Under the pieces are notes generated by a model that had not been told where the DNA came from, ran no database searches, and worked only from the letters and a program-made list of their open reading frames with translations. A stretch of 64,000 nt of DNA from Chloroflexota bacterium. GTDB taxonomy: Bacteria > Chloroflexota > Limnocylindria > Limnocylindrales > CSP1-4. Where the stretch lies: NCBI GenBank assembly GCA_026004015.1, contig BPIH01000006.1, positions 1 through 64,000 of the forward strand. Reading direction: 5' to 3'. Below are positions 1 through 64,000 of this stretch, piece after piece. The position numbers and the translations under genes are program-made. How positions within the stretch are numbered: position 1 is the stretch's first letter; every line of letters starts with the position of its first letter.

Positions 1-1
1 G

Positions 2-181
2 GTGGTGGCCGCCATCTCGGTCGCCGGCCCGGGGCCGCGCTTCACCCGGGACACGCTCCGGCGCTTCGCCGCCGAGACGGTCCGGACGGCCGAGATCATC
101 AGCTCGCGGCTCGGCTACCGGCCGCGCGAGTACGGCCTCCGGGTCGGGCTCGGCGCGCGCTGGTCGGGGATCGAACGATGA
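2..181 (+). CDS. IclR-family transcriptional regulator, C-terminal end (partial)
   Basis: The window opens inside this gene; 59 residues remain before the TGA at 179-181. The tail starts VVAAISVAGPGPRF and continues with a helix leading to SSRLGYRP, which is the usual end of the IclR effector-binding domain (an ISVSGP-like strand, then a long helix ending near a Leu-Gly motif). The DNA-binding half lies upstream. It ends 19 bp before the first catabolic gene on the same strand, so it is probably the local regulator of the aromatic degradation operon. IclR proteins often control such operons (family knowledge); the link here is inferred from position. Confidence 0.75.
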   Translation: MVAAISVAGPGPRFTRDTLRRFAAETVRTAEIISSRLGYRPREYGLRVGLGARWSGIER

Positions 182-200
182 CGGGCACGGGGATCGAACC

Positions 201-996
201 ATGACCCGGACCATCGACGCGGCGACGGCGACCGCCCTCGGCGAGCGCCTCTACGACGCCTGGCGGACCCGGGTCCCGATCCCGCCCCTCACCGCCGAGC
301 GCCCCGACCTCAGCCCCGGCCGACGCCTACGCCATCCAGGAGGTCGTCGTCGCCCGCCGGCTCGCCGCGGGGGAGCGGATCGTCGGCTGGAAGGTCGGCC
401 TCACGTCAAGGCGATGCAGGACCAGCTCGGGCGTCGACCAGCCCGACTACGGCCCGATCCTGTCGGGCTTCCTCGTCCCCGACGGTGGCCTCGTCGAGAC
501 GGCCAGCCTCATCAGCCCGAGGGTCGAGGCCGAGATCGCCTTCCGCCTCCGGACACCCCTCCGGGGGCCGGGCCTCACCGCCCTCGACGTCCTCGCCGCC
601 ACCGAGGGGGTCGCGCCGGCCATCGAGATCATCGATTCGCGGATCGAGGGTTGGCGGATCCGCCTCGCCGACACCATCGCCGACCTCGCCAGCTCGGCCC
701 GGGTCGCCGTCGGCGGCCAGCTCACCCCGGTTGCCGGGCTCGACCTGCGGACGGTCGGGGTCGTCTTGGAGCGGCGGGGCGAGGTCGTCGCCACCGGGGC
801 CGGCGCCGCCGCCCTCGGCCACCCGGCCGAAGCCGTCGCCTGGGCGGCGAACACCCTCGGGGCCCTCGGGGTCACGCTGGAAGCCGGCGCGCTCATCATG
901 CCGGGCGCCCTCCACGCTTCGGTCCCGGCCGTCGCCGGCGACACCTTCCGGGCCCGCTTCGACGGCCTGGGGGCGGTGACGGTTCGCTTCGCGTGA
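201..996 (+). CDS. 2-oxopent-4-enoate hydratase (frameshifted in this sequence)
   Basis: This enzyme adds water to 2-oxopent-4-enoate to give 4-hydroxy-2-oxovalerate in the lower meta-cleavage pathway. The protein begins MTRTIDAATATALGERL at the ATG at 201 and ends with VTVRFA at 996. The reading frame changes near 318 (one extra base in a C/G run), and a compensating pair of shifts lies between about 410 and 431. Family marks are GWKVGLTS, the LGVDQPDYGP stretch typical of hydratases, VEAEIAF and IEIIDSRIEGW. About 264 residues is normal for the MhpD/DmpE family. The next gene, 57 bp downstream, makes acetaldehyde dehydrogenase, as in dmp/mhp operons. Of the three paralogues here, this one looks most like the hydratase. 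Confidence 0.8.
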
Positions 997-1053
997 GGGT
1001 CGAGGGAGGGTTCGATCGGCGCGCTGCGCGACGACGCGGAAAGGAGGAACGCG

Positions 1054-1980
1054 ATGACCGCCGACGGCCGCCTCCCGGTCGCCATCGTCGGCTCCGGGAA
1101 CATCGGCACCGATCTCGCCAGAAAGCTCCTCCGCTCGCCGATCCTCCGGCCCGTCGCCATGGTCGGGATCGATCCCGCCTCCGACGGTCTCGCCCGGGCC
1201 CGGCGCTGGGGGATCGAGGCGAGCGCCGAGGGGGTCGACTGGCTCCTCGCCAACGCCGAGCGGCTCGGGGTCCGGCTCGTCTTCGAGGCGACGAGCGCCG
1301 CCGTCCACGCCGCCAACGCCCCCCGCTACGCCGCCGCCGGCCTCGTCGCCATCGACCTCACCCCGGCCGCCGTCGGGCCGGCCGTCGTCCCGCCGGTCAA
1401 CCTCGAGGCCCACCTCGACGCCCCGAACCTGAACATGATCACCTGCGGCGGCCAGGCGACGATCCCCATCGTCGCCGCCGTGACGGCCGTCGCGCCCGTC
1501 CCGTACGCCGAGATCGTCAGCACCGTCGCCTCCCGCTCGGCCGGGCCCGGGACCCGGGCGAACATCGACGAGTTCACCGAGACGACGGCCCACGGCCTGG
1601 AGACGATCGGCGGGGCCGGCCGGGGCAAGGCGATCATCATCCTCAACCCGGCCGAGCCGCCGATCCTCATGCGGAACACCGTCTACTGCGCCCTCGGCGC
1701 CGACGCCGACCGGGCGGCGATCGAGGCCTCGGTCCGCGCCATGGTGGCCGAGGTCGCCCGCTACGTCCCGGGCTATCGCCTCAAGGGCCTCGTCTTCGAC
1801 GAGGGACCCTTCCGGACCCCGGGCGGCGAGGCCGCCGCCCGCCTCACCGTCTTGCTCGAGGTGACCGGCAACGGCGACTACCTGCCCCGCTACGCCGGGA
1901 ACCTCGACATCATGACCGCCTCGGCGGTGAGGGTCGGCGAGACCCTCGCCCTGCGGCGCTTCGCCGAGGTGGCGGCATGA
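1054..1980 (+). CDS. mhpF: acetaldehyde dehydrogenase (acylating)
   Basis: This enzyme oxidises acetaldehyde with NAD and CoA to acetyl-CoA, taking acetaldehyde directly from the aldolase partner through a tunnel. The 308-residue protein is intact. It starts with a Rossmann motif, [18 protein letters not shown], and includes [10 protein letters not shown], which carries the catalytic Cys of the DmpF/MhpF family. The start at 1054 follows GGAAAGGAGG-like sequence a few bases upstream. Its stop overlaps the ATG of the aldolase gene (ATGA), consistent with the obligate aldolase-dehydrogenase complex. Length and motifs match the family closely. Confidence 0.95.
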
Positions 1981-3076
1981 GCGCCCCGACCCCGGCCGGC
2001 CGGCCCCGGCCCGACGGCACCGCCCCGCCCCGGCCGGACGCCGCCGCCCCCGCGCCGGACGAGCGCCCGGCCCGCCTTCCGGCTCACCGATTCGACCCTC
2101 CGCGACGGGTCGCACGCCCTTCGCCACCAGTTCACCCCCGAGCAGGCGGCGGCGATCGCCGCCGCCCTCGATGCGGCCGGGGTCCCGGTCATCGAGATCA
2201 GCCACGGCGACGGGTTGGGCGGCAGCTCCTTCAACTACGGCTTTGCCGCCGTCGACGAGCGCGACCTCCTCCGAGCCGCGGCGGCCGTCGTCCGGCAGGC
2301 CAAGCTCGCCGTCCTCCTCCTGCCCGGGATCGGCCTCGCCTCCGACCTCGTCGAGGTCCGCGAGATCGGGGCCTCGGTCGCCCGGATCGCGACCCACTGC
2401 ACGGAAGCCGACATCGCGATCCAGCACATCCGGACGGCGAAGGACCTCGGGATGGAGGTGGTCGGCTTCCTCATGATGGCCCACATGATCGAGCCGCGCC
2501 GGCTCCTCGAACAGGCCCGGATCATGGAGGACGCCGGGGCCGACACCGTCTACGTCGTCGATTCGGCGGGGGCGATGACCGTCCACGACGCGAGAGCCCG
2601 GGTCGCCGAGCTCAAGGCCGGCCTGCGTCCCGAGACAAGGGTCGGGATCCACGCCCACAACAACCTCTCGCTCGCCGTCGCGAACAGCATCGGGGCCCTC
2701 GAAGAGGGCGTCGACGAGATCGACGGCTGCACCCGGGGCCTGGGCGCCGGGGCCGGCAACTGCCCGACCGAGGTCCTCGTCGCCGTCGCCGAGCGGCTCG
2801 GCTATCGGACCGGGGTCGATCCCCTTGGCCATCATGGACGTCGCCGAGGACGTCGTCCGCCCGATCATGCCCCGCGAGCAGATCATCGACCGGAGCGCCC
2901 TCACCTTGGGCTACGCCGGCGTCTACAGCAGCTTCCTCCTCCACGCCGAGCGGGCGGCCGAGCGCTTCGGGGTCGACGCCCGGGAGATCCTCCTGGAGCT
3001 CGGCCGGCGCAAGGTCGTCGGCGGCCAGGAGGACATGATCGTCGACGTCGCCCTCGAGCTCGCCCGGCGCTCGTGA
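1977..3076 (+). CDS. mhpE: 4-hydroxy-2-oxovalerate aldolase (frameshifted)
   Basis: This HMG-CoA-lyase-like, metal-dependent aldolase splits 4-hydroxy-2-oxovalerate into pyruvate and acetaldehyde. The ATG at 1977 overlaps the mhpF stop. After a Pro/Ala-rich N-terminus the frame changes before 2077, where the TIM barrel begins with [16 protein letters not shown] (metal- and substrate-binding Arg-Asp-Gly). [16 protein letters not shown] carries the metal-binding His pair. A second shift near 2820 leads into the communication-domain end, [16 protein letters not shown], finishing [16 protein letters not shown]. All family motifs are present once the frames are joined. The proline-rich leader of about 40 residues is longer than in most homologues, and its true length depends on where the first shift lies. 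Confidence 0.88.
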
Positions 3077-3158
3077 GGTGGGCGGGACGGGAGGCGAGGG
3101 CGATGGCGGATCGGCGGTCCGTCGGGCGCTCGGACGGCGGAGCGGCCCGGGGCCGCGG

Positions 3159-4002
3159 TCAGCGGCTCCGCCGGTCGGCGTCGGGTCGGGGCGGAGGAAC
3201 CAGCCGACGAGGCTCGCGAACTCGGTCGCCCGCTCCACCTGGACCCAGTGGCCGCAGCGCGGGAAGACGACGAGTCGGCTGTCCGGGACGAGGTCGGTGA
3301 GGCGGATCGGAGGTCTCGAGGGGGACGACCCGGTCGTCGCGGCCGTGGACGGCGAGGAGCGGGGCCCGGATCGTCCGGAGCGAGGCCTCGGGGATGACCG
3401 AGGCGTCGACCCAGCGCTGGCGAGGGGCGGGGAACAGAGCGGCATACTGCTCGGCCATGACCGGGTCGGCGCTCCCCTCGTAGCGGAGGCGGACGAGGTC
3501 GTCGTCCTCGGCGTAGCGGGGATCGAAGGCGAAGAGCCGGACGAGGTCGCGCATCGCGTCCAGGCTCGGGCGGTAGCCCCAGACCGCGTCGAGGCCCGGC
3601 GTCAGCTCGAAGGGGACCCCGACGCTGCCCATCGTCACGATCCGGCGAACCCGCTCCGGGGCGCGGACGGCCAGGGCGAGGGCGACGGCGCCGCCCATCG
3701 AGTTGCCGACGACGTCGACCCGCTCGACGGCGAGGGCGTCGAGGAGGGCGAGGACCTCGTCGGCCCAGCGCCAGACATCCGGGGTCGGCGGGCGATCGGG
3801 CGTCGTCCGGCCGAAGCCGGAGAGGTCCGGGGCGAGGCAGCGGTGCTCGGCCGCCAGGGCCGGGATCGCGAGGCGCCAGTTCGAGTAGGCCGACGAGCCG
3901 GGGCCCGAGCCGTGGAGGAGGACGACGCGGCGGGCCCGCTCCGACGTCGAGGTAGTGGGTCGTCGCGGCCGTCGTGTGGATCGTTCGGCTCCAGTCGTCC
4001 AT
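3159..4002 (-). CDS. alpha/beta hydrolase, MhpC/DmpD-like meta-cleavage product hydrolase (frameshifted)
   Basis: It probably cleaves the C-C bond of a ring-fission product such as 2-hydroxymuconic semialdehyde. The protein starts [20 protein letters not shown] at 4002. It then shifts frame near 3940 into [17 protein letters not shown], the oxyanion-hole motif typical of C-C hydrolases. The triad is visible: Ser in GNSMGG, Asp in HGRDDRVVP, and His in [13 protein letters not shown] after another shift near 3310. The 3' end is uncertain: the stop at 3159 is used only if a third shift exists; otherwise the frame runs on into the aldolase gene. It lies convergent to the aldolase and splits the operon, so it needs its own promoter. 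Confidence 0.8.
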
Positions 4003-4074
4003 CGGGCCTCCTTCGGTCGCCAAGTCTGCCACGCCGGGGCTGGCCGGGGTCGGCGTCGATCCGAGGGCCGATCG

Positions 4075-4870
4075 ATGAGCACCCGGGCCGGCGCGACGGA
4101 GCGGACGGCGGTGCTCGCCCGACGCCTCTACGACGCCGCTCGGGAGCGGCGGACCATCGAACCCCTGAGCGTCGAGCACCCCGACCTCGGCGTCGCCGAG
4201 GGGTACGCGATCCAGGACGCCCTCGTCGACCTCCACCTCGCCGACGGCGCCCGGCTCGTCGGGGCGAAGCTCGGTCTCACCTCCCGGGCCAAGCAGGTCG
4301 AGATGAACGTCCACGAGCCGATCGCCGGCTGGCTGACCGACCGGATGGTCCTCGAACCGGGGGAGGCCCTCGACGCCGGCTCGCTCGCCCAGCCCCGGGC
4401 CGAACCCGAGATCGCCTTCCTCCTCGGCCGCGACCTCGCCGGGCCGGCCGTGACGGCCGTCCACGTCCTGGCGGCCACCGAGGCCGTCTTCGGGGCCATC
4501 GAGGTCCTCGACTCCCGGTACGCCGGCTATCGGTTCACGCTCCCCGACGTCGTCGCCGACAACGCCTCGGGCGGGCGCTTCCTCCTCGGCGGGACGCTCG
4601 CCCCGGCCTCCATCGACCTCGCCGCGGTCGGCTGCGTCTTCGAGCGGAACGGCGAGCTCGTCGCGACGGCGGCGGGGGGCGCGGTCCTCGGGCACCCGGC
4701 CCGAGCCGTCGCCTGGCTCGTCCGGCGGCTGGCCGCCGGAGGGTCGGGGCCTCCGGGCCGGAGACATCGTCCTCTCGGGCGGGCTGACGGCGGCCCTCCC
4801 GATCGCGGCGGGGGACGTCGTGACGGCGAGCTTCGGCCGGCTCGGGACCGTCACGCTGGCCTGCCGCTGA
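4075..4870 (+). CDS. 4-oxalocrotonate decarboxylase-like protein (frameshifted)
   Basis: This is a member of the hydratase/decarboxylase fold. The motifs NVHEPIAGWLTDRM, VLDSRYAGYRF and VVADNASGGRFLLGG resemble 4-oxalocrotonate decarboxylase (DmpH), which turns 2-oxo-3-hexenedioate into 2-oxopent-4-enoate and partners with the hydratase. It starts MSTRAGATERTAVLARRLYD at 4075. The frame changes near 4742, and the true end reads AGDIVLSGGLTAA to TLACR at the TGA at 4868-4870. At about 264 residues it has the family length. It begins 72 bp from the divergent hydrolase start, leaving a short shared promoter region. The assignment of decarboxylase rather than hydratase rests on these motifs only. 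Confidence 0.78.
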
Positions 4871-4881
4871 GGTCGAGCCCG

Positions 4882-5712
4882 ATGATCAGCGGTGCGACGG
4901 GCACGGCGGCTTTCTCGGCGGCGCTCTCGCCGGGCGAGGTCGAAGCGGCCGCGGAGCGGCTCGAGTCGCCGAACGGACCCGGACCCCGATCGGGCGGCTC
5001 ACCGACGAGCGACCGGACCTCACGATCGCCGATGCGTATCGGATCCAGGCGGCCCTCGTCCGGCGCCGGCTCGCCCGGGGCGAGCGCCTCGTCGGGGCGA
5101 AGCTCGGCTTTACGAGCGTTGCCATGCGTCGCGCCCTCGGGGTCGAGGCGCCGAACGGCGGCCGGCTGACCGACGCGATGCTCCTCGACGGGCCGGCCGT
5201 TCCCCTCGGGACGCTCATCCACCCCAAGGTGGAGCCCGAGATCGCCTTCCTCCTCGGCCGCGACCTCGCCGGCCCCGGCGGTGACGGCGGTCCACGTCCT
5301 CGCCGCGACGGCGGCGGTCTGCCTCTGCCTCGAGATCGTCGATTCGCGGTACGAGGGCTTCCGGTTCCGGGCCGCCGACAACATCGCCGACAACAGCTCG
5401 GCGGCCCGGCTCGTCCTCGGTGGGCGGCTCGTCGACCCCCGGGCCGTCGATCTCGCCGAGATCGGCGTCGTCTTCTCGGCGGACGGCGCGCTCGTCGCCA
5501 CGGCCGCCGGCGCCGCGGTCGAGGGGCACCCGGCGGCGGCCGTCGCCTGGCTCGTCCGCCACCTCGCCCGGACCGGGGAGGAGCTGCGGGCCGGCGATAT
5601 CGTCATCTCCGGGGGCCTGACGGCGCCGGTCGACCTGCGTCCCGGAACCGTCGTCCACGTCGAGGCCGGCCGCCTCGGCGAGCTCGCCTGCTACGGAGAG
5701 GAGGCTGCCTGA
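4882..5712 (+). CDS. third hydratase/decarboxylase paralogue of the meta-cleavage pathway (frameshifted)
   Basis: The start is MISGATGTAAFSAALSPGE at 4882, 11 bp after the previous stop. The frame changes near 4980 and again near 5275. The rejoined protein contains ADAYRIQAALVRRRLARGE, VGAKLGFTSVAMRRALGVE, VEPEIAFLLGRDLAGP and CLEIVDSRYEGFRF, so it belongs to the same family as the genes at 201 and 4075. The stretch after the FTS motif (EAPNGGRLTD) differs from both. It could act on a different 2-oxo-enoate, such as a carboxylated or substituted one, or it could be a second decarboxylase. Its stop overlaps the tautomerase start (TGATG), so translation is probably coupled. Confidence 0.75.
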
Positions 5713-5981
5713 TGCCCTTCGTCCGGATCGACGTCCTCGCCGGCCGTCCGCCGGCGACCCTCGAGGCGCTCATCGCGGCGGTCAGCGAGACCGTCGCCCG
5801 GACCCTCGACGTCCCCATCGAGCGGGTCCGGGTCGTCATCAACGAGGTCCCGCCCCATCTCTGGGGGATCGGCGGCGTGCCGGCCTCCCGGGTCCCGGGC
5901 CGGGCTCCGGCCACGACCCACGCCGGACCGACCGCCGACGACCCCGGCGTTCCACTCCAGCCGAAGGAGGTGCCCCGATGA
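5712..5981 (+). CDS. 4-oxalocrotonate tautomerase family enzyme
   Basis: The mature enzyme should start at Pro after Met removal (MPFVRIDVLAGRPP), and Pro1 is the catalytic base of this family, which interconverts 2-hydroxymuconate and 2-oxo-3-hexenedioate. The core motif RVRVVINEVPPHLWGIGG matches 4-OT (conserved Arg and the EVP-x-x-W-G-x-G-G segment). At 89 residues it is longer than the 62-residue enzyme because of an extra C-terminal tail of about 27 residues rich in Pro, Ala and Thr. It overlaps the previous stop and, by ATGA, the next gene, so it is translationally coupled on both sides. Confidence 0.92.
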   Translation: MPFVRIDVLAGRPPATLEALIAAVSETVARTLDVPIERVRVVINEVPPHLWGIGGVPASRVPGRAPATTHAGPTADDPGVPLQPKEVPR

Positions 5982-7471
5982 CCCTCGCCACCGATCGCCC
6001 GGCCGCCCCGACGATCACCCACCACTTCCGGCTCTTCATCGACGGCCGCTTCGTCGACGCCGCCTCGGGGGAGACCTTCGACTCGATCAACCCGACGACG
6101 AACGAGCCCTTCGCCCGGGTGGCGAAGGCCGGCCGCGAGGACGTCGAGGCGGCCGTCCGGGCCGCCCGCCGGGCGTTCGACGAGGGGCCCTGGCCGCGGA
6201 TGAGTCCCGCCGAGCGGAAGAGGATCCTCTACCGGATCGCCGACGGGATCGAGGCCCGGGCCGACGAGCTCGCCCGCCTCGAATCGATCGACATGGGCAA
6301 GCCGATCACCGAGGCCCGCGAGAAGGACGTTCCGCGGGCCGCCCTGAACTTCCGCTTCTTCGCCGACTATGCGGCGCTCAGCCACACCGAGATGTACGAG
6401 CAGCGCTCCATCGGGGTCCTGACGTACACGCTCCGGGAGCCTCGCGGGGTCGCCCTCCTCATCACGCCCTGGAACTTCCCGCTCATGCTCGAGACCTGGA
6501 AGGTCGCCCCGGCCCTCGCCTTCGGGAACACGGCGATCCTGAAACCCGCCTCGGCCTCGCCGGCGACGGCAAACGTCCTCATGGAGATCTGCGCCGAGGC
6601 CGGGCTCCCCGAGGGGGTCTTGAACCTCGTCTACGGCGACGGCGAGACGGTCGGGATGGCCCTCGTCGAGCACCCGGGGGTGGATCTCATCTCGCTGACC
6701 GGCGAATCGTCGACCGGGAAGCGGATCGCGGCCGCGGCCGCCGGGACGCTCAAGAAGCTCTCCTTCGAGCTCGGCGGCAAGAGCGCCTCCATCGTCTTCG
6801 CCGACGCCGACCTCGACGTCGCCCTCCCGGGCTCCCTCGACGCCATCTTCCGGAACCAGGGCGAGGTCTGTCTCGCCGGCTCGCGGCTCCTCGTCCAGCG
6901 GCCGATCTACGACGAGTTCGTCGCCCGGTACGTGGACGGGGCACGGGCCTACCGGGTCGGCGATCCCCTCGATCCGGCGACCCAGATCGGGCCGCTCGTC
7001 TCGCCCGGCCACTGGGAGCGGGTCCGCCGCTACGTCGGGATCGGGGTTGCCGAGGGCGGGACGCTCCTGACCGGCGGCGATCGACCGGCCGGGCCGGCCT
7101 TCGAGCGGGGGAACTTCTTCGCCCCGACGGTCATCGGCGACGTCCGCCCCGAGCACCGGGTCTTCCAGGAGGAGATCTTCGGGCCGGTCCAGGTCGTCAC
7201 CCCGTTCGATACGGTCGAGGACGCGATCCGGCTCGCGAACGACTCCCGCTACGGTCTCGCGGGCATGGTCTGGACGACGAACCTCGACACGGCCCATCGG
7301 GTGGCCGCCGGGGTCCGGACCGGCACGATGTGGGTGAACTGCTTCTTCGTCCGCGATCTGCGGGTCCCGTTCGGGGGGTTCCGCGAGTCCGGCACCGGGC
7401 GCGAGGGCGGCAAATGGAGCGAGGACTTCTTCACGGAGTCGAAGTCCGTCGTCCTCAAGCTCCGGGCGTGA
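5978..7471 (+). CDS. 2-hydroxymuconic semialdehyde dehydrogenase
   Basis: This NAD-dependent aldehyde dehydrogenase of 497 residues is intact. It contains the cofactor-binding strand LLITPWNFPLMLETWKVAPA, the glutamate motif FELGGKSASIV, and the catalytic Cys within RNQGEVCLAGSRLLVQ. This form of the Cys loop, with the C-terminal VPFGGFRESGTGREGG, is typical of DmpC/XylG enzymes that oxidise the yellow ring-cleavage product to 2-hydroxymuconate. It sits directly after the tautomerase that uses its product. The start ATG overlaps the tautomerase stop, and its own stop overlaps the GTG of the Rieske gene. Confidence 0.93.
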   Translation: MTLATDRPAAPTITHHFRLFIDGRFVDAASGETFDSINPTTNEPFARVAKAGREDVEAAVRAARRAFDEGPWPRMSPAERKRILYRIADGIEARADELARLESIDMGKPITEAREKDVPRAALNFRFFADYAALSHTEMYEQRSIGVLTYTLREPRGVALLITPWNFPLMLETWKVAPALAFGNTAILKPASASPATANVLMEICAEAGLPEGVLNLVYGDGETVGMALVEHPGVDLISLTGESSTGKRIAAAAAGTLKKLSFELGGKSASIVFADADLDVALPGSLDAIFRNQGEVCLAGSRLLVQRPIYDEFVARYVDGARAYRVGDPLDPATQIGPLVSPGHWERVRRYVGIGVAEGGTLLTGGDRPAGPAFERGNFFAPTVIGDVRPEHRVFQEEIFGPVQVVTPFDTVEDAIRLANDSRYGLAGMVWTTNLDTAHRVAAGVRTGTMWVNCFFVRDLRVPFGGFRESGTGREGGKWSEDFFTESKSVVLKLRA

Positions 7472-7920
7472 GGCCGGAGGCCGGCGCCCCGGCCGTGCCG
7501 GCTCGGCGGGTCGACGCCGGGGAGGCGGGCACCCTCGCCGAGGGCGCCGCCCGGGCGATCGTCGTCGACGGGCGACCGATCGCCATCTGGCGGATCGACG
7601 GCGTCCTCCGGGCCTACGCGGGCGCCTGTCTCCATCGGGGCGGGCCGCTCGCCGAGGGGTTCGTCCGCGACGGGGTCGTCACCTGTCCCTGGCACTGGTG
7701 GCGCTACGATCTGCGGACGGGGTCCCTCGTCGGGGTCGCGGGCGTGCGGCTGCCGAGCTATCCGGTCGCCGAGGTCGAGGGTCGGATCGTCGTCGAGGTC
7801 CCGGCACCGGTGCCCGTTCCGGAGGCCGGGCGATCGATCCGAGACCGTCTCCTGGCGAGGGCCCGCGGGGCGGGCCCGACCGAGGCCGCCTCGAACACAG
7901 CGCAGGAGGTTCGTTCGTGA
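7468..7920 (+). CDS. Rieske [2Fe-2S] ferredoxin-like protein
   Basis: A small soluble protein of 150 residues with one Rieske centre: CLHRGG supplies the first Cys-x-His pair and CPWHWWRYD the second Cys-x-x-His pair. It starts with GTG at 7468, overlapping the previous stop (GTGA). Rieske ferredoxins of this size pass electrons to ring-hydroxylating oxygenases or protect extradiol dioxygenases by re-reducing iron; no oxygenase is in view, so the partner is unknown. The C-terminal 40 residues after the last strand (Pro-rich, then IRDRLLARARG) are an extension beyond the ferredoxin fold. Confidence 0.88.
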   Translation: MRPEAGAPAVPARRVDAGEAGTLAEGAARAIVVDGRPIAIWRIDGVLRAYAGACLHRGGPLAEGFVRDGVVTCPWHWWRYDLRTGSLVGVAGVRLPSYPVAEVEGRIVVEVPAPVPVPEAGRSIRDRLLARARGAGPTEAASNTAQEVRS

Positions 7921-8610
7921 GCCGCACGATCGTCGGCGTCGTCTGGGATATGGGCGGGATCCTCCACCCGACCCCCTTCGAGCTCCTCGGCGAGATCGAG
8001 GCGGCCCACGGCCTCCCGCCGGGCTGCCTCCCCCGGGGACCGTTCGAGCCGGGCGGCGACCCCGAGTACGAGGCCGTCCGCCGCGGCGAGCTCGAAGAGC
8101 CCGAGTACTACCGCCGCTTCGGGGCGCGGCTCCGGGCCGCTCGGCCTCGACGCCGACCTGCGCTCGCTCATCGACTGGGAGGGGCGCGACCGGCCGGAGG
8201 TCGTGGCCGCGATGCAGCGGCTCGGCCGCCGCTACCGCCAGGCGATCCTGACGAACGACGCGAGCCACTGGCTCGGTCCCGGCTGGCACGCGACCTGGTG
8301 GCTCCGCGACGCCTTCGCCGCCATCGTCGACTCGGCCGAGGTCGGGGTTCGCAAGCCGGCCCCCGCGATCTACCGCCGCTGCGCCGAGGCGCTCGGGCTC
8401 GCCCCGGAGGCGTGCCTCTTCGTCGACGACCTGCCGGTGAACGTCGCCGGCGCCTCGGCGGTCGGCATGGAGGGCTTCTGGTTCGACGTGACCCGGCCGC
8501 GGGAGAGCATCCGCCGCCTCCTCGACCGCCTCGACCCGCCGGCAGGACCGGGGCCGTGGGCCGAGGGCGACGGGCCTGCCGTGCCGACGGAAGGGAGGCT
8601 GCCGCGATGA
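7917..8610 (+). CDS. HAD-superfamily hydrolase (frameshifted)
   Basis: GTG start at 7917, overlapping the Rieske stop. Motif I is VVWDMGGIL, where the second Asp of the usual DxD is replaced by Gly, as in several HAD subfamilies. Motif II is ILTNDASHW, the motif III Lys is in VRKPAPAIY, and motif IV is CLFVDDLPVN. The frame changes near 8140 after RRFGARLRAA. The cap insert lies between motifs I and II, so this is a subclass I HAD of about 230 residues. The phosphatase substrate is unknown; its place in the operon suggests removal of a toxic by-product or an unrecognised step. Confidence 0.78.
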
Positions 8611-9032
8611 GCGACGCACTCCTCGTCCCCACGGTCAGCCTCGCCGCCGCCGAACGGGCGGTTCGGGCCGCCGTCGAGCGGGCGACGGAGCTCGGGGTCG
8701 CGGTCGTCGTGGCGGTCGCCGACGCCGCCGGGGAGCTCAAGGCCTACGCCCGGATGGACGGGGCGCCGCTCCTCTCGGTCCGGATCGCCCAGGACAAGGC
8801 CTGGACGGCCGCCGCCTTCGGGCTCCCGACGGACGCCTGGTGGGGGCTCGTCAAGGACGAGCCGCCGCTCCTCCACGGCATCGTGAAGACAGAGCGGCTC
8901 ATCGTCTTCGGCGGCGGGGTTCCCCTGGTCGTCGAGGGGCGGGTCGTCGGCGGGATCGGGGTCTCGGGCGGCTCGGCCGACCAGGACCGGGCGATCGCCG
9001 AGGCGGGGGCGGCCGTCGTCGGGGCGGGCTGA
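8607..9032 (+). CDS. GlcG/HbpS-like protein (PF03928 family)
   Basis: 141 residues, intact, starting MSDALLVPTVSLAAAE with an ATGA overlap to the HAD gene. Hallmarks of the family are VVVAVADAAGELKAYARMDGA, the QDKAWTAAAFG helix, and GGVPLVVEGRVVGGIGVSGG followed by a DQD segment. Members of this fold include GlcG of glycolate operons and haem-binding HbpS; many sit in catabolic operons without a proven role. It is the last gene of the catabolic operon and is followed by a change of strand. Confidence 0.85.
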   Translation: MSDALLVPTVSLAAAERAVRAAVERATELGVAVVVAVADAAGELKAYARMDGAPLLSVRIAQDKAWTAAAFGLPTDAWWGLVKDEPPLLHGIVKTERLIVFGGGVPLVVEGRVVGGIGVSGGSADQDRAIAEAGAAVVGAG

Positions 9033-9110
9033 GCGGGGTGGGGGCGCGCTGAGCGGGGTCGTCGGCCCCGGTAGGGGGTTGTCGCCCGCGGCGGCCACGC
9101 GACCCTGCGC

Positions 9111-9450
9111 TCAGCGCCCGGCCGCAGCGGTCGACGAGCCAGCGAGCCTCCGCGGCGAGCCGGGCCAGCCGGCCGTCGGCGACCATCCGTTCCCACTCGG
9201 CGCGGGTGTAGACGAGGAGATCGACGGGGACCGGCAGCTCGGCGGTGTCGAAGCGGAGTGCTCGCTGCTCGAACGGCAGCGGGCTCTCGGCGACGATGAC
9301 GACGAGGTCGAGGTCGCTCCCGACGCCCCAGTCGCCCCGAGCGTAGGAGCCGACGACGCCGATCCGCTCGACCGCCGGTTCGCTCGCGGCGAGGCGGTCG
9401 GCCCAGGCCCGGGCGGCGGCGAGGACGGCTCGCCGCGTCAGGCCATCGCA
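9111..9450 (-). CDS. MNT-type nucleotidyltransferase (3' end uncertain)
   Basis: The protein segment contains IGVVGSYARGDWGVGSDLDLVVIV, the Pol-beta-like nucleotidyltransferase signature with GSxxxG and DxD metal ligands. It is followed by VPVDLLVYTRAEWERM, which carries the third Asp. It overlaps the end of the HEPN gene, and the first codons are unclear because no good ATG lies in frame. The current frame stays open far past the expected end; one indel would give the TGA at 9111-9113. MNT and HEPN genes commonly occur as adjacent toxin-antitoxin-like pairs in which the nucleotidyltransferase neutralises the HEPN protein. Confidence 0.7.
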
Positions 9451-9828
9451 GCACGGACGAACGCCAGGATCGCACGGGCATGGTCGATCGCCGATCGGCT
9501 CTGGAGCGGGCCGTAGTGCTCGAACGGGGCGCCCTCGGGATGGCTGTTCGGGTACCGCGCCGGCACGTAGAAGTTGTCGAGGACCTTCGCCTCGCTCGAC
9601 GAGGTCGGGCGGGGGGCGATGGTTCGGCGGGAGCTCCTGCAGGAGGCGGGCGACGACATGGCCCCAGGCCTCCTGACCGAGGTGGAGGTGGAGCGCCTTC
9701 ACGGCCTTCTCGGCCGCCTGCTGGGCGGCGAAGCAGGCCCACTCGTGGCGGCCGAGTCGCTCGGCGTCGATCGCGTGGTCGAGATCGCGTTCCGCTTGCC
9801 GCAGCCAGTCGGCCGCTCGGTTCGTCAT
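9438..9828 (-). CDS. HEPN-domain protein (frameshifted)
   Basis: The start is MTNRAADWLRQAERDLDHA at 9828. The segment ACFAAQQAAEKAVKALHL is the core helix of the HEPN family (PF05168). The frame changes near 9620, after which VPARYPNSHPEG and HARAILAFVRAAMA form the typical end, with an Arg-Tyr-Pro motif. About 130 residues is normal. I do not see a clear Arg-x4-6-His RNase motif in the helical core, so ribonuclease activity is doubtful. It is the first gene of the HEPN-MNT pair. The A/T-poor region upstream gives no obvious -10 box. Confidence 0.72.
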
Positions 9829-10037
9829 CGTTCGTCGGCTGCCCTCCGGCGCGCTGGATCGGGATCAGCGCCGAGGCCAGGATAGCGCTCGGCGGCGCGC
9901 CGGCGGCCGCGGCCGGTGCCGGCAGGTTCGCCGGGGCGTGGCGCGGCGCCGTGCCGGGGTGTGGCGCCGTGCCGCGGAGGTGGCCCCGAGCCTCGCCCGA
10001 TAAGCGGCCGATACGCGGGCGCTGGCAGGCTTCGGCC

Positions 10038-10751
10038 ATGAAACGCCGGACCGAGAACCGCCGCGTCGCCCGCCTCCGGCGCCGCCTCGAGGCGCGGAAG
10101 CGCTACGCGACCGTCGAGATCGGGCCGAACATGCTCCTCGCCAGCCCGCAGGCCGTCAGCGCGGCCATCGCCGCCCTGCCCGCGGACCTCGACTGGTCGA
10201 TCCTCGCCGAGCACGTCGTCCCGCTCTTCACGCGACGGCGGCCACTGCCGGCCGACGTCCCGCCGCCCGTCCAGGTCCTCCTGCCGCCCGGGCTGTCGGT
10301 CGGCTTCGGGGTCGACATCGGCCCGGCCTTTCTCAGCATCACCGACCGGCTGCTCGAGCGGTGGGGGATCGATCGGGCGGAGCTCGTCCGCCGGGCGCTC
10401 GCGAACACCGAGTCGCGAGCGGGTCTCCTCGAGCCGTCGGACATCCGCCACGGCGAGGTGTTCGATGGGCTCCCGATCGCCGGGCTCATGGCCCGGATCG
10501 TGCCGGCGTCGGCGCTCCTCCTCGTGCCGCACGAGCTCGAGCGCCTGTTTGGACCGGAGGAGCGCCTCTTCATCGCCCCGATGCGCGACCTCCTCATCGC
10601 CCTTCCGGGGGACGTCGACCCGGCGACGGCCTGCTTCATCCGCGACGCCATCGCCGAGGACGATCCGAACGCCCTCGCCCTCGAGGGGTTTCGACTTCGC
10701 GACGGCCGCCTCACCTGCGAGGCCCTCGACGGTGCCGTCGGCTACGGTTGA
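10038..10751 (+). CDS. DUF1444-like protein
   Basis: 237 residues, intact. The N-terminus is strongly basic (MKRRTENRRVARLRRRLEARKR), and the next segment is VEIGPNMLLASP. The central stretch FLSITDRLLERWGIDRAELV and the later LFIAPMRDLLIALPGDVDPA recall the DUF1444/YtpQ pattern of a strand, a WG[IV] helix start, and a P-x-R-D-x-L motif. The gene at 17365 shows the same order of motifs, so the window holds two divergent members. Function is unknown. It is convergent with the nuclease gene downstream. Confidence 0.6.
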   Translation: MKRRTENRRVARLRRRLEARKRYATVEIGPNMLLASPQAVSAAIAALPADLDWSILAEHVVPLFTRRRPLPADVPPPVQVLLPPGLSVGFGVDIGPAFLSITDRLLERWGIDRAELVRRALANTESRAGLLEPSDIRHGEVFDGLPIAGLMARIVPASALLLVPHELERLFGPEERLFIAPMRDLLIALPGDVDPATACFIRDAIAEDDPNALALEGFRLRDGRLTCEALDGAVGYG

Positions 10752-11744
10752 GCGTCCGGTTGAGCGTCCGATCCGGCGAGGGTCCGGCACGGTGGTGGGG
10801 TCCGGACCGGCGGGCCCGGTCGCCCGGCGGGAGCGGCGGGTCGTGGCCCGACGGCGGCCCGCCGGCAGGGTCGGGTCCGGGCCGGCCGGCAGCGTGTCGG
10901 CGAGGGCCGCCCCGAGGTAGCGGTACGTCCACTCCTCGGCGAGCGGCCGCGTCTCGGCAAAGACGATCGGGACCGAGGGGTAGCGGACGGTGACCCGGGC
11001 CAGCACGTCGGGCAGGAAGCCCGGCGCGGCGTACGGCTGGCGCAGGAGGGCCGAATAGCGGTCTTCGACGACGATCGCCGCCCGCGGCAGCTCGGCGAGC
11101 TTCATGAGCGAGTAGACGAGGGTCCCGTCGGAGAGGGCCGTCGCCAGGTCGGCGAGGGTCTTGCGCTCCACGACCGCCAGCCAGCGCCCCTCGGCGTCAC
11201 GGATGCCGTAGTCGCCGGCCGGGAGGGCTGCCCGCTTCGTCGTCACCTGCTGGCGGGCGAAGCGGTACGGGTAGTGCTCGCGGGTGTCGACGAGGATCTC
11301 GAAGGACGGCAGGCCCGCCGCCCGACGGCCGGGGATCCGGGCTCCGGGCCGGGCCGTGGCCACGACCTTCCGGGTCTGCCAGAAGATCGCCTCTCGACCG
11401 CTCGGACGCAGCGTGAAGACGAACTGGGCCCGGTTCTCACGGGGCCGTTCGAGGACGAGATCGATCGCCGGGCCCCGGCGGGCAACGTAGGCGATCGGGA
11501 CGTCTTCGAGGATCTCGGCGCCGTCCGGCCAGGCCTCGAGGCGATGGCAGTAGACCCGGCTCGTGCGCGGCCACCGGTCGCCGGCCTTGAGGGCGAGGCC
11601 GCCCTCGATGGGGATCCAGACGAGATAGGGCAGACTCGACTCGGGATCGGGGTTCCGGGCGACGACGAACCGCCGACCGGTGGGCGGAACCGATCGACGA
11701 TTAGGTGCGCCCCGCTCGTCGCGTGCCTCGGGAGCGTTCTCCAC
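10742..11744 (-). CDS. ERCC4-domain nuclease-like protein
   Basis: About 330 residues from a GTG at 11744 (VENAPEARDERGAP). The first half (SSLPYLVWIPIEGGLAL onwards) is unrecognised. The second half is an ERCC4/XPF-type nuclease domain: ILVDTREHYPYRFA, then LPAGDYGIRD and VVERKTLADLATAL. The V-x-D-x-R-E and E-R-K-x-x-x-D residues match the catalytic motif of this fold. It lacks the helicase and HhH parts of XPF, so it is a stand-alone nuclease. In the given frame no stop appears until far downstream; the coordinate 10742 assumes a late indel. DNA repair or phage-related roles are both possible. Confidence 0.65.
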
Positions 11745-11836
11745 GTCCGAATCCTCGATCGTTCGAGTCCGCCGCCGGATCCGCCGCCGTCGACGCCGTC
11801 GACCGGGCGGCGGGCCGGGTCGGAAGCGGGTCGGAA

Positions 11837-12649
11837 TCAGTAGATGAGCGTCGTGCCCTCGGGAAACTCGAAGTCGAAGGCGGTCGGCGGGAGGACCGCG
11901 TCGGGTTCGAGCCGGACGACCTCCGCCCATCGGGTCCAGCTCCCGCCGATCGTCTCGACGAGACGGGTGATGAGGCCCGTCGCCGCGTCCACGGCGAGGT
12001 CGATCCGGAAGTCCGGCCGGTCGGCGACGCGCTCGATGGTCCGGGGGTGGGCGCAGCCGAGGAGGATCGCCTCGCGGCCGGCGATCTCGTCGGTGCCGAG
12101 GATCGTGCAGGCGCCGGTGGCGAGGACGTTCTGGCAGTAGCCAGCCGGGTGGACGAAGACCTCGGGCAGGCTCTCGGCCGGGAGGGCGGTGAGCGGGACG
12201 TAGACCCGCGACATGCCGGGCAGGTCGGGATCGTCGAGGCCGACGAGGCCGCGTCGGAGGGGCCGGACCGCGCCGCGCCGGTCGCGGGAGGCGTAGGTCC
12301 GGACCATCTCGCCGTCGGAGCACCAGACCTCGACCGCGGCGACCGGTCCGGGGCCCGGGATCCGGCGGGTGACCCGGGCGTGGCCGACATGGCGGAGGAC
12401 GAGCTCGGTCGTCGTCGTCTCCTCACCGGCGGCGGTCCGCGTCGTCTCCTCGATCTCGAGGCGGAGGGTCCGGAAGCGGAGCTCGGCGTCGCGCATGAAG
12501 TCGAAGAGCTCCGGGACAGTCGGCAGGCGGTCGGCTGGCAGGGCCGGGAGCTCCGGCTCGGGGAGGGCGAGGCCGGCCTGGGCAGCGAGGAGACGGCGGT
12601 CCGGGGCGATGGACCGGGCGCCGGCCCGGTCCCAGAGGCGGGTCGTCAT
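11837..12649 (-). CDS. conserved hypothetical protein, possibly LolA/RseB-like fold
   Basis: 270 residues from the ATG at 12649 (MTTRLWDRAGARSIAPDRR) to LPPTAFDFEFPEGTTLIY. No signal peptide or membrane helix is evident. From residue 60 it alternates strand-like segments (FRTLRLEIEETTRT, VEVWCSDGEMVRTY, FRIDLAVDAATGLITRL) in a pattern like the incomplete beta-barrel of LolA/RseB-type proteins. Two Cys occur close together in HPAGYCQNVLATGACTILG and a third in LLGCAHP. The family is uncertain. It follows the repeat-rich gap and lies 92 bp before the nuclease gene on the same strand. Confidence 0.55.
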   Translation of the reverse strand: MTTRLWDRAGARSIAPDRRLLAAQAGLALPEPELPALPADRLPTVPELFDFMRDAELRFRTLRLEIEETTRTAAGEETTTTELVLRHVGHARVTRRIPGPGPVAAVEVWCSDGEMVRTYASRDRRGAVRPLRRGLVGLDDPDLPGMSRVYVPLTALPAESLPEVFVHPAGYCQNVLATGACTILGTDEIAGREAILLGCAHPRTIERVADRPDFRIDLAVDAATGLITRLVETIGGSWTRWAEVVRLEPDAVLPPTAFDFEFPEGTTLIY

Positions 12650-12684
12650 CGGCCGGATTGTAGCGGCCCGGGATGGGGTCGGGC

Positions 12685-12748
12685 CGCGGCGGGCCGTCCG
12701 TGTCGCGGCGGGCCGTCCGTGTCGCGGCGGGCCGTCCGTGCCGGACGG
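12685..12748. repeat. three 19-bp direct repeats ending in a small hairpin
   Basis: Three head-to-tail copies of CGCGGCGGGCCGTCCGTGT occupy 12685-12703, 12704-12722 and 12723-12741, the last with one change at its final base. The end of the third copy forms the inverted repeat CCGTCCG-TGC-CGGACGG at 12732-12748. The array lies just upstream of the gene that starts at 12649 on the minus strand, so it may be part of its leader or a recombination scar near the transposase remnant. Confidence 0.8.
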
Positions 12749-12768
12749 AGTCCCGTCGCTGGTCAGGT

Positions 12769-12931
12769 ATTCACCCCGTGCATGCAGGTCGGGGGTGGAC
12801 GTCCGAGCCGGCGCGGATACGGGCCTCCCATTCACCGGGCGCATGGAAGCCGCTGGCAGTTGGCCGTGCCGGGGCCATCCATGCACCGGACGAATGCTCA
12901 CCGGGTGGGGGCCTGTCCAACATTCACCAGG
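12769..12931. repeat. cluster of degenerate ATTCACC-GG-GCGCAT elements
   Basis: Five related short elements: ATTCACCCCGTGCATG at 12769, ATTCACCGGGCGCATGG at 12830, the inverted form CCATGCACCGGACGAAT at 12879, GCTCACCGGGTGG at 12896 and CATTCACCAGG at 12921. The second and third are near mirror images of each other. They fill the non-coding gap between the hypothetical gene and the transposase remnant. No coding potential is convincing here. Confidence 0.6.
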
Positions 12932-12949
12932 AGGCGGCTCGGGCGGAGG

Positions 12950-13498
12950 ACGACGCGCTGCGATCCGACGCGGCACGTGGGCGAGGACGTCCCGGATGGT
13001 GTGGGTCCGACAGCGCTGCCAGGTCGCCCCCAGGAGCGTCTGCCGGATCGCCTCGCGGAGGCCGACATGGGCGTCCGAGATGACGAGAACGACACCCGAC
13101 AGGCCGCGCGCGACGAGCGAGCGGAGGAAGGCCGTCCAGAGCGGCCCGGTCTCGGCCGAGCCGACCTCGAGCCCGACGACCTCGCGCTCGCCGCGCTCGT
13201 TGACGGCGATCGCGACCAAGATGGCCATCGAGACGATCCGACCGCCCTCCCGGACCTTGGCGACCTTGGCGTCGAGCCACAGGTACGGGTAGCGGTGCTC
13301 ATCGAGGCGACGCTCGCGGAAGGCGCGGACCTGTCGATCGAGCTCGCTGCAGAGGCGGCTGACTTCGCTCTTGCTGATCCCCTCGACCCCGAGGGTCCGA
13401 ACGAGGGCATCGACCTTGCGGGTGCTGACGCCGAGGACGTAGGCCTCGGCGATGACGGCGAAGAGGGCCCGCTCCACGGCCGGCCGGAGCGTGGTCAC
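12950..13498 (-). pseudogene. IS256/mutator-type transposase remnant, truncated at both ends
   Basis: About 180 residues of a mutator-type transposase survive: AVIAEAYVLGVSTRKVDALV, GISKSEVSRLCSELD, YLWLDAKVAKVREGGRIV and VLVISDAHVGLREAIR, then ATWQRCRTHTIRDVLAHVPR. WLDA and ISDAH carry two of the three catalytic acids; the final Glu region and the N-terminal DNA-binding part are missing. The downstream break runs into the ATTCACC repeat cluster, and the upstream break lies near 13498. I see no terminal inverted repeats, so this is a decayed insertion. Confidence 0.85.
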
Positions 13499-13625
13499 GG
13501 GCTTGCCCGTGGCGCCCGGCAGGGCGGGGAGGTGACGCCAGGGCAGATACGATGCACGCCACGAATACCTGCACCGCGGGGCGTCCGCTGCTCTCCCAAC
13601 TGTTGGCGCGACCGGCCGGAACCCC

Positions 13626-15032
13626 CTATCCCGCGACCGGCGCGCCTCCCAGTCCCGGCTCCGTCATCTTCGCCGGGTCGAGGAGCTCGTCGAGCTCCTC
13701 CGGGGAGAGGCCGCGCTCCAGGGCGAGCTCCCGGATCGTCCGCCCCGTCCGGTAGGCCTCCTTCGCCAGCTTTGCCGCCTCGTCGTAGCCGATGACCGGG
13801 GCGAGGGCCGTCGCCAGCATGAGCCCTTGCTCGACGAGGGCCGGCCCCCGGTCGGTCGCCTGGAGCCCCTCGACGCAGCGAGCGCTGAAGTTGGCCGTCG
13901 CCGCGCCCAGCAGCTCCACCGACTCGAGGAGGGCGACCCCGGCGACCGGCCACATGACGTTCAGCTCGAAGAACGACCCGGTCTGCGAGAAGCCGACGGT
14001 CGCGTCGTTGCCGACGACCCGGGCCACGACCATCGTCAGCGATTCGATGATGACCGGGTTCACCTTGCCCGGCATGATCGACGAGCCCGGCTGCGTCTCC
14101 GGGAGTGCCAGCTCGGCGAGCCCGGCCCGCGGCCCCATGCCCATGAACCGGATGTCCGAGGCGATCTTCCAGAGCCCCAGGGCGATCGCCCGGAGACCGC
14201 CGTGGGCGGCGACGACGGCGTCGAGGGTCGCCTGGGCGTGGAAGTGGTTCGGCGCCTCCCGGACCGGGAGCCCGAGCGCCTCGGCGAGGCGAACGCAGGT
14301 CCGGGCCGCAAACTCCGGGTGGGCGTTGATCCCGGTCCCGACCGCCGTCCCCCCGAGGGGCACGACGAGGAGCTCGGCCTGGGCCGCCTTCGCCCGCCGG
14401 ATCGCCTCTTCGACCTGGCCGGCGTAGCCCCGAAACTCCTGGCCGAGGCGGATCGGCGTCGCGTCCTGGAGGTGGGTTCGGCCGGTCTTCACGATCGGCC
14501 AGAACGCCTCGGCCTTCGCCGCCAGGGCCGCCCGAAGCCGCTCGAGGGCCGGCAGCAGCTCCGTCTCGATCGCCTCGGCGGCGGCGAGCTGGATCGCCGT
14601 CGGGATGACGTCGTTCGAGGACTGGCAGCGGTTGACCTCGTCGTTCGGATGGACCCGCCGACCGAGCCGCTCGCCGGCGAGCCGGGCGATGACCTCGTTC
14701 GCGTTCATGTTCGTCGAGGTCCCCGAGCCCGTCTGGTAGACGTCGACCGGGAACTGGTCGTCGAAGCGCCCGGCGGCGACCTCGCTCGCCGCGGCGGCGA
14801 TGGCCTCGGCCACGTCGGCGGGGAGGAGGCCGAGCTCGGCGTTCGTCTCGGCGGCGGCGGCCTTGATCCGGCCGAGGATCCGGATGATCCGGCTCGGCAT
14901 CCGCTGGCCCGAGATCGGGAAGTTGAGGACGGCGCGCTGGGTCGAGGCGCCCCAGAGGGCGTCGGCGGGGACCTCCATCTCGCCCATGGAATCGCGCTCG
15001 ATCCGGGTGGGGGAGGGGCTGGGGCTCGTCAT
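13626..15032 (-). CDS. fumC: class II fumarate hydratase
   Basis: 468 residues, intact, reversibly hydrating fumarate to malate in the TCA cycle. Signatures include MGEMEVPADALWGASTQRAV, TGSGTSTNMNANEV, the catalytic His region VKTGRTHLQDATP, and the mobile loop GSSIMPGKVNPV with the catalytic Ser. The start at 15032 (MTSPSPSPTRIERDSMGEM) has a short Ser-Pro lead; the Met of MGEM is a second candidate start. It is divergent from the flavin reductase gene with 67 bp between starts. Aspartase is the only close alternative family, and the SSNDVIPTA and GQEFRGYA segments favour fumarase. Confidence 0.95.
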   Translation of the reverse strand: MTSPSPSPTRIERDSMGEMEVPADALWGASTQRAVLNFPISGQRMPSRIIRILGRIKAAAAETNAELGLLPADVAEAIAAAASEVAAGRFDDQFPVDVYQTGSGTSTNMNANEVIARLAGERLGRRVHPNDEVNRCQSSNDVIPTAIQLAAAEAIETELLPALERLRAALAAKAEAFWPIVKTGRTHLQDATPIRLGQEFRGYAGQVEEAIRRAKAAQAELLVVPLGGTAVGTGINAHPEFAARTCVRLAEALGLPVREAPNHFHAQATLDAVVAAHGGLRAIALGLWKIASDIRFMGMGPRAGLAELALPETQPGSSIMPGKVNPVIIESLTMVVARVVGNDATVGFSQTGSFFELNVMWPVAGVALLESVELLGAATANFSARCVEGLQATDRGPALVEQGLMLATALAPVIGYDEAAKLAKEAYRTGRTIRELALERGLSPEELDELLDPAKMTEPGLGGAPVAG

Positions 15033-15099
15033 GCTCGGAGTGTACGCCGGGGCCGGGCGCCCAACCGCCCGTCCGAGGACGGACCGGTAGACTCCGGCC

Positions 15100-15630
15100 A
15101 TGCTCCCCGATCCAGAGACCTTCAGGCGGGTCATGGGCCATTTCGTCACCGGCGTGACCGTCGTGACCACGTACCGCGACGACGGCTCGGGCCGTCCCTA
15201 CGGCATCACTGTGAACGCCCTCACCTCGGTCTCCCTCGAGCCGCCGCTCGTCATGGTCGCCATCGGGCACGGCCGGCGGATCGAGCCGCACCTGCGGACC
15301 ACGGGCCGCTTCGCGGTCAACATCCTCGCCGCCGGCCAGCAGCGCCTCGCCGACTGCTTCGCCGGCGCCGAGGTCGAACCCGACCGGGAGGCCTTCTGCG
15401 GGGCCGACTGGACGCCGGGGTCGACCGGGCTCCCCCTCCTCGCCGGTGCCATCGCCCACCTCGAGTGCACGACCGTCGAGATCATCTCGGTCGGCGACCA
15501 CGACCTCCACATCGGTCGGGTCGATCACCTCGCCACGAACCCGGGGCACGACCCGCCGCTCCTCTACTACCGGCGGCGGTACGTCCGAGTCGAGCAGGCG
15601 ACGGAGACGCGTCCTGAGGGTCGGCCGTAG
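15100..15630 (+). CDS. flavin reductase-domain protein
   Basis: 176 residues, intact. The motifs FRRVMGHFVTGVTVVTT, GITVNALTSVSLEPPLV and GRFAVNILAAGQQ are those of the FMN-binding flavin reductase family (HpaC/ActVB type), which supplies reduced flavin to a partner monooxygenase or acts as an oxidase component. A TAGACT box at 15088-15093 lies six bases before the ATG, so the message is probably leaderless. The alpha/beta hydrolase gene follows nine bases later, suggesting co-transcription. The partner oxygenase is not in the window. Confidence 0.9.
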   Translation: MLPDPETFRRVMGHFVTGVTVVTTYRDDGSGRPYGITVNALTSVSLEPPLVMVAIGHGRRIEPHLRTTGRFAVNILAAGQQRLADCFAGAEVEPDREAFCGADWTPGSTGLPLLAGAIAHLECTTVEIISVGDHDLHIGRVDHLATNPGHDPPLLYYRRRYVRVEQATETRPEGRP

Positions 15631-15639
15631 GAGGGACGG

Positions 15640-16416
15640 ATGCTCGAGCGCCACACGATCGAAGCGAACGGCCTCGCCATCGCCTACGGGGTCACCGGCG
15701 ACGGCCCGCCCCTCGTCCTCCTCCACGGGGCGACGTCCGCGGGCGGCGACGGCTTCCGGGCCCAGATCGCCCGCTTTGCCCGGGCCTTCCGCTGCTACGT
15801 CCCCGACGCCCGGGGCCACGGCGGGACCCGCTGGGACGCCAGTCGCGGCTTCTCGTACGCCACCCTCGTCGACGACCTCGCCGCCTTCCTCGACGCCCTC
15901 GGCCTCGACCGACCGCACCTCCTCGGGGTCTCGATGGGCGCCCAGACGGCCCTCGGCTACGCGATCCGCAGCCCCGACCGGGTTGGGTCCCTCGTCCTCG
16001 TCGGCCTCTCTGTCGCCGACGAGCCCCGCCGGAGCGTCGTGCGGCGCCTCCTCGACGTCGAGCGGATCGAGCGCGACGACCCGCGTTTCGCGGCCGACCT
16101 CGCCCGTCGGCACGACCCGGTTCAGGGGCCGGGGGCCTGGCGGACGCTCCTCCGGGCGATGGCCGAGGCGATCGACCGCGAATCGCCGCCCTCGCCGGCC
16201 GAGATCCGTCGGGCGGTCGTCCCGGCCCTCGTCGCCGTCGGCGATCGCGACCCCATCGTCCCGGTCGACCAGGCCTGGGCCCTCGCCCGCCAGCTCCCCG
16301 ACGCCCGTCTCCTCGTCCTGCCTGCCGCCGGCCACGAGGCCCACGCCCAGCGGGCCGGCCTCTTCAACGAGGCCTGCGAGTGGTTCTGGCGCTCGATCGG
16401 GACGGTCGGGGGCTGA
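15640..16416 (+). CDS. alpha/beta hydrolase
   Basis: 258 residues, intact. It has the oxyanion motif LVLLHGATSAGG, the nucleophile elbow GVSMGA, an Asp in VGDRDPIVP and a catalytic His in AAGHEAHAQ. It belongs to the broad esterase/3-oxoadipate enol-lactonase-like group; the substrate cannot be told from sequence. It lies between a flavin reductase and an enoyl-CoA hydratase, which suggests a small degradative operon for an aromatic or fatty compound. Confidence 0.88.
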   Translation: MLERHTIEANGLAIAYGVTGDGPPLVLLHGATSAGGDGFRAQIARFARAFRCYVPDARGHGGTRWDASRGFSYATLVDDLAAFLDALGLDRPHLLGVSMGAQTALGYAIRSPDRVGSLVLVGLSVADEPRRSVVRRLLDVERIERDDPRFAADLARRHDPVQGPGAWRTLLRAMAEAIDRESPPSPAEIRRAVVPALVAVGDRDPIVPVDQAWALARQLPDARLLVLPAAGHEAHAQRAGLFNEACEWFWRSIGTVGG

Positions 16417-16490
16417 CGGCGACGAACCCGCCCACCGAAGCCGACGGCCAACCGTTCGGCATGGGATACTGACCCCGCACGGAGGAGCCA

Positions 16491-17330
16491 GTGACCGAGG
16501 AAGAGCGGCCGCGCGACCCCCGCCAGCCGACCGGACGGCTTCGGGTCGCCGTGCCCGCGCCGCGGCCCGACGACCCGAGCGCCGTGGTTCCGGGCGTCGC
16601 CCTCGTCACGATCGACCGCCCCGAGGCGCTCAACGCCCTCGACTTCGACCTCCTCGACGAGTTGGCGACGACCCTCGAGGCCCTCGACCGCGACGAAACC
16701 CTCGGCTGCGTCGTCCTCGCCGGGGGGCCGCGGGCCTTCGCCGCCGGAGCTGACATCCGGGAGCTCGCCGCGGCGACGCCGGTCAGCCTCGAGCTCGAGC
16801 GCCGCTTCGAGGCCTGGGATCGAATCGCCGCCGTCGGCGTCCCCCTCGTCGCCGCCGTCCGCGGCTACGCCCTCGGCGGCGGCTGCGAGCTGGCGATGAT
16901 CTGCGACTGCATCGTCGCCGGCGACGATGCCCGCTTTGGCCAGCCCGAAATCAAACTCGGGATCATCCCCGGGGCCGGCGGGACCCAGCGACTCCCCCGG
17001 GCGGTCGGGAAGGCGAAGGCCGCCGAGCTCATCTTCACCGGCCGCCAGATCGATGCCGCCGAGGCGGAGCGGATCGGCCTCGTCACGGCCGTCGTGCCGG
17101 CCGAGGAGGTCCTCCCTCGGGCCCTCGAGCTCGCCGGGCGGATCGCGGCCGGTCCGAGGCTCGCCGTCCGGGCGGCGAAGGCGGCCATCGCCCGGGCCTT
17201 CGAGCTGCCCCTCGCCGCCGGCCTCGACTTCGAGCGGCGGGCCTTCTATCTACTCTTTGCGAGCGAGGACCGACGCGAGGGGATGGCCGCCTTTCTCGAG
17301 AAGCGGCCCGCGAACTTTCGAGGACGATAG
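16491..17330 (+). CDS. enoyl-CoA hydratase/isomerase (crotonase family)
   Basis: 279 residues from a GTG at 16491, preceded by GGAGGAG about seven bases upstream. The crotonase core is complete: the oxyanion-hole segment AGGPRAFAAGADIREL, GGGCELAMICD with the first catalytic Glu, and GQPEIKLGIIPGAGGTQRL with the second. Both Glu residues indicate a true hydratase. The C-terminus ends FLEKRPANFRGR, as in classic short-chain enoyl-CoA hydratases. An N-terminal stretch of about 35 residues rich in Arg and Pro precedes the fold and may reflect an upstream start choice. Confidence 0.93.
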   Translation: MTEEERPRDPRQPTGRLRVAVPAPRPDDPSAVVPGVALVTIDRPEALNALDFDLLDELATTLEALDRDETLGCVVLAGGPRAFAAGADIRELAAATPVSLELERRFEAWDRIAAVGVPLVAAVRGYALGGGCELAMICDCIVAGDDARFGQPEIKLGIIPGAGGTQRLPRAVGKAKAAELIFTGRQIDAAEAERIGLVTAVVPAEEVLPRALELAGRIAAGPRLAVRAAKAAIARAFELPLAAGLDFERRAFYLLFASEDRREGMAAFLEKRPANFRGR

Positions 17331-17364
17331 GGCGACCACACGGTCGGCCGAGGAGGATGCGACG

Positions 17365-18165
17365 ATGGACGAGCGACGGACCGACCGACCCGAGCCCGAC
17401 GCGATCTGGACGCCCGACGTTCCCTGGGTCGCCGACGAGCCGCCCCCGGCGATCCGCGACGCGCCACCGGATCCGCTCGCCCCGATCGATCCGAACGCGC
17501 CAGTCAGCGGCCACGTCCCGCCGCCGGAGCCCCGAATCCCGGTCACCGAGCTGTCGGCCCACGACTGGACGGCGGCCGAGCCGAACCTCTACCCGCTCCT
17601 GCGGCCGGTCGGCACGGTCGGGATCGAGCTGGCGACCATCGAGCCGGCGGCCCTCGCGGCCGAAGGGTTGAAGCCCCACGCCGAGCAGCTCGTCGACCCG
17701 GGGCCGGCGGGCTTGGCCGTCGTCTACGCCATCGCCTCAGGTGGCTTCGACGTCATCGTGAACGCCGGGCACCTCCTCTCCTGGGGGGTCGGGCCGGCCG
17801 AGATCCGCTCGGCCGCGTTCCGGAACCTCGCCGCCTGGTCGGCGACGGCCGGCTGGACGGCCGAGGAGTCGGGGATTCGGCGGCTGCTGTCCTCGGATAC
17901 CGGCGACGGCTGGGATGCCAGCCGGATCCTCCTCCCCGAGGTTCGGGAGCTCATCACCCGGGAGGTCGGGGCGACCGGGGGGCGGGTCCTCGTCGGGCTG
18001 CCGGAGCGGCACCTCCTCGTCGCGGGCTCGCTCATGGCGGAGGATCCGGAGTTCGCCCGGCTCTTCGGCGAGTTCATCATCGAGCACTCGGGCGGGGCCG
18101 ACGAGCCGATCGACCGGCGGGTCTTCGAGCTCGTCGGCGGCGAGCTCGTCCCCTTCGCCGGGTAG
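17365..18165 (+). CDS. DUF1444-like protein, second copy
   Basis: 266 residues. The first 70 are acidic and Pro-rich. The domain that follows has LAVVYAIASGGFDVIVNAGH, then LSWGVGPAEIRSAAFRNLA and LVGLPERHLLVAGSLMAED, the order seen in DUF1444/YtpQ-like proteins. It shares that layout with the protein at 10038 (SITDRLLERWGID and APMRDLLIALPG there), although identity is low. Function is unknown. It starts 34 bp after the enoyl-CoA hydratase and is convergent, with a 33-bp gap, with the anchored surface protein gene. Confidence 0.6.
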   Translation: MDERRTDRPEPDAIWTPDVPWVADEPPPAIRDAPPDPLAPIDPNAPVSGHVPPPEPRIPVTELSAHDWTAAEPNLYPLLRPVGTVGIELATIEPAALAAEGLKPHAEQLVDPGPAGLAVVYAIASGGFDVIVNAGHLLSWGVGPAEIRSAAFRNLAAWSATAGWTAEESGIRRLLSSDTGDGWDASRILLPEVRELITREVGATGGRVLVGLPERHLLVAGSLMAEDPEFARLFGEFIIEHSGGADEPIDRRVFELVGGELVPFAG

Positions 18166-18198
18166 GAACTCGGCGCCCCCGGGGCCAAGCGGCCGATC

Positions 18199-19086
18199 TT
18201 ATCGGCGGCGACGAAGCTCGGCGGGGAAGGCGAGGAGGATGGACGTCAGCGCCGCGAGCGCGACGACGACGAGCGCCGGACCAGGGACTCCTGTTCCTCG
18301 GCGGGTGACGACGTCGGTCGCCGGCGGGGTCACCGGTGGCGTGCCGGCCGCGGGGAGATTCCCGGCGGTGGGGGTGGGGGTCGGGGTGGCGCTCGGTAGC
18401 ACCTCTTGGGTCGGCGTCGGCGACGGCGAGGGGCTCGGGCTCGGCTCGGGGCTCGGGCTTGGCGACGGGCTGGGGCTGGGGGTCTCGTAGGTAATGAGGA
18501 CGCGGATCTGGTCGACGGCGACCGCGTCGACGCCGAAGGGGTCGATCCGATCGCTTCGGATCTCGAGCCGGAAGTTCGCGTCGTCGAGCTCGCTCGGGTC
18601 CCATGTTCGGGCCCAGGGGTCGCTCGATCCTCCCAACGTGTACGTCGTCAGGCTGTCGACGAGGGCCCCGGTGTCTCGGTAGTCGGTCCAGTGGGCGCCG
18701 GCGTCCCATGAGAGCCGGACTTGGAGTTGCCACGCTTTGTCGTCCTCCAGCGGCGCGCGGGCCGCATCGATCTCGACGGTGATCCCGCCGATGCTGGAGC
18801 CGGGCGGGATCGAGAAGCCAAAGCCGCCGTAGCTCTGGTCGGCGCCGTCCGAGCTCGCCGTCGCGTAGACGTTGTCCCTCACGAAGGCGTTCGAGGGGTT
18901 CGTCCACTCATTGCTCGGCGACCCCGTGGTGGTCGGGGCGTGCCAACTCGTGTCTGCCGCCGATGTCGATCGTGCGGCGATCATGACCCACACGAGCGTG
19001 CCGGCCGTGAGGATGGAGGCGGCGATGCGGGCGTTCCGGTGGAGGGATCGAACTCGGCGCGGTGGTCGGCTGGTCGCTGAGGTCAT
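18199..19086 (-). CDS. secreted, wall-anchored protein with one beta-rich module
   Basis: 295 residues. An N-terminal Arg-rich region and helix (SILTAGTLVWVMIAARSTSA) form a signal peptide. The mature part begins [18 protein letters not shown] and has about 150 residues of beta-rich module ([52 protein letters not shown]). A Pro-Ser linker follows, then [16 protein letters not shown], a hydrophobic helix and RRRR. That order matches a sortase-type anchor with LPAAG in place of LPxTG. The module is almost the same as the N-terminus of the larger protein at 19350. Cell-surface adhesion or structure is likely but inferred. Confidence 0.8.
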   Translation of the reverse strand: MTSATSRPPRRVRSLHRNARIAASILTAGTLVWVMIAARSTSAADTSWHAPTTTGSPSNEWTNPSNAFVRDNVYATASSDGADQSYGGFGFSIPPGSSIGGITVEIDAARAPLEDDKAWQLQVRLSWDAGAHWTDYRDTGALVDSLTTYTLGGSSDPWARTWDPSELDDANFRLEIRSDRIDPFGVDAVAVDQIRVLITYETPSPSPSPSPSPEPSPSPSPSPTPTQEVLPSATPTPTPTAGNLPAAGTPPVTPPATDVVTRRGTGVPGPALVVVALAALTSILLAFPAELRRRR

Positions 19087-19224
19087 CGATCGTCTGTTAC
19101 GGTCGGTGGACGCTGGTCATCGTCTCGGGCCCCGAACGCCTGTGCGCGAATTCTAGCCACCGACCCCGGTGTCCCGTGGTCGGACGACACCGTGAAGCCC
19201 ACGGTTACGAGCCGGTGGACAAGA

Positions 19225-19257
19225 GGAGGCCGCCGCTGCCTCGGCGCGGCGGCCTCC
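19225..19257. terminator. GC-rich hairpin downstream of the vWA gene
   Basis: A perfect 12-bp stem, GGAGGCCGCCGC paired with GCGGCGGCCTCC, with a nine-base loop. It lies about 95 bp past the stop of the gene on the minus strand and before the next minus-strand gene. No U-run follows, so it may be an intrinsic terminator of the high-GC type or an mRNA-stabilising stem. Confidence 0.6.
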
Positions 19258-19270
19258 CGGGAACCGGGGT

Positions 19271-19304
19271 GGCAGGGTGCGTCAGGGGGACAACGCACCC
19301 TGCC
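19271..19304. terminator. second hairpin downstream of the vWA gene
   Basis: A perfect 12-bp stem, GGCAGGGTGCGT paired with ACGCACCCTGCC, with a ten-base loop, 46 bp beyond the stop at 19350. Together with the hairpin at 19225 it separates the two anchored-protein genes, so they are probably expressed as separate units. Confidence 0.65.
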
Positions 19305-19349
19305 GGGGGTCTCGGGGACCCCTACGTCAGGTGCCCTTCCCGGCGGGCC

Positions 19350-21455
19350 TCATCGGCGCCGCCGGAGTTCGGCGGGCACGGCCAGGAGGACGAGCGTGAG
19401 GAGAGCGAGCCCGGCGACGATCCCGACCAGGAGCGTCGCCGAGACGCTGCCGGAGGCGATCGTCACGGTGTCCGTGGCCGGCGGGGTCACCGGCGGCGTG
19501 CCGGTCGCCGGGAGGACCTCACCCGTGGGGCTCGGGCTCGGGCTGGGCGACGGGCTCGGGCTCGGCTCGACCGACGGCTCCGGGCTCGGGCTCGGGCTGG
19601 GCGAGGGGCTCGGGCTGGGCGACGGTCCGGTGTTCGTGAAGGTGCACGTCACGACGTCGCCTGCTCCCAGGAGGATCGCCACCGCGTTCTGGCCTGCGAC
19701 AAAGTCGCCCTTCCCAAGGAACAGACCGGTGTCGTCGCCCACCCATCCGAACTGAACCTCGCCCCCTCGGTTTTGAGCTTGTTGGCTAACCGTGCACGCA
19801 ATCCCCGTCAGCTCCCATCCATCGGGCATGGACTCCTCCCAGACGACGTACTCGCCGGGTGCGAGGTTGGTGCAGGTCTCGCTGTCACCGTCATTGAGGC
19901 CAAAGTCGTTGAGGCTGCAGTCGCCCCCAAAGCCTTCTCCGAGGAACCAGAAGCCCTGACCACCGGCAGGATCGGTCTCCTTGACGATGGTGATGCTGCC
20001 CAGCTCCGGCGTCGGCGTCGGCGTGGGTTCCGGCGTCGGGGTTGGGGTCGGCTCCGGCGTCGGCGTCGGCGTGGGTTCCGGCGTCGGGGTTGGGGTCGGC
20101 TCCGGCGTCGGCGTCGGCGTGGGTTCCGGCGTCGGGGTTGGGGTCGGCTCCGGCGTCGGCGTCGGCGTGGGTTCCGGGCACTCGATGGCCTTGAAGAGGT
20201 CCGAGGCAAAGGAGCTGAAGTCGGCCGGGAAATACGACCCGGCGCCGATCTCCGTCATGACCGTCTGGGCCCACTGGGCGTCACCGGCGTCGGAGAAGGG
20301 CAGATTCGTGTCACCCGGGTCGTCGGGGCTGCTCAGGTAGACGGCCTTGACGATCCACCCGGCGCTCCGGGCGCTGTCGGCGGCGCCAATCGCCGCGTTG
20401 GCGGCCTGGAGCCAGACCGACGGATTGGAGAGGGTGCCGCCCGGCGGCACGTTCGGCGACCCGTCGGTGATGACGAACATGATGTTCGGCACGCCGGCCC
20501 GATCGCCGCTCGTGTTGCTCATCGCGGTGGTGATCCCGGCCTCTGTCGGGGTGTTGCCCGACGGGCTGCTGAGGGTGTCCACCGCGCTGAGGAACGTGGA
20601 GCTGTCGACGAAGCCGCTCGTGATCGTGCTCGCGGTCGTGCCGTTGAAGCGGGTCCCGGCGTAGAGGCCGTTGCCGCCGGCACCCTGGAAGGCGTTGACG
20701 AAGTTCGTGATGCCGGCCTTCAGATCGGGCAGGTTCGAGGGGCGCGAACCCTGCTGGCCGATGGAGCCGGACATGTCGATGACGAAGGCGAAGTCGGCGG
20801 CCTCGCAGACCTCGCTCGTGAGATCGGGATTGGCGACCTGGTGGCCGTCGATGGTCCGGTAGGTGACGCGGACCCGGACTTGGTCAACGGAGACGGTGCG
20901 AGGACCCGAGCCAGACGTCCGATTTGCCCGGATCTCGAGGCGGAAGTTCGCGTCGGAGAGCTCGGTGGGATCCCAGGTGTGACCCCAGGTGTTGCTCGTC
21001 CCGCCGAGCTGGTACGTGACCTCGGTCGTGCTGAGGTCGGGCGTGTCGAGGCGATTGCTCCAGCTGGAGCCGCCGTTCCACGACAGGCGAACCTGGACCT
21101 CCCAGTCCCCGCTTCCCGACGAGGAACGAAGCGCGTCCACCTGGACGGTGATCCCGTCGATGATCGAGCCGGGCGGGATCGAGAAGCCAAAGCCGCCGTA
21201 GCTCTGGTCGGCGTTGTCCGAATTCGCCGTGGCGTAGACGTCGTCGCTCGCGAAGGCGTTCGACGGGTTCGTCCACTCGTTGCTCGGCGAGCCCGTCGTC
21301 GTCGGGGCGTGCCAGCTCGTGTCGGCCGCGAGGACGAAGCTCCCGGCGATCGCCGTCGAGAGGAGGATGCTTCCTGTGAAGAACACGGCGGCGGCGAACG
21401 CTCCCCGGCGTCGCCGTCGGGCCCGTACGTGCGGGCGGTGGGTCGGTGATTCCAT
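19350..21455 (-). CDS. von Willebrand A-domain surface protein with sortase-like anchor
   Basis: 701 residues, intact. A basic N-terminus and signal helix ([19 protein letters not shown]) are followed by the beta-rich module (from [18 protein letters not shown], about residues 43-205). The vWA domain has the MIDAS motif [10 protein letters not shown] and a later [18 protein letters not shown] linker follows, then a SpaA/prealbumin-like domain ([32 protein letters not shown]), then a Pro-Ser linker. It ends with [16 protein letters not shown], a membrane helix and RRRR. GGGGAG lies nine bases before the ATG. The order resembles pilus-tip or fibre adhesins of Gram-positives. No sortase gene is in the window. 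Confidence 0.87.
20004..20178. repeat. 48-bp tandem repeat coding the Pro-Thr linker
   Basis: About 3.6 exact copies of a 48-bp unit run from 20004, each coding two PEPTPTPT octapeptides on the minus strand. Copies appear identical at the DNA level, which points to recent expansion or slippage. Copy number probably varies between strains and changes the length of the stalk between the vWA domain and the SpaA-like domain. Confidence 0.9.
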
Positions 21456-21742
21456 CGATATCGACTCCCCTAGAGTGGGTTGATGAGGGCCTCCCCCGGT
21501 TCGGGCCCCCTGTGCCCGGCTGCCCCATCGGTACCGGAACCGGCTAGGCCGTTCGTCGGGGGTCGGACGTACCGTACCGCGCGTGACCCGGAAGGGCCAT
21601 TACAACAACCCTTACAGTTCCGGCTTCTGGTGCATCGGGGCGCCAGGTACCGGGCTGGAGCGGGCAGGCGGCCGTGGCGGAGCAGCAGCTCGCGCTGCGG
21701 TACCGCTGCCAGGAGGGGCCTCGTCACGAGCGGCTCGACACG

Positions 21743-21779
21743 GACGACCCCGGCGCCCGGGGAGGTGGCGCCGGGGTCG
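21743..21779 (-). terminator. strong hairpin downstream of the TadG-like gene
   Basis: A 14-bp perfect stem, ACGACCCCGGCGCC paired with GGCGCCGGGGTCGT, with a nine-base loop, about 55 bp after the stop at 21834. It should end the tadE-tadE-tadG transcript before the vWA gene, which therefore needs its own promoter in the 380-bp gap that follows. Confidence 0.75.
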
Positions 21780-21833
21780 TGGACGAGGATGCGGGGCGAA
21801 ACCGGGGGCGTTCGCGCCCGGACCGATCGCCCG

Positions 21834-23984
21834 TCAGGGCAGGACGAGGTGGACCGGGTTGCCCCGAATCTGGACCTCCCAGGTCGTGACGTCGAAGGAA
21901 CTGTTCGAGGTCGAGCCGCTCATGTTGTAGCGGATCTTCCACCAGCCCGGTTCCTGCTCGCCAGGCGGCTGGGGGGCGGTATACGTGGTCGGGATCGGGA
22001 TCTCGATGGTCAACCAGCAGCCGTTGAAGCGGGACGAGCCGCCGGTGTTCGTCGTTACCGACGTCACGCCAGAGCCCGTCGTCGCGTTGCAGTCCGTGGC
22101 GTTCGCGTTCGTCGTCCCCCGTTGGGCTCGGTAGTTGAAGGTCGCCGGTGTGTAGCCCGTCGTCGTCGGCATGAGGATCTGGAGGTTCGCCGCCAGGTTG
22201 CCCGTGTCCCCGGGATCCCAGAGGTTGATCTCCATCGTCTTGCCGGCGTGGACGGCGTCGATCTGGGCGAGGTAGAAGACCGAGGCCTGGCCGCCCTGGA
22301 GGGGCGAGAATGCCTGCATGGCGCCGATGCCGTAGACCCGCGGCGACCCGCCGCTCGCGCGAGCCCAGATGGCGAAGCTGTTGTGGCCGTTCGAGCCGAG
22401 CTGATCGGTCGGGCTGTTGGGGTCGGTCGAGGAGGTCCGGACTCGGTACGTCCGGCCCGTCGGTCCGCCGGAGAGGCCGGAGGCGAGCTGCCACCAGCGG
22501 TTGTGCCAGTAGCGGCCGTCGGCCGGGTTCGTCACGTCGCCCTGGGCGCAGCTCGGCAGCCCGGACGGTCCGCCGAGGGTCGTGTCGGAGGCCTGGATCC
22601 GCCGGAAGAGGTTCCCGGACGACGCGACGAGGGTGTCGTCGTCGAGGTTGTAGGGCGTGTTCTGCGTGTCGTAGAGGTAGTAGAAAGCGCTCGTGGCGGC
22701 GGTCCCGCTGAACCAGCGGTCACCGGTCCCGTAGCGGCCGCTGCCGGCTGTTGCGCAAAAGACCGGATCGAAGATCCAGACCTCGCCGTTCGTCGCCCCG
22801 GGTGGCAGCTCGACGGCGTAGTCGTAGTGGCTGTCGGGTTGATACTCGGGGTTCGCCTGCGAGGTCCGGGTCTCGTAGTACGGAAGGTAGGCGTCTCCGT
22901 TCACGTCCTCGGCGCCCTGGTTGAGCATCGTGCCCCAGAAGCCGCGCGGATTGAGGGCGTCGCCGTAGGGGCTCGTCACGTCCTGGTCGGGGATGAAGGT
23001 CGAAGTCTCGTAGTGGACCCGGACCCGGACCCGATCGAGGTACGTCGTCGAGCCGTTCGTGCAGGCGGTCCCGGGATCGATGTACTGCACCCGGATCCGG
23101 AAGTTCGTGTTGTTCAGCTCGGTCGTCGCCCAGCTCGAGCGGCCCCACAGATCGCTCGAGCCGCCGAGGACGACCGGCGGCTGCTCGCTGTCGGTGAGGG
23201 CCACGAAGCGGTTCGTCGTCGTCCAGTTCGTCCCGCCGTTCCATGAGAGCTCCACGCCGAGCCGGCAGCCCGAGGGATCGGACGATCGGGCCTCAACCTC
23301 GACCTCGATCCCGGTGATCGTCGCCCCGCTCGGGAACGAGAAGTTGAAGGTCTGCCACGCCTGGTAGGGGTTCGAGGTGCTGTTCTTCGTCGCGTAGACG
23401 TTGTCGCTGACGTATGCGTTCGACGGATTCGACCAGTTGCTCGGACTTGCCGTGTTCGTCGGCACCCGCCAGCCGGTGTTGCCGGGCGTCGTCACCGTCG
23501 TTCCGCCGTTCGGCGTCCGGAGCGTCCCGAACACCCCGTAGTAGTTCTCCGGGCTCCCCATCGGGACCGGCAGGACGAACTCCGCCTTCGCCGACCGCTT
23601 CGCCGGGATCGAGCTGATCCCGAAGACCCGCATGAAGAACGTCCCGACCGGGGCCGTGATCTCGACCTTGAGACGACGCGGGTTCGTCGGGTCCTGGTAG
23701 GGCGTCACCGTCACCCCACCGACCCCATCCGTGTAGCCGTTCTTCGCCGCCTCGCCCCGGGCGACGCTGACCGCCAGCGGCACGTCACCGGGCAGGTGGA
23801 CCACGCCGGCCAGGGCGGCGGCATCGGCGGCGCGCTGGATCCGAAGGTTGTTCGCCCAATACCAGCTGATGTCGACGACGATAGCCGTCATGCCGACGAA
23901 GACGAGGAGCGAGAGGGCGAAGATCGGGATGATCTGGCCGCGCCGCCGCTCGGGAGCGGGACGCGGGCGGGGCGAAGCATCCAT
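21834..23984 (-). CDS. large TadG-like pilus-associated protein with beta-rich module
   Basis: 716 residues from the ATG at 23984 (MDASPRPRPAPERRRGQIIP). The N-terminus QIIPIFALSLLVFVGMTAIV is a TadG/TadE-type membrane anchor, followed by LRIQRAADAAALAGVVHLPG, the standard Flp-pilus TadG motif. Residues of about 155-310 hold the module found in the two anchored proteins (SPSNWSNPSNAYVSDNVYAT, NFSFPSGATITGIEVEVEA, VRVRVHYE). The last 380 residues are a large secreted region with many aromatic residues, ending GNPVHLVLP. It lies 47 bp after the TadE-like gene. Usual TadG proteins are shorter or carry a vWA domain, so this architecture is unusual. Confidence 0.82.
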   Translation of the reverse strand: MDASPRPRPAPERRRGQIIPIFALSLLVFVGMTAIVVDISWYWANNLRIQRAADAAALAGVVHLPGDVPLAVSVARGEAAKNGYTDGVGGVTVTPYQDPTNPRRLKVEITAPVGTFFMRVFGISSIPAKRSAKAEFVLPVPMGSPENYYGVFGTLRTPNGGTTVTTPGNTGWRVPTNTASPSNWSNPSNAYVSDNVYATKNSTSNPYQAWQTFNFSFPSGATITGIEVEVEARSSDPSGCRLGVELSWNGGTNWTTTNRFVALTDSEQPPVVLGGSSDLWGRSSWATTELNNTNFRIRVQYIDPGTACTNGSTTYLDRVRVRVHYETSTFIPDQDVTSPYGDALNPRGFWGTMLNQGAEDVNGDAYLPYYETRTSQANPEYQPDSHYDYAVELPPGATNGEVWIFDPVFCATAGSGRYGTGDRWFSGTAATSAFYYLYDTQNTPYNLDDDTLVASSGNLFRRIQASDTTLGGPSGLPSCAQGDVTNPADGRYWHNRWWQLASGLSGGPTGRTYRVRTSSTDPNSPTDQLGSNGHNSFAIWARASGGSPRVYGIGAMQAFSPLQGGQASVFYLAQIDAVHAGKTMEINLWDPGDTGNLAANLQILMPTTTGYTPATFNYRAQRGTTNANATDCNATTGSGVTSVTTNTGGSSRFNGCWLTIEIPIPTTYTAPQPPGEQEPGWWKIRYNMSGSTSNSSFDVTTWEVQIRGNPVHLVLP

Positions 23985-24031
23985 CGGGCAGTCCTCGGCG
24001 TCGTGCCCCGGCCGGTTCGAGACGAGCCGGG

Positions 24032-24709
24032 TCATTGGGTCGGATTGAGGGCCATGACCGTGCGGTCGGAGATCGGCAGCGAGGCCGGGCCGCCACCCCC
24101 GAAGAATGCGCCGACGGCGGCCAGCGGAGTGACGAACTGGTACGTGTACTGGAGGCTCACCCCGAGGGAATCGGGGTTCGCCGTGGCGTTCGTCCGCTCG
24201 CATGCCGGCCAGCCCACCGTCTGCGGCGAAAAGTCGAGGGCTCGGCCGTCGATCATCGGCCCGCCAGCCGGGTCGTAGCGCCAGACGTTCACCTTGCCGG
24301 TGACCTCGCCCCCCGTCGCCGTGGCCTTGTAGATGCGGATCTCGACGATCCGGTTCAGGGCGATCGGCGAGCCCGGCGAGGCGAGGACCCGCTGCACGGC
24401 GGCAATGATCTGGGGGTCGACCGTCGTCCAGTTCGGCGACTGGCCGGCGCCACAACCAAGGGGACCTCCGCCGTTGGCGAGGGCGGCACCGGCCCGGGCG
24501 CCCTCGCGGGTCGCGTAGCTGATCGTGAGATGGTGGTCGAAGACGAACCCGAACTCGAGCATGCCGAGGAGAAGGAAGAGGAAGAAGGGGACGACGGCAG
24601 CGAACTCGACGAGCCCCTGCCCGCCCTCCCGGCGGCGGCGGGGACTGCGGCTGTCTCGTCCGGAACTGGAGGACACTCGGAATTGGGGGCTGAAGCCAAC
24701 GACGCTCAC
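24032..24709 (-). CDS. TadE-like minor pilin
   Basis: 225 residues from a GTG at 24709 that overlaps the preceding stop (GTGA). After an Arg-rich cytoplasmic start comes GGQGLVEFAAVVPFFLFLLL, the prepilin-like hydrophobic segment with the conserved Glu of TadE pseudopilins. HHLTISYATREGARAGA follows, the classic TadE motif. The remaining part is extracellular and has three Cys (GCGAG and WPACERT). It is the second gene of a tadE-tadE-tadG set. No TadA, TadB, TadC or CpaB genes are visible, so the pilus machine must be elsewhere. Confidence 0.85.
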   Translation of the reverse strand: MSVVGFSPQFRVSSSSGRDSRSPRRRREGGQGLVEFAAVVPFFLFLLLGMLEFGFVFDHHLTISYATREGARAGAALANGGGPLGCGAGQSPNWTTVDPQIIAAVQRVLASPGSPIALNRIVEIRIYKATATGGEVTGKVNVWRYDPAGGPMIDGRALDFSPQTVGWPACERTNATANPDSLGVSLQYTYQFVTPLAAVGAFFGGGGPASLPISDRTVMALNPTQ

Positions 24710-25344
24710 AGGATCGGCTCCATGACCATGACGTTCGACCGCTCGAAGGCGTAGCCGCTTCCGCCGAGGCCAGCGACGCCGTTCAGCGGGGTCTTCCAGC
24801 TGTGGACGTAGGAGATCCGCACGCCGACCCGATCGAGGCCGTCGTGGGGCGACCCGCAGCCGGCGAGGATGTTGCAGCGGGCCGAGGCGGGATAGCCGTT
24901 CTGGGCGAGCCGGTAGGGGACGGTGATGACCGTTCCGTCGGGGTACGTGCAGGTCGTGGCGTTCGGACCGCTCGTGGCGCCGGTGCGGACGTAGACCTGG
25001 GCGTTGCTCCCGATCTGGACGCCGTTGCGGTCGGCCCAGAAGATCGTCACCTGCTGGATCGCCGACCGATCGGAGGGTCCCCGGACCTCCTGCTCGATGG
25101 AGTCGAGGATGATGCAGTCCGCGCCCGTCCCGTTCCCGGCTTCGGCGGCGAGGAGGGCCGCGTTCCGGCTGGCGTAGTTGATGGACAGGACGGCGTTGAA
25201 AACGAAGGCGAACTCGATGACGCTCAGCGTCAGGACGACGAAGAGCGGCAGGACGAGAGCGAACTCGACGAGCGACTGGCCTGCCGACCGGGCGCGCGCC
25301 TCCGCGGCGCGACTCCGGCGGGCGAAGGGTCCCGCATGGATCAC
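24706..25344 (-). CDS. TadE-like minor pilin
   Basis: 212 residues with GTG start at 25344 (VIHAGPFARRSRAAEAR). It contains SAGQSLVEFALVLPLFVVLT and NAVLSINYASRNAALLAAEA, the TadE transmembrane and helix motifs, and four extracellular Cys (ADCIIL, ATTCTYP, ARCNILAGCGSP). It is the first gene of the pilin operon, with overlap to the second TadE gene. An in-frame upstream extension exists but lacks a better start context. Likely secreted and processed by a prepilin peptidase encoded elsewhere. Confidence 0.83.
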   Translation of the reverse strand: MIHAGPFARRSRAAEARARSAGQSLVEFALVLPLFVVLTLSVIEFAFVFNAVLSINYASRNAALLAAEAGNGTGADCIILDSIEQEVRGPSDRSAIQQVTIFWADRNGVQIGSNAQVYVRTGATSGPNATTCTYPDGTVITVPYRLAQNGYPASARCNILAGCGSPHDGLDRVGVRISYVHSWKTPLNGVAGLGGSGYAFERSNVMVMEPIL

Positions 25345-25565
25345 GGCATCGTTTCCCCGGCGATGTGGTTGGTGGGCCGAGGCTAGGCGGAACCCCCTTA
25401 CAGGAGCAATAGCAGGCGGTCCCCGAAGGCACCGCCGGGGCGGACGTCCGGGTTTTTCGGTGCGACCGGGCACCGCTGCGGCTCGCTCGCAGGGGTGCCC
25501 TCGACGGTCACCGGCCGCGCCCGATCGGGAGCTGGTCGACCCCTTCGGCCGCGCGCGGCAGGGTC

Positions 25566-28070
25566 TCAGTGCCCCGCGCGGACCCGGGCCGCTCGTGCCT
25601 GCCCCCTCGGGCGCGTCCGATCGGCCGACCGGCGGACTCCGCCCTCGCGCCCCGGTGCGGCTTCACTCTCGGCCGGGATTCGGAGCGCGAAGCAGGCGCC
25701 GGCCGCTCCGCCGCGGTCGACGTAGACGAGATCACCACCCATGAGGCGGGCGAGGCTTCGAGCCAGGCTGAGGCCGAGGCCGGTGCCAGTCTGGTGACCG
25801 GCCGTCGAGCCACGGACGAAGCGGTGGAAGATGCGGCCGCGCTCGCCGGGCGGGACGCCAGGACCTTCGTCGAGGACGGCGATCTCGAGCTGTGCCGTGG
25901 GCTCGGACGGGGGCGACTGGCCGGGCGGCGCCGCCACGCCGGGCGGCGCGGCCTCCGCCCCGCGGAGCTCGATCCGAACCTCGATCGGCCCGGTAGGGGC
26001 GTAGCGGACGGCGTTGTCGAGGAGGATCCAGAGGATCTGCTCGAGGGCTCGTCGGTCGGCCAGAACCGGGCGGCCGTCCGTTCCATCGTCGATCCGGAAG
26101 GGCCGCTCCACGTCGAGCTCCTGCCAGACGGCTGCCGCCACCTCGGCCGGAACGAGGGGCTCGGCGGCCAGGTCGACGGTGCCGGCCTCGAGCCGACTGA
26201 GGGTCAGGACCTGGTCGACGAGCCGAGCGAGGCGAGCGGCCTCCGTCCGGATGGCCTGGGCTCGCCGGGCGAGCTCGGGGTCGGCGGCGACGGGGGCGGC
26301 CTCGGCCAGGTCGTCCACGGCGAGGCCGATGGTCGTCAGGGGCGTTCGAAGGTTGTGGCTGATGCTTCGGAGGAACTGGCGCTGGAGCTGGTTCAGCCGC
26401 TCGAGGCGGAGGGCCCGTTCGGCTGCCGTGGCGTACCGTTCGGCGTCCTCGATGGCCGAACCGATGAGCAGGGCGACGAGGCGGAGGGAGGCCTCGTCGG
26501 CGGGACTCCAGGCGATCGATGCGCCGGGACGGGGGGGTCCGCTCGGGTCTTCGTGCGCGCTTCCGCTTCCAGTTCCTCGCTCCTTGACCGTCGGAGAGAG
26601 ATGGGCGACGAGGCGACGAGCACCGGCTCGCGAGTCGACCATGCGTCGCTCGCCATCGAGGACGAGGGGATCGAAGGGGATGGGTGGCGGCCGCGGGTCG
26701 AGGTCGGCCACGACGAATCCCGCGGAGGCCGACGGCATCTCACGCACGTCTCCGAGTGGAGCAGTCGCGACGTCGGCGGGGGCGCGAGCGGATCGCGCGA
26801 AGACGGTGCCGTCCGCCTCGACGATGACCGACCAGCGGAGGCCGAAGATGTCGTCGATGGCATCGAGGAGGGCGGTCGCGACTGCATCCGGCGGGCGGTC
26901 GACGGAGGTTTCGGCGACCGCCTCGAAGGAGCGCCGGATCGTCGTCTCGCGCCGTTCGAGGGCGGTCAGGAGGCGGCCGAGGGCTTCGACCAGTCGATCG
27001 ATGGGGTCCTCGTCATGTGTCGGGATCGGGACTGGCCGGCGACCCTCGGCGATGGCGAGGAGACTGGCGTGGACGGCAGCCAGGCGGCGGGCGAGCACCC
27101 GCGACAGCCAGAGGGCGAGGACGAAGGCTCCGAGGGCCATCGTCCCCGCGAGGGCGGCGACGATGGCCGGAAGCTGGCCCGTGGCTGCCTGGGCGGCCGA
27201 GAGGGACGCCGAGAGGAGGAGCTCGCCAGCTGCCGGAGGCGTCGGCTCCTCGCCGGTCGTGGGCGATTCGGCCGTGCCCGTCTCGTTGCCGTCGGGGAGT
27301 CGAACCCGGACAACGAGGAACCCGGCGTGCTCGCCCGAGTCGGGTAGGCCGTCGAGGGGGGCGAGCGTGTCGAGGACGTCGGGGTTCGTAGCGACGCTCG
27401 CTCGACCCGAGCTGTCGAGGATGGCGACGTCGAATCCGGTGAGACCGCGCAGCTCGACGGCGAACTCGGCGTCGAGTCGCCGGGCGAAGCCGAGGCGAGC
27501 GGGTGCGGCCACGACCTGGCCCGCTGGGGCGGCCTCGCCCTGATCGGTGACGGCGGCGATGGCGACGAGGTACACGCCATCGACCATGGGCCGGGCGGTC
27601 GTCCCTTGGAGAGCGGTCGTCGCCAGGGCGATCAGGTCGGCGGTCAGGGACGGACGGCCGGCCGCGATGGACCGTTCGCCGGCTACGAGGACGGCACCGC
27701 TCAGCTGGCCTTGGTCGACGAGGAACTCCAGGACGTCGGCGCGGATGACATCGAGTTCGTCCGCAGCCACGGCGGCGGCGAGCTGTGGCCAGCCGGCGTA
27801 GCTTGTGGTCAGGCGATCGAGATCGGCCGCGGAGCGGGCGAGAACGGCTCTGGCCGTGACCGCCGCCTGCTCGGCCCGGAGTCGGGCATCCTCGTGGAGG
27901 GCGGTGCCCAGCCGGACGTAGGTGAGGCTGCCGACGCCGAGGGCCGGCAGGACTGCTGTCACGACGAGGGCCACGGCCGTCAGTCTCCGGAGGCTCGGGC
28001 CGCTCTGCCGGCTGCTCCCGGTGGCCCGGCGACCCGGGCGCTCCCCCTGGGGGTTCCATGGCCCCGTCAT
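25566..28070 (-). CDS. sensor histidine kinase with extracellular domain
   Basis: 834 residues. Membrane helices lie near residues 25-50 (LTAVALVVTAVLPALGVGSL) and 300-325 (AIVAALAGTMALGAFVLALW), enclosing a sensor region of about 250 residues (SYAGWPQLAAAV, possibly CHASE4-like). After a HAMP-like linker comes a GAF-like region (LLDAIDDIFGLRWSVIVEAD). Then come the HisKA phospho-acceptor SISHNLRTPLTTI, the N-box WILLDNAVRYAP, the G1 box VLDEGPGVP and the G2 box GTGLGLSLARSLA. It overlaps the response regulator stop (ATGA). It probably controls the surface genes beside it or potassium/envelope stress, but only position supports that. Confidence 0.9.
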   Translation of the reverse strand: MTGPWNPQGERPGRRATGSSRQSGPSLRRLTAVALVVTAVLPALGVGSLTYVRLGTALHEDARLRAEQAAVTARAVLARSAADLDRLTTSYAGWPQLAAAVAADELDVIRADVLEFLVDQGQLSGAVLVAGERSIAAGRPSLTADLIALATTALQGTTARPMVDGVYLVAIAAVTDQGEAAPAGQVVAAPARLGFARRLDAEFAVELRGLTGFDVAILDSSGRASVATNPDVLDTLAPLDGLPDSGEHAGFLVVRVRLPDGNETGTAESPTTGEEPTPPAAGELLLSASLSAAQAATGQLPAIVAALAGTMALGAFVLALWLSRVLARRLAAVHASLLAIAEGRRPVPIPTHDEDPIDRLVEALGRLLTALERRETTIRRSFEAVAETSVDRPPDAVATALLDAIDDIFGLRWSVIVEADGTVFARSARAPADVATAPLGDVREMPSASAGFVVADLDPRPPPIPFDPLVLDGERRMVDSRAGARRLVAHLSPTVKERGTGSGSAHEDPSGPPRPGASIAWSPADEASLRLVALLIGSAIEDAERYATAAERALRLERLNQLQRQFLRSISHNLRTPLTTIGLAVDDLAEAAPVAADPELARRAQAIRTEAARLARLVDQVLTLSRLEAGTVDLAAEPLVPAEVAAAVWQELDVERPFRIDDGTDGRPVLADRRALEQILWILLDNAVRYAPTGPIEVRIELRGAEAAPPGVAAPPGQSPPSEPTAQLEIAVLDEGPGVPPGERGRIFHRFVRGSTAGHQTGTGLGLSLARSLARLMGGDLVYVDRGGAAGACFALRIPAESEAAPGREGGVRRSADRTRPRGQARAARVRAGH

Positions 28071-28801
28071 CGGTCGTCCGACGGCAGCGGCTCCCCTCCG
28101 GCATCGGCCGGCTCGGCGCGTTCGAGCCGATACCCGCCGCGCGGATCGGTCAGGAGGTAGCGCGGATGGTCGGGATCGACCTCGATCTTCTGGCGGAGGC
28201 GGCGGATGGCCACCCATGCGTAGGCAGGGTCGGCTCGGTCCGAGCGGCTCCAAACCTGGGCGAGGAGGTGGTTCGTGGGGACCGTCTGCCCGAGGGTCGC
28301 GGCCAGGGTGTGGAGGAGCCGCGTCTCGGTCGGAGAGAGGCGAACCGGTCGTCCGGCGACGATGGCCGTCCGTCGCCGCAGGACGAGGGTGAGGTCCGGT
28401 CCCAGAACGACCTCCTGGGCGGGGAGTCGATCGTAGAGCCGCCGAAGGACCCGGCCGATGCGGGCGGCGAGCTCAGGGTAGTGGAAGGGCTTGGTAACGT
28501 AGTCCTCGGAGTAGCGGGCGATGAGGTCGACCTTCGCCTCGGGCTCGTTCACCGCCGAGAGGACGATGATCGGCAGATCGGCCCGCTTCTTGACTTCCGC
28601 GGCCACGTCCTCGCCGGCCATGTCGGGGAGCATGAGGTCGAGGAGGACGACGTCCGGCCAGCGGGCGTCGACGGCGGCCACCGCCTCCCGGCCGGAGAAG
28701 GCGACGGTGACATCGAAGCCGTCCCGCCGGAGTCGATCGGCGAGGAGACCGGCGAGCCGGACGTCGTCGTCGACGAGGAGGACGTGGGCGGGCGGTCTCA
28801 T
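28067..28801 (-). CDS. OmpR/PhoB-family response regulator
   Basis: 244 residues. The receiver domain has the acidic pair in LLVDDDVRLAGLLA, the phospho-acceptor Asp in DVVLLDLMLPDMAGED, Ser in IIVLSAVNEP and Lys in YVTKPFHYPEL. The C-terminal winged helix (VRLSPTETRLLHTLA, VWSRSDRADPAYAWVAIRRL, YLLTDPRGGYRL) is of the OmpR type. It is the first gene of the two-component operon and overlaps the kinase start. The lipoprotein gene lies 10 bp upstream on the same strand and may be co-transcribed. Confidence 0.93.
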   Translation of the reverse strand: MRPPAHVLLVDDDVRLAGLLADRLRRDGFDVTVAFSGREAVAAVDARWPDVVLLDLMLPDMAGEDVAAEVKKRADLPIIVLSAVNEPEAKVDLIARYSEDYVTKPFHYPELAARIGRVLRRLYDRLPAQEVVLGPDLTLVLRRRTAIVAGRPVRLSPTETRLLHTLAATLGQTVPTNHLLAQVWSRSDRADPAYAWVAIRRLRQKIEVDPDHPRYLLTDPRGGYRLERAEPADAGGEPLPSDDR

Positions 28802-28811
28802 GGGAGATGGG

Positions 28812-29597
28812 TCACGGGGAGTTCTTCCCGTTCTTGCCGGAGGGGCTCGGCTTCTGGCCCTGCCCCGGTGGGGTGCTCGCCTGGCCGGGTGGGGTACCAC
28901 CGTGCCCCGGTGGTGTGCTCGCCTGCCGGGGGGCCCCTGCCCCGGGGGTGCTCGCCGGGCCGCCCCCTTGACCCTGTCCCGGTGGTGTGCTCGCCTGCCC
29001 CGGTGGTGTGCTCGCCTGGCCGGGTGGGGTACCACCGTGCCCCGGTGGTGTGCTCGCCTGCCCCGGTGGAGTGCTCGGACGCCGGCTCGGCGGCTCGGGC
29101 GCCCCCAGTTTCGAGGGGCGGCCGGAGGGCGCACTGCTCGCGGGCGTTCCCCCCGCGACGTCCGCCCCGACCGAGCCCTCCTGAACGATGACGTAGGTCG
29201 GCGGCCCCTCGCTGGAAACGGAAACCGAGATGAGGCCCGACTGCCTCCGGAACACCCGCCACGTGCCGACCCGGCGAACGAGCTCCCACCCTGCCCGCGC
29301 CAGTTCCGCCGCATACCGTTCGGCGACGACGTCCGGTGGATCCATCGAGCGATAGGCGACGAACGCCTGATCTGCATCCTTGCCGGGCCTCACCCCGCCG
29401 ACGTCGAGGGTCGCCCCGGGCAACGCCGGCACCCCGGGCAGGCTGCCCACCGGGGTGGGCGACGGCGGCTGCTGGCAGGCGGCCGCGGAAACGAGGATCG
29501 CCGCCAGGAACGCGACGGTCCTCCGGTCGGGGCGCCCGAATCTCGAGTGCCGCCGGCGTTGAGACGACGGTGGGCACACGACGCAGGCAGAGCCCAT
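28812..29597 (-). CDS. lipoprotein with C-terminal TPPG repeats
   Basis: About 261 residues if started at the ATG at 29597. The signal segment [20 protein letters not shown] ends in a lipobox-like SAAAC. The middle region ([59 protein letters not shown]) resembles small secreted alpha/beta proteins found in lipoproteins of unknown role. From about residue 170 on, it is built of (S/G)TPPG(Q/H)(A/G) repeats and ends with a Lys-rich [11 protein letters not shown] tail that could contact teichoic or nucleic acids. It lies just upstream of the two-component genes and may act as an accessory sensor. The start codon is uncertain. Confidence 0.65.
28855..29078. repeat. imperfect CCCCGGTGGTGTGCTCGCC repeats coding TPPG units
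   Basis: About ten imperfect units based on CCCCGGTGG(T/G)GT(G/A) spaced 18-24 bp encode (Q/H)(A/G)(S/G)TPPG on the minus strand. A longer block, from the CTCGCCTGGCCGGGTGGGGT stretch onward, occurs at about 28876 and again at about 29008, showing duplication of a larger unit within the array. Confidence 0.75.
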
Positions 29598-29688
29598 CGA
29601 GAGCCTCGCCTCGGGAGTTGCGCAGGTGGCGACGTCGCGCCGACGTTGCATGGCTACCGTTGCCCCCGGTCCGGAACGTGGCCGGACT

Positions 29689-29701
29689 AGTGTACGACAC
29701 T
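29689..29701. promoter_or_regulatory. palindrome AGTGT-ACG-ACACT upstream of the thiolase
   Basis: A 13-bp element with five-base arms lies between the divergent lipoprotein and thiolase genes, about 70 bp before the thiolase -10 box. Its form suits a dimeric regulator such as a TetR- or GntR-type protein. It is short enough that chance is a real possibility. Confidence 0.35.
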
Positions 29702-29772
29702 CGGCCGCTGCGACGAGGGCTTCGCATGGTCGCCGGTGCCAGCCGGCACCGGCTCGCCGTCGGAGGGCCACC

Positions 29773-29778
29773 TACAAT
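29773..29778 (+). promoter_or_regulatory. TACAAT -10 box of a leaderless thiolase transcript
   Basis: TACAAT ends six bases before the ATG at 29785, so transcription should start at or next to the A of the start codon. No Shine-Dalgarno sequence fits in the space. The same box and spacing occur before the LuxR-type gene at 55158. Confidence 0.65.
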
Positions 29779-29784
29779 CCCGTC

Positions 29785-31026
29785 ATGAGCGAGCCGTCAG
29801 CGTCGCCACGGAGCCGGGCCCTCCGCGACGCCTGGATCATCGACGCCGTCCGGACCCCCATCGGCCGCTACGGCGGCGCCCTCGCCTCGGTCCGCCCCGA
29901 CGACCTGGCGGCGGCGGTCATCGAAGCCATCGTCGCCCGGACCGGCATCGAGTCCGCCCTCGTCGAGGACGTCGTCTTCGGCTGCGCGAACCAGGCCGGC
30001 GAAGACAACCGGAACGTCGCCCGGATGGCCGCCCTCCTCGCCGGGCTCCCCGTCGAGGTCGCCGGCCAAACGGTGAACCGCCTCTGCGGGAGCGGGCTCC
30101 AGGCGATCGTCTCGGCGGCCCATGCGATCATGGTCGGCGAGGGCGACGTGTTCATCGCCGGCGGGGTCGAGTCGATGAGCCGGGCCCCGTACGTCATGGG
30201 GAAGGCCGAGGCGCCCTTCGAACGGGGCGACCGGCGCCTCTACGACACGACCCTCGGCTGGCGGTTCGTCAACCCGAGGCTCGCCGAGCGCCACCATCCG
30301 TATTCGATGGGCGAAACCGCCGAGAACGTCGCCGAGCGCTGGGCGGTCGACCGGGCGAGCCAGGACGCCTTCGCCCTCCGGTCGCATCGGCTCGCCGCGG
30401 CGGCCATCGAGGAGGGGCGCTTCGACGGGCAGATCGTCCCGATCCGGATTCAGCCGCCGAAGGGCGAGCCGATCGTCGTCGACCGCGACGAGCACCCGCG
30501 GCCGGATACCTCGCTCGAAGCCCTCGCCCGGCTCCGGCCGGCCTTCCGGGAGGGCGGGACCGTCACGGCCGGCAACAGCTCGGGGATCAACGACGGGGCG
30601 GCGGCCCTCCTCCTCGTCGAGGCCGAACGGGCGCGCTCGCTCGGGCTTCGGCCGATGGCCCGGGTCGTGGCGAGCGCGGTCGCGGGGGTGGACCCGGCGG
30701 TCATGGGGATCGGGCCGATCCCGGCGACCCGGAAGGCCCTTGCCCGGGCGGGTCTGACCGTCGCCGATCTCGACCTCGTCGAGCTCAACGAGGCGTTCGC
30801 CAGTCAGTCGCTCGTCTGCATCGCCGAGCTCGGGCTCGATCCGGAGCGGGTGAACGTGAACGGGGGCGCCATCGCCCTCGGCCACCCGCTCGGGATGAGC
30901 GGGGCGCGTCTCATGACGATGCTCGTCCACGAGCTCCGGCGGCGCGGCGGCCGGTACGGGCTGGCGACGATGTGCATCGGGGTCGGGCAGGGGATCGCGA
31001 CGATCGTCGAGCGGCTCGAGGGCTGA
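29785..31026 (+). CDS. acetyl-CoA acyltransferase (thiolase), PcaF/PaaJ-like
   Basis: 413 residues, intact. It contains the nucleophilic Cys in [10 protein letters not shown], His in [16 protein letters not shown] and the second Cys in [10 protein letters not shown]. The N-terminal [20 protein letters not shown] strongly recalls 3-oxoadipyl-CoA thiolase (PcaF) and the related PaaJ, which give succinyl-CoA or acetyl-CoA from aromatic catabolism, although general acetyl-CoA acetyltransferases share most motifs. The start was chosen for the adjacent -10 box. It stands alone on the plus strand. Confidence 0.9.
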
Positions 31027-31390
31027 CCGGCTGCCCAAAAGTACGACCGCGGTCGCCGACGAGCCTGGAACCTCCCCGCCGCGAATGTCGTCCAGGGAGC
31101 CGACAGGCGCCCACACGGCTGGCCCTGTCGCCCTGCCGAAGAAGCTGCGGAGGGAATAGCCGCTGGCGCCCCGCAGCGTCGAAGGCCCAACCGCGGGCGA
31201 GGTGAATGGCGTCCGGGATCGGCGGCGGAGTGCTCGTCGAAACCCGGCGAGTCGTGAGGAGGGCGACCTCGTCGGCGGGCGAAGGGGGACCGGATTTCGT
31301 CGGAGGGTCCACGGAAGGGCTTGACAAGTGAGAGAGAGAATATCGACGATGGCTCAGCATTGATCGTGCTGTCGCGACAACGGGCTGGCG
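31027..31390. other. intergenic region of 364 bp with no convincing gene
   Basis: Base composition is a little lower in GC than around it, especially 31320-31380. A TTGACA occurs at 31321, but no matching -10 box lies at 16-18 bp. I see no tRNA-like fold, no long hairpin and no coding pattern on either strand. It could be the upstream region of the small secreted protein at 31391. Confidence 0.5.
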
Positions 31391-31696
31391 ATGCGCAGAC
31401 GGCCATTCGAGGGTGCGATGCCGGCGGGTGCTCGCGCAACTGTCGTGAGGGTGGCTGTGGCACTGTGCGTCGCCATCTTGGCTTCCCCCGTCGTCGTTGA
31501 CGCTCCCGTGCGTGCGAGGGCTCCGCGCAGGGGACTCGCGAGAGGCGGCCTGCGACACGGCCGGTGCCCGACGGGGTCCCAAGACGTGAGAGACGTGCTG
31601 CCCGCTGATCCGACCGAGGTTTCTCCTGGGATCACCACGTACGACCAGCGGTCGCTCACGAGTGATGACATCGACGCTGCGAACTTCGTCTACTAG
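31391..31696 (+). CDS. possible small secreted protein
   Basis: 101 codons. A hydrophobic stretch, [20 protein letters not shown], preceded by basic residues could be a signal peptide with cleavage near VVDAPVRA. The rest is unremarkable ([20 protein letters not shown], then [14 protein letters not shown]). The start could equally be the Met at codon 10. GC skew at third positions is weaker than in neighbours, so the gene may be recently acquired or not real. It ends 19 bp before the next candidate gene. Confidence 0.35.
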
Positions 31697-31715
31697 CTGG
31701 AAGGGTGACCAAGGG

Positions 31716-32320
31716 ATGGTCCTGATCCCGCACATCAACTGGGGGACGAAGGCGTACCCGCGAGTTGTCCTCGAGCTTGCATTCGCCGGCGCGCTTGCGT
31801 TTGGGATCGCAGGTTGTGGACAAGCCCAGGGTGGGGGCGGACTCCGTTCCGCTGAAGAGGCCGCTCTGGCCGACATCGAGCGGCGGGCCGGCCAAACCTG
31901 TGTCCAGGCGGAGGACATCCTCCGAGTCCTGCCCTCCGATATCGACGCCCAGGTGCGGGCCGTCGGCGGAACTGGCTGGACCAGCGACGGCTCGATCTGG
32001 GTGGGCGATGATCTGGCGGCTGCAGCGGCCGAGCTCGGCGGAACTCTCTTCGTCACGTCCCCGGGCGAAGCGTGGATCAGTGGCGTTGTCAAGGGGCAAC
32101 CGACAGCCCTTCGGCTCTCGAGCGAAGACCCCGGGGGCGCCACCGTCTGGCTCGTCGTCACCGCGCCACTCCGACGGACTGCCCGGCCGACGAACCTAGG
32201 CTGCAGGGGGCGGCCCGGCGGCGGTCCCTGGTCGCCAGCCCGGCACGGGCTCAGGTGGCGACGCCCTCGCTCGCCGCGCGCCGCGGGAGCCTCCAGGGAC
32301 CGCAAGGCGGCGATTTCTGA
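31716..32320 (+). CDS. possible lipoprotein of unknown function (3' end uncertain)
   Basis: From ATG 31716 the protein reads MVLIPHINWGTKAYPRVVLE, then ALAFGIAGCGQAQGGGG, a plausible lipoprotein signal with Cys after GIAG. The mature part has RRAGQTCVQAEDILRVLPSD, VGGTGWTSDGSIWVGDDLAA and GEAWISGVVKGQPTAL, which reads as a compact secreted domain. The frame does not stop near the expected end; one indel would give a stop at 32199 or 32320, so I use the outer limit. No family is recognised. Confidence 0.45.
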
Positions 32321-32418
32321 CGGGGCGCTTGTCGAAACCCGCCGGGTCGCGTACGATACAGGCGCAGCCGGCGTGACCGGCCAAACCGCCGATCCCCGTC
32401 CAGGAGGACGAACCCGGC

Positions 32419-32796
32419 ATGATCGAGAGCCCTGCCATCGTCAGCCTGACCGACGCCGCCGCCAACAAGCTGCGGGAGCTGACGAAGGACGAACCGAACC
32501 CGAACATCGGGCTGCGCGTCTACGTCTACTCCGGCGGTTGCTCGGGCTTCCGCTACGGGATGATGCTCGAGGACACGCCGACGCCCGACGATCGGGTCAT
32601 GGAGGCGAACGGGATCCGCGTCTACGTCGACGAGAGCAGCGTTCGCTACCTCCAGGGCTCGGAGATCGACTACGTCGACACCCTCATGGGTGCCGGCTTC
32701 ACGGTGAACAACCCGAACGCGGTCGCCGCCTGCGGCTGCGGCTCGAGCTTCCGGACGGCCGACGAGGCCGGCGCGCCGCGGAGCTGCGCGCACTGA
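32419..32796 (+). CDS. A-type iron-sulfur cluster carrier protein (IscA/ErpA family)
   Basis: 125 residues, intact. The three cluster-binding Cys are in YSGGCSGFRY and near the C-terminus in ACGCGSSF, the fixed spacing of A-type carriers that pass [2Fe-2S] or [4Fe-4S] clusters to apo-proteins. AGGAGG at 32401-32406 is a strong Shine-Dalgarno sequence 12 bp upstream, and TACGAT near 32350 may be the -10 box. No other isc/suf genes are adjacent. A tail after GSSF (RTADEAGAPRSCAH) adds one further Cys. Confidence 0.93.
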   Translation: MIESPAIVSLTDAAANKLRELTKDEPNPNIGLRVYVYSGGCSGFRYGMMLEDTPTPDDRVMEANGIRVYVDESSVRYLQGSEIDYVDTLMGAGFTVNNPNAVAACGCGSSFRTADEAGAPRSCAH

Positions 32797-32822
32797 TCCA
32801 TCGCCCCCTCCTCCGACGCCGC

Positions 32823-32850
32823 GGGGCCGCCGGCGCGAGCCGGCGGCCCC
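32823..32850. terminator. bidirectional hairpin between convergent genes
   Basis: A perfect 12-bp stem, GGGGCCGCCGGC paired with GCCGGCGGCCCC, closed by a GCGA loop (a stable GNRA-type tetraloop). It lies between the Fe-S carrier stop and the end of the convergent Mo-protein gene and could end both transcripts. Confidence 0.8.
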
Positions 32851-32874
32851 GTCGTTTCCGGCGGTCAGGCGAGC

Positions 32875-33476
32875 TCACTCGCTGAAGCGCTCCTCCCGCC
32901 ACGGGTCGGCGTCGTTGTGGTAGCCGTAGCGCTCCCAGAAGCCCGGCTCGTCGTGGTCGAGGAACTCGAGGCCGCGGAGCCACTTGGCGCTCTTCCAGAA
33001 GTAGCGCTTCGGGACGAGGAGCCGGACCGGGTAGCCGTGCTCCGGCTCGAGGGGTGCGCCCTCGTAGGTGTCGGCGAGGAGGACGTCGTCGTCCATGAGG
33101 ACCGCGAGGGGGAGGTTCGTCGTGTAGCCCTGCTCGGCGTGGGCGACGACGTGGGTCGCCTCGGGTCGAACCTCGGCGAGCTCCGCGATCGCTCGGAAGG
33201 GGACGCCTTCCCAGGTCGTCCCGAGCTTCGACCAGCGGGTCACGCAGTGGATGTCGGTCACGACCTGCTTGCGCGGGAGGCGCCGGAACTCCTCCCAGGT
33301 GAGCCGGAGCGGGTTGGCGACGAGGCCGCGAACGAAGAGGTCCCAGCGGGCGAGATCGACCCGGGGACCGAGCCGTAGTGGAGGACGGGGAACTTCTCGG
33401 TCACGTACTGGCCGGGCGGGACGCGCCCGGCGAGGGCAGGGTCTCGCTCGCGGCTCCCGAACAGACGCTCGAACAT
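32875..33476 (-). CDS. sulfite oxidase-like molybdopterin protein (frameshifted)
   Basis: About 200 residues from ATG 33476, with AGGAG eight bases upstream. It begins [17 protein letters not shown] and has [16 protein letters not shown]. After a shift near 33365 it continues [20 protein letters not shown], then [20 protein letters not shown], where the Cys should coordinate Mo. The end is [20 protein letters not shown]. This matches the small stand-alone sulfite-oxidase-type Mo-cofactor domain proteins (YuiH-like), which have no signal peptide or haem domain. Function is probably oxidation or reduction of a small S- or N-oxide; the substrate is unknown. Confidence 0.85.
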
Positions 33477-33584
33477 CGTGATCTCCTCTGCGCCCGGCGC
33501 TAACCGACATGCCCGGGCCGGTGGGCTGCCGGGACGGCGGGCCGAAGCGGGCTCGCCCGACATTGTCGCCGGAGCGGCCTGAAC

Positions 33585-33960
33585 GTGCACCGGCGCCGGA
33601 GGCGTGGTCCGCCCGCCTGTCGGTTCTGTGCGCCCGGTGCACGCCCGAGGCTAGGGGCCGCCTGGGGGCTGCGCCCGGTGCACATGTCCGGCGGCGGCGT
33701 GCACGGGGTGCACATCCTGGTGCTCCCGGGTGCCTCCCGGGTCCGCGGCGTGCGCCCGGCGCACGGTTTCGACACGCAGCCCGCCGTCCGCTCGCGCCCT
33801 CCCGGTCGACCTGCCGACGGCGTGCACTGGCGGCACGAAACCGACAGCCCGGCCGCCGACGGGGCCGGCTGGCTCGCAGAAATGTGCAGGGGGCGCACGC
33901 GCCCCGAGTCTCCGGGGCGACGCCGCGGCCGGCCCGACGGACAGCGGGTGTGCAAGGCTG
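33585..33960. repeat. GTGCAC / TGCGCCCGGTGCAC element cluster
   Basis: This 590-bp gap has no convincing gene. It holds repeated palindromic GTGCAC cores at 33585, 33637, 33678, 33699, 33708 and 33822. The longer form TGCGCCCGGTGCAC starts at 33629 and 33670, and TGCGCCCGGCGCAC starts at 33751; these are spaced about 41 and 81 bp, so on a 40-bp lattice. Weaker TGTGCA variants occur near 33884 and 33948. They could be protein-binding sites or a REP-like family. Confidence 0.6.
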
Positions 33961-34037
33961 CGCCCGCCCCCCGTGTCGGCCGTGAGGGCGCGCGAGGGGC
34001 TCCTCACGGCGCCGCCGACCCGCTACAGTCCCAGGTC

Positions 34038-34070
34038 GTGACCCGCCCGACCCAGCCCGTCACGCGATGA
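34038..34070 (+). CDS. possible 10-codon leader peptide
   Basis: A TACAGT box at 34024-34029 lies eight bases before a GTG that opens a ten-codon frame, [10 protein letters not shown]. Its TGA overlaps the ATG of the glycosyltransferase gene (ATGA). If transcripts start at the GTG, the leader would be read first and ribosomes would re-initiate on the glycosyltransferase. It could also be chance. Confidence 0.3.
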
Positions 34071-34999
34071 CCGAGGACTCCGCCGCAGCCGGACCGCCTG
34101 CCGTGCCCGCCGGGCCCGACGGCGTTCGGGTCGTCGTCGTCATGCCCGCCTACAACGCCGCCAAGACCCTCGAGCGGACCTACGCCGACATCCCCCACGA
34201 CGTCGTCGACCACGTCATCCTCGTCGACGACGTCTCCGCGGACGGAACCGTCGAGATCGCCCGCCGGATCGGCCTCGAGGTCATCGTCCATCGCCAGAAC
34301 CTCGGCTACGGCGGGAACCAGAAGACCTGCTACGACGCCGCCCTCGCCGCCGGGGCCGACGTCGTCGTCATGCTCCACCCCGACTACCAGTACGACGCGA
34401 CCCGGATCCCGGACCTCGTCCGGCCCATCGTCGCCGGAGAGCGCGACCTCGTCCTCGGGAGTCGCTTCCTCGGCGATCCCCTGGCCGGTGGGATGCCGCG
34501 CTGGAAGTACGTCGCGAACCGCTTCCTCACCACCGTCGAGAACCTCGCCTTCGGGCTTCGGCTCTCGGAGTACCACACCGGCCTCCGGGCGTACAGCCGC
34601 CGGCTCCTCGAGGCGATCCCCTACCACCGGAACAGCAACGACTTCGTCTTCGACCAGGAGCTCATCGCCCAGGTCGTGGCCCTCGGTCTCGGCCACCGGA
34701 TCGGCGAGATCGCCGTCCCGACCCGCTACTTCGCGGAGGCGAGCTCGGTCGGCTTCCGCCGGAGCGTCGTCTACGGCTGGTCGACGCTCGCCGTCGTCCT
34801 CCGCTACCTCCTTCATCGGGCGGGCCTTCGGACGACCCGGCCTTCGGCCCCGTCGCGGTGGCCGAGGGAGCGGCGCCGGCGCGTCGCCGAGCGGCCGCGA
34901 CTGGGCCGACCCAGAGCGCCGACGGCGGCCGACCCCACCCCGCCCGCCGGGCTATCCGCCGGGGCCGGCCGAGAGCCGGAGGACCCAGACCCCCGCTGA
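34067..34999 (+). CDS. family 2 glycosyltransferase (dolichyl-phosphate mannosyltransferase-like)
   Basis: 310 residues. The GT-A fold is clear: VVVVMPAYNAAKTLERTYAD, VILVDDVSADGT with nucleotide-binding acids, NLGYGGNQKTCYDAALAAGA, and MLHPDYQYD in place of the DxD motif. The acceptor part follows: YHTGLRAYSRRLLEAIP, then NDFVFDQELIAQ. No membrane helices are clear, though VVYGWSTLAVVLRYLLHRAG may associate with the membrane. The last 45 residues are Arg- and Pro-rich and overlap the convergent gene, so a late frameshift is possible. It likely makes a polyprenyl-phosphate sugar for the adjacent membrane protein. Confidence 0.88.
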   Translation: MTEDSAAAGPPAVPAGPDGVRVVVVMPAYNAAKTLERTYADIPHDVVDHVILVDDVSADGTVEIARRIGLEVIVHRQNLGYGGNQKTCYDAALAAGADVVVMLHPDYQYDATRIPDLVRPIVAGERDLVLGSRFLGDPLAGGMPRWKYVANRFLTTVENLAFGLRLSEYHTGLRAYSRRLLEAIPYHRNSNDFVFDQELIAQVVALGLGHRIGEIAVPTRYFAEASSVGFRRSVVYGWSTLAVVLRYLLHRAGLRTTRPSAPSRWPRERRRRVAERPRLGRPRAPTAADPTPPAGLSAGAGREPEDPDPR

Positions 35000-36509
35000 C
35001 GGATCGGCGAGGAGCGGCTCCGCCCAAACTCCCCCGATCGGTCCCGGCGCGGCGAGCTCGAGCCAGCGGTAGGCCGCCGGGTCGGCGACGGCCGCTCGGT
35101 CGTGGTAGACGACCTGCCCGGGTCGAAGGGTCCCCGGGCTCGGAGCCGGCGCGAGCGTCCCGACGCGAGAGGCCGGCAGGTCGAGGCTGACCGCCGCCCT
35201 CGGACCCAGGAGCGTCCCGGTCACGAGGACGACCGGGTCCCGGACCGGCTCGGCGATGGAACCGCGGGTCGGTTCGCGGGCGCCCGGCATCCCGGCGAGG
35301 GCGCCCTCGATGACCGGGACGGCTCGATCGAGGTGGGCGGCCACGCTCCGATCCCGCACGATCCCGGCCCGGGTCGCCCGATCGAGGGGGGCGAAGGTCG
35401 GGCTGCTCGGCCACGGCGACGGCGGCACCGAACCCGAAGGCGACGGACGGCGCGGACACCGACCGGGAGGCGCCGCCATCGGCGGCCGATCGGCGGGGTG
35501 AGGGCTCGTGAGGGGGGGCGGAGCGCGGCCGCCCCGACGCCGGCCGAGGAGGATGACGGCGAGGAGGAGCGGGTCGGCGTAGCGGACCGAGACCCAGATC
35601 CCGCGAGCGGCAAGGCCCAGCATGAGCACGACGCTGCCGAGCCCGAGGCCGAGGGCCCCGACGAGGACGCCGGGCCCCCGTCGCCAGGCGCCCGCTGTGA
35701 GGCCGAGGAGGGCGAGGGGGCGGCGACTCCGAGGGCGACCACCTCGCGGCCGGCGACGAGGAGCCAGTGCGGGGGCGGGGCGACCGCCAACGAGCCCGTC
35801 GCGCGGGCCGGTACCGAGAGCCAGTAGGTCGGGTCGCCGGTGAGGAGGAGGTCGTGGACGGCCATGGCGCCGATCCCGAGGAGCCCGCCGAGCCCGACCC
35901 AGGCCGCCGCCTGAACGACACGGCGCGGAGGTTCCGGCACCGCTACCGCTCGCTCGCGCAGCCACCCGAGGGCCACCGCCCGCCGGCGACGGCGACGCCG
36001 GCCCCGGCGATGAGCACCGTTTCGAGGCGGGCGGTGCGTCCCGAGGGCCACGAAGAGCGCGGCGAGCCCGTACCGCGGCCGCGAGCCCGTGATCGCGAGT
36101 CCCGCCGCCGCCCAGCAGGCGAGCCCGAAGCTCAAGGCGTAGGCTCGGCCGACGTCCGCGAGGAGCGCTGGCAGTCCACGAGTGCCCCCGCCACGAAGCC
36201 CGCGGCGACGGGCCCGGCAAGCCGGCCGGCCAGGGCGGTTGCCAGCCCCACGCCGAGCGCCTCGACGGCGATGGTCAGCCACGAGATCGCCCGCCAGTCG
36301 CCCGTCAGCGCGTACGCGAGCCCGTCGACGAGCGTGAGGAGCGGCTTGGGGGTGGTGGAGACGGGGACCTCGAGGTGGATGCCGGCGGCGATCTGCCGGG
36401 CGTAGAGGACGGAGGCCGCGGTGTCGAAGCCGACCGGGCCGGCGTCGATCGGCCGAACCGCCCACGCCGCTGCCGCGAAGGCGACGAGGGCGCTCAGCCC
36501 GGCGAACAC
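34952..36509 (-). CDS. polytopic membrane protein, probably a GT-C type glycosyltransferase (several frameshifts)
   Basis: Reading across four or five frame changes gives one membrane protein of about 515 residues. Segments include FAGLSALVAFAAAAWAVRPI, ASVLYARQIAAGIHLEVPVS (an acidic or polar first loop is usual in GT-C enzymes), AISWLTIAVEALGVGLATAL, AYALSFGLACWAAAGLAITG and WVGLGGLLGIGAMAVHDLLL, then a soluble C-terminal part ending AEPLLADPSAGVWVLRLSAG. It is convergent with the GT2 gene, whose product could supply its lipid-linked sugar. The start at a GTG at 36509 is tentative. Confidence 0.6.
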
Positions 36510-36659
36510 CCGAACGAGCCGGGCACCCGTCGGGGTCGGTTCGGCTCCCTGGCTGGCAGAGCATGGCCGGGATTATCGAGGGTGCCGAGCCGCGCGACCG
36601 GCCGACTCGGGCCCGCCCGATCGAGCCAGCCGGAGCGCCCATCGGTTACCGTTGCCGCG

Positions 36660-37736
36660 ATGCCGACCCGACGCGCCGATGACCGCCCGCCGCCGATGAC
36701 CGCCCGCCGCCTTCCCCGGGCTGCGTTGATCCGTGCCGCCATCGGCATCGCCATCTCCGTCGCCGCCGGCGCCCTCGCGCTTCGATCGAGCGACCCGGAG
36801 CGCGTGGCCGCGGTTCTCGGCGACGCGACCTCGCCGTGGGTCGCCGTCATGGTCGGCTGGAATGTCCTCGACGTACTCCTTCGCGCCCGGCGCTGGCAGC
36901 GCCTCCTCGGCCCGGTCGTCGCCGTCCCGTACCGGGCCACAGCCGGCTACCTCCTCATCGGCTACCTGGCCAACAACCTCCTCCCGGCGCGCCTCGGCGA
37001 GCTCGTCCGGAGCCACCTCCTCGGCGATCGTGAGGGAGTCAGCCGGACGACGGTCTTCGGGACCGTCGTCGTGGAGCGGGTCATCGACACGACGACGGTC
37101 GTCGCCATCGGCGCCGGCTCGCTGGCGCTCCTCTCCGTCACGGGGGTCTTCGGCGACAGCGTCCGGGTCGGTCTCGCCCTCGTCGGCCTCCTCGTGGCCG
37201 GGCTCGCCGTCGCCCTGGCCGCCCATCGCCTGCCGGGCCTGCGAACGATCCTCGACGGCCTCGCCCGCTGGCCGCGGCTCCACGACCTCGTCCTGCGACT
37301 CCGAGCCGGGCTCGCCGTCGCCGGACGACCGCGGACGCTCGCCGAGGCGACCGGTCTCACCGTCGCCGCCTGGGGCGCCTCGGTCCTCGCCTTCGCCGCC
37401 GCAGGCGCCGCCGTCGGCGGGCCGCTCTCGCTCAGCCAGGCCGGCTTCGTCGCGGCGACCGTCGCCCTCGCAACGGCCGTCCCGTCGGGTCCCGCCTACC
37501 TCGGGACGTTCGAGCTCGCCGCCACGACGGCGGGCGTCGCGATCGGCCTGCCGGCGGAGCGCGCCTTTGCCCTCGGCCTCCTCGTGCATCGCTGGGATCG
37601 TCGCCGTCACCTCCATTGGCGGGAGCCGTCGCCCTGGCGGCGGCCTGGCGAACGGATCGGCGACCTGGTCGGGACACCGGCTCGGAACGACGGCGTCGGC
37701 TCGGACGGTGCCGGTCGGAGCGGCGTCACGGGGTAG
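36660..37736 (+). CDS. lysylphosphatidylglycerol synthase-type membrane protein (YbhN/UPF0104 family; frameshift near end)
   Basis: About 355 residues with seven or eight helices. The family motif YLLIGYLANNLLPARLGELV is present, followed by a charged RSHLLGDREGVSRTTVFGTV and VVVERVIDTTTVVAI. After several helices comes AVPSGPAYLGTFELAATTAG, also typical of the flippase-like domain. Near 37595 and again near 37615 the frame changes; joined, the last helix reads GIVAVTSIGGAVALAAAW. The exact stop is uncertain. TACCGT seven bases before the ATG suggests a leaderless start. Likely a lipid or isoprenoid-sugar flippase-like protein. Confidence 0.8.
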   Translation: MPTRRADDRPPPMTARRLPRAALIRAAIGIAISVAAGALALRSSDPERVAAVLGDATSPWVAVMVGWNVLDVLLRARRWQRLLGPVVAVPYRATAGYLLIGYLANNLLPARLGELVRSHLLGDREGVSRTTVFGTVVVERVIDTTTVVAIGAGSLALLSVTGVFGDSVRVGLALVGLLVAGLAVALAAHRLPGLRTILDGLARWPRLHDLVLRLRAGLAVAGRPRTLAEATGLTVAAWGASVLAFAAAGAAVGGPLSLSQAGFVAATVALATAVPSGPAYLGTFELAATTAGVAIGLPAERAFALGLLVHRWDRRRHLHWREPSPWRRPGERIGDLVGTPARNDGVGSDGAGRSGVTG

Positions 37737-37739
37737 CGG

Positions 37740-38053
37740 CGAGGGGCCCTCGTCGGTGCGGCTCGCCCGCCGTCGGCGGTCCCGCCGGTGCGGGGCGGGT
37801 CCCCCGCCGGTCGCCGGGCGGGAGAGCCCCGTCCGTGTGCGGCTCGGCCCCTGCCGGTAAGCAACCGAGTCCCGCCGGTGAGCGGCTGGCCACCGCGGGC
37901 GGGCGTCGCGACGTCGGCCGGCGACTCGACCCGCGCGGCCCGGTCATCCAGCCCCGGGTCATCCGGCCCGTGCGGATCAGCCCGACGGACCCCGGTCGTT
38001 CGGCCCGAGGGACCCCGCCGCCGCCCCACTGGGGTGCCTAGGATCGACCTGCC
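37740..38053. repeat. intergenic region with CCCGCCGGTG-type short repeats
   Basis: 314 bp without a convincing gene. Six variants of (C)CCGCCGGTGnGCGGCT occur at about 37751, 37783, 37808, 37828, 37851 and 37871, spaced 20-32 bp. The rest has no clear hairpin or coding pattern. TAGGAT at 38039 may be the -10 box of the gene at 38054. Confidence 0.5.
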
Positions 38054-38770
38054 ATGGCAAGCGGAGCCCACCCGGAGCTCGCGTGCGCCGACCGCTGGGC
38101 GCCAGCGGCCGCCGAGCTCCTGGCGAACCTCGGCTTCACCCTCATCAACAGCGACCGCCCGGCGGCGCCCGGCGGGGCGAATCTCCTCGTCGCCCTCCGG
38201 GATCGGCCGACCCTCCGCCACTTCGATCCCGAGGTCGTCTTCCACTGGGCCCTCGTCGAGGGGCGCGGCCGCGTCGTCCAGATCGACCGGACGACGCCGC
38301 TCCGGCCCGAGGGTCGCTTCGCCTGGGGTCGGATCCGGATCGTCGACCGGCTCGGCGAGATGAACCAGTGGATCAGCTTCGGTGGCCTCGTCCGGGTCGC
38401 CGACGTCGACGCATCCACGCGGCTCGTCGGCTTCAACTCGCCGGCCCCGATCCTCCGCTGGGCCGGCCACAGCCAGGGGCTCGACCGGCTGACGGCAGCC
38501 GTGGGGGCCTTCTTCGGGCGGCTCATGGTCCCCATCGACTTCGAACCGGGAGCCGAGGAGCGGATCGGTCGAACCGACCCGCTCGTCCTCTACGCCGCCT
38601 TTCTCCAGGACGCCCTCGAGCGGCGGGTGCCGGAGGTCACCGAGCAGTTCGGCGACGCCGAATCGGCGACCTGGATCCGCCTGGAAGCGAAGCGGCTCTA
38701 CACCGCCGTTCCGGCCGTCTGGACGGCGGCCGCCGAGCTCCGTCGGGATCTCGGTCTGGCCCGCAGCTGA
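38054..38770 (+). CDS. conserved hypothetical protein
   Basis: 238 residues, intact, no signal peptide or membrane helix. It contains LLANLGFTLINSDRPAAPGG, FDPEVVFHWALVEGRGRVVQ and WGRIRIVDRLGEMNQWISFG, with many aromatic and acidic residues, then LVLYAAFLQDALERRVPEV. I cannot place the family. It stands alone between a repeat-rich gap and the convergent osmoprotectant operon. Confidence 0.7.
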   Translation: MASGAHPELACADRWAPAAAELLANLGFTLINSDRPAAPGGANLLVALRDRPTLRHFDPEVVFHWALVEGRGRVVQIDRTTPLRPEGRFAWGRIRIVDRLGEMNQWISFGGLVRVADVDASTRLVGFNSPAPILRWAGHSQGLDRLTAAVGAFFGRLMVPIDFEPGAEERIGRTDPLVLYAAFLQDALERRVPEVTEQFGDAESATWIRLEAKRLYTAVPAVWTAAAELRRDLGLARS

Positions 38771-38861
38771 GGGACGAGCGCCGCCGCATCCGCCTCCGGT
38801 CGGTCCGGGGCTGCGACGCTCCTCGGACCCGGCCCCCGTCGCCCTCGGGCCGCGGCCTCCT

Positions 38862-39776
38862 CTACTTCAGCAAGCCGTTCGCCGTCAGCCACTCCTTCGC
38901 CACGGCCGCCTCGCTCTGCTGCTCGACGGCGACCTTCACGCCGAGCTCGGTCAGGACCTCGGTCGTGATCTTCGCCGAGACGTCGTCGAGGAGCTTCTCG
39001 AAGGCGGCCCGGTCGGAGAGCTTCGACAGGTAGTCGTTCCGAACGAGGGGGGCGATGTTCTCGGCCGGCTGCGTCTGCTTGTCGTCGTCGAGGACGACGA
39101 AGCCGAACTGGGCGATCGCCGGCTGGGTCGAGCAGAGCTCGGCCACGTCGACGGCGCCGTTGTTCAGGGCCTCGGCGATGGGGGCGTCGCAGGCGGCGAG
39201 GAGCTCGAGCTGCTTCGGCGGCCAGCGAATGCCGTAAGCGGTCTCGAGGGCGCCCCGGCAGAGGGGGTTCGTCTCGCACTCGGGCGGGAGGCCCCATCGG
39301 AGCTCGTCCTGGACGGCGGCGAGATCGCTCATCTTCGCCAGGCCGTACTTCGCCGCGGTGTCCGAGCGCACGACGAAGGCGTTCGTGTCCTCGCCGGGGG
39401 TGAAGCCGAGGACGGTGATCCCGCCCCCCTTCCCGTTCAGGATCTCCTGGAGGGCTTGCTTGTTGGCGGCCGGATCGCCCGAGATCTTCGAGGCGTCGTA
39501 GAAGCCGAGGCCCGAGCCGAGGTACTCGGGGGCGAGGTCGATCTCGCCGGCCTCGAGGGCGGGCTGGCGGACCTTCCGGGAGCCGAGCTTCAGCTTCCGC
39601 TCGACCGGGTAGCCGTTCGCTTCGAGGACCTGGGCGTAGATCTCGGCCATGAGGGCCGACTCGTAGAAGCCGTCCGAACCGATCCGGATCGTCGGCTTGC
39701 TGCCCCCACCCGGCGTGCACGCGGCGATGACCACGAGCAGCGCCGCCCCGAGGGCGAGCGTGCGGGATGTCCGCAT
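38862..39776 (-). CDS. osmoprotectant ABC transporter, substrate-binding lipoprotein (OpuC/OsmF-type)
   Basis: 304 residues. LALGAALLVVIAACTPGGG is a lipoprotein signal with Cys at the lipobox. The mature domain begins IRIGSDGFYESALMAEIYAQ and has LKLGSRKVRQPALEAGEIDL, APEYLGSG and VVRSDTAAKYGLAKMSDLA. These are the hallmarks of glycine betaine/choline-type OpuAC-fold binding proteins. It is the last gene of a four-gene operon (ATPase, permease, permease, binding protein). The ligand is probably a quaternary amine; the binding-cage Tyr and Trp residues cannot be assigned without structure. Confidence 0.92.
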   Translation of the reverse strand: MRTSRTLALGAALLVVIAACTPGGGSKPTIRIGSDGFYESALMAEIYAQVLEANGYPVERKLKLGSRKVRQPALEAGEIDLAPEYLGSGLGFYDASKISGDPAANKQALQEILNGKGGGITVLGFTPGEDTNAFVVRSDTAAKYGLAKMSDLAAVQDELRWGLPPECETNPLCRGALETAYGIRWPPKQLELLAACDAPIAEALNNGAVDVAELCSTQPAIAQFGFVVLDDDKQTQPAENIAPLVRNDYLSKLSDRAAFEKLLDDVSAKITTEVLTELGVKVAVEQQSEAAVAKEWLTANGLLK

Positions 39777-39866
39777 GGGTCTGTCCTCCCCTTCTGGCGC
39801 GGGCTGGGTGCCCGACCTTCAGGCGCCTACCATAGCAGCCCTCGCCCGATGGACCGTGATCGGGGC

Positions 39867-40623
39867 TCACAGCCCGGTCACGCCTTCTCCGGCGGTGCGC
39901 CGAGCGTCTGGCCCCCGTGGCGCGCCTCCGCCGCGCTCGGCGCCGACGGCACGCCGGACCCCGGCCGGGGTGATCGCCCGCTGGACGAGGGCGAGCCCGG
40001 CCTCGGCTCCGATGGCGAGGCCGGCGACGAGGATGACCCCGGCGAAGAGGCGCCCGTCCTCGTTGCGGGCGATGCCGTCGATGAGGTAGCGACCGAGGCC
40101 GCCGTAGGCGACGATCGCCCCGAGGGTCGCCGTGGCGATGACCTGGACGGTGGCGGTCCGGAAGCCGCCGACGATGACGGGCAAGGCGAGGGGGAGCTCG
40201 ACCCGGGCGACGATGTCCCGCTCCCGCATCCCCATCGCCCGGGCGGCTTCGACGGCGTCGGGCTCGACGGACCGGATCCCGGCGTACGTGTTGACGAGGA
40301 TCGGCGGGAATGGCGAGGAGGATCATCGCCGTGACCGTCGGGACGACGTCGAGCCCGAGATCGGGGTTCCAGCGGATCGAGATCGGCAGGACGATGACCA
40401 TGACGGCATAGGACGGGACGGCGCGGCCGATGTTCGCCAAGTTGACGGCGAGGGTGGCGCCGCGGCCGCTGTGGCCGATGGCGATGCCGGCGGGGAGGGC
40501 GATGGCCGCCGCGGTGAGGACCGAGGGGATGGAGATCGCCAGGTGCTCGAAGATCCGGACGGGGACGCCGTCGGGTCCCTGCCAGTGGTTCGGATCGAGG
40601 AGCCAGGCGAGGCCGTCGGTCAC
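39867..40623 (-). CDS. osmoprotectant ABC transporter permease (frameshifted)
   Basis: About 250 residues from MTDGLAWLLDPNHWQGPDGV at 40623. Helices: EHLAISIPSVLTAAAIALPA, NIGRAVPSYAVMVIVLPISI and others. One base is lost near 40306, after which the sequence continues ILVNTYAGI and the EAA loop EAARAMGMRERDIVARVELP, then LPVIVGGFRTATVQVIATAT. It pairs with the other permease 13 bp upstream to form a heterodimeric channel, as in OpuB/OpuC systems. The C-terminus after AGLALVQRAITPAG is Gly/Arg-rich. Confidence 0.88.
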
Positions 40624-40636
40624 GCGAGCGCCTCCG

Positions 40637-41315
40637 CTACCGGGTCAGCTCCGCCGTCCGAGCCCGGCTCCAGGGCGTCAGACGGCGCTGGAGGAGGACG
40701 AAGGCGACGTCGGCGGCGATGGCCAGGGCGACCGAAAGGACGGCGCCGACGTAGACCTTCGTCGCGAAGAAGGTCTGGAGCCCCTGGGTGATGAGGACGC
40801 CGAGCCCACCGAAGGCCTCGCCGAGCTGGGCGGCGATGGTGACGAGGCCGATGGTCGAGACGCTCGCCAGGCGGAGACCGGCGACGATGAGGGGGACGGC
40901 GAGGGGGAGCTCGATCCTGCAGGAGCCGCTCGACGCGACCGTAGCCGAGGGCGTCGGCTGCCTCGAGGACGTCGGGCGGGGCGGCATCGAAGCCGGCGAC
41001 GATGTTCCGGACGAGGATCTGGAGCGTGTAGATGACGAGGGCGATCTCGGCGGTCAGGAGGGAAATCCCGGTGACACCGACCAGGGCGGCGAAGAGGGCG
41101 ATGGAGGGGATCGTGTAGAGGACGCCGGAGAGGCCGACGATGGGGCCGTAGAGCCGACGGCTCCGCAGGCTGACGAGGGCGAGCCCGAAGGCGATGACGA
41201 AGCCGACGGCGACGGCGATGGCGGCGATCCAGAGGTGCTCAAGGGTCCGGCGGGCGATCTCGTCGAGGTGGGCGGAGATCCAGGCGACATCGACGAGGGG
41301 TTGGCCTTCCCGCAC
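40637..41315 (-). CDS. osmoprotectant ABC transporter permease (frameshifted)
   Basis: About 225 residues from a GTG at 41315 (VREGQPLVDVAWISAHLDEI). Helices include LWIAAIAVAVGFVIAFGLAL and VLYTIPSIALFAALVGVTG. The EAA loop starts VLEAADALGYGRVERLL and, after a shift near 40920, continues RIELPLAVPLIVAGLRLASV. GLQTFFATKVYVGAVLSVAL is typical of OpuBB/OpuBD. The start is four bases after the likely stop of the ATPase gene. Confidence 0.88.
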
Positions 41316-41318
41316 GGC

Positions 41319-42559
41319 TTACCGCCTTTCGCCACCGACGGGCGACTCGCGATCACCTCCGAGTCGCCGCTGTCCACCCCGTCGCCTCCGGCGACCGCGG
41401 TCCCGGTCGCTCCAGTCGCCCGGAGCCAGGCGACGACGTCGTCGATGGTGACGAGGCCGACGACCCGTTCGGCCTCGTCGACGACGATGCCGGCCTGAAC
41501 GTCGGCGTCGAGGAGCATCGAGAGGGCATCCTTGAGCGTCGTGCGCCGATCGAGGAGGGGGGCTGCGGGCTGTGCCAGCCGGGCCTCGAGGGTCCCGGCG
41601 GCGGGGATCTCGTCCTGGTCGAGCCAGCCGAGGGGCCGCTCGTCGCCGTCGACGAGGAGGAGGTAGGGGAAGGGGTCGGCGAGGATCCGAGCCCGGGCCG
41701 GAGCGGCCGCCTCCCCGACCCGGGCCGTCACCGGTCGGCGGAGGGCGAGCTCGCCGACCCGAACGAGGGCGAGGCGCTTCAGCCCGCGGTCGGCACCGAC
41801 GAACCGGGCGACGAACTCCGAGGCCGGGGCGGCGAGGATCTCGGCCGGGCTGCCGAACTGGGCGAGCCGTCCTCCGTCGCCATGACGGCGACGAGGTCGC
41901 CCATCTTCATCGCCTCGTCGATGTCGTGGGTGACGAAGAGGATCGTCTTCGCCAGTCGCTCCTGGATTCGAAGGAGCTCGTTCTGGAGCCGCTCCCGGAC
42001 GATGGGATCGACGGCCCCGAAGGGCTCGTCCATGAGGAGGATCGGCGGATCGGCGGCGAGGGCGCGGGCGACGCCGACCCGCTGCCGCTCGCCGCCCGAC
42101 AGCTCGGCCGGGTAGCGGCGGGCGTAGCGGGCCGGCGGGAGGCCGACCAGGTCGAGGAGCTCGTGGGCCCGCTCGCGACGGCGGGCTGCCGGCCAGCCGA
42201 GGAGGCGCGGCACGGTCGCCGACGTTCTCCTCGACGGTTTCGTGGGGGAAGAGGCCGACCTGCTGGATGACGTAGCCGATCCCGCGCCGCAGCGCCGTCG
42301 GCTCCCGGGTCGCGACGTCGACGCCGTCGAGGAGGATCTGGCCGCTCGTCGGCTCGACGAGGCGGTTCACGAGCTTGAGGGTCGTCGTCTTGCCGCAGCC
42401 CGAGGGGCCGACGAGGACGCAGATCCGGCCGGCCGGGACCCGGAAGGAGAGGTCGTTGACGGCCCCGGGCGCCCCGGCCCGGAGGGCGGCCGAGGCGTAG
42501 TGTTTCGTGACGTGGCGGAACTCGATGGTCGCCGCAGTGTGGCCCGCTGTTCCCTCCAT
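41319..42559 (-). CDS. osmoprotectant ABC transporter ATP-binding protein with CBS domains (frameshifted)
   Basis: About 410 residues from MEGTAGHTAATIEFRHVTKH at 42559. Walker A is GPSGCGKTTT, the Q-loop region is YVIQQVGLFPHETVEENV, the signature is LSGGERQRVGVARALA, Walker B is ILLMDEPFGAVDP, and the switch His is in VTHDIDEAMKMGD. The C-terminal part carries two CBS-like motifs (DPFPYLLLVDGDERPLGWLD and AGIVVDEAERVVGLVTIDDV), which in OpuA-type importers sense ionic strength or c-di-AMP. Shifts lie near 42225 and 41875, and a third near 41330 would give the TAA just before the permease start. Confidence 0.9.
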
Positions 42560-42578
42560 CCGGCAGGACTCCTGCCGG
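42560..42578 (-). promoter_or_regulatory. perfect 19-bp palindrome containing the ribosome-binding site of the ABC operon
   Basis: CCGGCAGGA-C-TCCTGCCGG (plus strand) has nine-base arms and touches the start codon at 42559. On the coding strand it places AGGAG nine bases before the ATG, so the palindrome contains the Shine-Dalgarno sequence. It may be a repressor operator or an RNA hairpin that presents or hides the ribosome-binding site. Confidence 0.65.
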
Positions 42579-43115
42579 CCCCGCCGACCCGCCGGCCGAT
42601 CCGGCGGACGGGGCCGCTGCCGTTACCGTACCACCCGGGCCCTCCTCGGCCGCCGGGCGATCATCTCGGCCATGTTCTCACCAGGTGCGCGCTAATCGAG
42701 ACGAGAGCGGCCGAGGCGACCGATCCGGCGCCGACCGCCCGGCGCTCCACGCTCGGCTGCGGCGGCGACCGACGTCGCCGTCGGCCTACCGGCCCCCGCC
42801 CGAGCCCCGATGCCGGACATATGCTCACGACAGGAGCGCGTGTCCGGTTCCGCGCCGTTGCCGGCCCCGGATCACCGGTCCGGACCCGCTCCGGGCCGCC
42901 CCGTCACGCTCGGACGACCACCGGCCGCCGGCCCGACCAGCCTCCGGCGCCCGATTCGAACCTCGTAACGCGCGCCTCACGAGAAGATGTCCGAGGTCGG
43001 CCGCGGTGCCGTCGGGCCGCCCCGGGTTCGGGCATCGGAGCGGGGTGCGAGCCGGTGACGCGATGCCGACCGAGGCCCGGCGCAGGCGAGAGGCCGGTTC
43101 GCCGTCCTCCCCGTG
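42579..43115. other. intergenic region of about 540 bp, no gene seen
   Basis: No convincing reading frame on either strand. It contains the likely promoter of the ABC operon (a TACGGT box on the minus strand near 42625). It also has two elements, TTCTCACCAGGTGCGCG near 42675 and ATGCTCACGACAGGAGCGCG near 42820, that recall the ATTCACC repeats at 12.8 kb. The second is flanked by the seven-base inverted repeat CCGGACA/TGTCCGG at 42812-42847. Confidence 0.5.
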
Positions 43116-44069
43116 CTACCCGCGCTCCAGGAGCGGCTTCACCTCGCCGACGAAGCGCTCGAGGGTCTCGACGTCGTAGGGGGCCGGCTGCTCGGAGATG
43201 ATCGTCCGGAAGCCGAGCTCGACGTACGGCCGGAGCCGCTCGGCGATCTGCTCCGGCGAGCCGTTCAGGAACGTCACGTCGTTCGCGACGTCGGCGATCG
43301 GCGTCCGGTTGTGGGCCATCGCCTCCTCCCAGACCCGGACCGCCTCGGCCTCGGTATCGCGGATCGTCAGCTTGACCCCCAGCGTGAATTCGATCGCCTC
43401 GACCGGGCGGCCGACGGCGGCGCGGTGTTCGCGCAGGACCTCGACCTTGCGTCGGAGCGTCTCGACCGTCCCCATGGCGTTCCACTAGTCGGCGTACTTG
43501 GCGACCGTCCGGAACGTCTTTCGCTCGCCCGTTCCGCCGATCATGATCGGGAGGTGGTCCTGGAGCGGACGCGGGGCGTGGCGAAGGTGATCGAAGGCGT
43601 GGTGGCTGCCCGGCGACGAGCTGACCTCCTCGCCGTCGAGGAGGTGGCGGATGGCCCAGACCGCCTCGTCGAGCCAGTCGAGCCGCTCGCCGAATCCCCG
43701 GCCGAAGTCGATCCCTTGGGCCCGGTGCTCGAGGCCGAACCAGGCCCCGCCGAGGCCGATGATCGCCCGCCCGCCGCTGACGTAGGCGATCGTCGCGATC
43801 GCCTTCGCGACGAGGCCCGGGTTCCGGAACGTGTTCGCCCCAACGAGGAGCCCGAGCCGGACCCGCTCGGTCCCCATCGCCCAGGCGGCGAGAGTCGCGT
43901 AGCCCTCGAAGATCGGCTGGTACGGGTCGCCGAAGATGGCGTAGAGATGGTCCCAGGTCCAGAGGTGCTCGTAGCCGAGGCGGTCGACCCGCCGCGCGGC
44001 GTCGAGGATCTCCGGCCACGTCGCGGCCTGACTCCAGAGGAGGATTGCGAGCTTGATCTCCTTCGTCAC
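43116..44069 (-). pseudogene. LLM-class flavin-dependent oxidoreductase with an in-frame amber codon
   Basis: The two parts are in the same frame. The first, from MTKEIKLAILLWSQAATWPE at 44069, has the LLM motifs LDAARRVDRLGYEHLWTWDH, GLLVGANTFRNPGLVAKAIA and LPIMIGGTGERKTFRTVAKY. It then meets TAG at 43485-43487 (Tyr-Ala-Asp-stop-Trp-Asn). The second part continues TVETLRRKVEVLREHRAAVG to ERFVGEVKPLLERG at 43116. Together they give about 317 residues, the full family length. No indel is needed, so this is either a point error, a real nonsense mutation or a readthrough codon. F420 or FMN dependence cannot be decided. Confidence 0.85.
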
Positions 44070-44128
44070 GCGGTCACCCGTATCGGCGCGGGATCGGCGG
44101 CGAGCGCCGCCCTGGGGACCTCTCTACT

Positions 44129-44426
44129 CTATGCGGAGGGGAGGCGATCGAGCTCCCGGACGATGGCCCGGAGGATGAGGCGGGCCGCCTCCGCGCTCTT
44201 CGCTCCGACCTTGTCGCGTTCGTCCGACCTCGAGGGCGGCCCGCAGGTCGGCGACCATCCGCTCGAGGGCCGGCGTCCGCGGGATCTCGCCGGCCGCCTG
44301 CCCCCGCTCGAGGACCTCGAGGGCTCGCCGGGCGTTCTCGACGGCGTGGCCCTTCGCTTCGAGCCAGCCGCGAATGGCGTCGCGGACGCTCTGTCCGGTC
44401 GAGGCCTCGTCACCTCGAGCGCTCAT
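44129..44426 (-). CDS. small helical hypothetical protein (frameshifted)
   Basis: About 98 residues. MSARGDEASTGQSVRDAIRG starts at 44426, overlapping the GNAT stop by ATGA. ALEVLERGQAAGEIPRTPAL and ERMVADLRAALEV follow. After a shift near 44222 it ends SAEAARLILRAIVRELDRLPS. It is charged and alpha-helical, with no membrane segment. It is probably translated with the acetyltransferase. No family recognised. Confidence 0.55.
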
Positions 44427-45067
44427 CGGCCGCCTCTCCGGGGAGCCGCGAGCGGCCGACCGGCAGCATCGGCCTCCGCCGACGGCGAGGGCACCGTCGT
44501 CTGCCCCGTCCGGAGTGCCGCCCACTCGCGGTCGAGCATGCTCATCATGATCTCGTCCCACCAGCGGCCGTCCCGCCAGATCGCCTCGCGGGCTCGCCCC
44601 TCGACGACGAAGCCGATCTTCCGGTAGGCCCGGATGGCGCGCTCGTTGAACTCGAAGACCGAGAGCCCGATCCGGTGGAGCCGGAGGGTCTCGAAGGCGT
44701 GGGCGAGCATGAGCCGGGTCGCTTCGCTGCCGTAGCCCTTGCCCCAGCAGTCCTTCTCGCCGATGGTGATGTGGAAGAGGGCCGAGCCGTTGTCGGGGTC
44801 GAGACCGGAGAGGGCGCACGTTCCGATGAGGCGGCCGCCGCCGCGGAGGTGGATCGCCATCGCCAGCGAATCGGGGCCGAGGACCCGGGCGGCGAAGAAG
44901 CGGTCGACCTCGTCGGGCCGCATCGGCTCGCCCTGGTAGCGGGTCAAATGGGCGACCTCGGGGTCGGCGTACCAGCGCCGGAAGGCGGGCAGGTTCGCCG
45001 GTGTGTGGCGACGGAGGACGACCCGCTCGCCGACGAGCTCGTGGGGGAACCAGGCCCGGGCCACCAT
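44423..45067 (-). CDS. GNAT-family N-acetyltransferase (RimJ/RimL-like)
   Basis: 214 residues from ATG 45067 (MVARAWFPHELVGERVVLRR). Motifs: AFRRWYADPEVAHLTRYQGE and LIGTCALSGLDPDNGSALFH. Acetyl-CoA loop: IGEKDCWGKGYGSEATRLML. End: LSVFEFNERAIRAYRKIGFV then EGRAREAIWRDGRWWDEIMM. These are typical of RimJ/RimL-like acetyltransferases acting on protein N-termini or small amines. A TATACG box nine bases before the start points to a near-leaderless message. The last 30 residues after the fold are Ala/Pro-rich. Confidence 0.92.
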   Translation of the reverse strand: MVARAWFPHELVGERVVLRRHTPANLPAFRRWYADPEVAHLTRYQGEPMRPDEVDRFFAARVLGPDSLAMAIHLRGGGRLIGTCALSGLDPDNGSALFHITIGEKDCWGKGYGSEATRLMLAHAFETLRLHRIGLSVFEFNERAIRAYRKIGFVVEGRAREAIWRDGRWWDEIMMSMLDREWAALRTGQTTVPSPSAEADAAGRPLAAPRRGGR

Positions 45068-45225
45068 CGAGCGGAGCGTATACCATCGGGCTGGGCGATG
45101 GACGGGGCCGGGAGGCGGTGCGTCGGGCCATGGCCGAGGGCCAGACGATGGTCGAGGGCCAGGCGATGGGCGGCCGACCCCGAACCGGCGGGTCCAGGGA
45201 GCGCCACCGAGGTCCGTGAGGAACA

Positions 45226-47004
45226 ATGCGTCGCTGGAGCGAGATCGCCGAGCAGGTCGCCGCCACGAGCCGGACCTCGGAGAAGGTGGCCCGCATTGCC
45301 GCCTACCTCCGAACCCTCGATCCGGTCGAGCTGCCCATCGCGACCGTCTTCTTCTCCGGTCGCCCGTTTCCCGAAGCCGACGGGCGGGTCCTGGGCGTCG
45401 GCTGGGCTGCCATCGCCGCCGCGACCCTCGCCGTCGCCGGGATCGACCCCGAGGCCCTCGCCCGCGCCTACGACCGCCACTCCGACCTCGGTCGCGCCGT
45501 CGGCGACGTCCTCGCCGACGCCGGCCACCGGCCCGATCCCGGGCGCAGTCCCCGCCTGGGCGAGGTCGCCGCCGCCTTCGCCGAGATCGAGGCCACGCCG
45601 GGGGCGGCGGCGAAAACCGAGTGCCTCCGCAGACCTCCTCGCCCGCTGCGATCCCCTGACGGCCTCCTACGTCGTCAAGATCCTGACCGGCGAACTCCGG
45701 ATCGGGCTCCGCGACGGGCTGCTCGAGGCTGCCATCGCGGCGGCCTTCGAGCGGTCGCTCGACGCCGTCAAGTGGGCCGCGATGCTCACCGGCGACCTGG
45801 GTCGGACGGCCCTCCTCGCTCGAGACAACCGCCTCCTCGCCGCCGAGCTCGTCCTCTTCCACCCGATCCGCTTCATGCTCGCCTCCCCGGCCGAGGATCC
45901 GGGCGAGATCCTCCGCCGCCTCGGCCCCGAGGTCTGGCTCGAGGACAAGTACGACGGCATCCGGGCCCAGCTCCACCGGGCCGGCGAGCGGGTCGTCCTC
46001 TTCTCCCGCGACCTTCGCCCCATCACCGAGCAGTTCCCCGAGGTCGCCGCCGCGGCGGGCGGCCTCGACTGGTCGGGGATCCTCGACGGGGAGCTCCTCG
46101 CCGAACGGGACGGTCGGGTCCTTCCCTTCCTCGCCCTCCAGAGCCGCCTCGGTCGAACGGCGCCGCCGGCCGCCCTCGTCGAACGCGTCCCGGTCACCTT
46201 TCGTCGCCTTCGACCTCCTCGCCCTCGGGACCCCGGGACGGAGCCGCCGAGCCGCTCCTTCGGCTCCCCCTTGCCGAGCGACGCCGGCGTCTCGACGAGA
46301 TCGACCTGCCGACCCCCGAGGCGGGCGGGCGCTTCCGGCGCTCCCTGCGGACGGTCGCTCGAAGCGTCGAGGCGATCGAGGCAGCCTTCCGTTCGGCCCG
46401 CGAGCGCGGCAACGAGGGGCTCCTGGCGAAGGATCCGCGAAGCCACTACACGCCGGGCCGAAGGGGGTTCGGCTGGTTGAAGATGAAGCGCGCCCTGGCG
46501 ACCCTCGACTGCGTCGTCGTCGGCGTCGAGCTCGGCCACGGGAAGCGCCACGGCGTCCTCTCCGACTACACGTTCGCCGTCCGCGACGAGGCGAGCGGCG
46601 GCCTCGTCACCATCGGGAAGGCGTACAGCGGCCTCACCGACGCCGAGATCGCCGAGCTGACCCGCTGGTTCGAGGCCCACACGATCAGCCGCCACGGCCG
46701 CTATCGGGTCGTCGAGCCCGCCATCGTCGTCGAGGTCGCCTTCGACGTCATCATGCGCTCGGCCCGCCACCGCTCGGGCTTCGCCCTCCGCTTCCCGCGG
46801 ATCGTCCGCCTCCGGACCGACAAGACGCCGGCCGACATCGACACCCTCGCCACCGTCGAGCGGCTCTTCCGGGAGCTCCAGCCGACGGCCGAGCACCTCG
46901 TCACCGAAGGGGCTCGCGGCGAGCTGGCCGAGGCTCGGCCCGAGCGGACCGGAGCGGCCCGGCCCGAGCCGAGCGGAGCGGAACGGGCCGAGCGGCGCCG
47001 GTAA
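45226..47004 (+). CDS. ATP-dependent DNA ligase (frameshifted)
   Basis: About 590 residues, with GAGGA just before ATG 45226. The N-terminal domain begins MRRWSEIAEQVAATSRTSEK and has YVVKILTGELRIGLRDGLLE. The adenylation motif I is EDKYDGIRAQ, where Lys is the AMP acceptor. LFSRDLRPITEQFPE, GILDGELLA, GNEGLLAKDP and FGWLKMKR are motifs III to V. The OB domain follows with LDCVVVGVELGHGKRHGVLS and ALRFPRIVRLRTDKTPADID (motif VI). Shifts occur near 45625, 46200 and 46235. This is the archaeal/actinobacterial LigB-like form, a second ligase beside the usual NAD enzyme. Confidence 0.92.
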   Translation: MRRWSEIAEQVAATSRTSEKVARIAAYLRTLDPVELPIATVFFSGRPFPEADGRVLGVGWAAIAAATLAVAGIDPEALARAYDRHSDLGRAVGDVLADAGHRPDPGRSPRLGEVAAAFAEIEATPGAAAKTECLRRPPRPLRSPDGLLRRQDPDRRTPDRAPRRAARGCHRGGLRAVARRRQVGRDAHRRPGSDGPPRSRQPPPRRRARPLPPDPLHARLPGRGSGRDPPPPRPRGLARGQVRRHPGPAPPGRRAGRPLLPRPSPHHRAVPRGRRRGGRPRLVGDPRRGAPRRTGRSGPSLPRPPEPPRSNGAAGRPRRTRPGHLSSPSTSSPSGPRDGAAEPLLRLPLAERRRRLDEIDLPTPEAGGRFRRSLRTVARSVEAIEAAFRSARERGNEGLLAKDPRSHYTPGRRGFGWLKMKRALATLDCVVVGVELGHGKRHGVLSDYTFAVRDEASGGLVTIGKAYSGLTDAEIAELTRWFEAHTISRHGRYRVVEPAIVVEVAFDVIMRSARHRSGFALRFPRIVRLRTDKTPADIDTLATVERLFRELQPTAEHLVTEGARGELAEARPERTGAARPEPSGAERAERRR

Positions 47005-47057
47005 GGGCCCACGGCGACGGGCCACCCGAACCGATCCGGGCCGGTTATCCTGGCACC

Positions 47058-47606
47058 ATGCTCGATCCGCTCGCCCTCGGCCAGCCCGTCCCCCTCACCC
47101 TCTACACCGACGCCTATGTCGTCCGCGGCACCGTCCTGACCCGTTATCGCCGGGTGACCGACATCCTCAACGAAGCCGAACACGAGTTCATCGTCCTCTC
47201 CGACGCCGTCTTCGAGGAGTTCGGGTCGCGGGCCCAGGCGATCCGGGCCGAGTACGCCCAGGTCAACCTGGGTGCCGTCCTCTTCGCGGTAGCCGACACC
47301 CCGGTCGAGCCGACCCCCGAGCTCCGGACGCCGAAGGTCTCCGAACAGGCCCTCGTTACGGTGCCGCCCTTCAAGGTCGTCGGCCGCATCCACCTCCTCC
47401 CCGAGCGCGACCTCCGGGAGGCGCTCGATCAGCTTGTCGGGCGCTTCATCCCAGTGACCGAGGCGCTCTACTGGTCCGACATCGTCGGCGAGGCGAGGAC
47501 CCGGGCGCTCATGGTCGCCGTGAACCACAGCCGGGCCCAGATCCTCGCCCCGCACCGCGAGGTCGACCCGTGGGAGGGCGTCGACCGGAGTCCAGCCGGG
47601 GGCTGA
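47058..47606 (+). CDS. conserved hypothetical protein
   Basis: 182 residues, intact, soluble. TATCCT lies six bases before the ATG, so translation is probably leaderless. It contains LTLYTDAYVVRGTVLTRYRR, TDILNEAEHEFIVLSDAVFE and VPPFKVVGRIHLLPERDLRE, which suggest a beta-barrel-like small domain, perhaps nucleic-acid or ligand binding. The region 47607-47747 downstream is non-coding. Confidence 0.75.
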   Translation: MLDPLALGQPVPLTLYTDAYVVRGTVLTRYRRVTDILNEAEHEFIVLSDAVFEEFGSRAQAIRAEYAQVNLGAVLFAVADTPVEPTPELRTPKVSEQALVTVPPFKVVGRIHLLPERDLREALDQLVGRFIPVTEALYWSDIVGEARTRALMVAVNHSRAQILAPHREVDPWEGVDRSPAGG

Positions 47607-47747
47607 TCACCCGGTTCCGGGGCACGGCCGTCGCTCGGCTCGTTCCCGGTCGGCTCGCTCGGCGCGGCTCGCCGCGGCTCGCCGCGACCCCCCGATCGCG
47701 GTCCCCGCTCGCGGCTGCCGCTACCGCCGCCGGTCAGCGCTCGGTGG

Positions 47748-48590
47748 TCAGCGTTCCACGGGCAGGTCGAGCCGTTCGCCCCACTCGGCCCAGCCACCGT
47801 CGTAGACGGCGACGTCGTCGAAGCCGAGGACGCCCAGGACGAAGGCGACCTTCGTCGCCGCGAGCCCCGAGCCGTCGTAGCAGACGATCCGCCGGTCGCG
47901 GACGATGCCGGCCGTTCGAACGAGACTTCGGAGGACCTCGAGGGACGGCAGCCGTTGGCTGTCCGCATCGACGAGCCGACCGGCCGGGAGATTGACGGCA
48001 CCCGGGATGTGGCCGAGGCGTCGGGTGTTGCCGCCCCGACCAAGGTATTCGTCGGGGGCGCGAGCATCGACGAAGAGGACCTCGGGCGAGCCGAGGAGAC
48101 CACGAACGTCGGCCGTCGTCACCCGGATCCGGGGTTGGGCCCGGGGCGTGAAGGTCGCCGGGGTCGGGTCAGCGTCGGCGTTCGAAACCGGTCGCGCCTC
48201 GGCAAGCCAGGCCGGAATGCCGCCGTCGAGGATCCGGCAGGAGTCGAACCCGTAGCAGCGGAGGCTCCACCAGACCCGAGCCGCGTAGATGCTCTGGACG
48301 TCGTCGTAGAGGACGAGGGTCGTCCCGTCGCCGATGCCGAGCCGCCGGAGGGCGGCGGCGACCTGCTCGGGCCCGGCGAGGAGGAAGAGGTCCGTCTCAT
48401 CGACCTCGCTGGTGAGGTCCCTCGCCCAGTCGAGATAGACCGCGCCCGGGATGTGCCCCCGCTCGAAGAGCGCCCGCCCGGTGCCGTCGGGCCGCCAACG
48501 CACGTCGGCGATCCGCAGCTCGGGGCGGTCGAGGTTGTCGGCCAGCCACTCGGTGGTGGCGATGAGCTCGGGGCGAGGCAGGCCGTTCAT
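47748..48590 (-). CDS. thiosulfate/3-mercaptopyruvate sulfurtransferase (tandem rhodanese)
   Basis: 280 residues, two rhodanese domains. The N-terminal inactive domain has LRIADVRWRPDGTGRALFER, GHIPGAVYLDWARDLTS and WSLRCYGFDSCRILDGG. The C-terminal domain has VLFVDARAPDEYLGRGG, LGHIPGAVNLPAGRLVD and the active-site loop CYDGSG with the catalytic Cys. It transfers sulfane sulfur to cyanide, thioredoxin or other thiols. It is divergent from the class V aminotransferase with only 24 bp between start codons, a pairing that suggests shared sulfur metabolism. Confidence 0.92.
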   Translation of the reverse strand: MNGLPRPELIATTEWLADNLDRPELRIADVRWRPDGTGRALFERGHIPGAVYLDWARDLTSEVDETDLFLLAGPEQVAAALRRLGIGDGTTLVLYDDVQSIYAARVWWSLRCYGFDSCRILDGGIPAWLAEARPVSNADADPTPATFTPRAQPRIRVTTADVRGLLGSPEVLFVDARAPDEYLGRGGNTRRLGHIPGAVNLPAGRLVDADSQRLPSLEVLRSLVRTAGIVRDRRIVCYDGSGLAATKVAFVLGVLGFDDVAVYDGGWAEWGERLDLPVER

Positions 48591-48600
48591 CGGGCCCGGG

Positions 48601-48607
48601 TATGATA
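48601..48607. promoter_or_regulatory. shared, nearly symmetric -10 region of a divergent gene pair
   Basis: The seven bases TATGATA read TATGAT on the plus strand (eight bases before the GTG at 48615) and TATCAT on the minus strand (eleven bases before the ATG at 48590). Both genes would start transcription from the same AT-rich spot, with almost no untranslated leader on either side. Confidence 0.6.
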
Positions 48608-48614
48608 CGGGGCC

Positions 48615-49850
48615 GTGGCTTCCCCCTTCACGCCCGACCCCGGCAAGCTGTCGGCGGTCCGCGCGGCCCTGCCCGCCGTCGAGGCCGGGATCTACCTGAA
48701 CGCCGGCACGGCCGGTCCCCTCCCCGCCGAGGCGGCGGCGGCGATGGCAGACGCCGCCGGCTGGGAGCTCCGGACGGGGCGCGCCCATGCGGCCCACTTC
48801 GAGACCCTCGAGCAGCGCCTCGAAGAGGCTCGGGCCACCCTCGCCTCGGTCATCGGGGCGGGGCTCGACGAGATCGCCCTCCGGCACTCGACGTCCGAGG
48901 CGATCTCCACCGCCGTCTGGTCCCTCGACTGGCGACCCGGCGATCGGGCGGTGACGACGACCCTCGAGCACATCGGCGGCCTGGCCGCCCTCTACGCCCT
49001 GCGCGACCGACTCGGCGTCGAGCTCGTCTTCGTCGACGCCGGCGATGGCGGTGATCCGGAGGGGATCGTGGCGGCCGTCGCCGCGGCCCTCGACGAGCGG
49101 ACCCGCTGCCTCGTTCTCTCCCACGTTTCGTGGGCGACCGGCGCCCTGTTGCCGGTCGAAGCGATCGCGGCCGTCGCTCGGGAGCGGGGGATCCCGGTCG
49201 TCGTCGACGGCGCCCAGGCCGTCGGGGCGATCCCCGTCTCGGTGGCCGACCTCGGCGCCGACTTCTACGCCTTCGCCGGCCACAAGTGGCTCCTGGGGCC
49301 GGAAGGGGTGGCGGGGCTCTGGGTTTCGCCGGCGATGATCGAGACCGCCCGGCCGATCGGCGGCGGCTGGCCGAGCTTCGCCGAGCCCGACGTCGGCGGT
49401 CGAGCCGTCTTCCGGACCGACGTCCGTCGCCTGGATGCGGTCGGCTGGTACGGACCGGCCATCGTCGGCCTGGCCCGGAGCGTCGGCTGGCTGGCGATGA
49501 TCGTCGGCTGGGACTTCATCCATCGCCGCGGGACGGCCCTGGCTCGAAGCCTCGCCGACCGGCTCTCGGCGGTGGAGGGAGTGACCGTCGTCACCCCGCG
49601 CCATCGGATGGCGACCCTCGTCACGTTCCGGGTTGGCGGCTGGTCGGCGGAGGCCGTTCTCGACGAGCTCGGCCGACGGATCTTCGTCATCGGCCGGACC
49701 ATCCCGCACCTCGACGCCGTCCGGCTCTCGGTCGGCTTCTACACGACCGAGGCCGAGCTCGATCGGGTCGCCGAGACGGTGGCCCTCATCGCCGCCCACA
49801 CCCCGGCCACGCTCCCGCCGCGGCCGAAGCTGCCCATCGTCGAGCCGTGA
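48615..49850 (+). CDS. class V aminotransferase (cysteine desulfurase-like, PLP enzyme)
   Basis: 411 residues from a GTG at 48615. It begins MASPFTPDPGKLSAVRAALP and has AGIYLNAGTAGPLPAEAAAA, typical of the SufS/CsdB/isopenicillin-epimerase-like group. The PLP His is in TTTLEHIGG, Asp in VVVDGAQAVG, and Lys in FAGHKWLLGPEGVAGLW. The C-terminal domain ends FYTTEAELDRVAETVALIAA. A Cys at the usual desulfurase loop is not evident, so the enzyme may act on another amino acid or as a selenocysteine-lyase-like protein. Divergent from a sulfurtransferase. Confidence 0.88.
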   Translation: MASPFTPDPGKLSAVRAALPAVEAGIYLNAGTAGPLPAEAAAAMADAAGWELRTGRAHAAHFETLEQRLEEARATLASVIGAGLDEIALRHSTSEAISTAVWSLDWRPGDRAVTTTLEHIGGLAALYALRDRLGVELVFVDAGDGGDPEGIVAAVAAALDERTRCLVLSHVSWATGALLPVEAIAAVARERGIPVVVDGAQAVGAIPVSVADLGADFYAFAGHKWLLGPEGVAGLWVSPAMIETARPIGGGWPSFAEPDVGGRAVFRTDVRRLDAVGWYGPAIVGLARSVGWLAMIVGWDFIHRRGTALARSLADRLSAVEGVTVVTPRHRMATLVTFRVGGWSAEAVLDELGRRIFVIGRTIPHLDAVRLSVGFYTTEAELDRVAETVALIAAHTPATLPPRPKLPIVEP

Positions 49851-50327
49851 GCACCCTCCCGGATCCTTCGCGGACCGGCGCCCCGATCGACGACGAAGGG
49901 GCGCGGCGCGAGTCCTCGTCCCGGGCGGCCCGTCGCCGCCGGCGTCCGGCGGCGGTCCTTCGTCGAGGTTCGCTGGCGCCAGTTCCGGAATCCGCCGCGG
50001 CCGATCGCCCGGGCCATCGCCTCGAGTCTCGTCGTCGGGGTCCTCCTCGGTCTCGCCTACCTCGCCTACGACGTCGCCCTCACCCGAGGCGCGGCCTTGC
50101 CCGGCGGCGACCTGCGTCCCCTCGCCGCCGCCCTCGTCGTCGTCGGGATCGCCGTGGGCGGGAGCCTCGCCACGTACCTGCTCGTACCGCTACCGACGGG
50201 AGCCGGGCCGAGCACCCGGATCCGGCGGACGGCCTGGAGTGCGCTCCTCGGGCTCTTCGCGGCCATCCCGATCGCCTACCTCGTCCTCGTCGTCGTCGCC
50301 CAGGTGGTGAAGCCCCTCGTCCTCTGA
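49847..50327 (+). CDS. small membrane protein (frameshifted)
   Basis: About 160 residues. The GTG at 49847 overlaps the previous stop (GTGA). The first 35 residues are Arg/Ser-rich. After a shift near 49945 the frame reads FVEVRWRQFRNPPRPIARAI, SLVVGVLLGLAYLAYDVALT, LAAALVVVGIAVGGSLATYL, and finally LLGLFAAIPIAYLVLVVVAQ then VVKPLVL. That makes three membrane helices with a basic cytoplasmic N-terminus. No family recognised; it is co-transcribed with the aminotransferase. Confidence 0.65.
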
Positions 50328-50472
50328 CCGGGCCGCGGGGTGCCGGTGCCCTGTCGCACCGCTCGGAGGCCGATGGCCCGTTCGTACCATGTCGCGCCCG
50401 GCAGACCTGGCTATGATCAGGCCGAGACGGCCGGGTGGGCCGGCCGCAGTCAGGCAGGATTCGAGGCTCGGC

Positions 50473-50964
50473 GTGTCGAGCGAAGACCAGCACCACGTCG
50501 CACTGCCGAAGCTCTACGGCGCCCCGGCGTACGCGCGCCCGCCGCGGCCGGTCGTGGCCCGGACTCCGCGGCCCTTCGATCCCGACGATCTCCCCCTCGA
50601 GGCGTTCATGACCCCCGAAGAACGCGCCCTGAAGGAGGCCGCCTTGCGCGGGGCCCCGGGCCAGGCCCACCTCCCGGCGACCCAGGCCCGCCTCCCGGGG
50701 ACCCATGGATCGGGTGTCGTCGAGTCGGGGGAGGGCGCTTCGATGTGGCGTCCAGCCGCTTCGCTCCAGCCTCGCCCCTTCCGGCTCCGTACCCTGGCCG
50801 CCCGCCTCCTCCGAGGGGTGGAGGCGGACCGAGCGGAGGCGGGGCGAGCGGCTGAGGTGGAGCGGGCGGTGGGGGCGGACCGAGGGGTGAAGGCGGACCG
50901 AGCGGTGGAGCCCGCGGGCGGGCGCTCGGGCGAGGTGGAGTCGGTGGGCACCGAACGGGGCTGA
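50473..50964 (+). CDS. hypothetical protein with charged C-terminal repeats
   Basis: 163 residues from a GTG at 50473 (VSSEDQHHVALPKLYGAPAY). The N-terminal half contains ARPPRPVVARTPRPFDPDDL and PLEAFMTPEERALKEAALRG, an acidic-linear-motif style often seen in uncharacterised high-GC proteins. The C-terminus repeats short V-E-A-D-R-A-E-like units, coded by (G/C)GGAGGCGGACCGAGCG-type DNA repeats at 50816-50915, and may have expanded by slippage. A TATGAT at 50413 may be the -10 box. It ends 82 bp before the tRNA gene. Confidence 0.55.
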   Translation: MSSEDQHHVALPKLYGAPAYARPPRPVVARTPRPFDPDDLPLEAFMTPEERALKEAALRGAPGQAHLPATQARLPGTHGSGVVESGEGASMWRPAASLQPRPFRLRTLAARLLRGVEADRAEAGRAAEVERAVGADRGVKADRAVEPAGGRSGEVESVGTERG

Positions 50965-51046
50965 TCCCGGCGCGCCCGGCCCGGCCGGGACCTGGGCGGC
51001 GTACCATTCGGTGTGCTGCCGGGACCCTCCGGGTAGCCGCCGCGAC

Positions 51047-51122
51047 GGGGGAGTAGCTCAGCGGAGAGAGCAGGCGTCTTATACACGCCGGGTCGGTGGT
51101 TCGAATCCACCCTCCCCCACCA
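51047..51122 (+). tRNA. tRNA-Ile (anticodon UAU), CCA encoded
   Basis: A full cloverleaf: acceptor GGGGGAG/CTCCCCC, D stem GCTC/GAGC with GG in the loop, anticodon stem GGCGT/ACGCC around loop CTTATAC, five-base variable loop, T stem GGTGG/CCACC around TTCGAAT, discriminator A and an encoded CCA at 51120-51122. The anticodon TAT at 51080-51082 would read AUA (Ile). Most bacteria use a CAU anticodon with lysidine for that codon, so this form is uncommon. Confidence 0.93.
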
Positions 51123-51213
51123 GTCCCGCTTCCCGCCTCCCGCCTCCGTGCGACCGACCCGTTCCTTCCGCTCGTTCCTCGCCGTGGCCGAGCTCGGTTG
51201 CGCTGTCCCCTGG

Positions 51214-51966
51214 TCAGTCGAGGCGTTCGGCCAGACGCTCGAGGAGCCGCTGGCGCCGCCAGGGGGTGAAGCCCCGCTGGCTCGGCAGGGCGGCGAACCA
51301 GGCCGCCAGCTCGTCCGGCGCGACGACGGCACAGGCGGCGGTCCGCTCGAGCCCGGGCTCGCTGCCGACGACGGCGGCGTAGACCCGGACGACGTGATCC
51401 TGAGCCTCTTCGGCGAGCCACCGGCGGAAGCGCTCCGCGTTTCGCGTCGCCCGAGCGAGGGGGTTCTCGATCGGTACGTACTCCCGCGGTCCCACCCGGA
51501 GCTCCCAGAAGTCGCCGCGGCGCCTCGCCATCCCCCGCGGTGGCAGCGGCTCGAGGACGGCCGCGCCGAAGGGTCCGACGACCACCGCCTCGACCCGCCG
51601 CCCATCGGAGAGGCGAATGCCCTCGACGAGGGCGTGCTCGTCCGGCAGGGCGTCCAGGAGCCCGGCGAAGGGCGAGCGGGGGCCGGAGTCCCGGAGCCGA
51701 CCGACGACCCGGGCGAGGCGGAGGAGGCCAGCCCCGGTCAGGAGGATCGGGAGGCTCAGGCCGGCCGCCCAGCCCACCGCCCCGAGGATCGTCTGGCTCG
51801 TCGTCGGCCGGGCCGAGACGAGGGACGCGAGGAAGGGCGTCGTGGCCACGAACCACCCGGCAGCGACGCCGCCGCCGATGAGGCCGATGGAGATGAGGAG
51901 CCCCACGACGGCCTGAAGCTTGACGTGGGGAGGCGGTGACGGCGGACGGACCGCCAGGCGTTCCAT
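51214..51966 (-). CDS. membrane protein with NERD-like domain
   Basis: 250 residues. Two helices near the N-terminus (LQAVVGLLISIGLIGGGVAA and ILGAVGWAAGLSLPILLTGA) anchor a cytoplasmic domain. That part has LVEGIRLSDGRRVEAVVVGP, FGAAVLEPLPPRG, FWELRVGPREYVPIENPLAR and NAERFRRWLAEEAQDHVVRV, which follow the NERD (nuclease-related) pattern. The usual Asp and Gln-x-Lys of that fold are not clear, so it may be inactive. It overlaps no neighbour and ends 92 bp past the tRNA. Confidence 0.7.
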   Translation of the reverse strand: MERLAVRPPSPPPHVKLQAVVGLLISIGLIGGGVAAGWFVATTPFLASLVSARPTTSQTILGAVGWAAGLSLPILLTGAGLLRLARVVGRLRDSGPRSPFAGLLDALPDEHALVEGIRLSDGRRVEAVVVGPFGAAVLEPLPPRGMARRRGDFWELRVGPREYVPIENPLARATRNAERFRRWLAEEAQDHVVRVYAAVVGSEPGLERTAACAVVAPDELAAWFAALPSQRGFTPWRRQRLLERLAERLD

Positions 51967-52242
51967 GCCCTCATGGTGCCCGGCCCGATCGGGCCTGGCC
52001 ATGGCCACTTCGACCTACCGGCCTTGATGCATTCGACGGAGGCGACCGAGCCGGCGAAGCTACCCGTCGGTCGGTCCGGCACCGACCCCTCACGAATCCG
52101 ACGGATCGCGGCGCCGCCCGATCGGGCTAAGGCGGCCTGACCCCCGTACCATTGCCGGCCGCTCGTCGAGGCGGGATCCTGGCGTCGGGCTCGCGATGCC
52201 GCGCCACGAACCAGCGCGAGCCCGCCAGGGAGGCTTCGACGG

Positions 52243-53989
52243 GTGTCGACACGGGGCAACGAGCGCCACCACGCCGCCGCTCTCGACCGGGCCCGGTGGG
52301 CCGCCCTCGTCGCGGGGGTGACCCTCCTGGTCGGTCTTCTCGCCCTACCCGCCGCAGCGAGCTCCGGGCCGACCCGCCTCCGGGATCCCCTCGTCGAGCC
52401 ACGCTCGGCGATTCCGGGCAGCCCGATCACCCTGGCCGTGACGTACCGCAACCGCGAGGGATCGGCGCCCGACTGGGTCCGGGTCGTCGTCGGCGACGCG
52501 GTCCACGAGCTTGCCCCCCTCGGTGAGCCGCAGGATGCGGCCGACTGGAAGGCAGGCGTCCGCTTCGAGGCGGTGGTGCCGGCTCCTGCGGTCGGGACGT
52601 ACCCGGTCGTCTTCTCCGCCTTCGATTCGCGGCGCTTCTACGACCGTCTCGAGGCCGGGTTCCTGACGGTCGTCGCCCCCAGCCCGACCCCGACCGCCAC
52701 CCCGGCCCCGACGAAGACCCCGACCGCCACTCCAGCCCCGACGAAGACTCCCACGCCCGACCGCCACGCCGACCGCCACCCCGACCCCGACGAAGACCCC
52801 GACCCCGACGAAGACCCCCCTCGGCGGATCGAACACCTCCGGTCCGTCGAGCTCGAGCGGCGGGACGGGTGCGGACGACGGCTCCGGATCCTCGGGCGGC
52901 GCCTCGCCCGGTGGCTCCGGCGGTTCGGCGGGCGCTGGCTCCTCCGGCGGAGCGTCGAGCGGCTCGAGCGGCTCGGGCGGATCGGCGCCCCTCGACCCGA
53001 GCCCGGCCCCCGGCGGCATCTCGGGCGGAACCTCCGGATCGTCGGCTCCTGCGGGACCGGGCGGCACGACACGTGGCGGCACCGCATCGGGCGGGACGAC
53101 GGGCACGGACCCGGGATCGGCCATCGGCGGGGCACCCGGCGGTTCGGGGACGGTCGATCCGTCGACGGCAGCCGGCGGGTCGGATGCGCCCGGCCCGGCC
53201 GGCGGCGGGACCGAGCCGGGTGCCGAGTCAGGGGCGAGCCGAGGACCGGGCGTCGCCGGGGCGGCCGGTCGCGCCGCGAGCGTCGGAGCCCCGGGTCGAG
53301 CGCTCCTCGACGCCCTCGGTGCGGGGCACCGGATCCCCGACGAGGTCTGGGTCGCCTCGGTCTTCGTGACGACGGCCGGCGGCACGGCGATGGCGATGGC
53401 CTTCCTCCTCTTCGGCCGGCGCCGCCGCGAAGACGACGCGCCGCCCGACGGCCAGCAACCTGCCACGAGCCCGGTCGGGATGCCGCCGACCTCGGTCCTC
53501 GTCCCGGGTGCCGACGTGCCCGAGAACGAGCGCCACCTGCCGCGCTGGCGACGCCCCTCCCTCCTCGAGGCCCGCAAGACCGATCCCCTTCGGACCGAGC
53601 GGCCGACGGTCAACCTCACCTTCGCCAGCGGCGCCGTCCGACCCCTCGAGGGCCGCGAGCGGCGTCGCATCCGCTACCGACTCGTCCGTCTCCTCGACGC
53701 CCCCGACGAGGTCCGGGCCGGCGAGATCGGGATCCTCGATGAGGGCGACGAGGTTCAGCTCCTCGAGCGCTCGGGTCCCTACTGGTTCGTGCTCTCCCCC
53801 GACGGGCGTCGAGGCTGGCTCCACCGGATGGTCCTCGGCGAGGTCGTCGAGGACGGCGCCGGTCGTTCCTACCCCGGCTCCGATCCCGACGGCGGCGAGT
53901 TCGGTGGCGTCGGGACCGGCTCCGGCCGGAGCCTTCTCGACGAGATCCTCGCCCGACGCCCGCCGGCCGACACCGACCCGGGTCACTGA
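52243..53989 (+). CDS. single-pass membrane protein with secreted N-domain, Gly/Ser linker and intracellular SH3-like tail (frameshifted)
   Basis: GTG start at 52243. A signal helix (LVAGVTLLVGLLALPAAAS) is followed by a secreted beta domain of about 100 residues (PGSPITLAVTYRNREGSAPD, FSAFDSRRFYDRLEAGFLTV). A TPTATPAPTKTPT linker carries one frameshift near 52765, then a Gly/Ser/Pro-rich stretch of about 170 residues. The membrane helix VWVASVFVTTAGGTAMAMAF and FGRRRR stop-transfer follow. The last 190 residues include a bacterial SH3-like segment (AGEIGILDEGDEVQLLERSG, YWFVLSPDGRRGWLHRMVLG), presumably cytoplasmic. About 580 residues in all. An envelope-spanning structural or signalling role is inferred. 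Confidence 0.75.
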
Positions 53990-54028
53990 CCTCGTTCGGC
54001 CGACGGTCCGCCGCGAGCGTGACGGGGC

Positions 54029-55036
54029 TCACCGAGCGGGCCCGCCTCCTCGCTCTCCGCGCCGGCTCCTCCGCGCTTCCTTCCGGAAGACGAGGATGTG
54101 CTGGTGGGCGATGTTCGGGACGAAGACCCGCGGGTAGCCGTAGGGGCGGAGGCGCGTCCCGGCCTGGTACCAGATGAGGTCGCCCTTCGGGACGAGCCCA
54201 GCGGCGGCCGCCCGGGCCGCCAGGTCGGCGGCGGTGAAGACGTAGCGACCGTCCTGGTAGGCGTCGCGGACGATGACGACGGCGTAGCGCCCGGGTCGTA
54301 GGACCCGGGCGAGCTCGCCGAAGACGCAGCCCATCCGGTCGAGATAGGCGCCGTAGTCGGCGCTGTTGGCGAGGTCGGCCGGGTCGTTCGTCACCATGGC
54401 GTAGTCCGTCCGCCGGTTCGGGAAGCGGGCGGCGAGGGGGCCGCCGGCCATCGTCTGGCGAAGCTGGACGTTGTAGGGCGGGTCGGTGGCGACGAAGTCG
54501 ATGGACCCAGAGGGAAGGGTCGGGAGGAGCTCGAGAGCGTCGCCGAGCCGAAGCTCGATGCCGGATGGGTCGAAGCGCCGTGGGCCGCCGGGGTCGGCCG
54601 GGCCGAGGTCGGCCAGGAGGGGACCCTCGCCGTCACGGCTGGCGAGGGCCTCGGCGACGACGGTCTCGAAGATGCGAACCCAGCGGGGTTCGATCTCGAA
54701 GCCGATGGCCCGCCGAGGGCCGCGGGCGATGGCCGCCCCGAGGAGGGTGCCGCCGACGCCGGCGAAGGGGTCGAGGACGAGCTCGCCGGTCCGGGTGAAG
54801 AACTCGATGAGGCGGGCCATGAGTCGCGGCGGCTTGTTCGCCCCGTGGGCCCGACGCCGCTCGTGGCCGAGCTCGGACGGGTAGGCCGTCGACCAGACGG
54901 ACTTCGTGAAGTAGAGCCACTCCTCGCCGGAGAGCTCGTTGAGGGCGTTCGCCGGATGAACGGACGACCCGCCTCCCCCGTCCTCCCGAGACGAGGTCGG
55001 CGGCGTCGGTCGCGATGGCTCGTTCGTCTTCGGCAT
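54029..55036 (-). CDS. DNA methyltransferase (N4-cytosine/N6-adenine type), no partner nuclease
   Basis: 335 residues from ATG 55036 (MPKTNEPSRPTPPTSSRED). Motifs: FTKSVWSTAYPSELGHERRR and ANKPPRLMARLIEFFT, then LVLDPFAGVGGTLLGAAIAR (AdoMet-binding motif I, FxGxG), and later FVATDPPYNVQL (catalytic motif IV, DPPY). The C-terminal part has YAVVIVRDAYQDGRYVFTAA and PRVFVPNIAHQHILVFRKEA. Motif I precedes motif IV. No restriction endonuclease lies nearby, so it is an orphan, perhaps regulating transcription or repair. It is divergent from the giant LuxR-type regulator with 121 bp between starts. Confidence 0.9.
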   Translation of the reverse strand: MPKTNEPSRPTPPTSSREDGGGGSSVHPANALNELSGEEWLYFTKSVWSTAYPSELGHERRRAHGANKPPRLMARLIEFFTRTGELVLDPFAGVGGTLLGAAIARGPRRAIGFEIEPRWVRIFETVVAEALASRDGEGPLLADLGPADPGGPRRFDPSGIELRLGDALELLPTLPSGSIDFVATDPPYNVQLRQTMAGGPLAARFPNRRTDYAMVTNDPADLANSADYGAYLDRMGCVFGELARVLRPGRYAVVIVRDAYQDGRYVFTAADLAARAAAAGLVPKGDLIWYQAGTRLRPYGYPRVFVPNIAHQHILVFRKEARRSRRGERGGGPAR

Positions 55037-55145
55037 CGGGCCCCAGCCTACCCGAGCCGAAGTGCTCGGAGCGGGCGCTGGGACGACGCAGCCGCAGCTC
55101 CACCCCCAGCCTCGGCGCGTCGTCTGCCGTGCTTCCGGCGACCCG

Positions 55146-55151
55146 TACAAT
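55146..55151 (+). promoter_or_regulatory. TACAAT -10 box of the LuxR-type regulator
   Basis: TACAAT ends six bases before the ATG at 55158, the same layout as at the thiolase gene, so a leaderless message is likely. No Shine-Dalgarno sequence fits between them. Confidence 0.65.
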
Positions 55152-55157
55152 CCCGCC

Positions 55158-58100
55158 ATGGCGGTCGCCATCCCGAGCGCGCGCTTCGTGGGTCGAGAGG
55201 GGGAGTTCGTTCGGCTCGCCGAGCTCATCGACGCCGTCGCCGCCGGGACGCCGCGAACCCTCCTCCTGACCGGGGCGAGCGGGCTTGGCGCCTCCCGTTT
55301 CCTCGACGAAGCGAGCGCCCGGATCGCTCGGCTCCCGGAGCCCGCTCTCGTCCTTCGGGCGAGCGCCTCGGCGGCTCGACGCGGTTGCCCGTACGAGCCG
55401 ATCGCGATGGCCCTCTGGCCCGCCCTCCTCGGCTGTTCCGACGGCGAGCTCGAGGCCGTCGTGGGCCCCGCCGGCGAGGTCGTGGCTCGCCTCCTGCCGG
55501 GTCTCGGTCCCCGCCTCCGGAGTCGCGGCCTCGTCCCCGACCAGCCTCGCCGTCTCGAGCCCGAGCGCCGTCAGGTCCGGGTCTTCGAGGCGGTCCTCGG
55601 CGTCCTCGCCCGCCTCGGCGAGCGGCGCCCCATCCTCCTCGTCGTCGAAGACGTCCACCGCGCCGACCGGGCGACCCTCGCCGCTCTCGCCTTCCTGGCC
55701 CGGGTCTCGCGACCACGACGAGTCGGGCTGGTGGCGACCTACGAGGTCGGCGCCGTCACGGCCGAACACCCGCTCCACGAGACGCTGCGGGCGATGGCCG
55801 ACGGGCCGCTCCCGCCGACGACGGTCGAGCTGGCACCCCTCGGCCGGTCCGAGCTCGCCCAGCTCATCGAGGCCATCGAGGGCGAGCGTCCGACGGCCTC
55901 CGTCCTCCTGCTCGTCGCCGAGCGCTCGGGCGGCAATCCGCTCGTCGCCGAGGAGCTCCTCATGGCCCGACGGGAGCTCTCGACGGCCTCCTTGACGGGC
56001 TCCTTCGAGCAGCTCGTCGTGGCGAGGCTCGCTCGCCGGTCGAGCGCTTGCCGTCGGCTCCTCCAGCTCGTCGCCGCCGCCGGGCATCCGGTGACCCGCG
56101 CCGAGCTGGCGGCCATCGACGCTGTCGCCTTCGCCGACGGAGCGGCCGCCCGGCGACCGGACACGGCTCGGCGGGCCGCCGAGCGGCGGACCGCCGAGCG
56201 GCGGAGCACCCAGGGGTTGAGCCAGGAGCTCCGGGCGGCCCTCGAGGAGGCCTTCGCCTCCGGCGAGCTCGTCGAGCGGGCCGAGCTCGGCGCTACCGTC
56301 GACGTCGATGCTGCCCCGACGGGGGCTACCGCCCCGGCCGACCGTCCCCCGTCTTCCGAGGCCGCCCCGCTCCTCGACCTGCGGCACGAGCGGATCCGGC
56401 GGGCTGTCATGGCCGACCTCCTGCCCGACGTGCGGGGACGCCTCCGAGCCGCCGTCGCCGCCGCCGGCGTCGGGGGTCCGGCCCACGCGATCGGCCACTG
56501 GCGGGCGGCGAACCGGCCGCTCGAGGCCCGGGCAGCCGCGCTCCTCGCCGCTGCCGAGGCCGAGGCCGTCGACGCTCCCGCCGATGCCCTCCTCCATCTC
56601 GAAGCGGCCCTCGAGCTCGAGGGCGTCCTCGAGGGCGTCGCGGCAGCCGCCACGGCCGCGGACGCCGGCCCTGGCGTACCGCTCGCCGCCCCGCCCGCCG
56701 CGCCGCCATCCGTCGCGCCCCGGGCCTCCCCGGTGGCCCCGGGCTCCCCGGCGGCGGCCTCCGTGGCCCCGGCGTCGCCGCCGACGGCGGTCCCCGACGA
56801 GGACCCGGTCGAGCTCCGCTTCCGGGCTGCCGAAGCAGCCCTCGCGGCCGGCCAGCCGCTGCGGGCGGTCGCCTACGCCGAAGCCGGTCTCCACCACCCC
56901 CGGGCCCCGACCGAACGGCGCCAGGCTGGGATCCTCCACGACCGGCTGGGACGGTACCGCCGGGCTGCCGGCGACTACGAGGGCGCCGATGCGGCCCTCC
57001 GCCGCGCCGTGGAGCTCGTGCCCGCCGGACCGTCCGTCGAGCGAGCCCGTGCCCTCGCCGGGCTCGCCCAGCACAAGATGCTCGACGGCACCTTCTCCGA
57101 GGCCCGCCGTCTCGCCGGACTCGCCATCCAGGTCGCCCGGTCCGTCGGCGCCGCCGCCCGGTCCGAGGAGATCCACGCCTCGACGACCCTCGCCGTCGCC
57201 GAAGGCTGGGGCGACCGTCCCGACACCGGGCTCGCCCTCCTGGCCGAGACCCGACGCCTGGCGACCGACGCCGGCGACGTCGACGCCCTCTTCCGGACGT
57301 ACGCCAACGAGACGACGATCCTCGACCTCCTCGGTGAGCGCGAGCGGGCCATCGAGGTCGCCCTGACCGGGATCGAGGTGATGCGGACCCTCGGGGTCGA
57401 GGCGACGTACGGCAACTTCCTCCGCGGCAACGCCGCCGACAGCCTCTTCGCCCTCGGCCGCTGGGGCGAGGCCCGGCGCCTCTCGGAGACGGCCCTCGAG
57501 TGGAGCCCCGCCGGCGTCAGCTTCCTCATCGCGGCCATCAACCTGGCCATCGTCGAGGTCGAGACGAACGCCGGCGAGGCCGCCGGTCGGCTCCTCGGCC
57601 GGCTCCTCCTCGAACTCGAAACAGTGCCCGACTCCCAGTACGCCGTGCCGGTTTACCAGGCGGCCGCCTCGTACGCCCTCTGGCGCGAAGATCCCCTCGA
57701 CGCGGCCCGGGCCGTCGAGCGGGGTTGGGATCGGGTCCGCGGTACCGAGGACTGGGCCCTGGCAGCTCGGATGGCAGCGACGGCCCTCGAGGTCGAGGCC
57801 GAGCTCGGCGCCGCGGCCCGCCAGCGGCGCGACCTGGCCGGGCTCGCCGCTGCGCGGGAGTGGGCAGGCTCGATCCTGCGGGAGGCGACGGCGATGGTCG
57901 AACGATCGGGGGTGCCGGCTTCCCTCGGCTCCCGCCGGGAGGCCGACCTCTGGCTGGCGACGGCCCGTGCCTACCGGACTCGCCTCGAGGGGCGCGACGA
58001 GCCCTCCGTCTGGGACGCCCTGGCCCGGGGCTGGCAGAGCGTCGGGCGGCGGTACGAGGCGGCTCGGGCTCGGTGGCGCCAGGCCGAGGCGATCCTCGCC

Positions 58101-58718
58101 CCGGGCGGCGACGTCCGACCGGTGCGGACCGACGTCCGGCCCCTCCGGCGGGCAGCCCGGCCGGCCCTGCTGGAAGCGGCTACGGTGGCGGCCGAGCTCG
58201 GGGCGAGGCCGCTCCTCCGAGCGATCAACGCCCTCGCCGAGCGGGCCCTCATCCCGCTGCCGGACGCGGTCCGCCTCGGGGCCGCCAGGCCGGCGGCGGC
58301 CGCAGCGCCGGTGGTGGCCGGCGACGGCACGCGGGCGACCGAACGGCGAGCCGCGACACGGATCGCCGGCGCCGCGGGTGGCCCCGGGCCCGGCCGCGGC
58401 GGGCGGCTCGTGCCGGTGGGACCGGGTCCCCGGGACGGGTCCGGCACGGCGGCGGCCCCGCCGGAAGGGTCGACGGCGAGTCGGCTCGTCGGCGAGGAGC
58501 GGCCGCCGGCGGATCCCTTCGGTCTCAGCCCCCGGGAACGCGAGGTCCTCGCCCTCATCGCCGAAGGTCGGACGAACCGGGAGATCGGCGAGGCCCTCTT
58601 CATCAGCGACAAGACGGTCGGGGTCCACGTCGGGAACATCCTCGCCAAGCTCGGGGTCTCGGGGCGGGTGGAGGCGGCGACGGTCGCCGTTCGGCTCGGC
58701 CTGACGGATTCGGCCTAG
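55158..58718 (+). CDS. large LuxR-family transcriptional regulator with AAA-type domain
   Basis: 1186 residues, intact. The N-terminal ATPase-like domain begins FVGREGEFVRLAELIDAVAA. Its P-loop reads TLLLTGASGLGASRFLDEAS, where the usual Lys is replaced by Ala; Walker B is ILLVVEDVHRADRATLAALA. The middle 700 residues are helical repeats (TPR-like: LAGLAQHKMLDGTFSEARRL, ALFRTYANETTILDLLGERE). The C-terminus has a LuxR HTH: LSPREREVLALIAEGRTNRE, IGEALFISDKTVGVHVGNIL. This is a LAL/MalT-type regulator that binds an inducer and activates target operons. Two Ala/Pro-rich linkers (about 505-545 and 1040-1110) look disordered. Confidence 0.9.
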   Translation: MAVAIPSARFVGREGEFVRLAELIDAVAAGTPRTLLLTGASGLGASRFLDEASARIARLPEPALVLRASASAARRGCPYEPIAMALWPALLGCSDGELEAVVGPAGEVVARLLPGLGPRLRSRGLVPDQPRRLEPERRQVRVFEAVLGVLARLGERRPILLVVEDVHRADRATLAALAFLARVSRPRRVGLVATYEVGAVTAEHPLHETLRAMADGPLPPTTVELAPLGRSELAQLIEAIEGERPTASVLLLVAERSGGNPLVAEELLMARRELSTASLTGSFEQLVVARLARRSSACRRLLQLVAAAGHPVTRAELAAIDAVAFADGAAARRPDTARRAAERRTAERRSTQGLSQELRAALEEAFASGELVERAELGATVDVDAAPTGATAPADRPPSSEAAPLLDLRHERIRRAVMADLLPDVRGRLRAAVAAAGVGGPAHAIGHWRAANRPLEARAAALLAAAEAEAVDAPADALLHLEAALELEGVLEGVAAAATAADAGPGVPLAAPPAAPPSVAPRASPVAPGSPAAASVAPASPPTAVPDEDPVELRFRAAEAALAAGQPLRAVAYAEAGLHHPRAPTERRQAGILHDRLGRYRRAAGDYEGADAALRRAVELVPAGPSVERARALAGLAQHKMLDGTFSEARRLAGLAIQVARSVGAAARSEEIHASTTLAVAEGWGDRPDTGLALLAETRRLATDAGDVDALFRTYANETTILDLLGERERAIEVALTGIEVMRTLGVEATYGNFLRGNAADSLFALGRWGEARRLSETALEWSPAGVSFLIAAINLAIVEVETNAGEAAGRLLGRLLLELETVPDSQYAVPVYQAAASYALWREDPLDAARAVERGWDRVRGTEDWALAARMAATALEVEAELGAAARQRRDLAGLAAAREWAGSILREATAMVERSGVPASLGSRREADLWLATARAYRTRLEGRDEPSVWDALARGWQSVGRRYEAARARWRQAEAILAPGGDVRPVRTDVRPLRRAARPALLEAATVAAELGARPLLRAINALAERALIPLPDAVRLGAARPAAAAAPVVAGDGTRATERRAATRIAGAAGGPGPGRGGRLVPVGPGPRDGSGTAAAPPEGSTASRLVGEERPPADPFGLSPREREVLALIAEGRTNREIGEALFISDKTVGVHVGNILAKLGVSGRVEAATVAVRLGLTDSA

Positions 58719-58907
58719 CCCAGACGCTGGCTGCTCTCGGGCAGGGCGAGACGACGGCACGCTCCCGTCGGCGCCGCGCCCCGACCCACGTCGCTGGGCT
58801 CGCCGGCCGGCTCGGCGACCCGAATTCCCAGCTCGGGGTAGGATCTCGGCATTCACCCCGAGCGGCCCGTCCCGCCGCACTGTCCCACCAGGAGACGTCC
58901 GTCAGAG

Positions 58908-59426
58908 ATGGATCTTCGCGCGCCTTCGATGACGCCCCGCTTCGCGGCGGCCTCCCTCCTCGTCCTCTCCCTCGTCGCCGTTGCCGCCTGTGCCGGCGAG
59001 CGTCCCGGCTGGACATACGCTCCGGCGCCGTCGCCGACACCGACCCCGGCCGCCTCGCCCTCCCCGGCCTCGCCGGCCCCGGCCTCGCCCGGCGCCTCAC
59101 CCTCCGCTCCGGCCGCCTCGCCCGGGGCCTCGGCCCCGGCCGGGGTCGTCCTCGAGATCAGCGCCCAGAACATCGCCTTCGATGTGACCGAGCTCCGGGC
59201 CCCGGCGAACACCCCCTTCCAGATCCGCTTCACGAACAACGACGCCGGCATCCCCCACAACGTCGCCATCCACGAGGGGAGCCCGACCGGACCCGAGATC
59301 TGGCGGGGCGAGATCTTCAACGGCGTCGAGACCCGGGTCTACGACGTCCCCGCCCTGCCGGCCGGGACGTACGGCTTCATCTGCACCGTCCACCCGAACA
59401 TGACGGGCACCCTCATCGTCGAGTAG
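58908..59426 (+). CDS. cupredoxin-domain lipoprotein (plastocyanin-like)
   Basis: 172 residues. FAAASLLVLSLVAVAACAGE is a lipoprotein signal. A Pro/Ser/Ala linker of about 50 residues follows. The blue-copper domain reads LEISAQNIAFDVTELRAPAN, FTNNDAGIPHNVAIHEGS with the first His ligand, and GTYGFICTVHPNMTGTLIV, where Cys, His and Met complete a type 1 site (the order C-x-x-H-x-x-M). It is likely a membrane-attached electron carrier on the outer face. A TAGGAT near 58845 may be the -10 box. Confidence 0.92.
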   Translation: MDLRAPSMTPRFAAASLLVLSLVAVAACAGERPGWTYAPAPSPTPTPAASPSPASPAPASPGASPSAPAASPGASAPAGVVLEISAQNIAFDVTELRAPANTPFQIRFTNNDAGIPHNVAIHEGSPTGPEIWRGEIFNGVETRVYDVPALPAGTYGFICTVHPNMTGTLIVE

Positions 59427-59658
59427 GGCCGCCTCTGGACCCGACCCACCGCCCGACCCACCACCCGACCCGCGCCTCCCCGCGCCGCGGTCCGCCCCTG
59501 CCTCGGCGGTCGACCCCAGCCCTCGAGGGCTACGATAGGAAGCGCCGGGCGCTGTTCGTCGTCCGGCTGCCCGCCGCGCTTCTCCCTCGGGTCCGGCAGC
59601 CACCGGTGGCCACCGGCGCCCGAAACGCAGCCGTCATGAGGGCCACGAGCCGGAACCG

Positions 59659-60402
59659 ATGACCGACGTCCTGCCGTACCGAGACGCCTACGCTCGTTCC
59701 GTGGAGGCCCGCGTCCGCGGAGTGGCCATGGGCGACGGCGGAGTGGCCCTCGTCGCCCTCGACCGGACCGTCTTCTACCCGGGCGGAGGTGGCCAGCCGG
59801 CGGACGCCGGAACGCTCCTCCGGCGCATCGACGGCCGACGCTGGCGGGTTCGGACCGCTCGTCGCTCCGGCGGCGAGGTCCTCCACGAGCTCGAACCGGA
59901 CGCGGAGCCACCGCGGGAGGGCGACCTCGTCGTCGCCGACCTCGACTGGGTCCGTCGATACCTCCTCATGCGGACCCACACCGCCCTCCACGCCCTCTGC
60001 GGCGTCGTCTGGCGCGACTATGGGGCTCTCGTCACCGGCGGCAACATGGAGCCCGGCGCGGGGCGGATGGACTTCGAGTTCGAGCGACTGTCGGGCGACC
60101 TCGTCGAGGAGATCGAGGCGAAGGTGAACGAGGAGCTCGCCCGCGGGCGGGAGGTCCGGGTGAACGTCCTGCCCCGGGAGGTCGCCTTCTCGATCCCCGA
60201 TCTCATCCGGACGAAGGTGAACCTCCTGCCGGAAGGGATCACCGAGGTCCGGACCATCGAGATCGTCGGCCTCGATCTCCAGGCCGACGGCGGGACCCAC
60301 GTCGCCAACACCCGGGAGGTGGGTCGCATTCGGGTGACCGGCTACGAGTCGAAGGGCCGCATCAACAAGCGGATCCGGATCGCCCTGGCCGAGCACGAGT
60401 AG
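59659..60402 (+). CDS. alaX: alanyl-tRNA editing protein AlaX
   Basis: 247 residues, intact. It resembles the editing domain of alanyl-tRNA synthetase and should deacylate Ser- or Gly-tRNA(Ala). It has VALDRTVFYPGGGGQPADAG, then the Zn-binding helix LLMRTHTALHALCGVVWRDY (His-x3-His), and LDLQADGGTHVANTREVGRI with a further His. The form with an N-terminal beta-barrel (AlaX-M type) fits this length. It is encoded alone, 232 bp after the cupredoxin gene. Confidence 0.92.
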   Translation: MTDVLPYRDAYARSVEARVRGVAMGDGGVALVALDRTVFYPGGGGQPADAGTLLRRIDGRRWRVRTARRSGGEVLHELEPDAEPPREGDLVVADLDWVRRYLLMRTHTALHALCGVVWRDYGALVTGGNMEPGAGRMDFEFERLSGDLVEEIEAKVNEELARGREVRVNVLPREVAFSIPDLIRTKVNLLPEGITEVRTIEIVGLDLQADGGTHVANTREVGRIRVTGYESKGRINKRIRIALAEHE

Positions 60403-60480
60403 CCCGACCCGCCGTCGTTCCGCGCCCGGCGGTCGCCGCTCCCGGATTACATCATCAGGGCGAAGCGATATCATGCAGCC

Positions 60481-60723
60481 GTGGAACGGACGCAGATCAC
60501 CCTCACGACCGAACAGGCCCGGCTGCTCCGCAGGCTCGCTCGTCGGCGTCGGACGTCCATGGCCGCCCTCATCCGGGCCGCCATCGATCGCGTCTACGGC
60601 GGCGAACCGACCCGGGATGAGGCCTGGGACCGGGCGCTCCGCGCCATCGGCGGGTTCCGCTCCGGGCACCGCGACGTGAGCGAGGAGCACGATGCCTACC
60701 TCGCCGACGCCTTTCGGGGGTGA
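60481..60723 (+). CDS. ribbon-helix-helix antitoxin-like protein
   Basis: 80 residues from a GTG at 60481. TATCAT at 60469-60474 ends six bases earlier, so the start is probably leaderless. RTQITLTTEQARLLRRLARR is the RHH strand and first helix, RTSMAALIRAAIDRVY the second helix. The tail FRSGHRDVSEEHDAYLADAF would bind the toxin. It overlaps the PIN gene, as in VapBC modules. Confidence 0.88.
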   Translation: MERTQITLTTEQARLLRRLARRRRTSMAALIRAAIDRVYGGEPTRDEAWDRALRAIGGFRSGHRDVSEEHDAYLADAFRG

Positions 60724-61112
60724 CCGTCTTCGTCGACACGTCGGCCCTCTACGCGCTCCTCGACGAGGATGACGCGAACCACGCCGCGGCTGCCGACCGA
60801 CTGCGCGGCCTCCGCTCCGACGACTTGGTCACGCACACGTTCGTCGTCGTCGAAACCCTCGCGCTCCTCGGACGACGGCTGCCATGGGCGGCCACCGGCA
60901 GGTTCGTGGACGTTCTGCTGCCGCTCATCGACGTGCAGCCGGTGACCGCCGCCCTCTACGAGGCGGCGCTCGCCGAGTACGTTGCGGCATCGTCAGCCCG
61001 GGTCAGCTTCGTCGACGAGACGAGCTTCATGTTCATGCGGATGTGGGGCGTGCGGCGAGCCTTCGCCTACGACCGCGATTTCGCGGCGCGAGGGTTCGAG
61101 CTCGTGAGCTGA
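60720..61112 (+). CDS. vapC: PIN-domain toxin (VapC-like)
   Basis: 130 residues from a GTG at 60720 (VTVFVDTSALYALLDEDDAN). The four acidic residues of the PIN nuclease site are visible: Asp in FVDTSA, Glu in VVVETLALL, Asp in VSFVDETSF and Asp in FAYDRDFA. VapC toxins cut tRNA or rRNA, and the upstream RHH protein is the expected antitoxin that also represses the operon. It overlaps the antitoxin stop (GGGGTGA). Confidence 0.9.
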   Translation: MTVFVDTSALYALLDEDDANHAAAADRLRGLRSDDLVTHTFVVVETLALLGRRLPWAATGRFVDVLLPLIDVQPVTAALYEAALAEYVAASSARVSFVDETSFMFMRMWGVRRAFAYDRDFAARGFELVS

Positions 61113-61164
61113 CTGAGCGGGGCTGCCCGGCTCGCTCCCGGGGAACCGGCTGGTACGATCCTCG

Positions 61165-61714
61165 GTGACGCCGGCCGAGCGCGACCTCGCAATGACCCGC
61201 TCGAGCCGACGGACGTTCGGACGAGGGACCCGGGGTGCTCGACACGGACATCATCCGCCTCCAACTCGACCTCGCCCTCCGGCTCGTCATCGCGGCCGTC
61301 GTCGGCGCCCTTGTCGGACTCGAGCGGGAGATCCACGGCCACCCGGCCGGGATGCGGACCCACCTCCTCGTCGCCCTCGGGGCCGCCCTCTTCACCGTCC
61401 TCTCCGCCCACGGCTTCGGCACCGGCGGTCCGAATGCGCCGGTCGATCCGACGCGGATCGCCGCCCAGATCGTGACCGGGATCGGCTTCCTCGGCGCCGG
61501 AGCGATCGTGAAGGAGGGCGCCACGATCAAGGGCCTCACGACTGCCGCGAGCCTCTGGGCGACGGCCGCCCTCGGGATGGCAGCCGGGGCCGGGGAGCAT
61601 CTCCTCGGCATCGTCGCGACGGCGATCGTCCTGTTCTCGCTCTGGCCGCTCCATTGGGTCGAGGACCGGATCGTCCGGGACCGGATCCGGGCGGGTCGGC
61701 CCCACGACGAGTAA
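61165..61714 (+). CDS. MgtC/SapB-family membrane protein (frameshift near start)
   Basis: The core starts about 61235 (VLDTDIIRLQLDLALRLVIA) and has ALVGLEREIHGHPAGMRTHL, the conserved MgtC signature, then VALGAALFTVLSAHGFGTGG and VTGIGFLGAGAIVKEGATIK. Four or five helices are predicted. A TACGAT box at 61154-61159 lies five bases before a GTG at 61165, which would open a leaderless frame of 22 codons; a one-base shift near 61230 would join it to the core. If that is wrong, the gene starts at the GTG at 61235 without a ribosome-binding site. Mg-transport or membrane-potential roles are known for the family. Confidence 0.83.
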
Positions 61715-61819
61715 CCGGCCGACCCACGAAGGAGCGCGGCCGGCCCACCCGGGCGCGCGGCCGTCGGCCTCGGTCACCCCGTCGGGCCGCGCCGCCTCCC
61801 CCGAGCGGTCGACCGGACC

Positions 61820-62165
61820 GGCCGCGTCGCCGTCAGCGAACATCTCGGGCTCCTCGGTCCACCGGGACCTCGCCGCGTCGCCGGCAGCGAACACTACGGG
61901 CTCTTCGGCCGGTCGTCGATCCGCCGCGTCGCTGTCAGCGAACACTTCGTAGCCGCGAGCGCGCAACCGGGGTGTTCTGTTCGCCGTGGGCGACGCGCCG
62001 AGCGGAGTCCGTCCGATGAGGGCCGTTCTGTTCGCTCCAGCCGACGCGTTGACCGGGGGCCGCCTGGTGAGGGCCGTTGTGTTCGCTGCAGCCGACGCGC
62101 CGAGCGGAAACCCGGCCAGCGAGGGCGTTGTGTTCGCCGCGGCCGATGCGCCGAGCGGAGTGTCC
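61820..62165. repeat. seven degenerate 50-51 bp repeats in inverted halves
   Basis: The 460-bp gap between mgtC and pntB has no convincing gene. Three copies of (G/C)GCCGCGTCGCnGnCAGCGAACA begin at 61820, 61871 and 61921. Four copies in the opposite orientation, GTT(C/G)TGTTCGC...GnCGAnGCG, begin at 61975, 62025, 62076 and 62127. Spacing is 50-51 bp within each half. The array is symmetric about 61955 and could fold into a long branched hairpin. Confidence 0.8.
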
Positions 62166-62176
62166 CGCCGTCGGCC

Positions 62177-63613
62177 CTACAGCGCCTTCACCGCGGCCGT
62201 CAGCTCCGTCAGGCCCTTCTTCGCGTCGGCGAAGAGCATCCCCGTCTTCGGGTTCGTGTAGAGCTCGTTGTCGATCCCCGCGTAGCCGCGGCCCATCGAG
62301 CGCTTGATGACGATGATCGACTTCGCCTTGTCGACGTCGAGGATCGGCATCCCCGAGATCGGCGTCCCCGGCCGCCGCGCCGCCGGGTTCGTGACGTCGT
62401 TCGCTCCGACGACGAGGGCGACGTCGGCCCGCTCGAACTCCGGGTTGATCTCGTCCATCTCCTTGAGCTGCGGGTAGGGGACGTTCGCCTCGGCGAGGAG
62501 AACGTTCATGTGGCCCGGCATCCGACCGGCGACCGGATGGATGGCGTACTTCACCTCGACCCCCCGGGCTTCGAGGACGTCGGCCAGCTCGCGGAGGGCG
62601 TGCTGGGCCTGGGCGACGGCGAGACCGTAGCCCGGGACGACGATGACGAGGTTCGCGTAGGCGAGCTGGATCGCCGCGTCGTCGACCGTCAGCTCCCGCA
62701 CCGTGCCGCCGGGACCGGCCTCGGCCACCGTCCCCTCGCCGCCGCCGAAGCCACCGGCGATGATGTTCATGAGGGAGCGATTCATGGCGTCGGCCATGAG
62801 CTTCGTCAGGATCCCACCGGCCGCCCCGACGAGGGCGCCTGAGACGATGAGGACCGGGTTGTTGATGACGAAGCCGGCCATGGCGGCCGCCGTGCCGGTG
62901 AAGCTGTTCAGGAGGCTGATGACGACGGGCATGTCGGCGCCGCCGATGGGGAGGACCATCGTCACCCCGAAGACGAGGGCCGAGGCGATGATGACCCCGA
63001 GGACGACGAGCTTCGCCGTCTCGTCGAGGGACGCGGCGCCCCCGGCCCCGAAGACGAGGCCCACGAAGCCGAGGACGGCGAGGGCCGCCAGGACGACGGT
63101 CACGAGCCGGCCCCCAGGGACGAGGATCGGCTTGCCCGAGACGATGCCCTGGAGCTTGCCCGAGGCGATGAGCGAGCCGGTGAAGGTCACGCAGCCGATG
63201 ACGACGCCGAGCACGACGAAGACCGCCGTCGAGACCGTCTCCTCCTCGGTCCCGAGGACCCGGAGGTAGTCGTCGATGGCGACGAGGGCGGCCGCCCCGC
63301 CGCCGACGGCGTTGAAGAGGGAGACGAGCTGGGGCATCGCCGTCATCGCCACCGAACGGGCGAGCCAGAGCCCCGCCCCGCCGCCGATGACGAAGCCAAC
63401 GACGATGATCGACAGGGCCGTCGTCGACAGGGCGCCCTGGCTGGCGAGGTGGACGAGGGTGGCCACGACGGCGATGGTCATGCCCGTGGCGCTGATCTGG
63501 TTCCCCCGCCGGGCGGTGGCCGGCGAGTTCATGAAGTGGAGGCCGACGACGAAGAGGGACGCGCCGAGCAGCCAGGCGAGGAAGACGAGGGTGTAGACCC
63601 ACTCCTGAGACAT
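62177..63613 (-). CDS. pntB: NAD(P) transhydrogenase subunit beta
   Basis: 478 residues, intact. The N-terminal half has about nine helices (WVYTLVFLAWLLGASLFVVG, GMTIAVVATLVHLASQGALS, FVINNPVLIVSGALVGAAGG), including the proton channel. The C-terminal NADP(H)-binding domain has VIVVPGYGLAVAQAQHALRE, YAIHPVAGRMPGHMNVLLAE, VGANDVTNPAARRPGTPISG and SMGRGYAGIDNELYTNPKTG. With the alpha subunits it moves hydride from NADH to NADP+ using the proton gradient. It is last in the operon and 15 bp after pntA2. Confidence 0.95.
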   Translation of the reverse strand: MSQEWVYTLVFLAWLLGASLFVVGLHFMNSPATARRGNQISATGMTIAVVATLVHLASQGALSTTALSIIVVGFVIGGGAGLWLARSVAMTAMPQLVSLFNAVGGGAAALVAIDDYLRVLGTEEETVSTAVFVVLGVVIGCVTFTGSLIASGKLQGIVSGKPILVPGGRLVTVVLAALAVLGFVGLVFGAGGAASLDETAKLVVLGVIIASALVFGVTMVLPIGGADMPVVISLLNSFTGTAAAMAGFVINNPVLIVSGALVGAAGGILTKLMADAMNRSLMNIIAGGFGGGEGTVAEAGPGGTVRELTVDDAAIQLAYANLVIVVPGYGLAVAQAQHALRELADVLEARGVEVKYAIHPVAGRMPGHMNVLLAEANVPYPQLKEMDEINPEFERADVALVVGANDVTNPAARRPGTPISGMPILDVDKAKSIIVIKRSMGRGYAGIDNELYTNPKTGMLFADAKKGLTELTAAVKAL

Positions 63614-63628
63614 CGATGGCGCCCCCGC

Positions 63629-63961
63629 TTACTGGACCGAGCCGCCCGAGCTTCGGGCACCCTCGGACTGGGCCGGCGCCGGCCGGCGCCGGAACATCTG
63701 GAGCATCCGGTCGGTGACGACGTAGCCGCCCACGACGTTCATCGCCCCGAAGACGACGGCGACGAAGGCGAGGGCGTAGCTGAGCGGCGTGTCGGCCGCG
63801 GCGGCGATGAGGATCCCGCCGACGAAGACGATCCCGTGGATCGAGTTGGCGCCCGACATGAGCGGCGTGTGGAGGGTCGCCGGAACCTTGCTGATGACCT
63901 CGAAGCCGACGAGGATCGCCAGGACGAAGATGGCGATGGCGAAGAGGAGGTCCTGGTTCAT
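63629..63961 (-). CDS. NAD(P) transhydrogenase subunit alpha part 2
   Basis: 110 residues. Three helices (LLFAIAIFVLAILVGFEVIS, GIVFVGGILIAAAADTPLSY, ALAFVAVVFGAMNVVGGYVV) and the segment KVPATLHTPLMSGANSIHG match the membrane part of alpha, which is a separate protein in many bacteria. The ATG at 63961 overlaps the stop of the upstream alpha part 1 gene. The C-terminal 25 residues are soluble and rich in Ser, Gly and Ala. Confidence 0.93.
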   Translation of the reverse strand: MNQDLLFAIAIFVLAILVGFEVISKVPATLHTPLMSGANSIHGIVFVGGILIAAAADTPLSYALAFVAVVFGAMNVVGGYVVTDRMLQMFRRRPAPAQSEGARSSGGSVQ

Positions 63962-64000
63962 GCTCCGGTCCCTCCCGCCGCGGCCGGCTCGAGGAGCTTG
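63958..64000 (-). CDS. NAD(P) transhydrogenase subunit alpha part 1, C-terminal end (partial)
   Basis: Only the last 14 codons lie in the window, reading KLLEPAAAGGTGA before TGA at 63958-63960, which overlaps the pntA2 start (ATGA). The identity comes from gene order, since alpha part 1 (the NAD-binding subunit) normally precedes these two genes. The residues themselves carry no motif. Confidence 0.55.
   Translation of the reverse strand, partial: KLLEPAAAGGTGA

Follow-up and report, generated by a model that had tools for sequence, protein, structure and literature searches.

A predicted jelly-roll domain found both in a TadG-like protein and in two neighbouring surface proteins of a Chloroflexota bacterium

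In a 64,000-nucleotide stretch of DNA from a Chloroflexota bacterium (the window), a TadG-like protein (P0003) and two surface proteins encoded next to it (P0001 and P0002) carry the same beta-rich module. This raises the question of whether the three proteins assemble together or bind the same ligand through the module, as an earlier note made from the sequence alone had proposed. The genes are arranged in the order ECH, unk17.4 (an unnamed 264-aa gene), P0001, P0002, TadG, TadE, TadE, histidine kinase (HK), response regulator (RR) and thiolase, and those from P0001 to RR lie on the strand opposite to ECH and unk17.4 (Table 1).

Table 1. Positions in the window of the module copies, the proteins that carry them and the adjoining genes
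Feature	Position	Strand	Remarks
Module copy 1 (in P0001)	18481-18957	-	
Module copy 2 (in P0002)	20853-21326	-	
Module copy 3 (inside TadG-like P0003)	23004-23483	-	predicted jelly roll
P0001	18199..19086	-	hydrophobic N-terminus, module, Pro/Ser linker, LPAAG, transmembrane segment, RRRR; from translation
P0002	19350..21455	-	hydrophobic N-terminus, module, vWA, PT repeats, SpaA-like, LPATG, transmembrane segment, RRRR
vWA domain of P0002	20181..20795	-	PF00092, E 1.4e-9; end set by G180 alignment
SpaA_4 prealbumin-like domain of P0002	19629..19994	-	PF24514, E 1e-8
P0003, TadG-like minor-pilin-type protein	21834..23984	-	PF13400, E 5.6e-10; insertion site located against TadG proteins lacking the module
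TadG-family conserved C-terminal domain in P0003	21837..22976	-	no Pfam model
TadE-like minor pilin	24032..24655	-	PF07811, E 1.8e-13
TadE-like minor pilin	24706..25473	-	PF07811, E 8.8e-12
CHASE4-HAMP histidine kinase	25566..28253	-	syntenic with TadE-TadE-TadG in relatives
Response regulator (receiver + Trans_reg_C)	28067..28780	-	

The module is about 160 residues long and is located at the N-terminus of P0001 and P0002 but in the interior of P0003. The homology among the three copies is far beyond chance: pairwise BLASTP gave 43% identity between the modules of P0001 and P0003 (E 2e-31) and 46% between those of P0002 and P0003 (E 1e-29), which bears out the claim that the proteins at 18199 and 19350 (N-terminally) and the one at 21834 (internally) have a module in common. 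The first two proteins had been described as nearly identical. They share 58% identity over their first 202 residues (E 2e-68) and only 65% within the module. These three copies are the only ones in the window's genome (G000, 55% complete), and all of them lie in the window. Neither Pfam nor NCBIfam has a model covering the module, and sequence searches of the PDB returned nothing significant.

An AlphaFold2 model of the module built from 11 sequences (mean pLDDT 90.4, pTM 0.87) consists almost entirely of beta strands and adopts a jelly-roll fold. When this model was compared with the PDB using Foldseek, the highest-ranking matches were mainly carbohydrate-binding modules of the families CBM4, CBM16, CBM22, CBM28 and CBM61 (E 7e-5 to 2e-3), at TM-scores of only about 0.4-0.54. 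Among viral structure predictions the TM-score rose to 0.78, the matches being proteins of uncultured Caudovirales and other phages, and many further viral matches are tail fibres. The jelly roll is predicted with confidence, and its nearest structural matches are carbohydrate-binding modules, which is part of what the earlier note itself had named as speaking against its reading. The module is predicted to be a jelly roll of the carbohydrate-binding-module type, and it is this predicted fold that suggests sugar binding; a different ligand or a role as a structural spacer would be possible as well. It resembles the jelly-roll families CBM4, CBM16, CBM22 and CBM61 in its predicted fold and in being attached to secreted enzymes, and it differs from them in that it has no sequence-family match, in that the TM-score is at most about 0.54, and in that sugar binding is a prediction.

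In a sample of 301 genomes from the phylum to which the window belongs, the module turned up in 20; counting only the 216 good genomes, the figure is 18. Its carriers comprise S8 proteases (subtilases), a chondroitinase-B-like protein, a metallophosphoesterase, PKD/vWA proteins and a GH25 protein (lysozyme) of Micrarchaeota. Micrarchaeota was also the sole relative matched in a pattern scan of contigs, for which narrow patterns derived from a three-row alignment were used. Moreover, the module is present in proteins from virus contigs, either at the N-terminus or in two copies. One such case is a 1665-aa protein on an IMG/VR contig (L102, 3933-8930) with two copies. A tblastn search of phage and plasmid sequences gave no match. 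To a large extent, this is the situation that the earlier note had set against its own proposal, namely a common carbohydrate-binding-like fold scattered in unrelated secreted proteins. The module is a widespread exchangeable part of secreted proteins, probably a binding domain, and it defines a widespread jelly-roll family that is still without a Pfam name. Its conserved hydrophobic and aromatic core, its very diverse contexts and the lack of a catalytic signature would also suit a domain that binds no ligand itself and serves as a structural spacer or for stability, so that binding would be left to the vWA domain and the TadG C-terminal domain. We consider this quite unlikely, since both the presence of the module in polysaccharide-acting and phage-like proteins and its repeated gain and loss at one site in TadG (see below) fit a binding role better.

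The assignment of P0003 as TadG-like was confirmed by the Pfam Tad family (PF13400), which matches residues 16-61, an N-terminal pilin-like hydrophobic segment. The module is placed between this pilin-like part and the C-terminal domain, and Pfam detected no VWA domain in P0003. As a single-sequence AlphaFold2 model of the C-terminal domain reached a pLDDT of 35, its fold was left out of the argument. Directly upstream of the P0003 gene are the two PF07811 genes, and this arrangement is kept in relatives, as are the order TadE-TadE-TadG and the HK/RR pair. A CpaB-TadZ-TadA-TadB-TadC cluster is located on another contig (C4) of the window's genome. Two further observations concern the flanking DNA. 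The protein adjoining the response regulator (28812-29771) ends in repeats, and similar repeats are found at the same place in the relative G335 (L123, 6621-7127), where they overlap other open frames. The frame at 11837-13498 begins with a partial Mutator-family transposase (PF00872, profile positions 100-268) followed by an unrelated C-terminal part, and from its sequence it looks like a transposase remnant.

A search with the C-terminal domain alone recovered TadG from 38 of the 118 genomes of the class, and 31 TadG-carrying genomes were compared. Nine of them encode a long TadG containing the module (G000, G005, G016, the divergent G022, G135, G326, G333, G353 and G356). The gap between the PVPMGSP motif and the C-terminal domain measures about 200-230 residues with the module and about 30, up to about 50, without it. 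At the loci examined, the module always occupies the same site. In a TadG tree calculated with the module left out, its presence or absence changes four times, and at least three of these changes are forced by well-supported branches, which suggests at least three to four gains or losses. The module-less TadG of G018 is nested inside a module-bearing group and is encoded in the same gene order, immediately following unk17.4. Given the fixed site and the patchy gain and loss, the module is therefore optional in TadG, an insert that can be exchanged. TadG orthologues with and without one domain at one site represent a clean natural experiment, which supports the notion that the tips of Tad pili are adapted through the exchange of adhesive domains. 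In this lineage Tad pili have hardly been studied; the literature searched contained no paper combining Limnocylindria and pili. In G135, the module-bearing TadG (L074/L024, G135:C28, about 34226-34540) is broken into two frames and includes a single ambiguous residue, and this may be an assembly error.

The vWA domain of P0002 has a MIDAS motif (DMSGS...T...D), as read from the sequence. The C-terminal anchor of P0001 is 65% identical to that of P0002 over 54 residues. With such an anchor but without the vWA and SpaA domains, P0001 is, judged from its sequence, a shortened paralogue of P0002. The sorting-like C-terminal motif is present as LPATG in P0002, but in P0001 it reads LPAAG. A sortase search gave no hit in the window's genome (55% complete), but hits above the cut-off in 12 of 25 relatives. 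Matches to PARP, internalin and TonB were discarded as matches to Pro-rich linkers. LPXTG-anchored adhesins with vWA and SpaA domains at pilus tips are known from the RrgA and SpaC type (PMC12607857). P0002 resembles them in its MIDAS vWA, its SpaA-like domain and its tail of LPATG, transmembrane segment and arginines. It differs from them in having the jelly-roll module at its N-terminus, and the incomplete genome showed neither a sortase nor genes for a sortase-pilus backbone.

In a tree of the module, the TadG-type and vWA-type modules are located on one side (84/89) and the enzyme-type modules, with some 15 additional residues in common, on the other; the former two types thus appear to group together, albeit weakly. 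The modules of P0001 and P0002 pair firmly (99/93). Could the adjacency simply be the footprint of local shuffling, the module of P0001 and P0002 being derived from the adjacent TadG gene, or the other way round? The P0003 module does show its highest identity to its window neighbours (46%, to P0001) and not to TadG orthologues, and AU tests did not reject a local origin, i.e. monophyly, of the three window copies (p-AU 0.125 and 0.293). A common origin of the vWA-type modules was, however, not rejected either (p 0.168 and 0.49), and a tree in which all four form one clade is just as good (lnL difference 0.11, p-AU 0.49). Since an identity of 45% makes a recent copy unlikely, and since the same module-vWA architecture occurs in G335 and in the distant G180, local shuffling seems improbable.

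The finding of three adjacent copies in one genome lends weight to the proposal that the TadG tip co-assembles with the anchored vWA proteins by homotypic contact of the module, or that both bind the same ligand. When the module-bearing TadG loci were inspected (flanks of about 5-12 kb where the contig allowed, but to one side roughly 1 kb in G333 and G016), a second module gene was found near TadG in none of the eight other genomes within these flanks, and only one of the nine has a module-vWA protein. Besides G000, this architecture is known from G180 and G335, the latter being the only other member of the class to have it, with 48% identity in the vWA part. In G335, the module-vWA gene adjoins ECH-unk17.4-HK-RR-thiolase, which is the neighbourhood seen in the window. 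The vWA protein is thus linked to the HK/RR locus in both class members carrying it. TadE-TadE-TadG, however, are missing between unk17.4 and HK on this contig (L123, G335:C117, 1-9134), where the module-vWA gene stands beside ECH, and no PF13400 protein was found in the G335 genome (84% complete). Likewise, none of the TadG proteins of G180 carries the module. MAG incompleteness weakens these absences. As module-vWA proteins occur without a module-bearing TadG, and as no second module gene was seen near TadG elsewhere, obligate co-assembly is unsupported, and so is a dependence of the vWA protein on TadG. The locus shared with G335 and the weak grouping of the TadG and vWA modules remain in its favour, yet on balance we regard co-assembly or a common ligand as unlikely. 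A more elaborate version, in which a dedicated module subfamily serves as a docking or shared-ligand domain, so that a Tad pilus on retraction would pass what it has caught to the surface vWA adhesin while HK/RR senses or controls the process, appears very unlikely. A joint TadG-vWA system is possible, but as a conserved unit it is not supported.

A different kind of surface protein is encoded in G022 (L075, G022:C118, 8084-12274). This 1396-aa Ig-repeat protein, with Big_3_5 matched in 10 stretches, lacks the module and sits between TadG and unk17.4, i.e. at the place of P0001 and P0002. The place fits an exchange site for surface proteins. A general rule that the position 3' of TadG always holds a surface protein was dismissed: such proteins were seen in the window, in G022 and possibly in G333, but not in G018, G005, G326 and others.

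From these results, the account that we favour as probable is that of a Tad tip minor pilin with a grafted adhesion domain, encoded beside anchored vWA adhesins that carry the same kind of domain. The locus gives the impression of an adhesin cluster, not of a machine of a new type. The module in the TadG-like protein would have been grafted at the fixed site between the N-terminal segment and the C-terminal domain. By analogy, the two TadE-like proteins and TadG probably make up the tip complex of a Tad pilus, whose binding target would be altered by the graft; if the modelled fold is a guide, that target would most likely be a surface glycan or a polysaccharide. P0002 would act as a separate adhesin, membrane- or wall-anchored, in which the module and the MIDAS vWA domain are presented on a SpaA-like stalk, with P0001 as its shortened form. 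The three genes would lie together because they belong to a sensor-regulated adhesin locus, possibly under shared control, and not because their products need to build one structure.

The statement that no system of this form had been described was too strong. TadE/F/G minor pilins have been modelled as tip complexes in which the TadG backbone presents a modular domain (PMC12075869), and CpaL, an orthologue of TadG, takes part in surface sensing and contains a vWA domain (PMC12607857). In Streptococcus sanguinis, a grafted vWA domain makes the modular type IV pilin PilB an adhesin (PMC8179133), and a glycan-binding lectin module does the same for PilC (PMC9934059). Since modular pilins and Tad tips are already known, the new part is the unnamed jelly-roll domain in a probable modular Tad tip protein. 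With the customised Tad tips of Myxococcus (KilL/KilM/KilN, PMC12075869) and Caulobacter (CpaL/TadG, PMC12607857), the locus shares two TadE-like genes, a large TadG-like protein with a modular extra domain and the full Tad machinery in the genome. In contrast to these, the extra domain is an unannotated jelly roll in the middle of the protein, neither a vWA domain nor C-terminal, the lineage belongs to another phylum (Chloroflexota) and the tip location is assigned by analogy; unlike classical TadG/CpaL, P0003 itself contains no vWA. S. sanguinis PilB (vWA) and PilC (lectin) (PMC8179133, PMC9934059) likewise have an adhesive domain grafted onto a pilin-type carrier, and there, too, vWA and sugar-binding-like domains meet at one locus, whereas in the window TadG serves as the pilin-type carrier and the vWA domain belongs to an anchored protein of its own.
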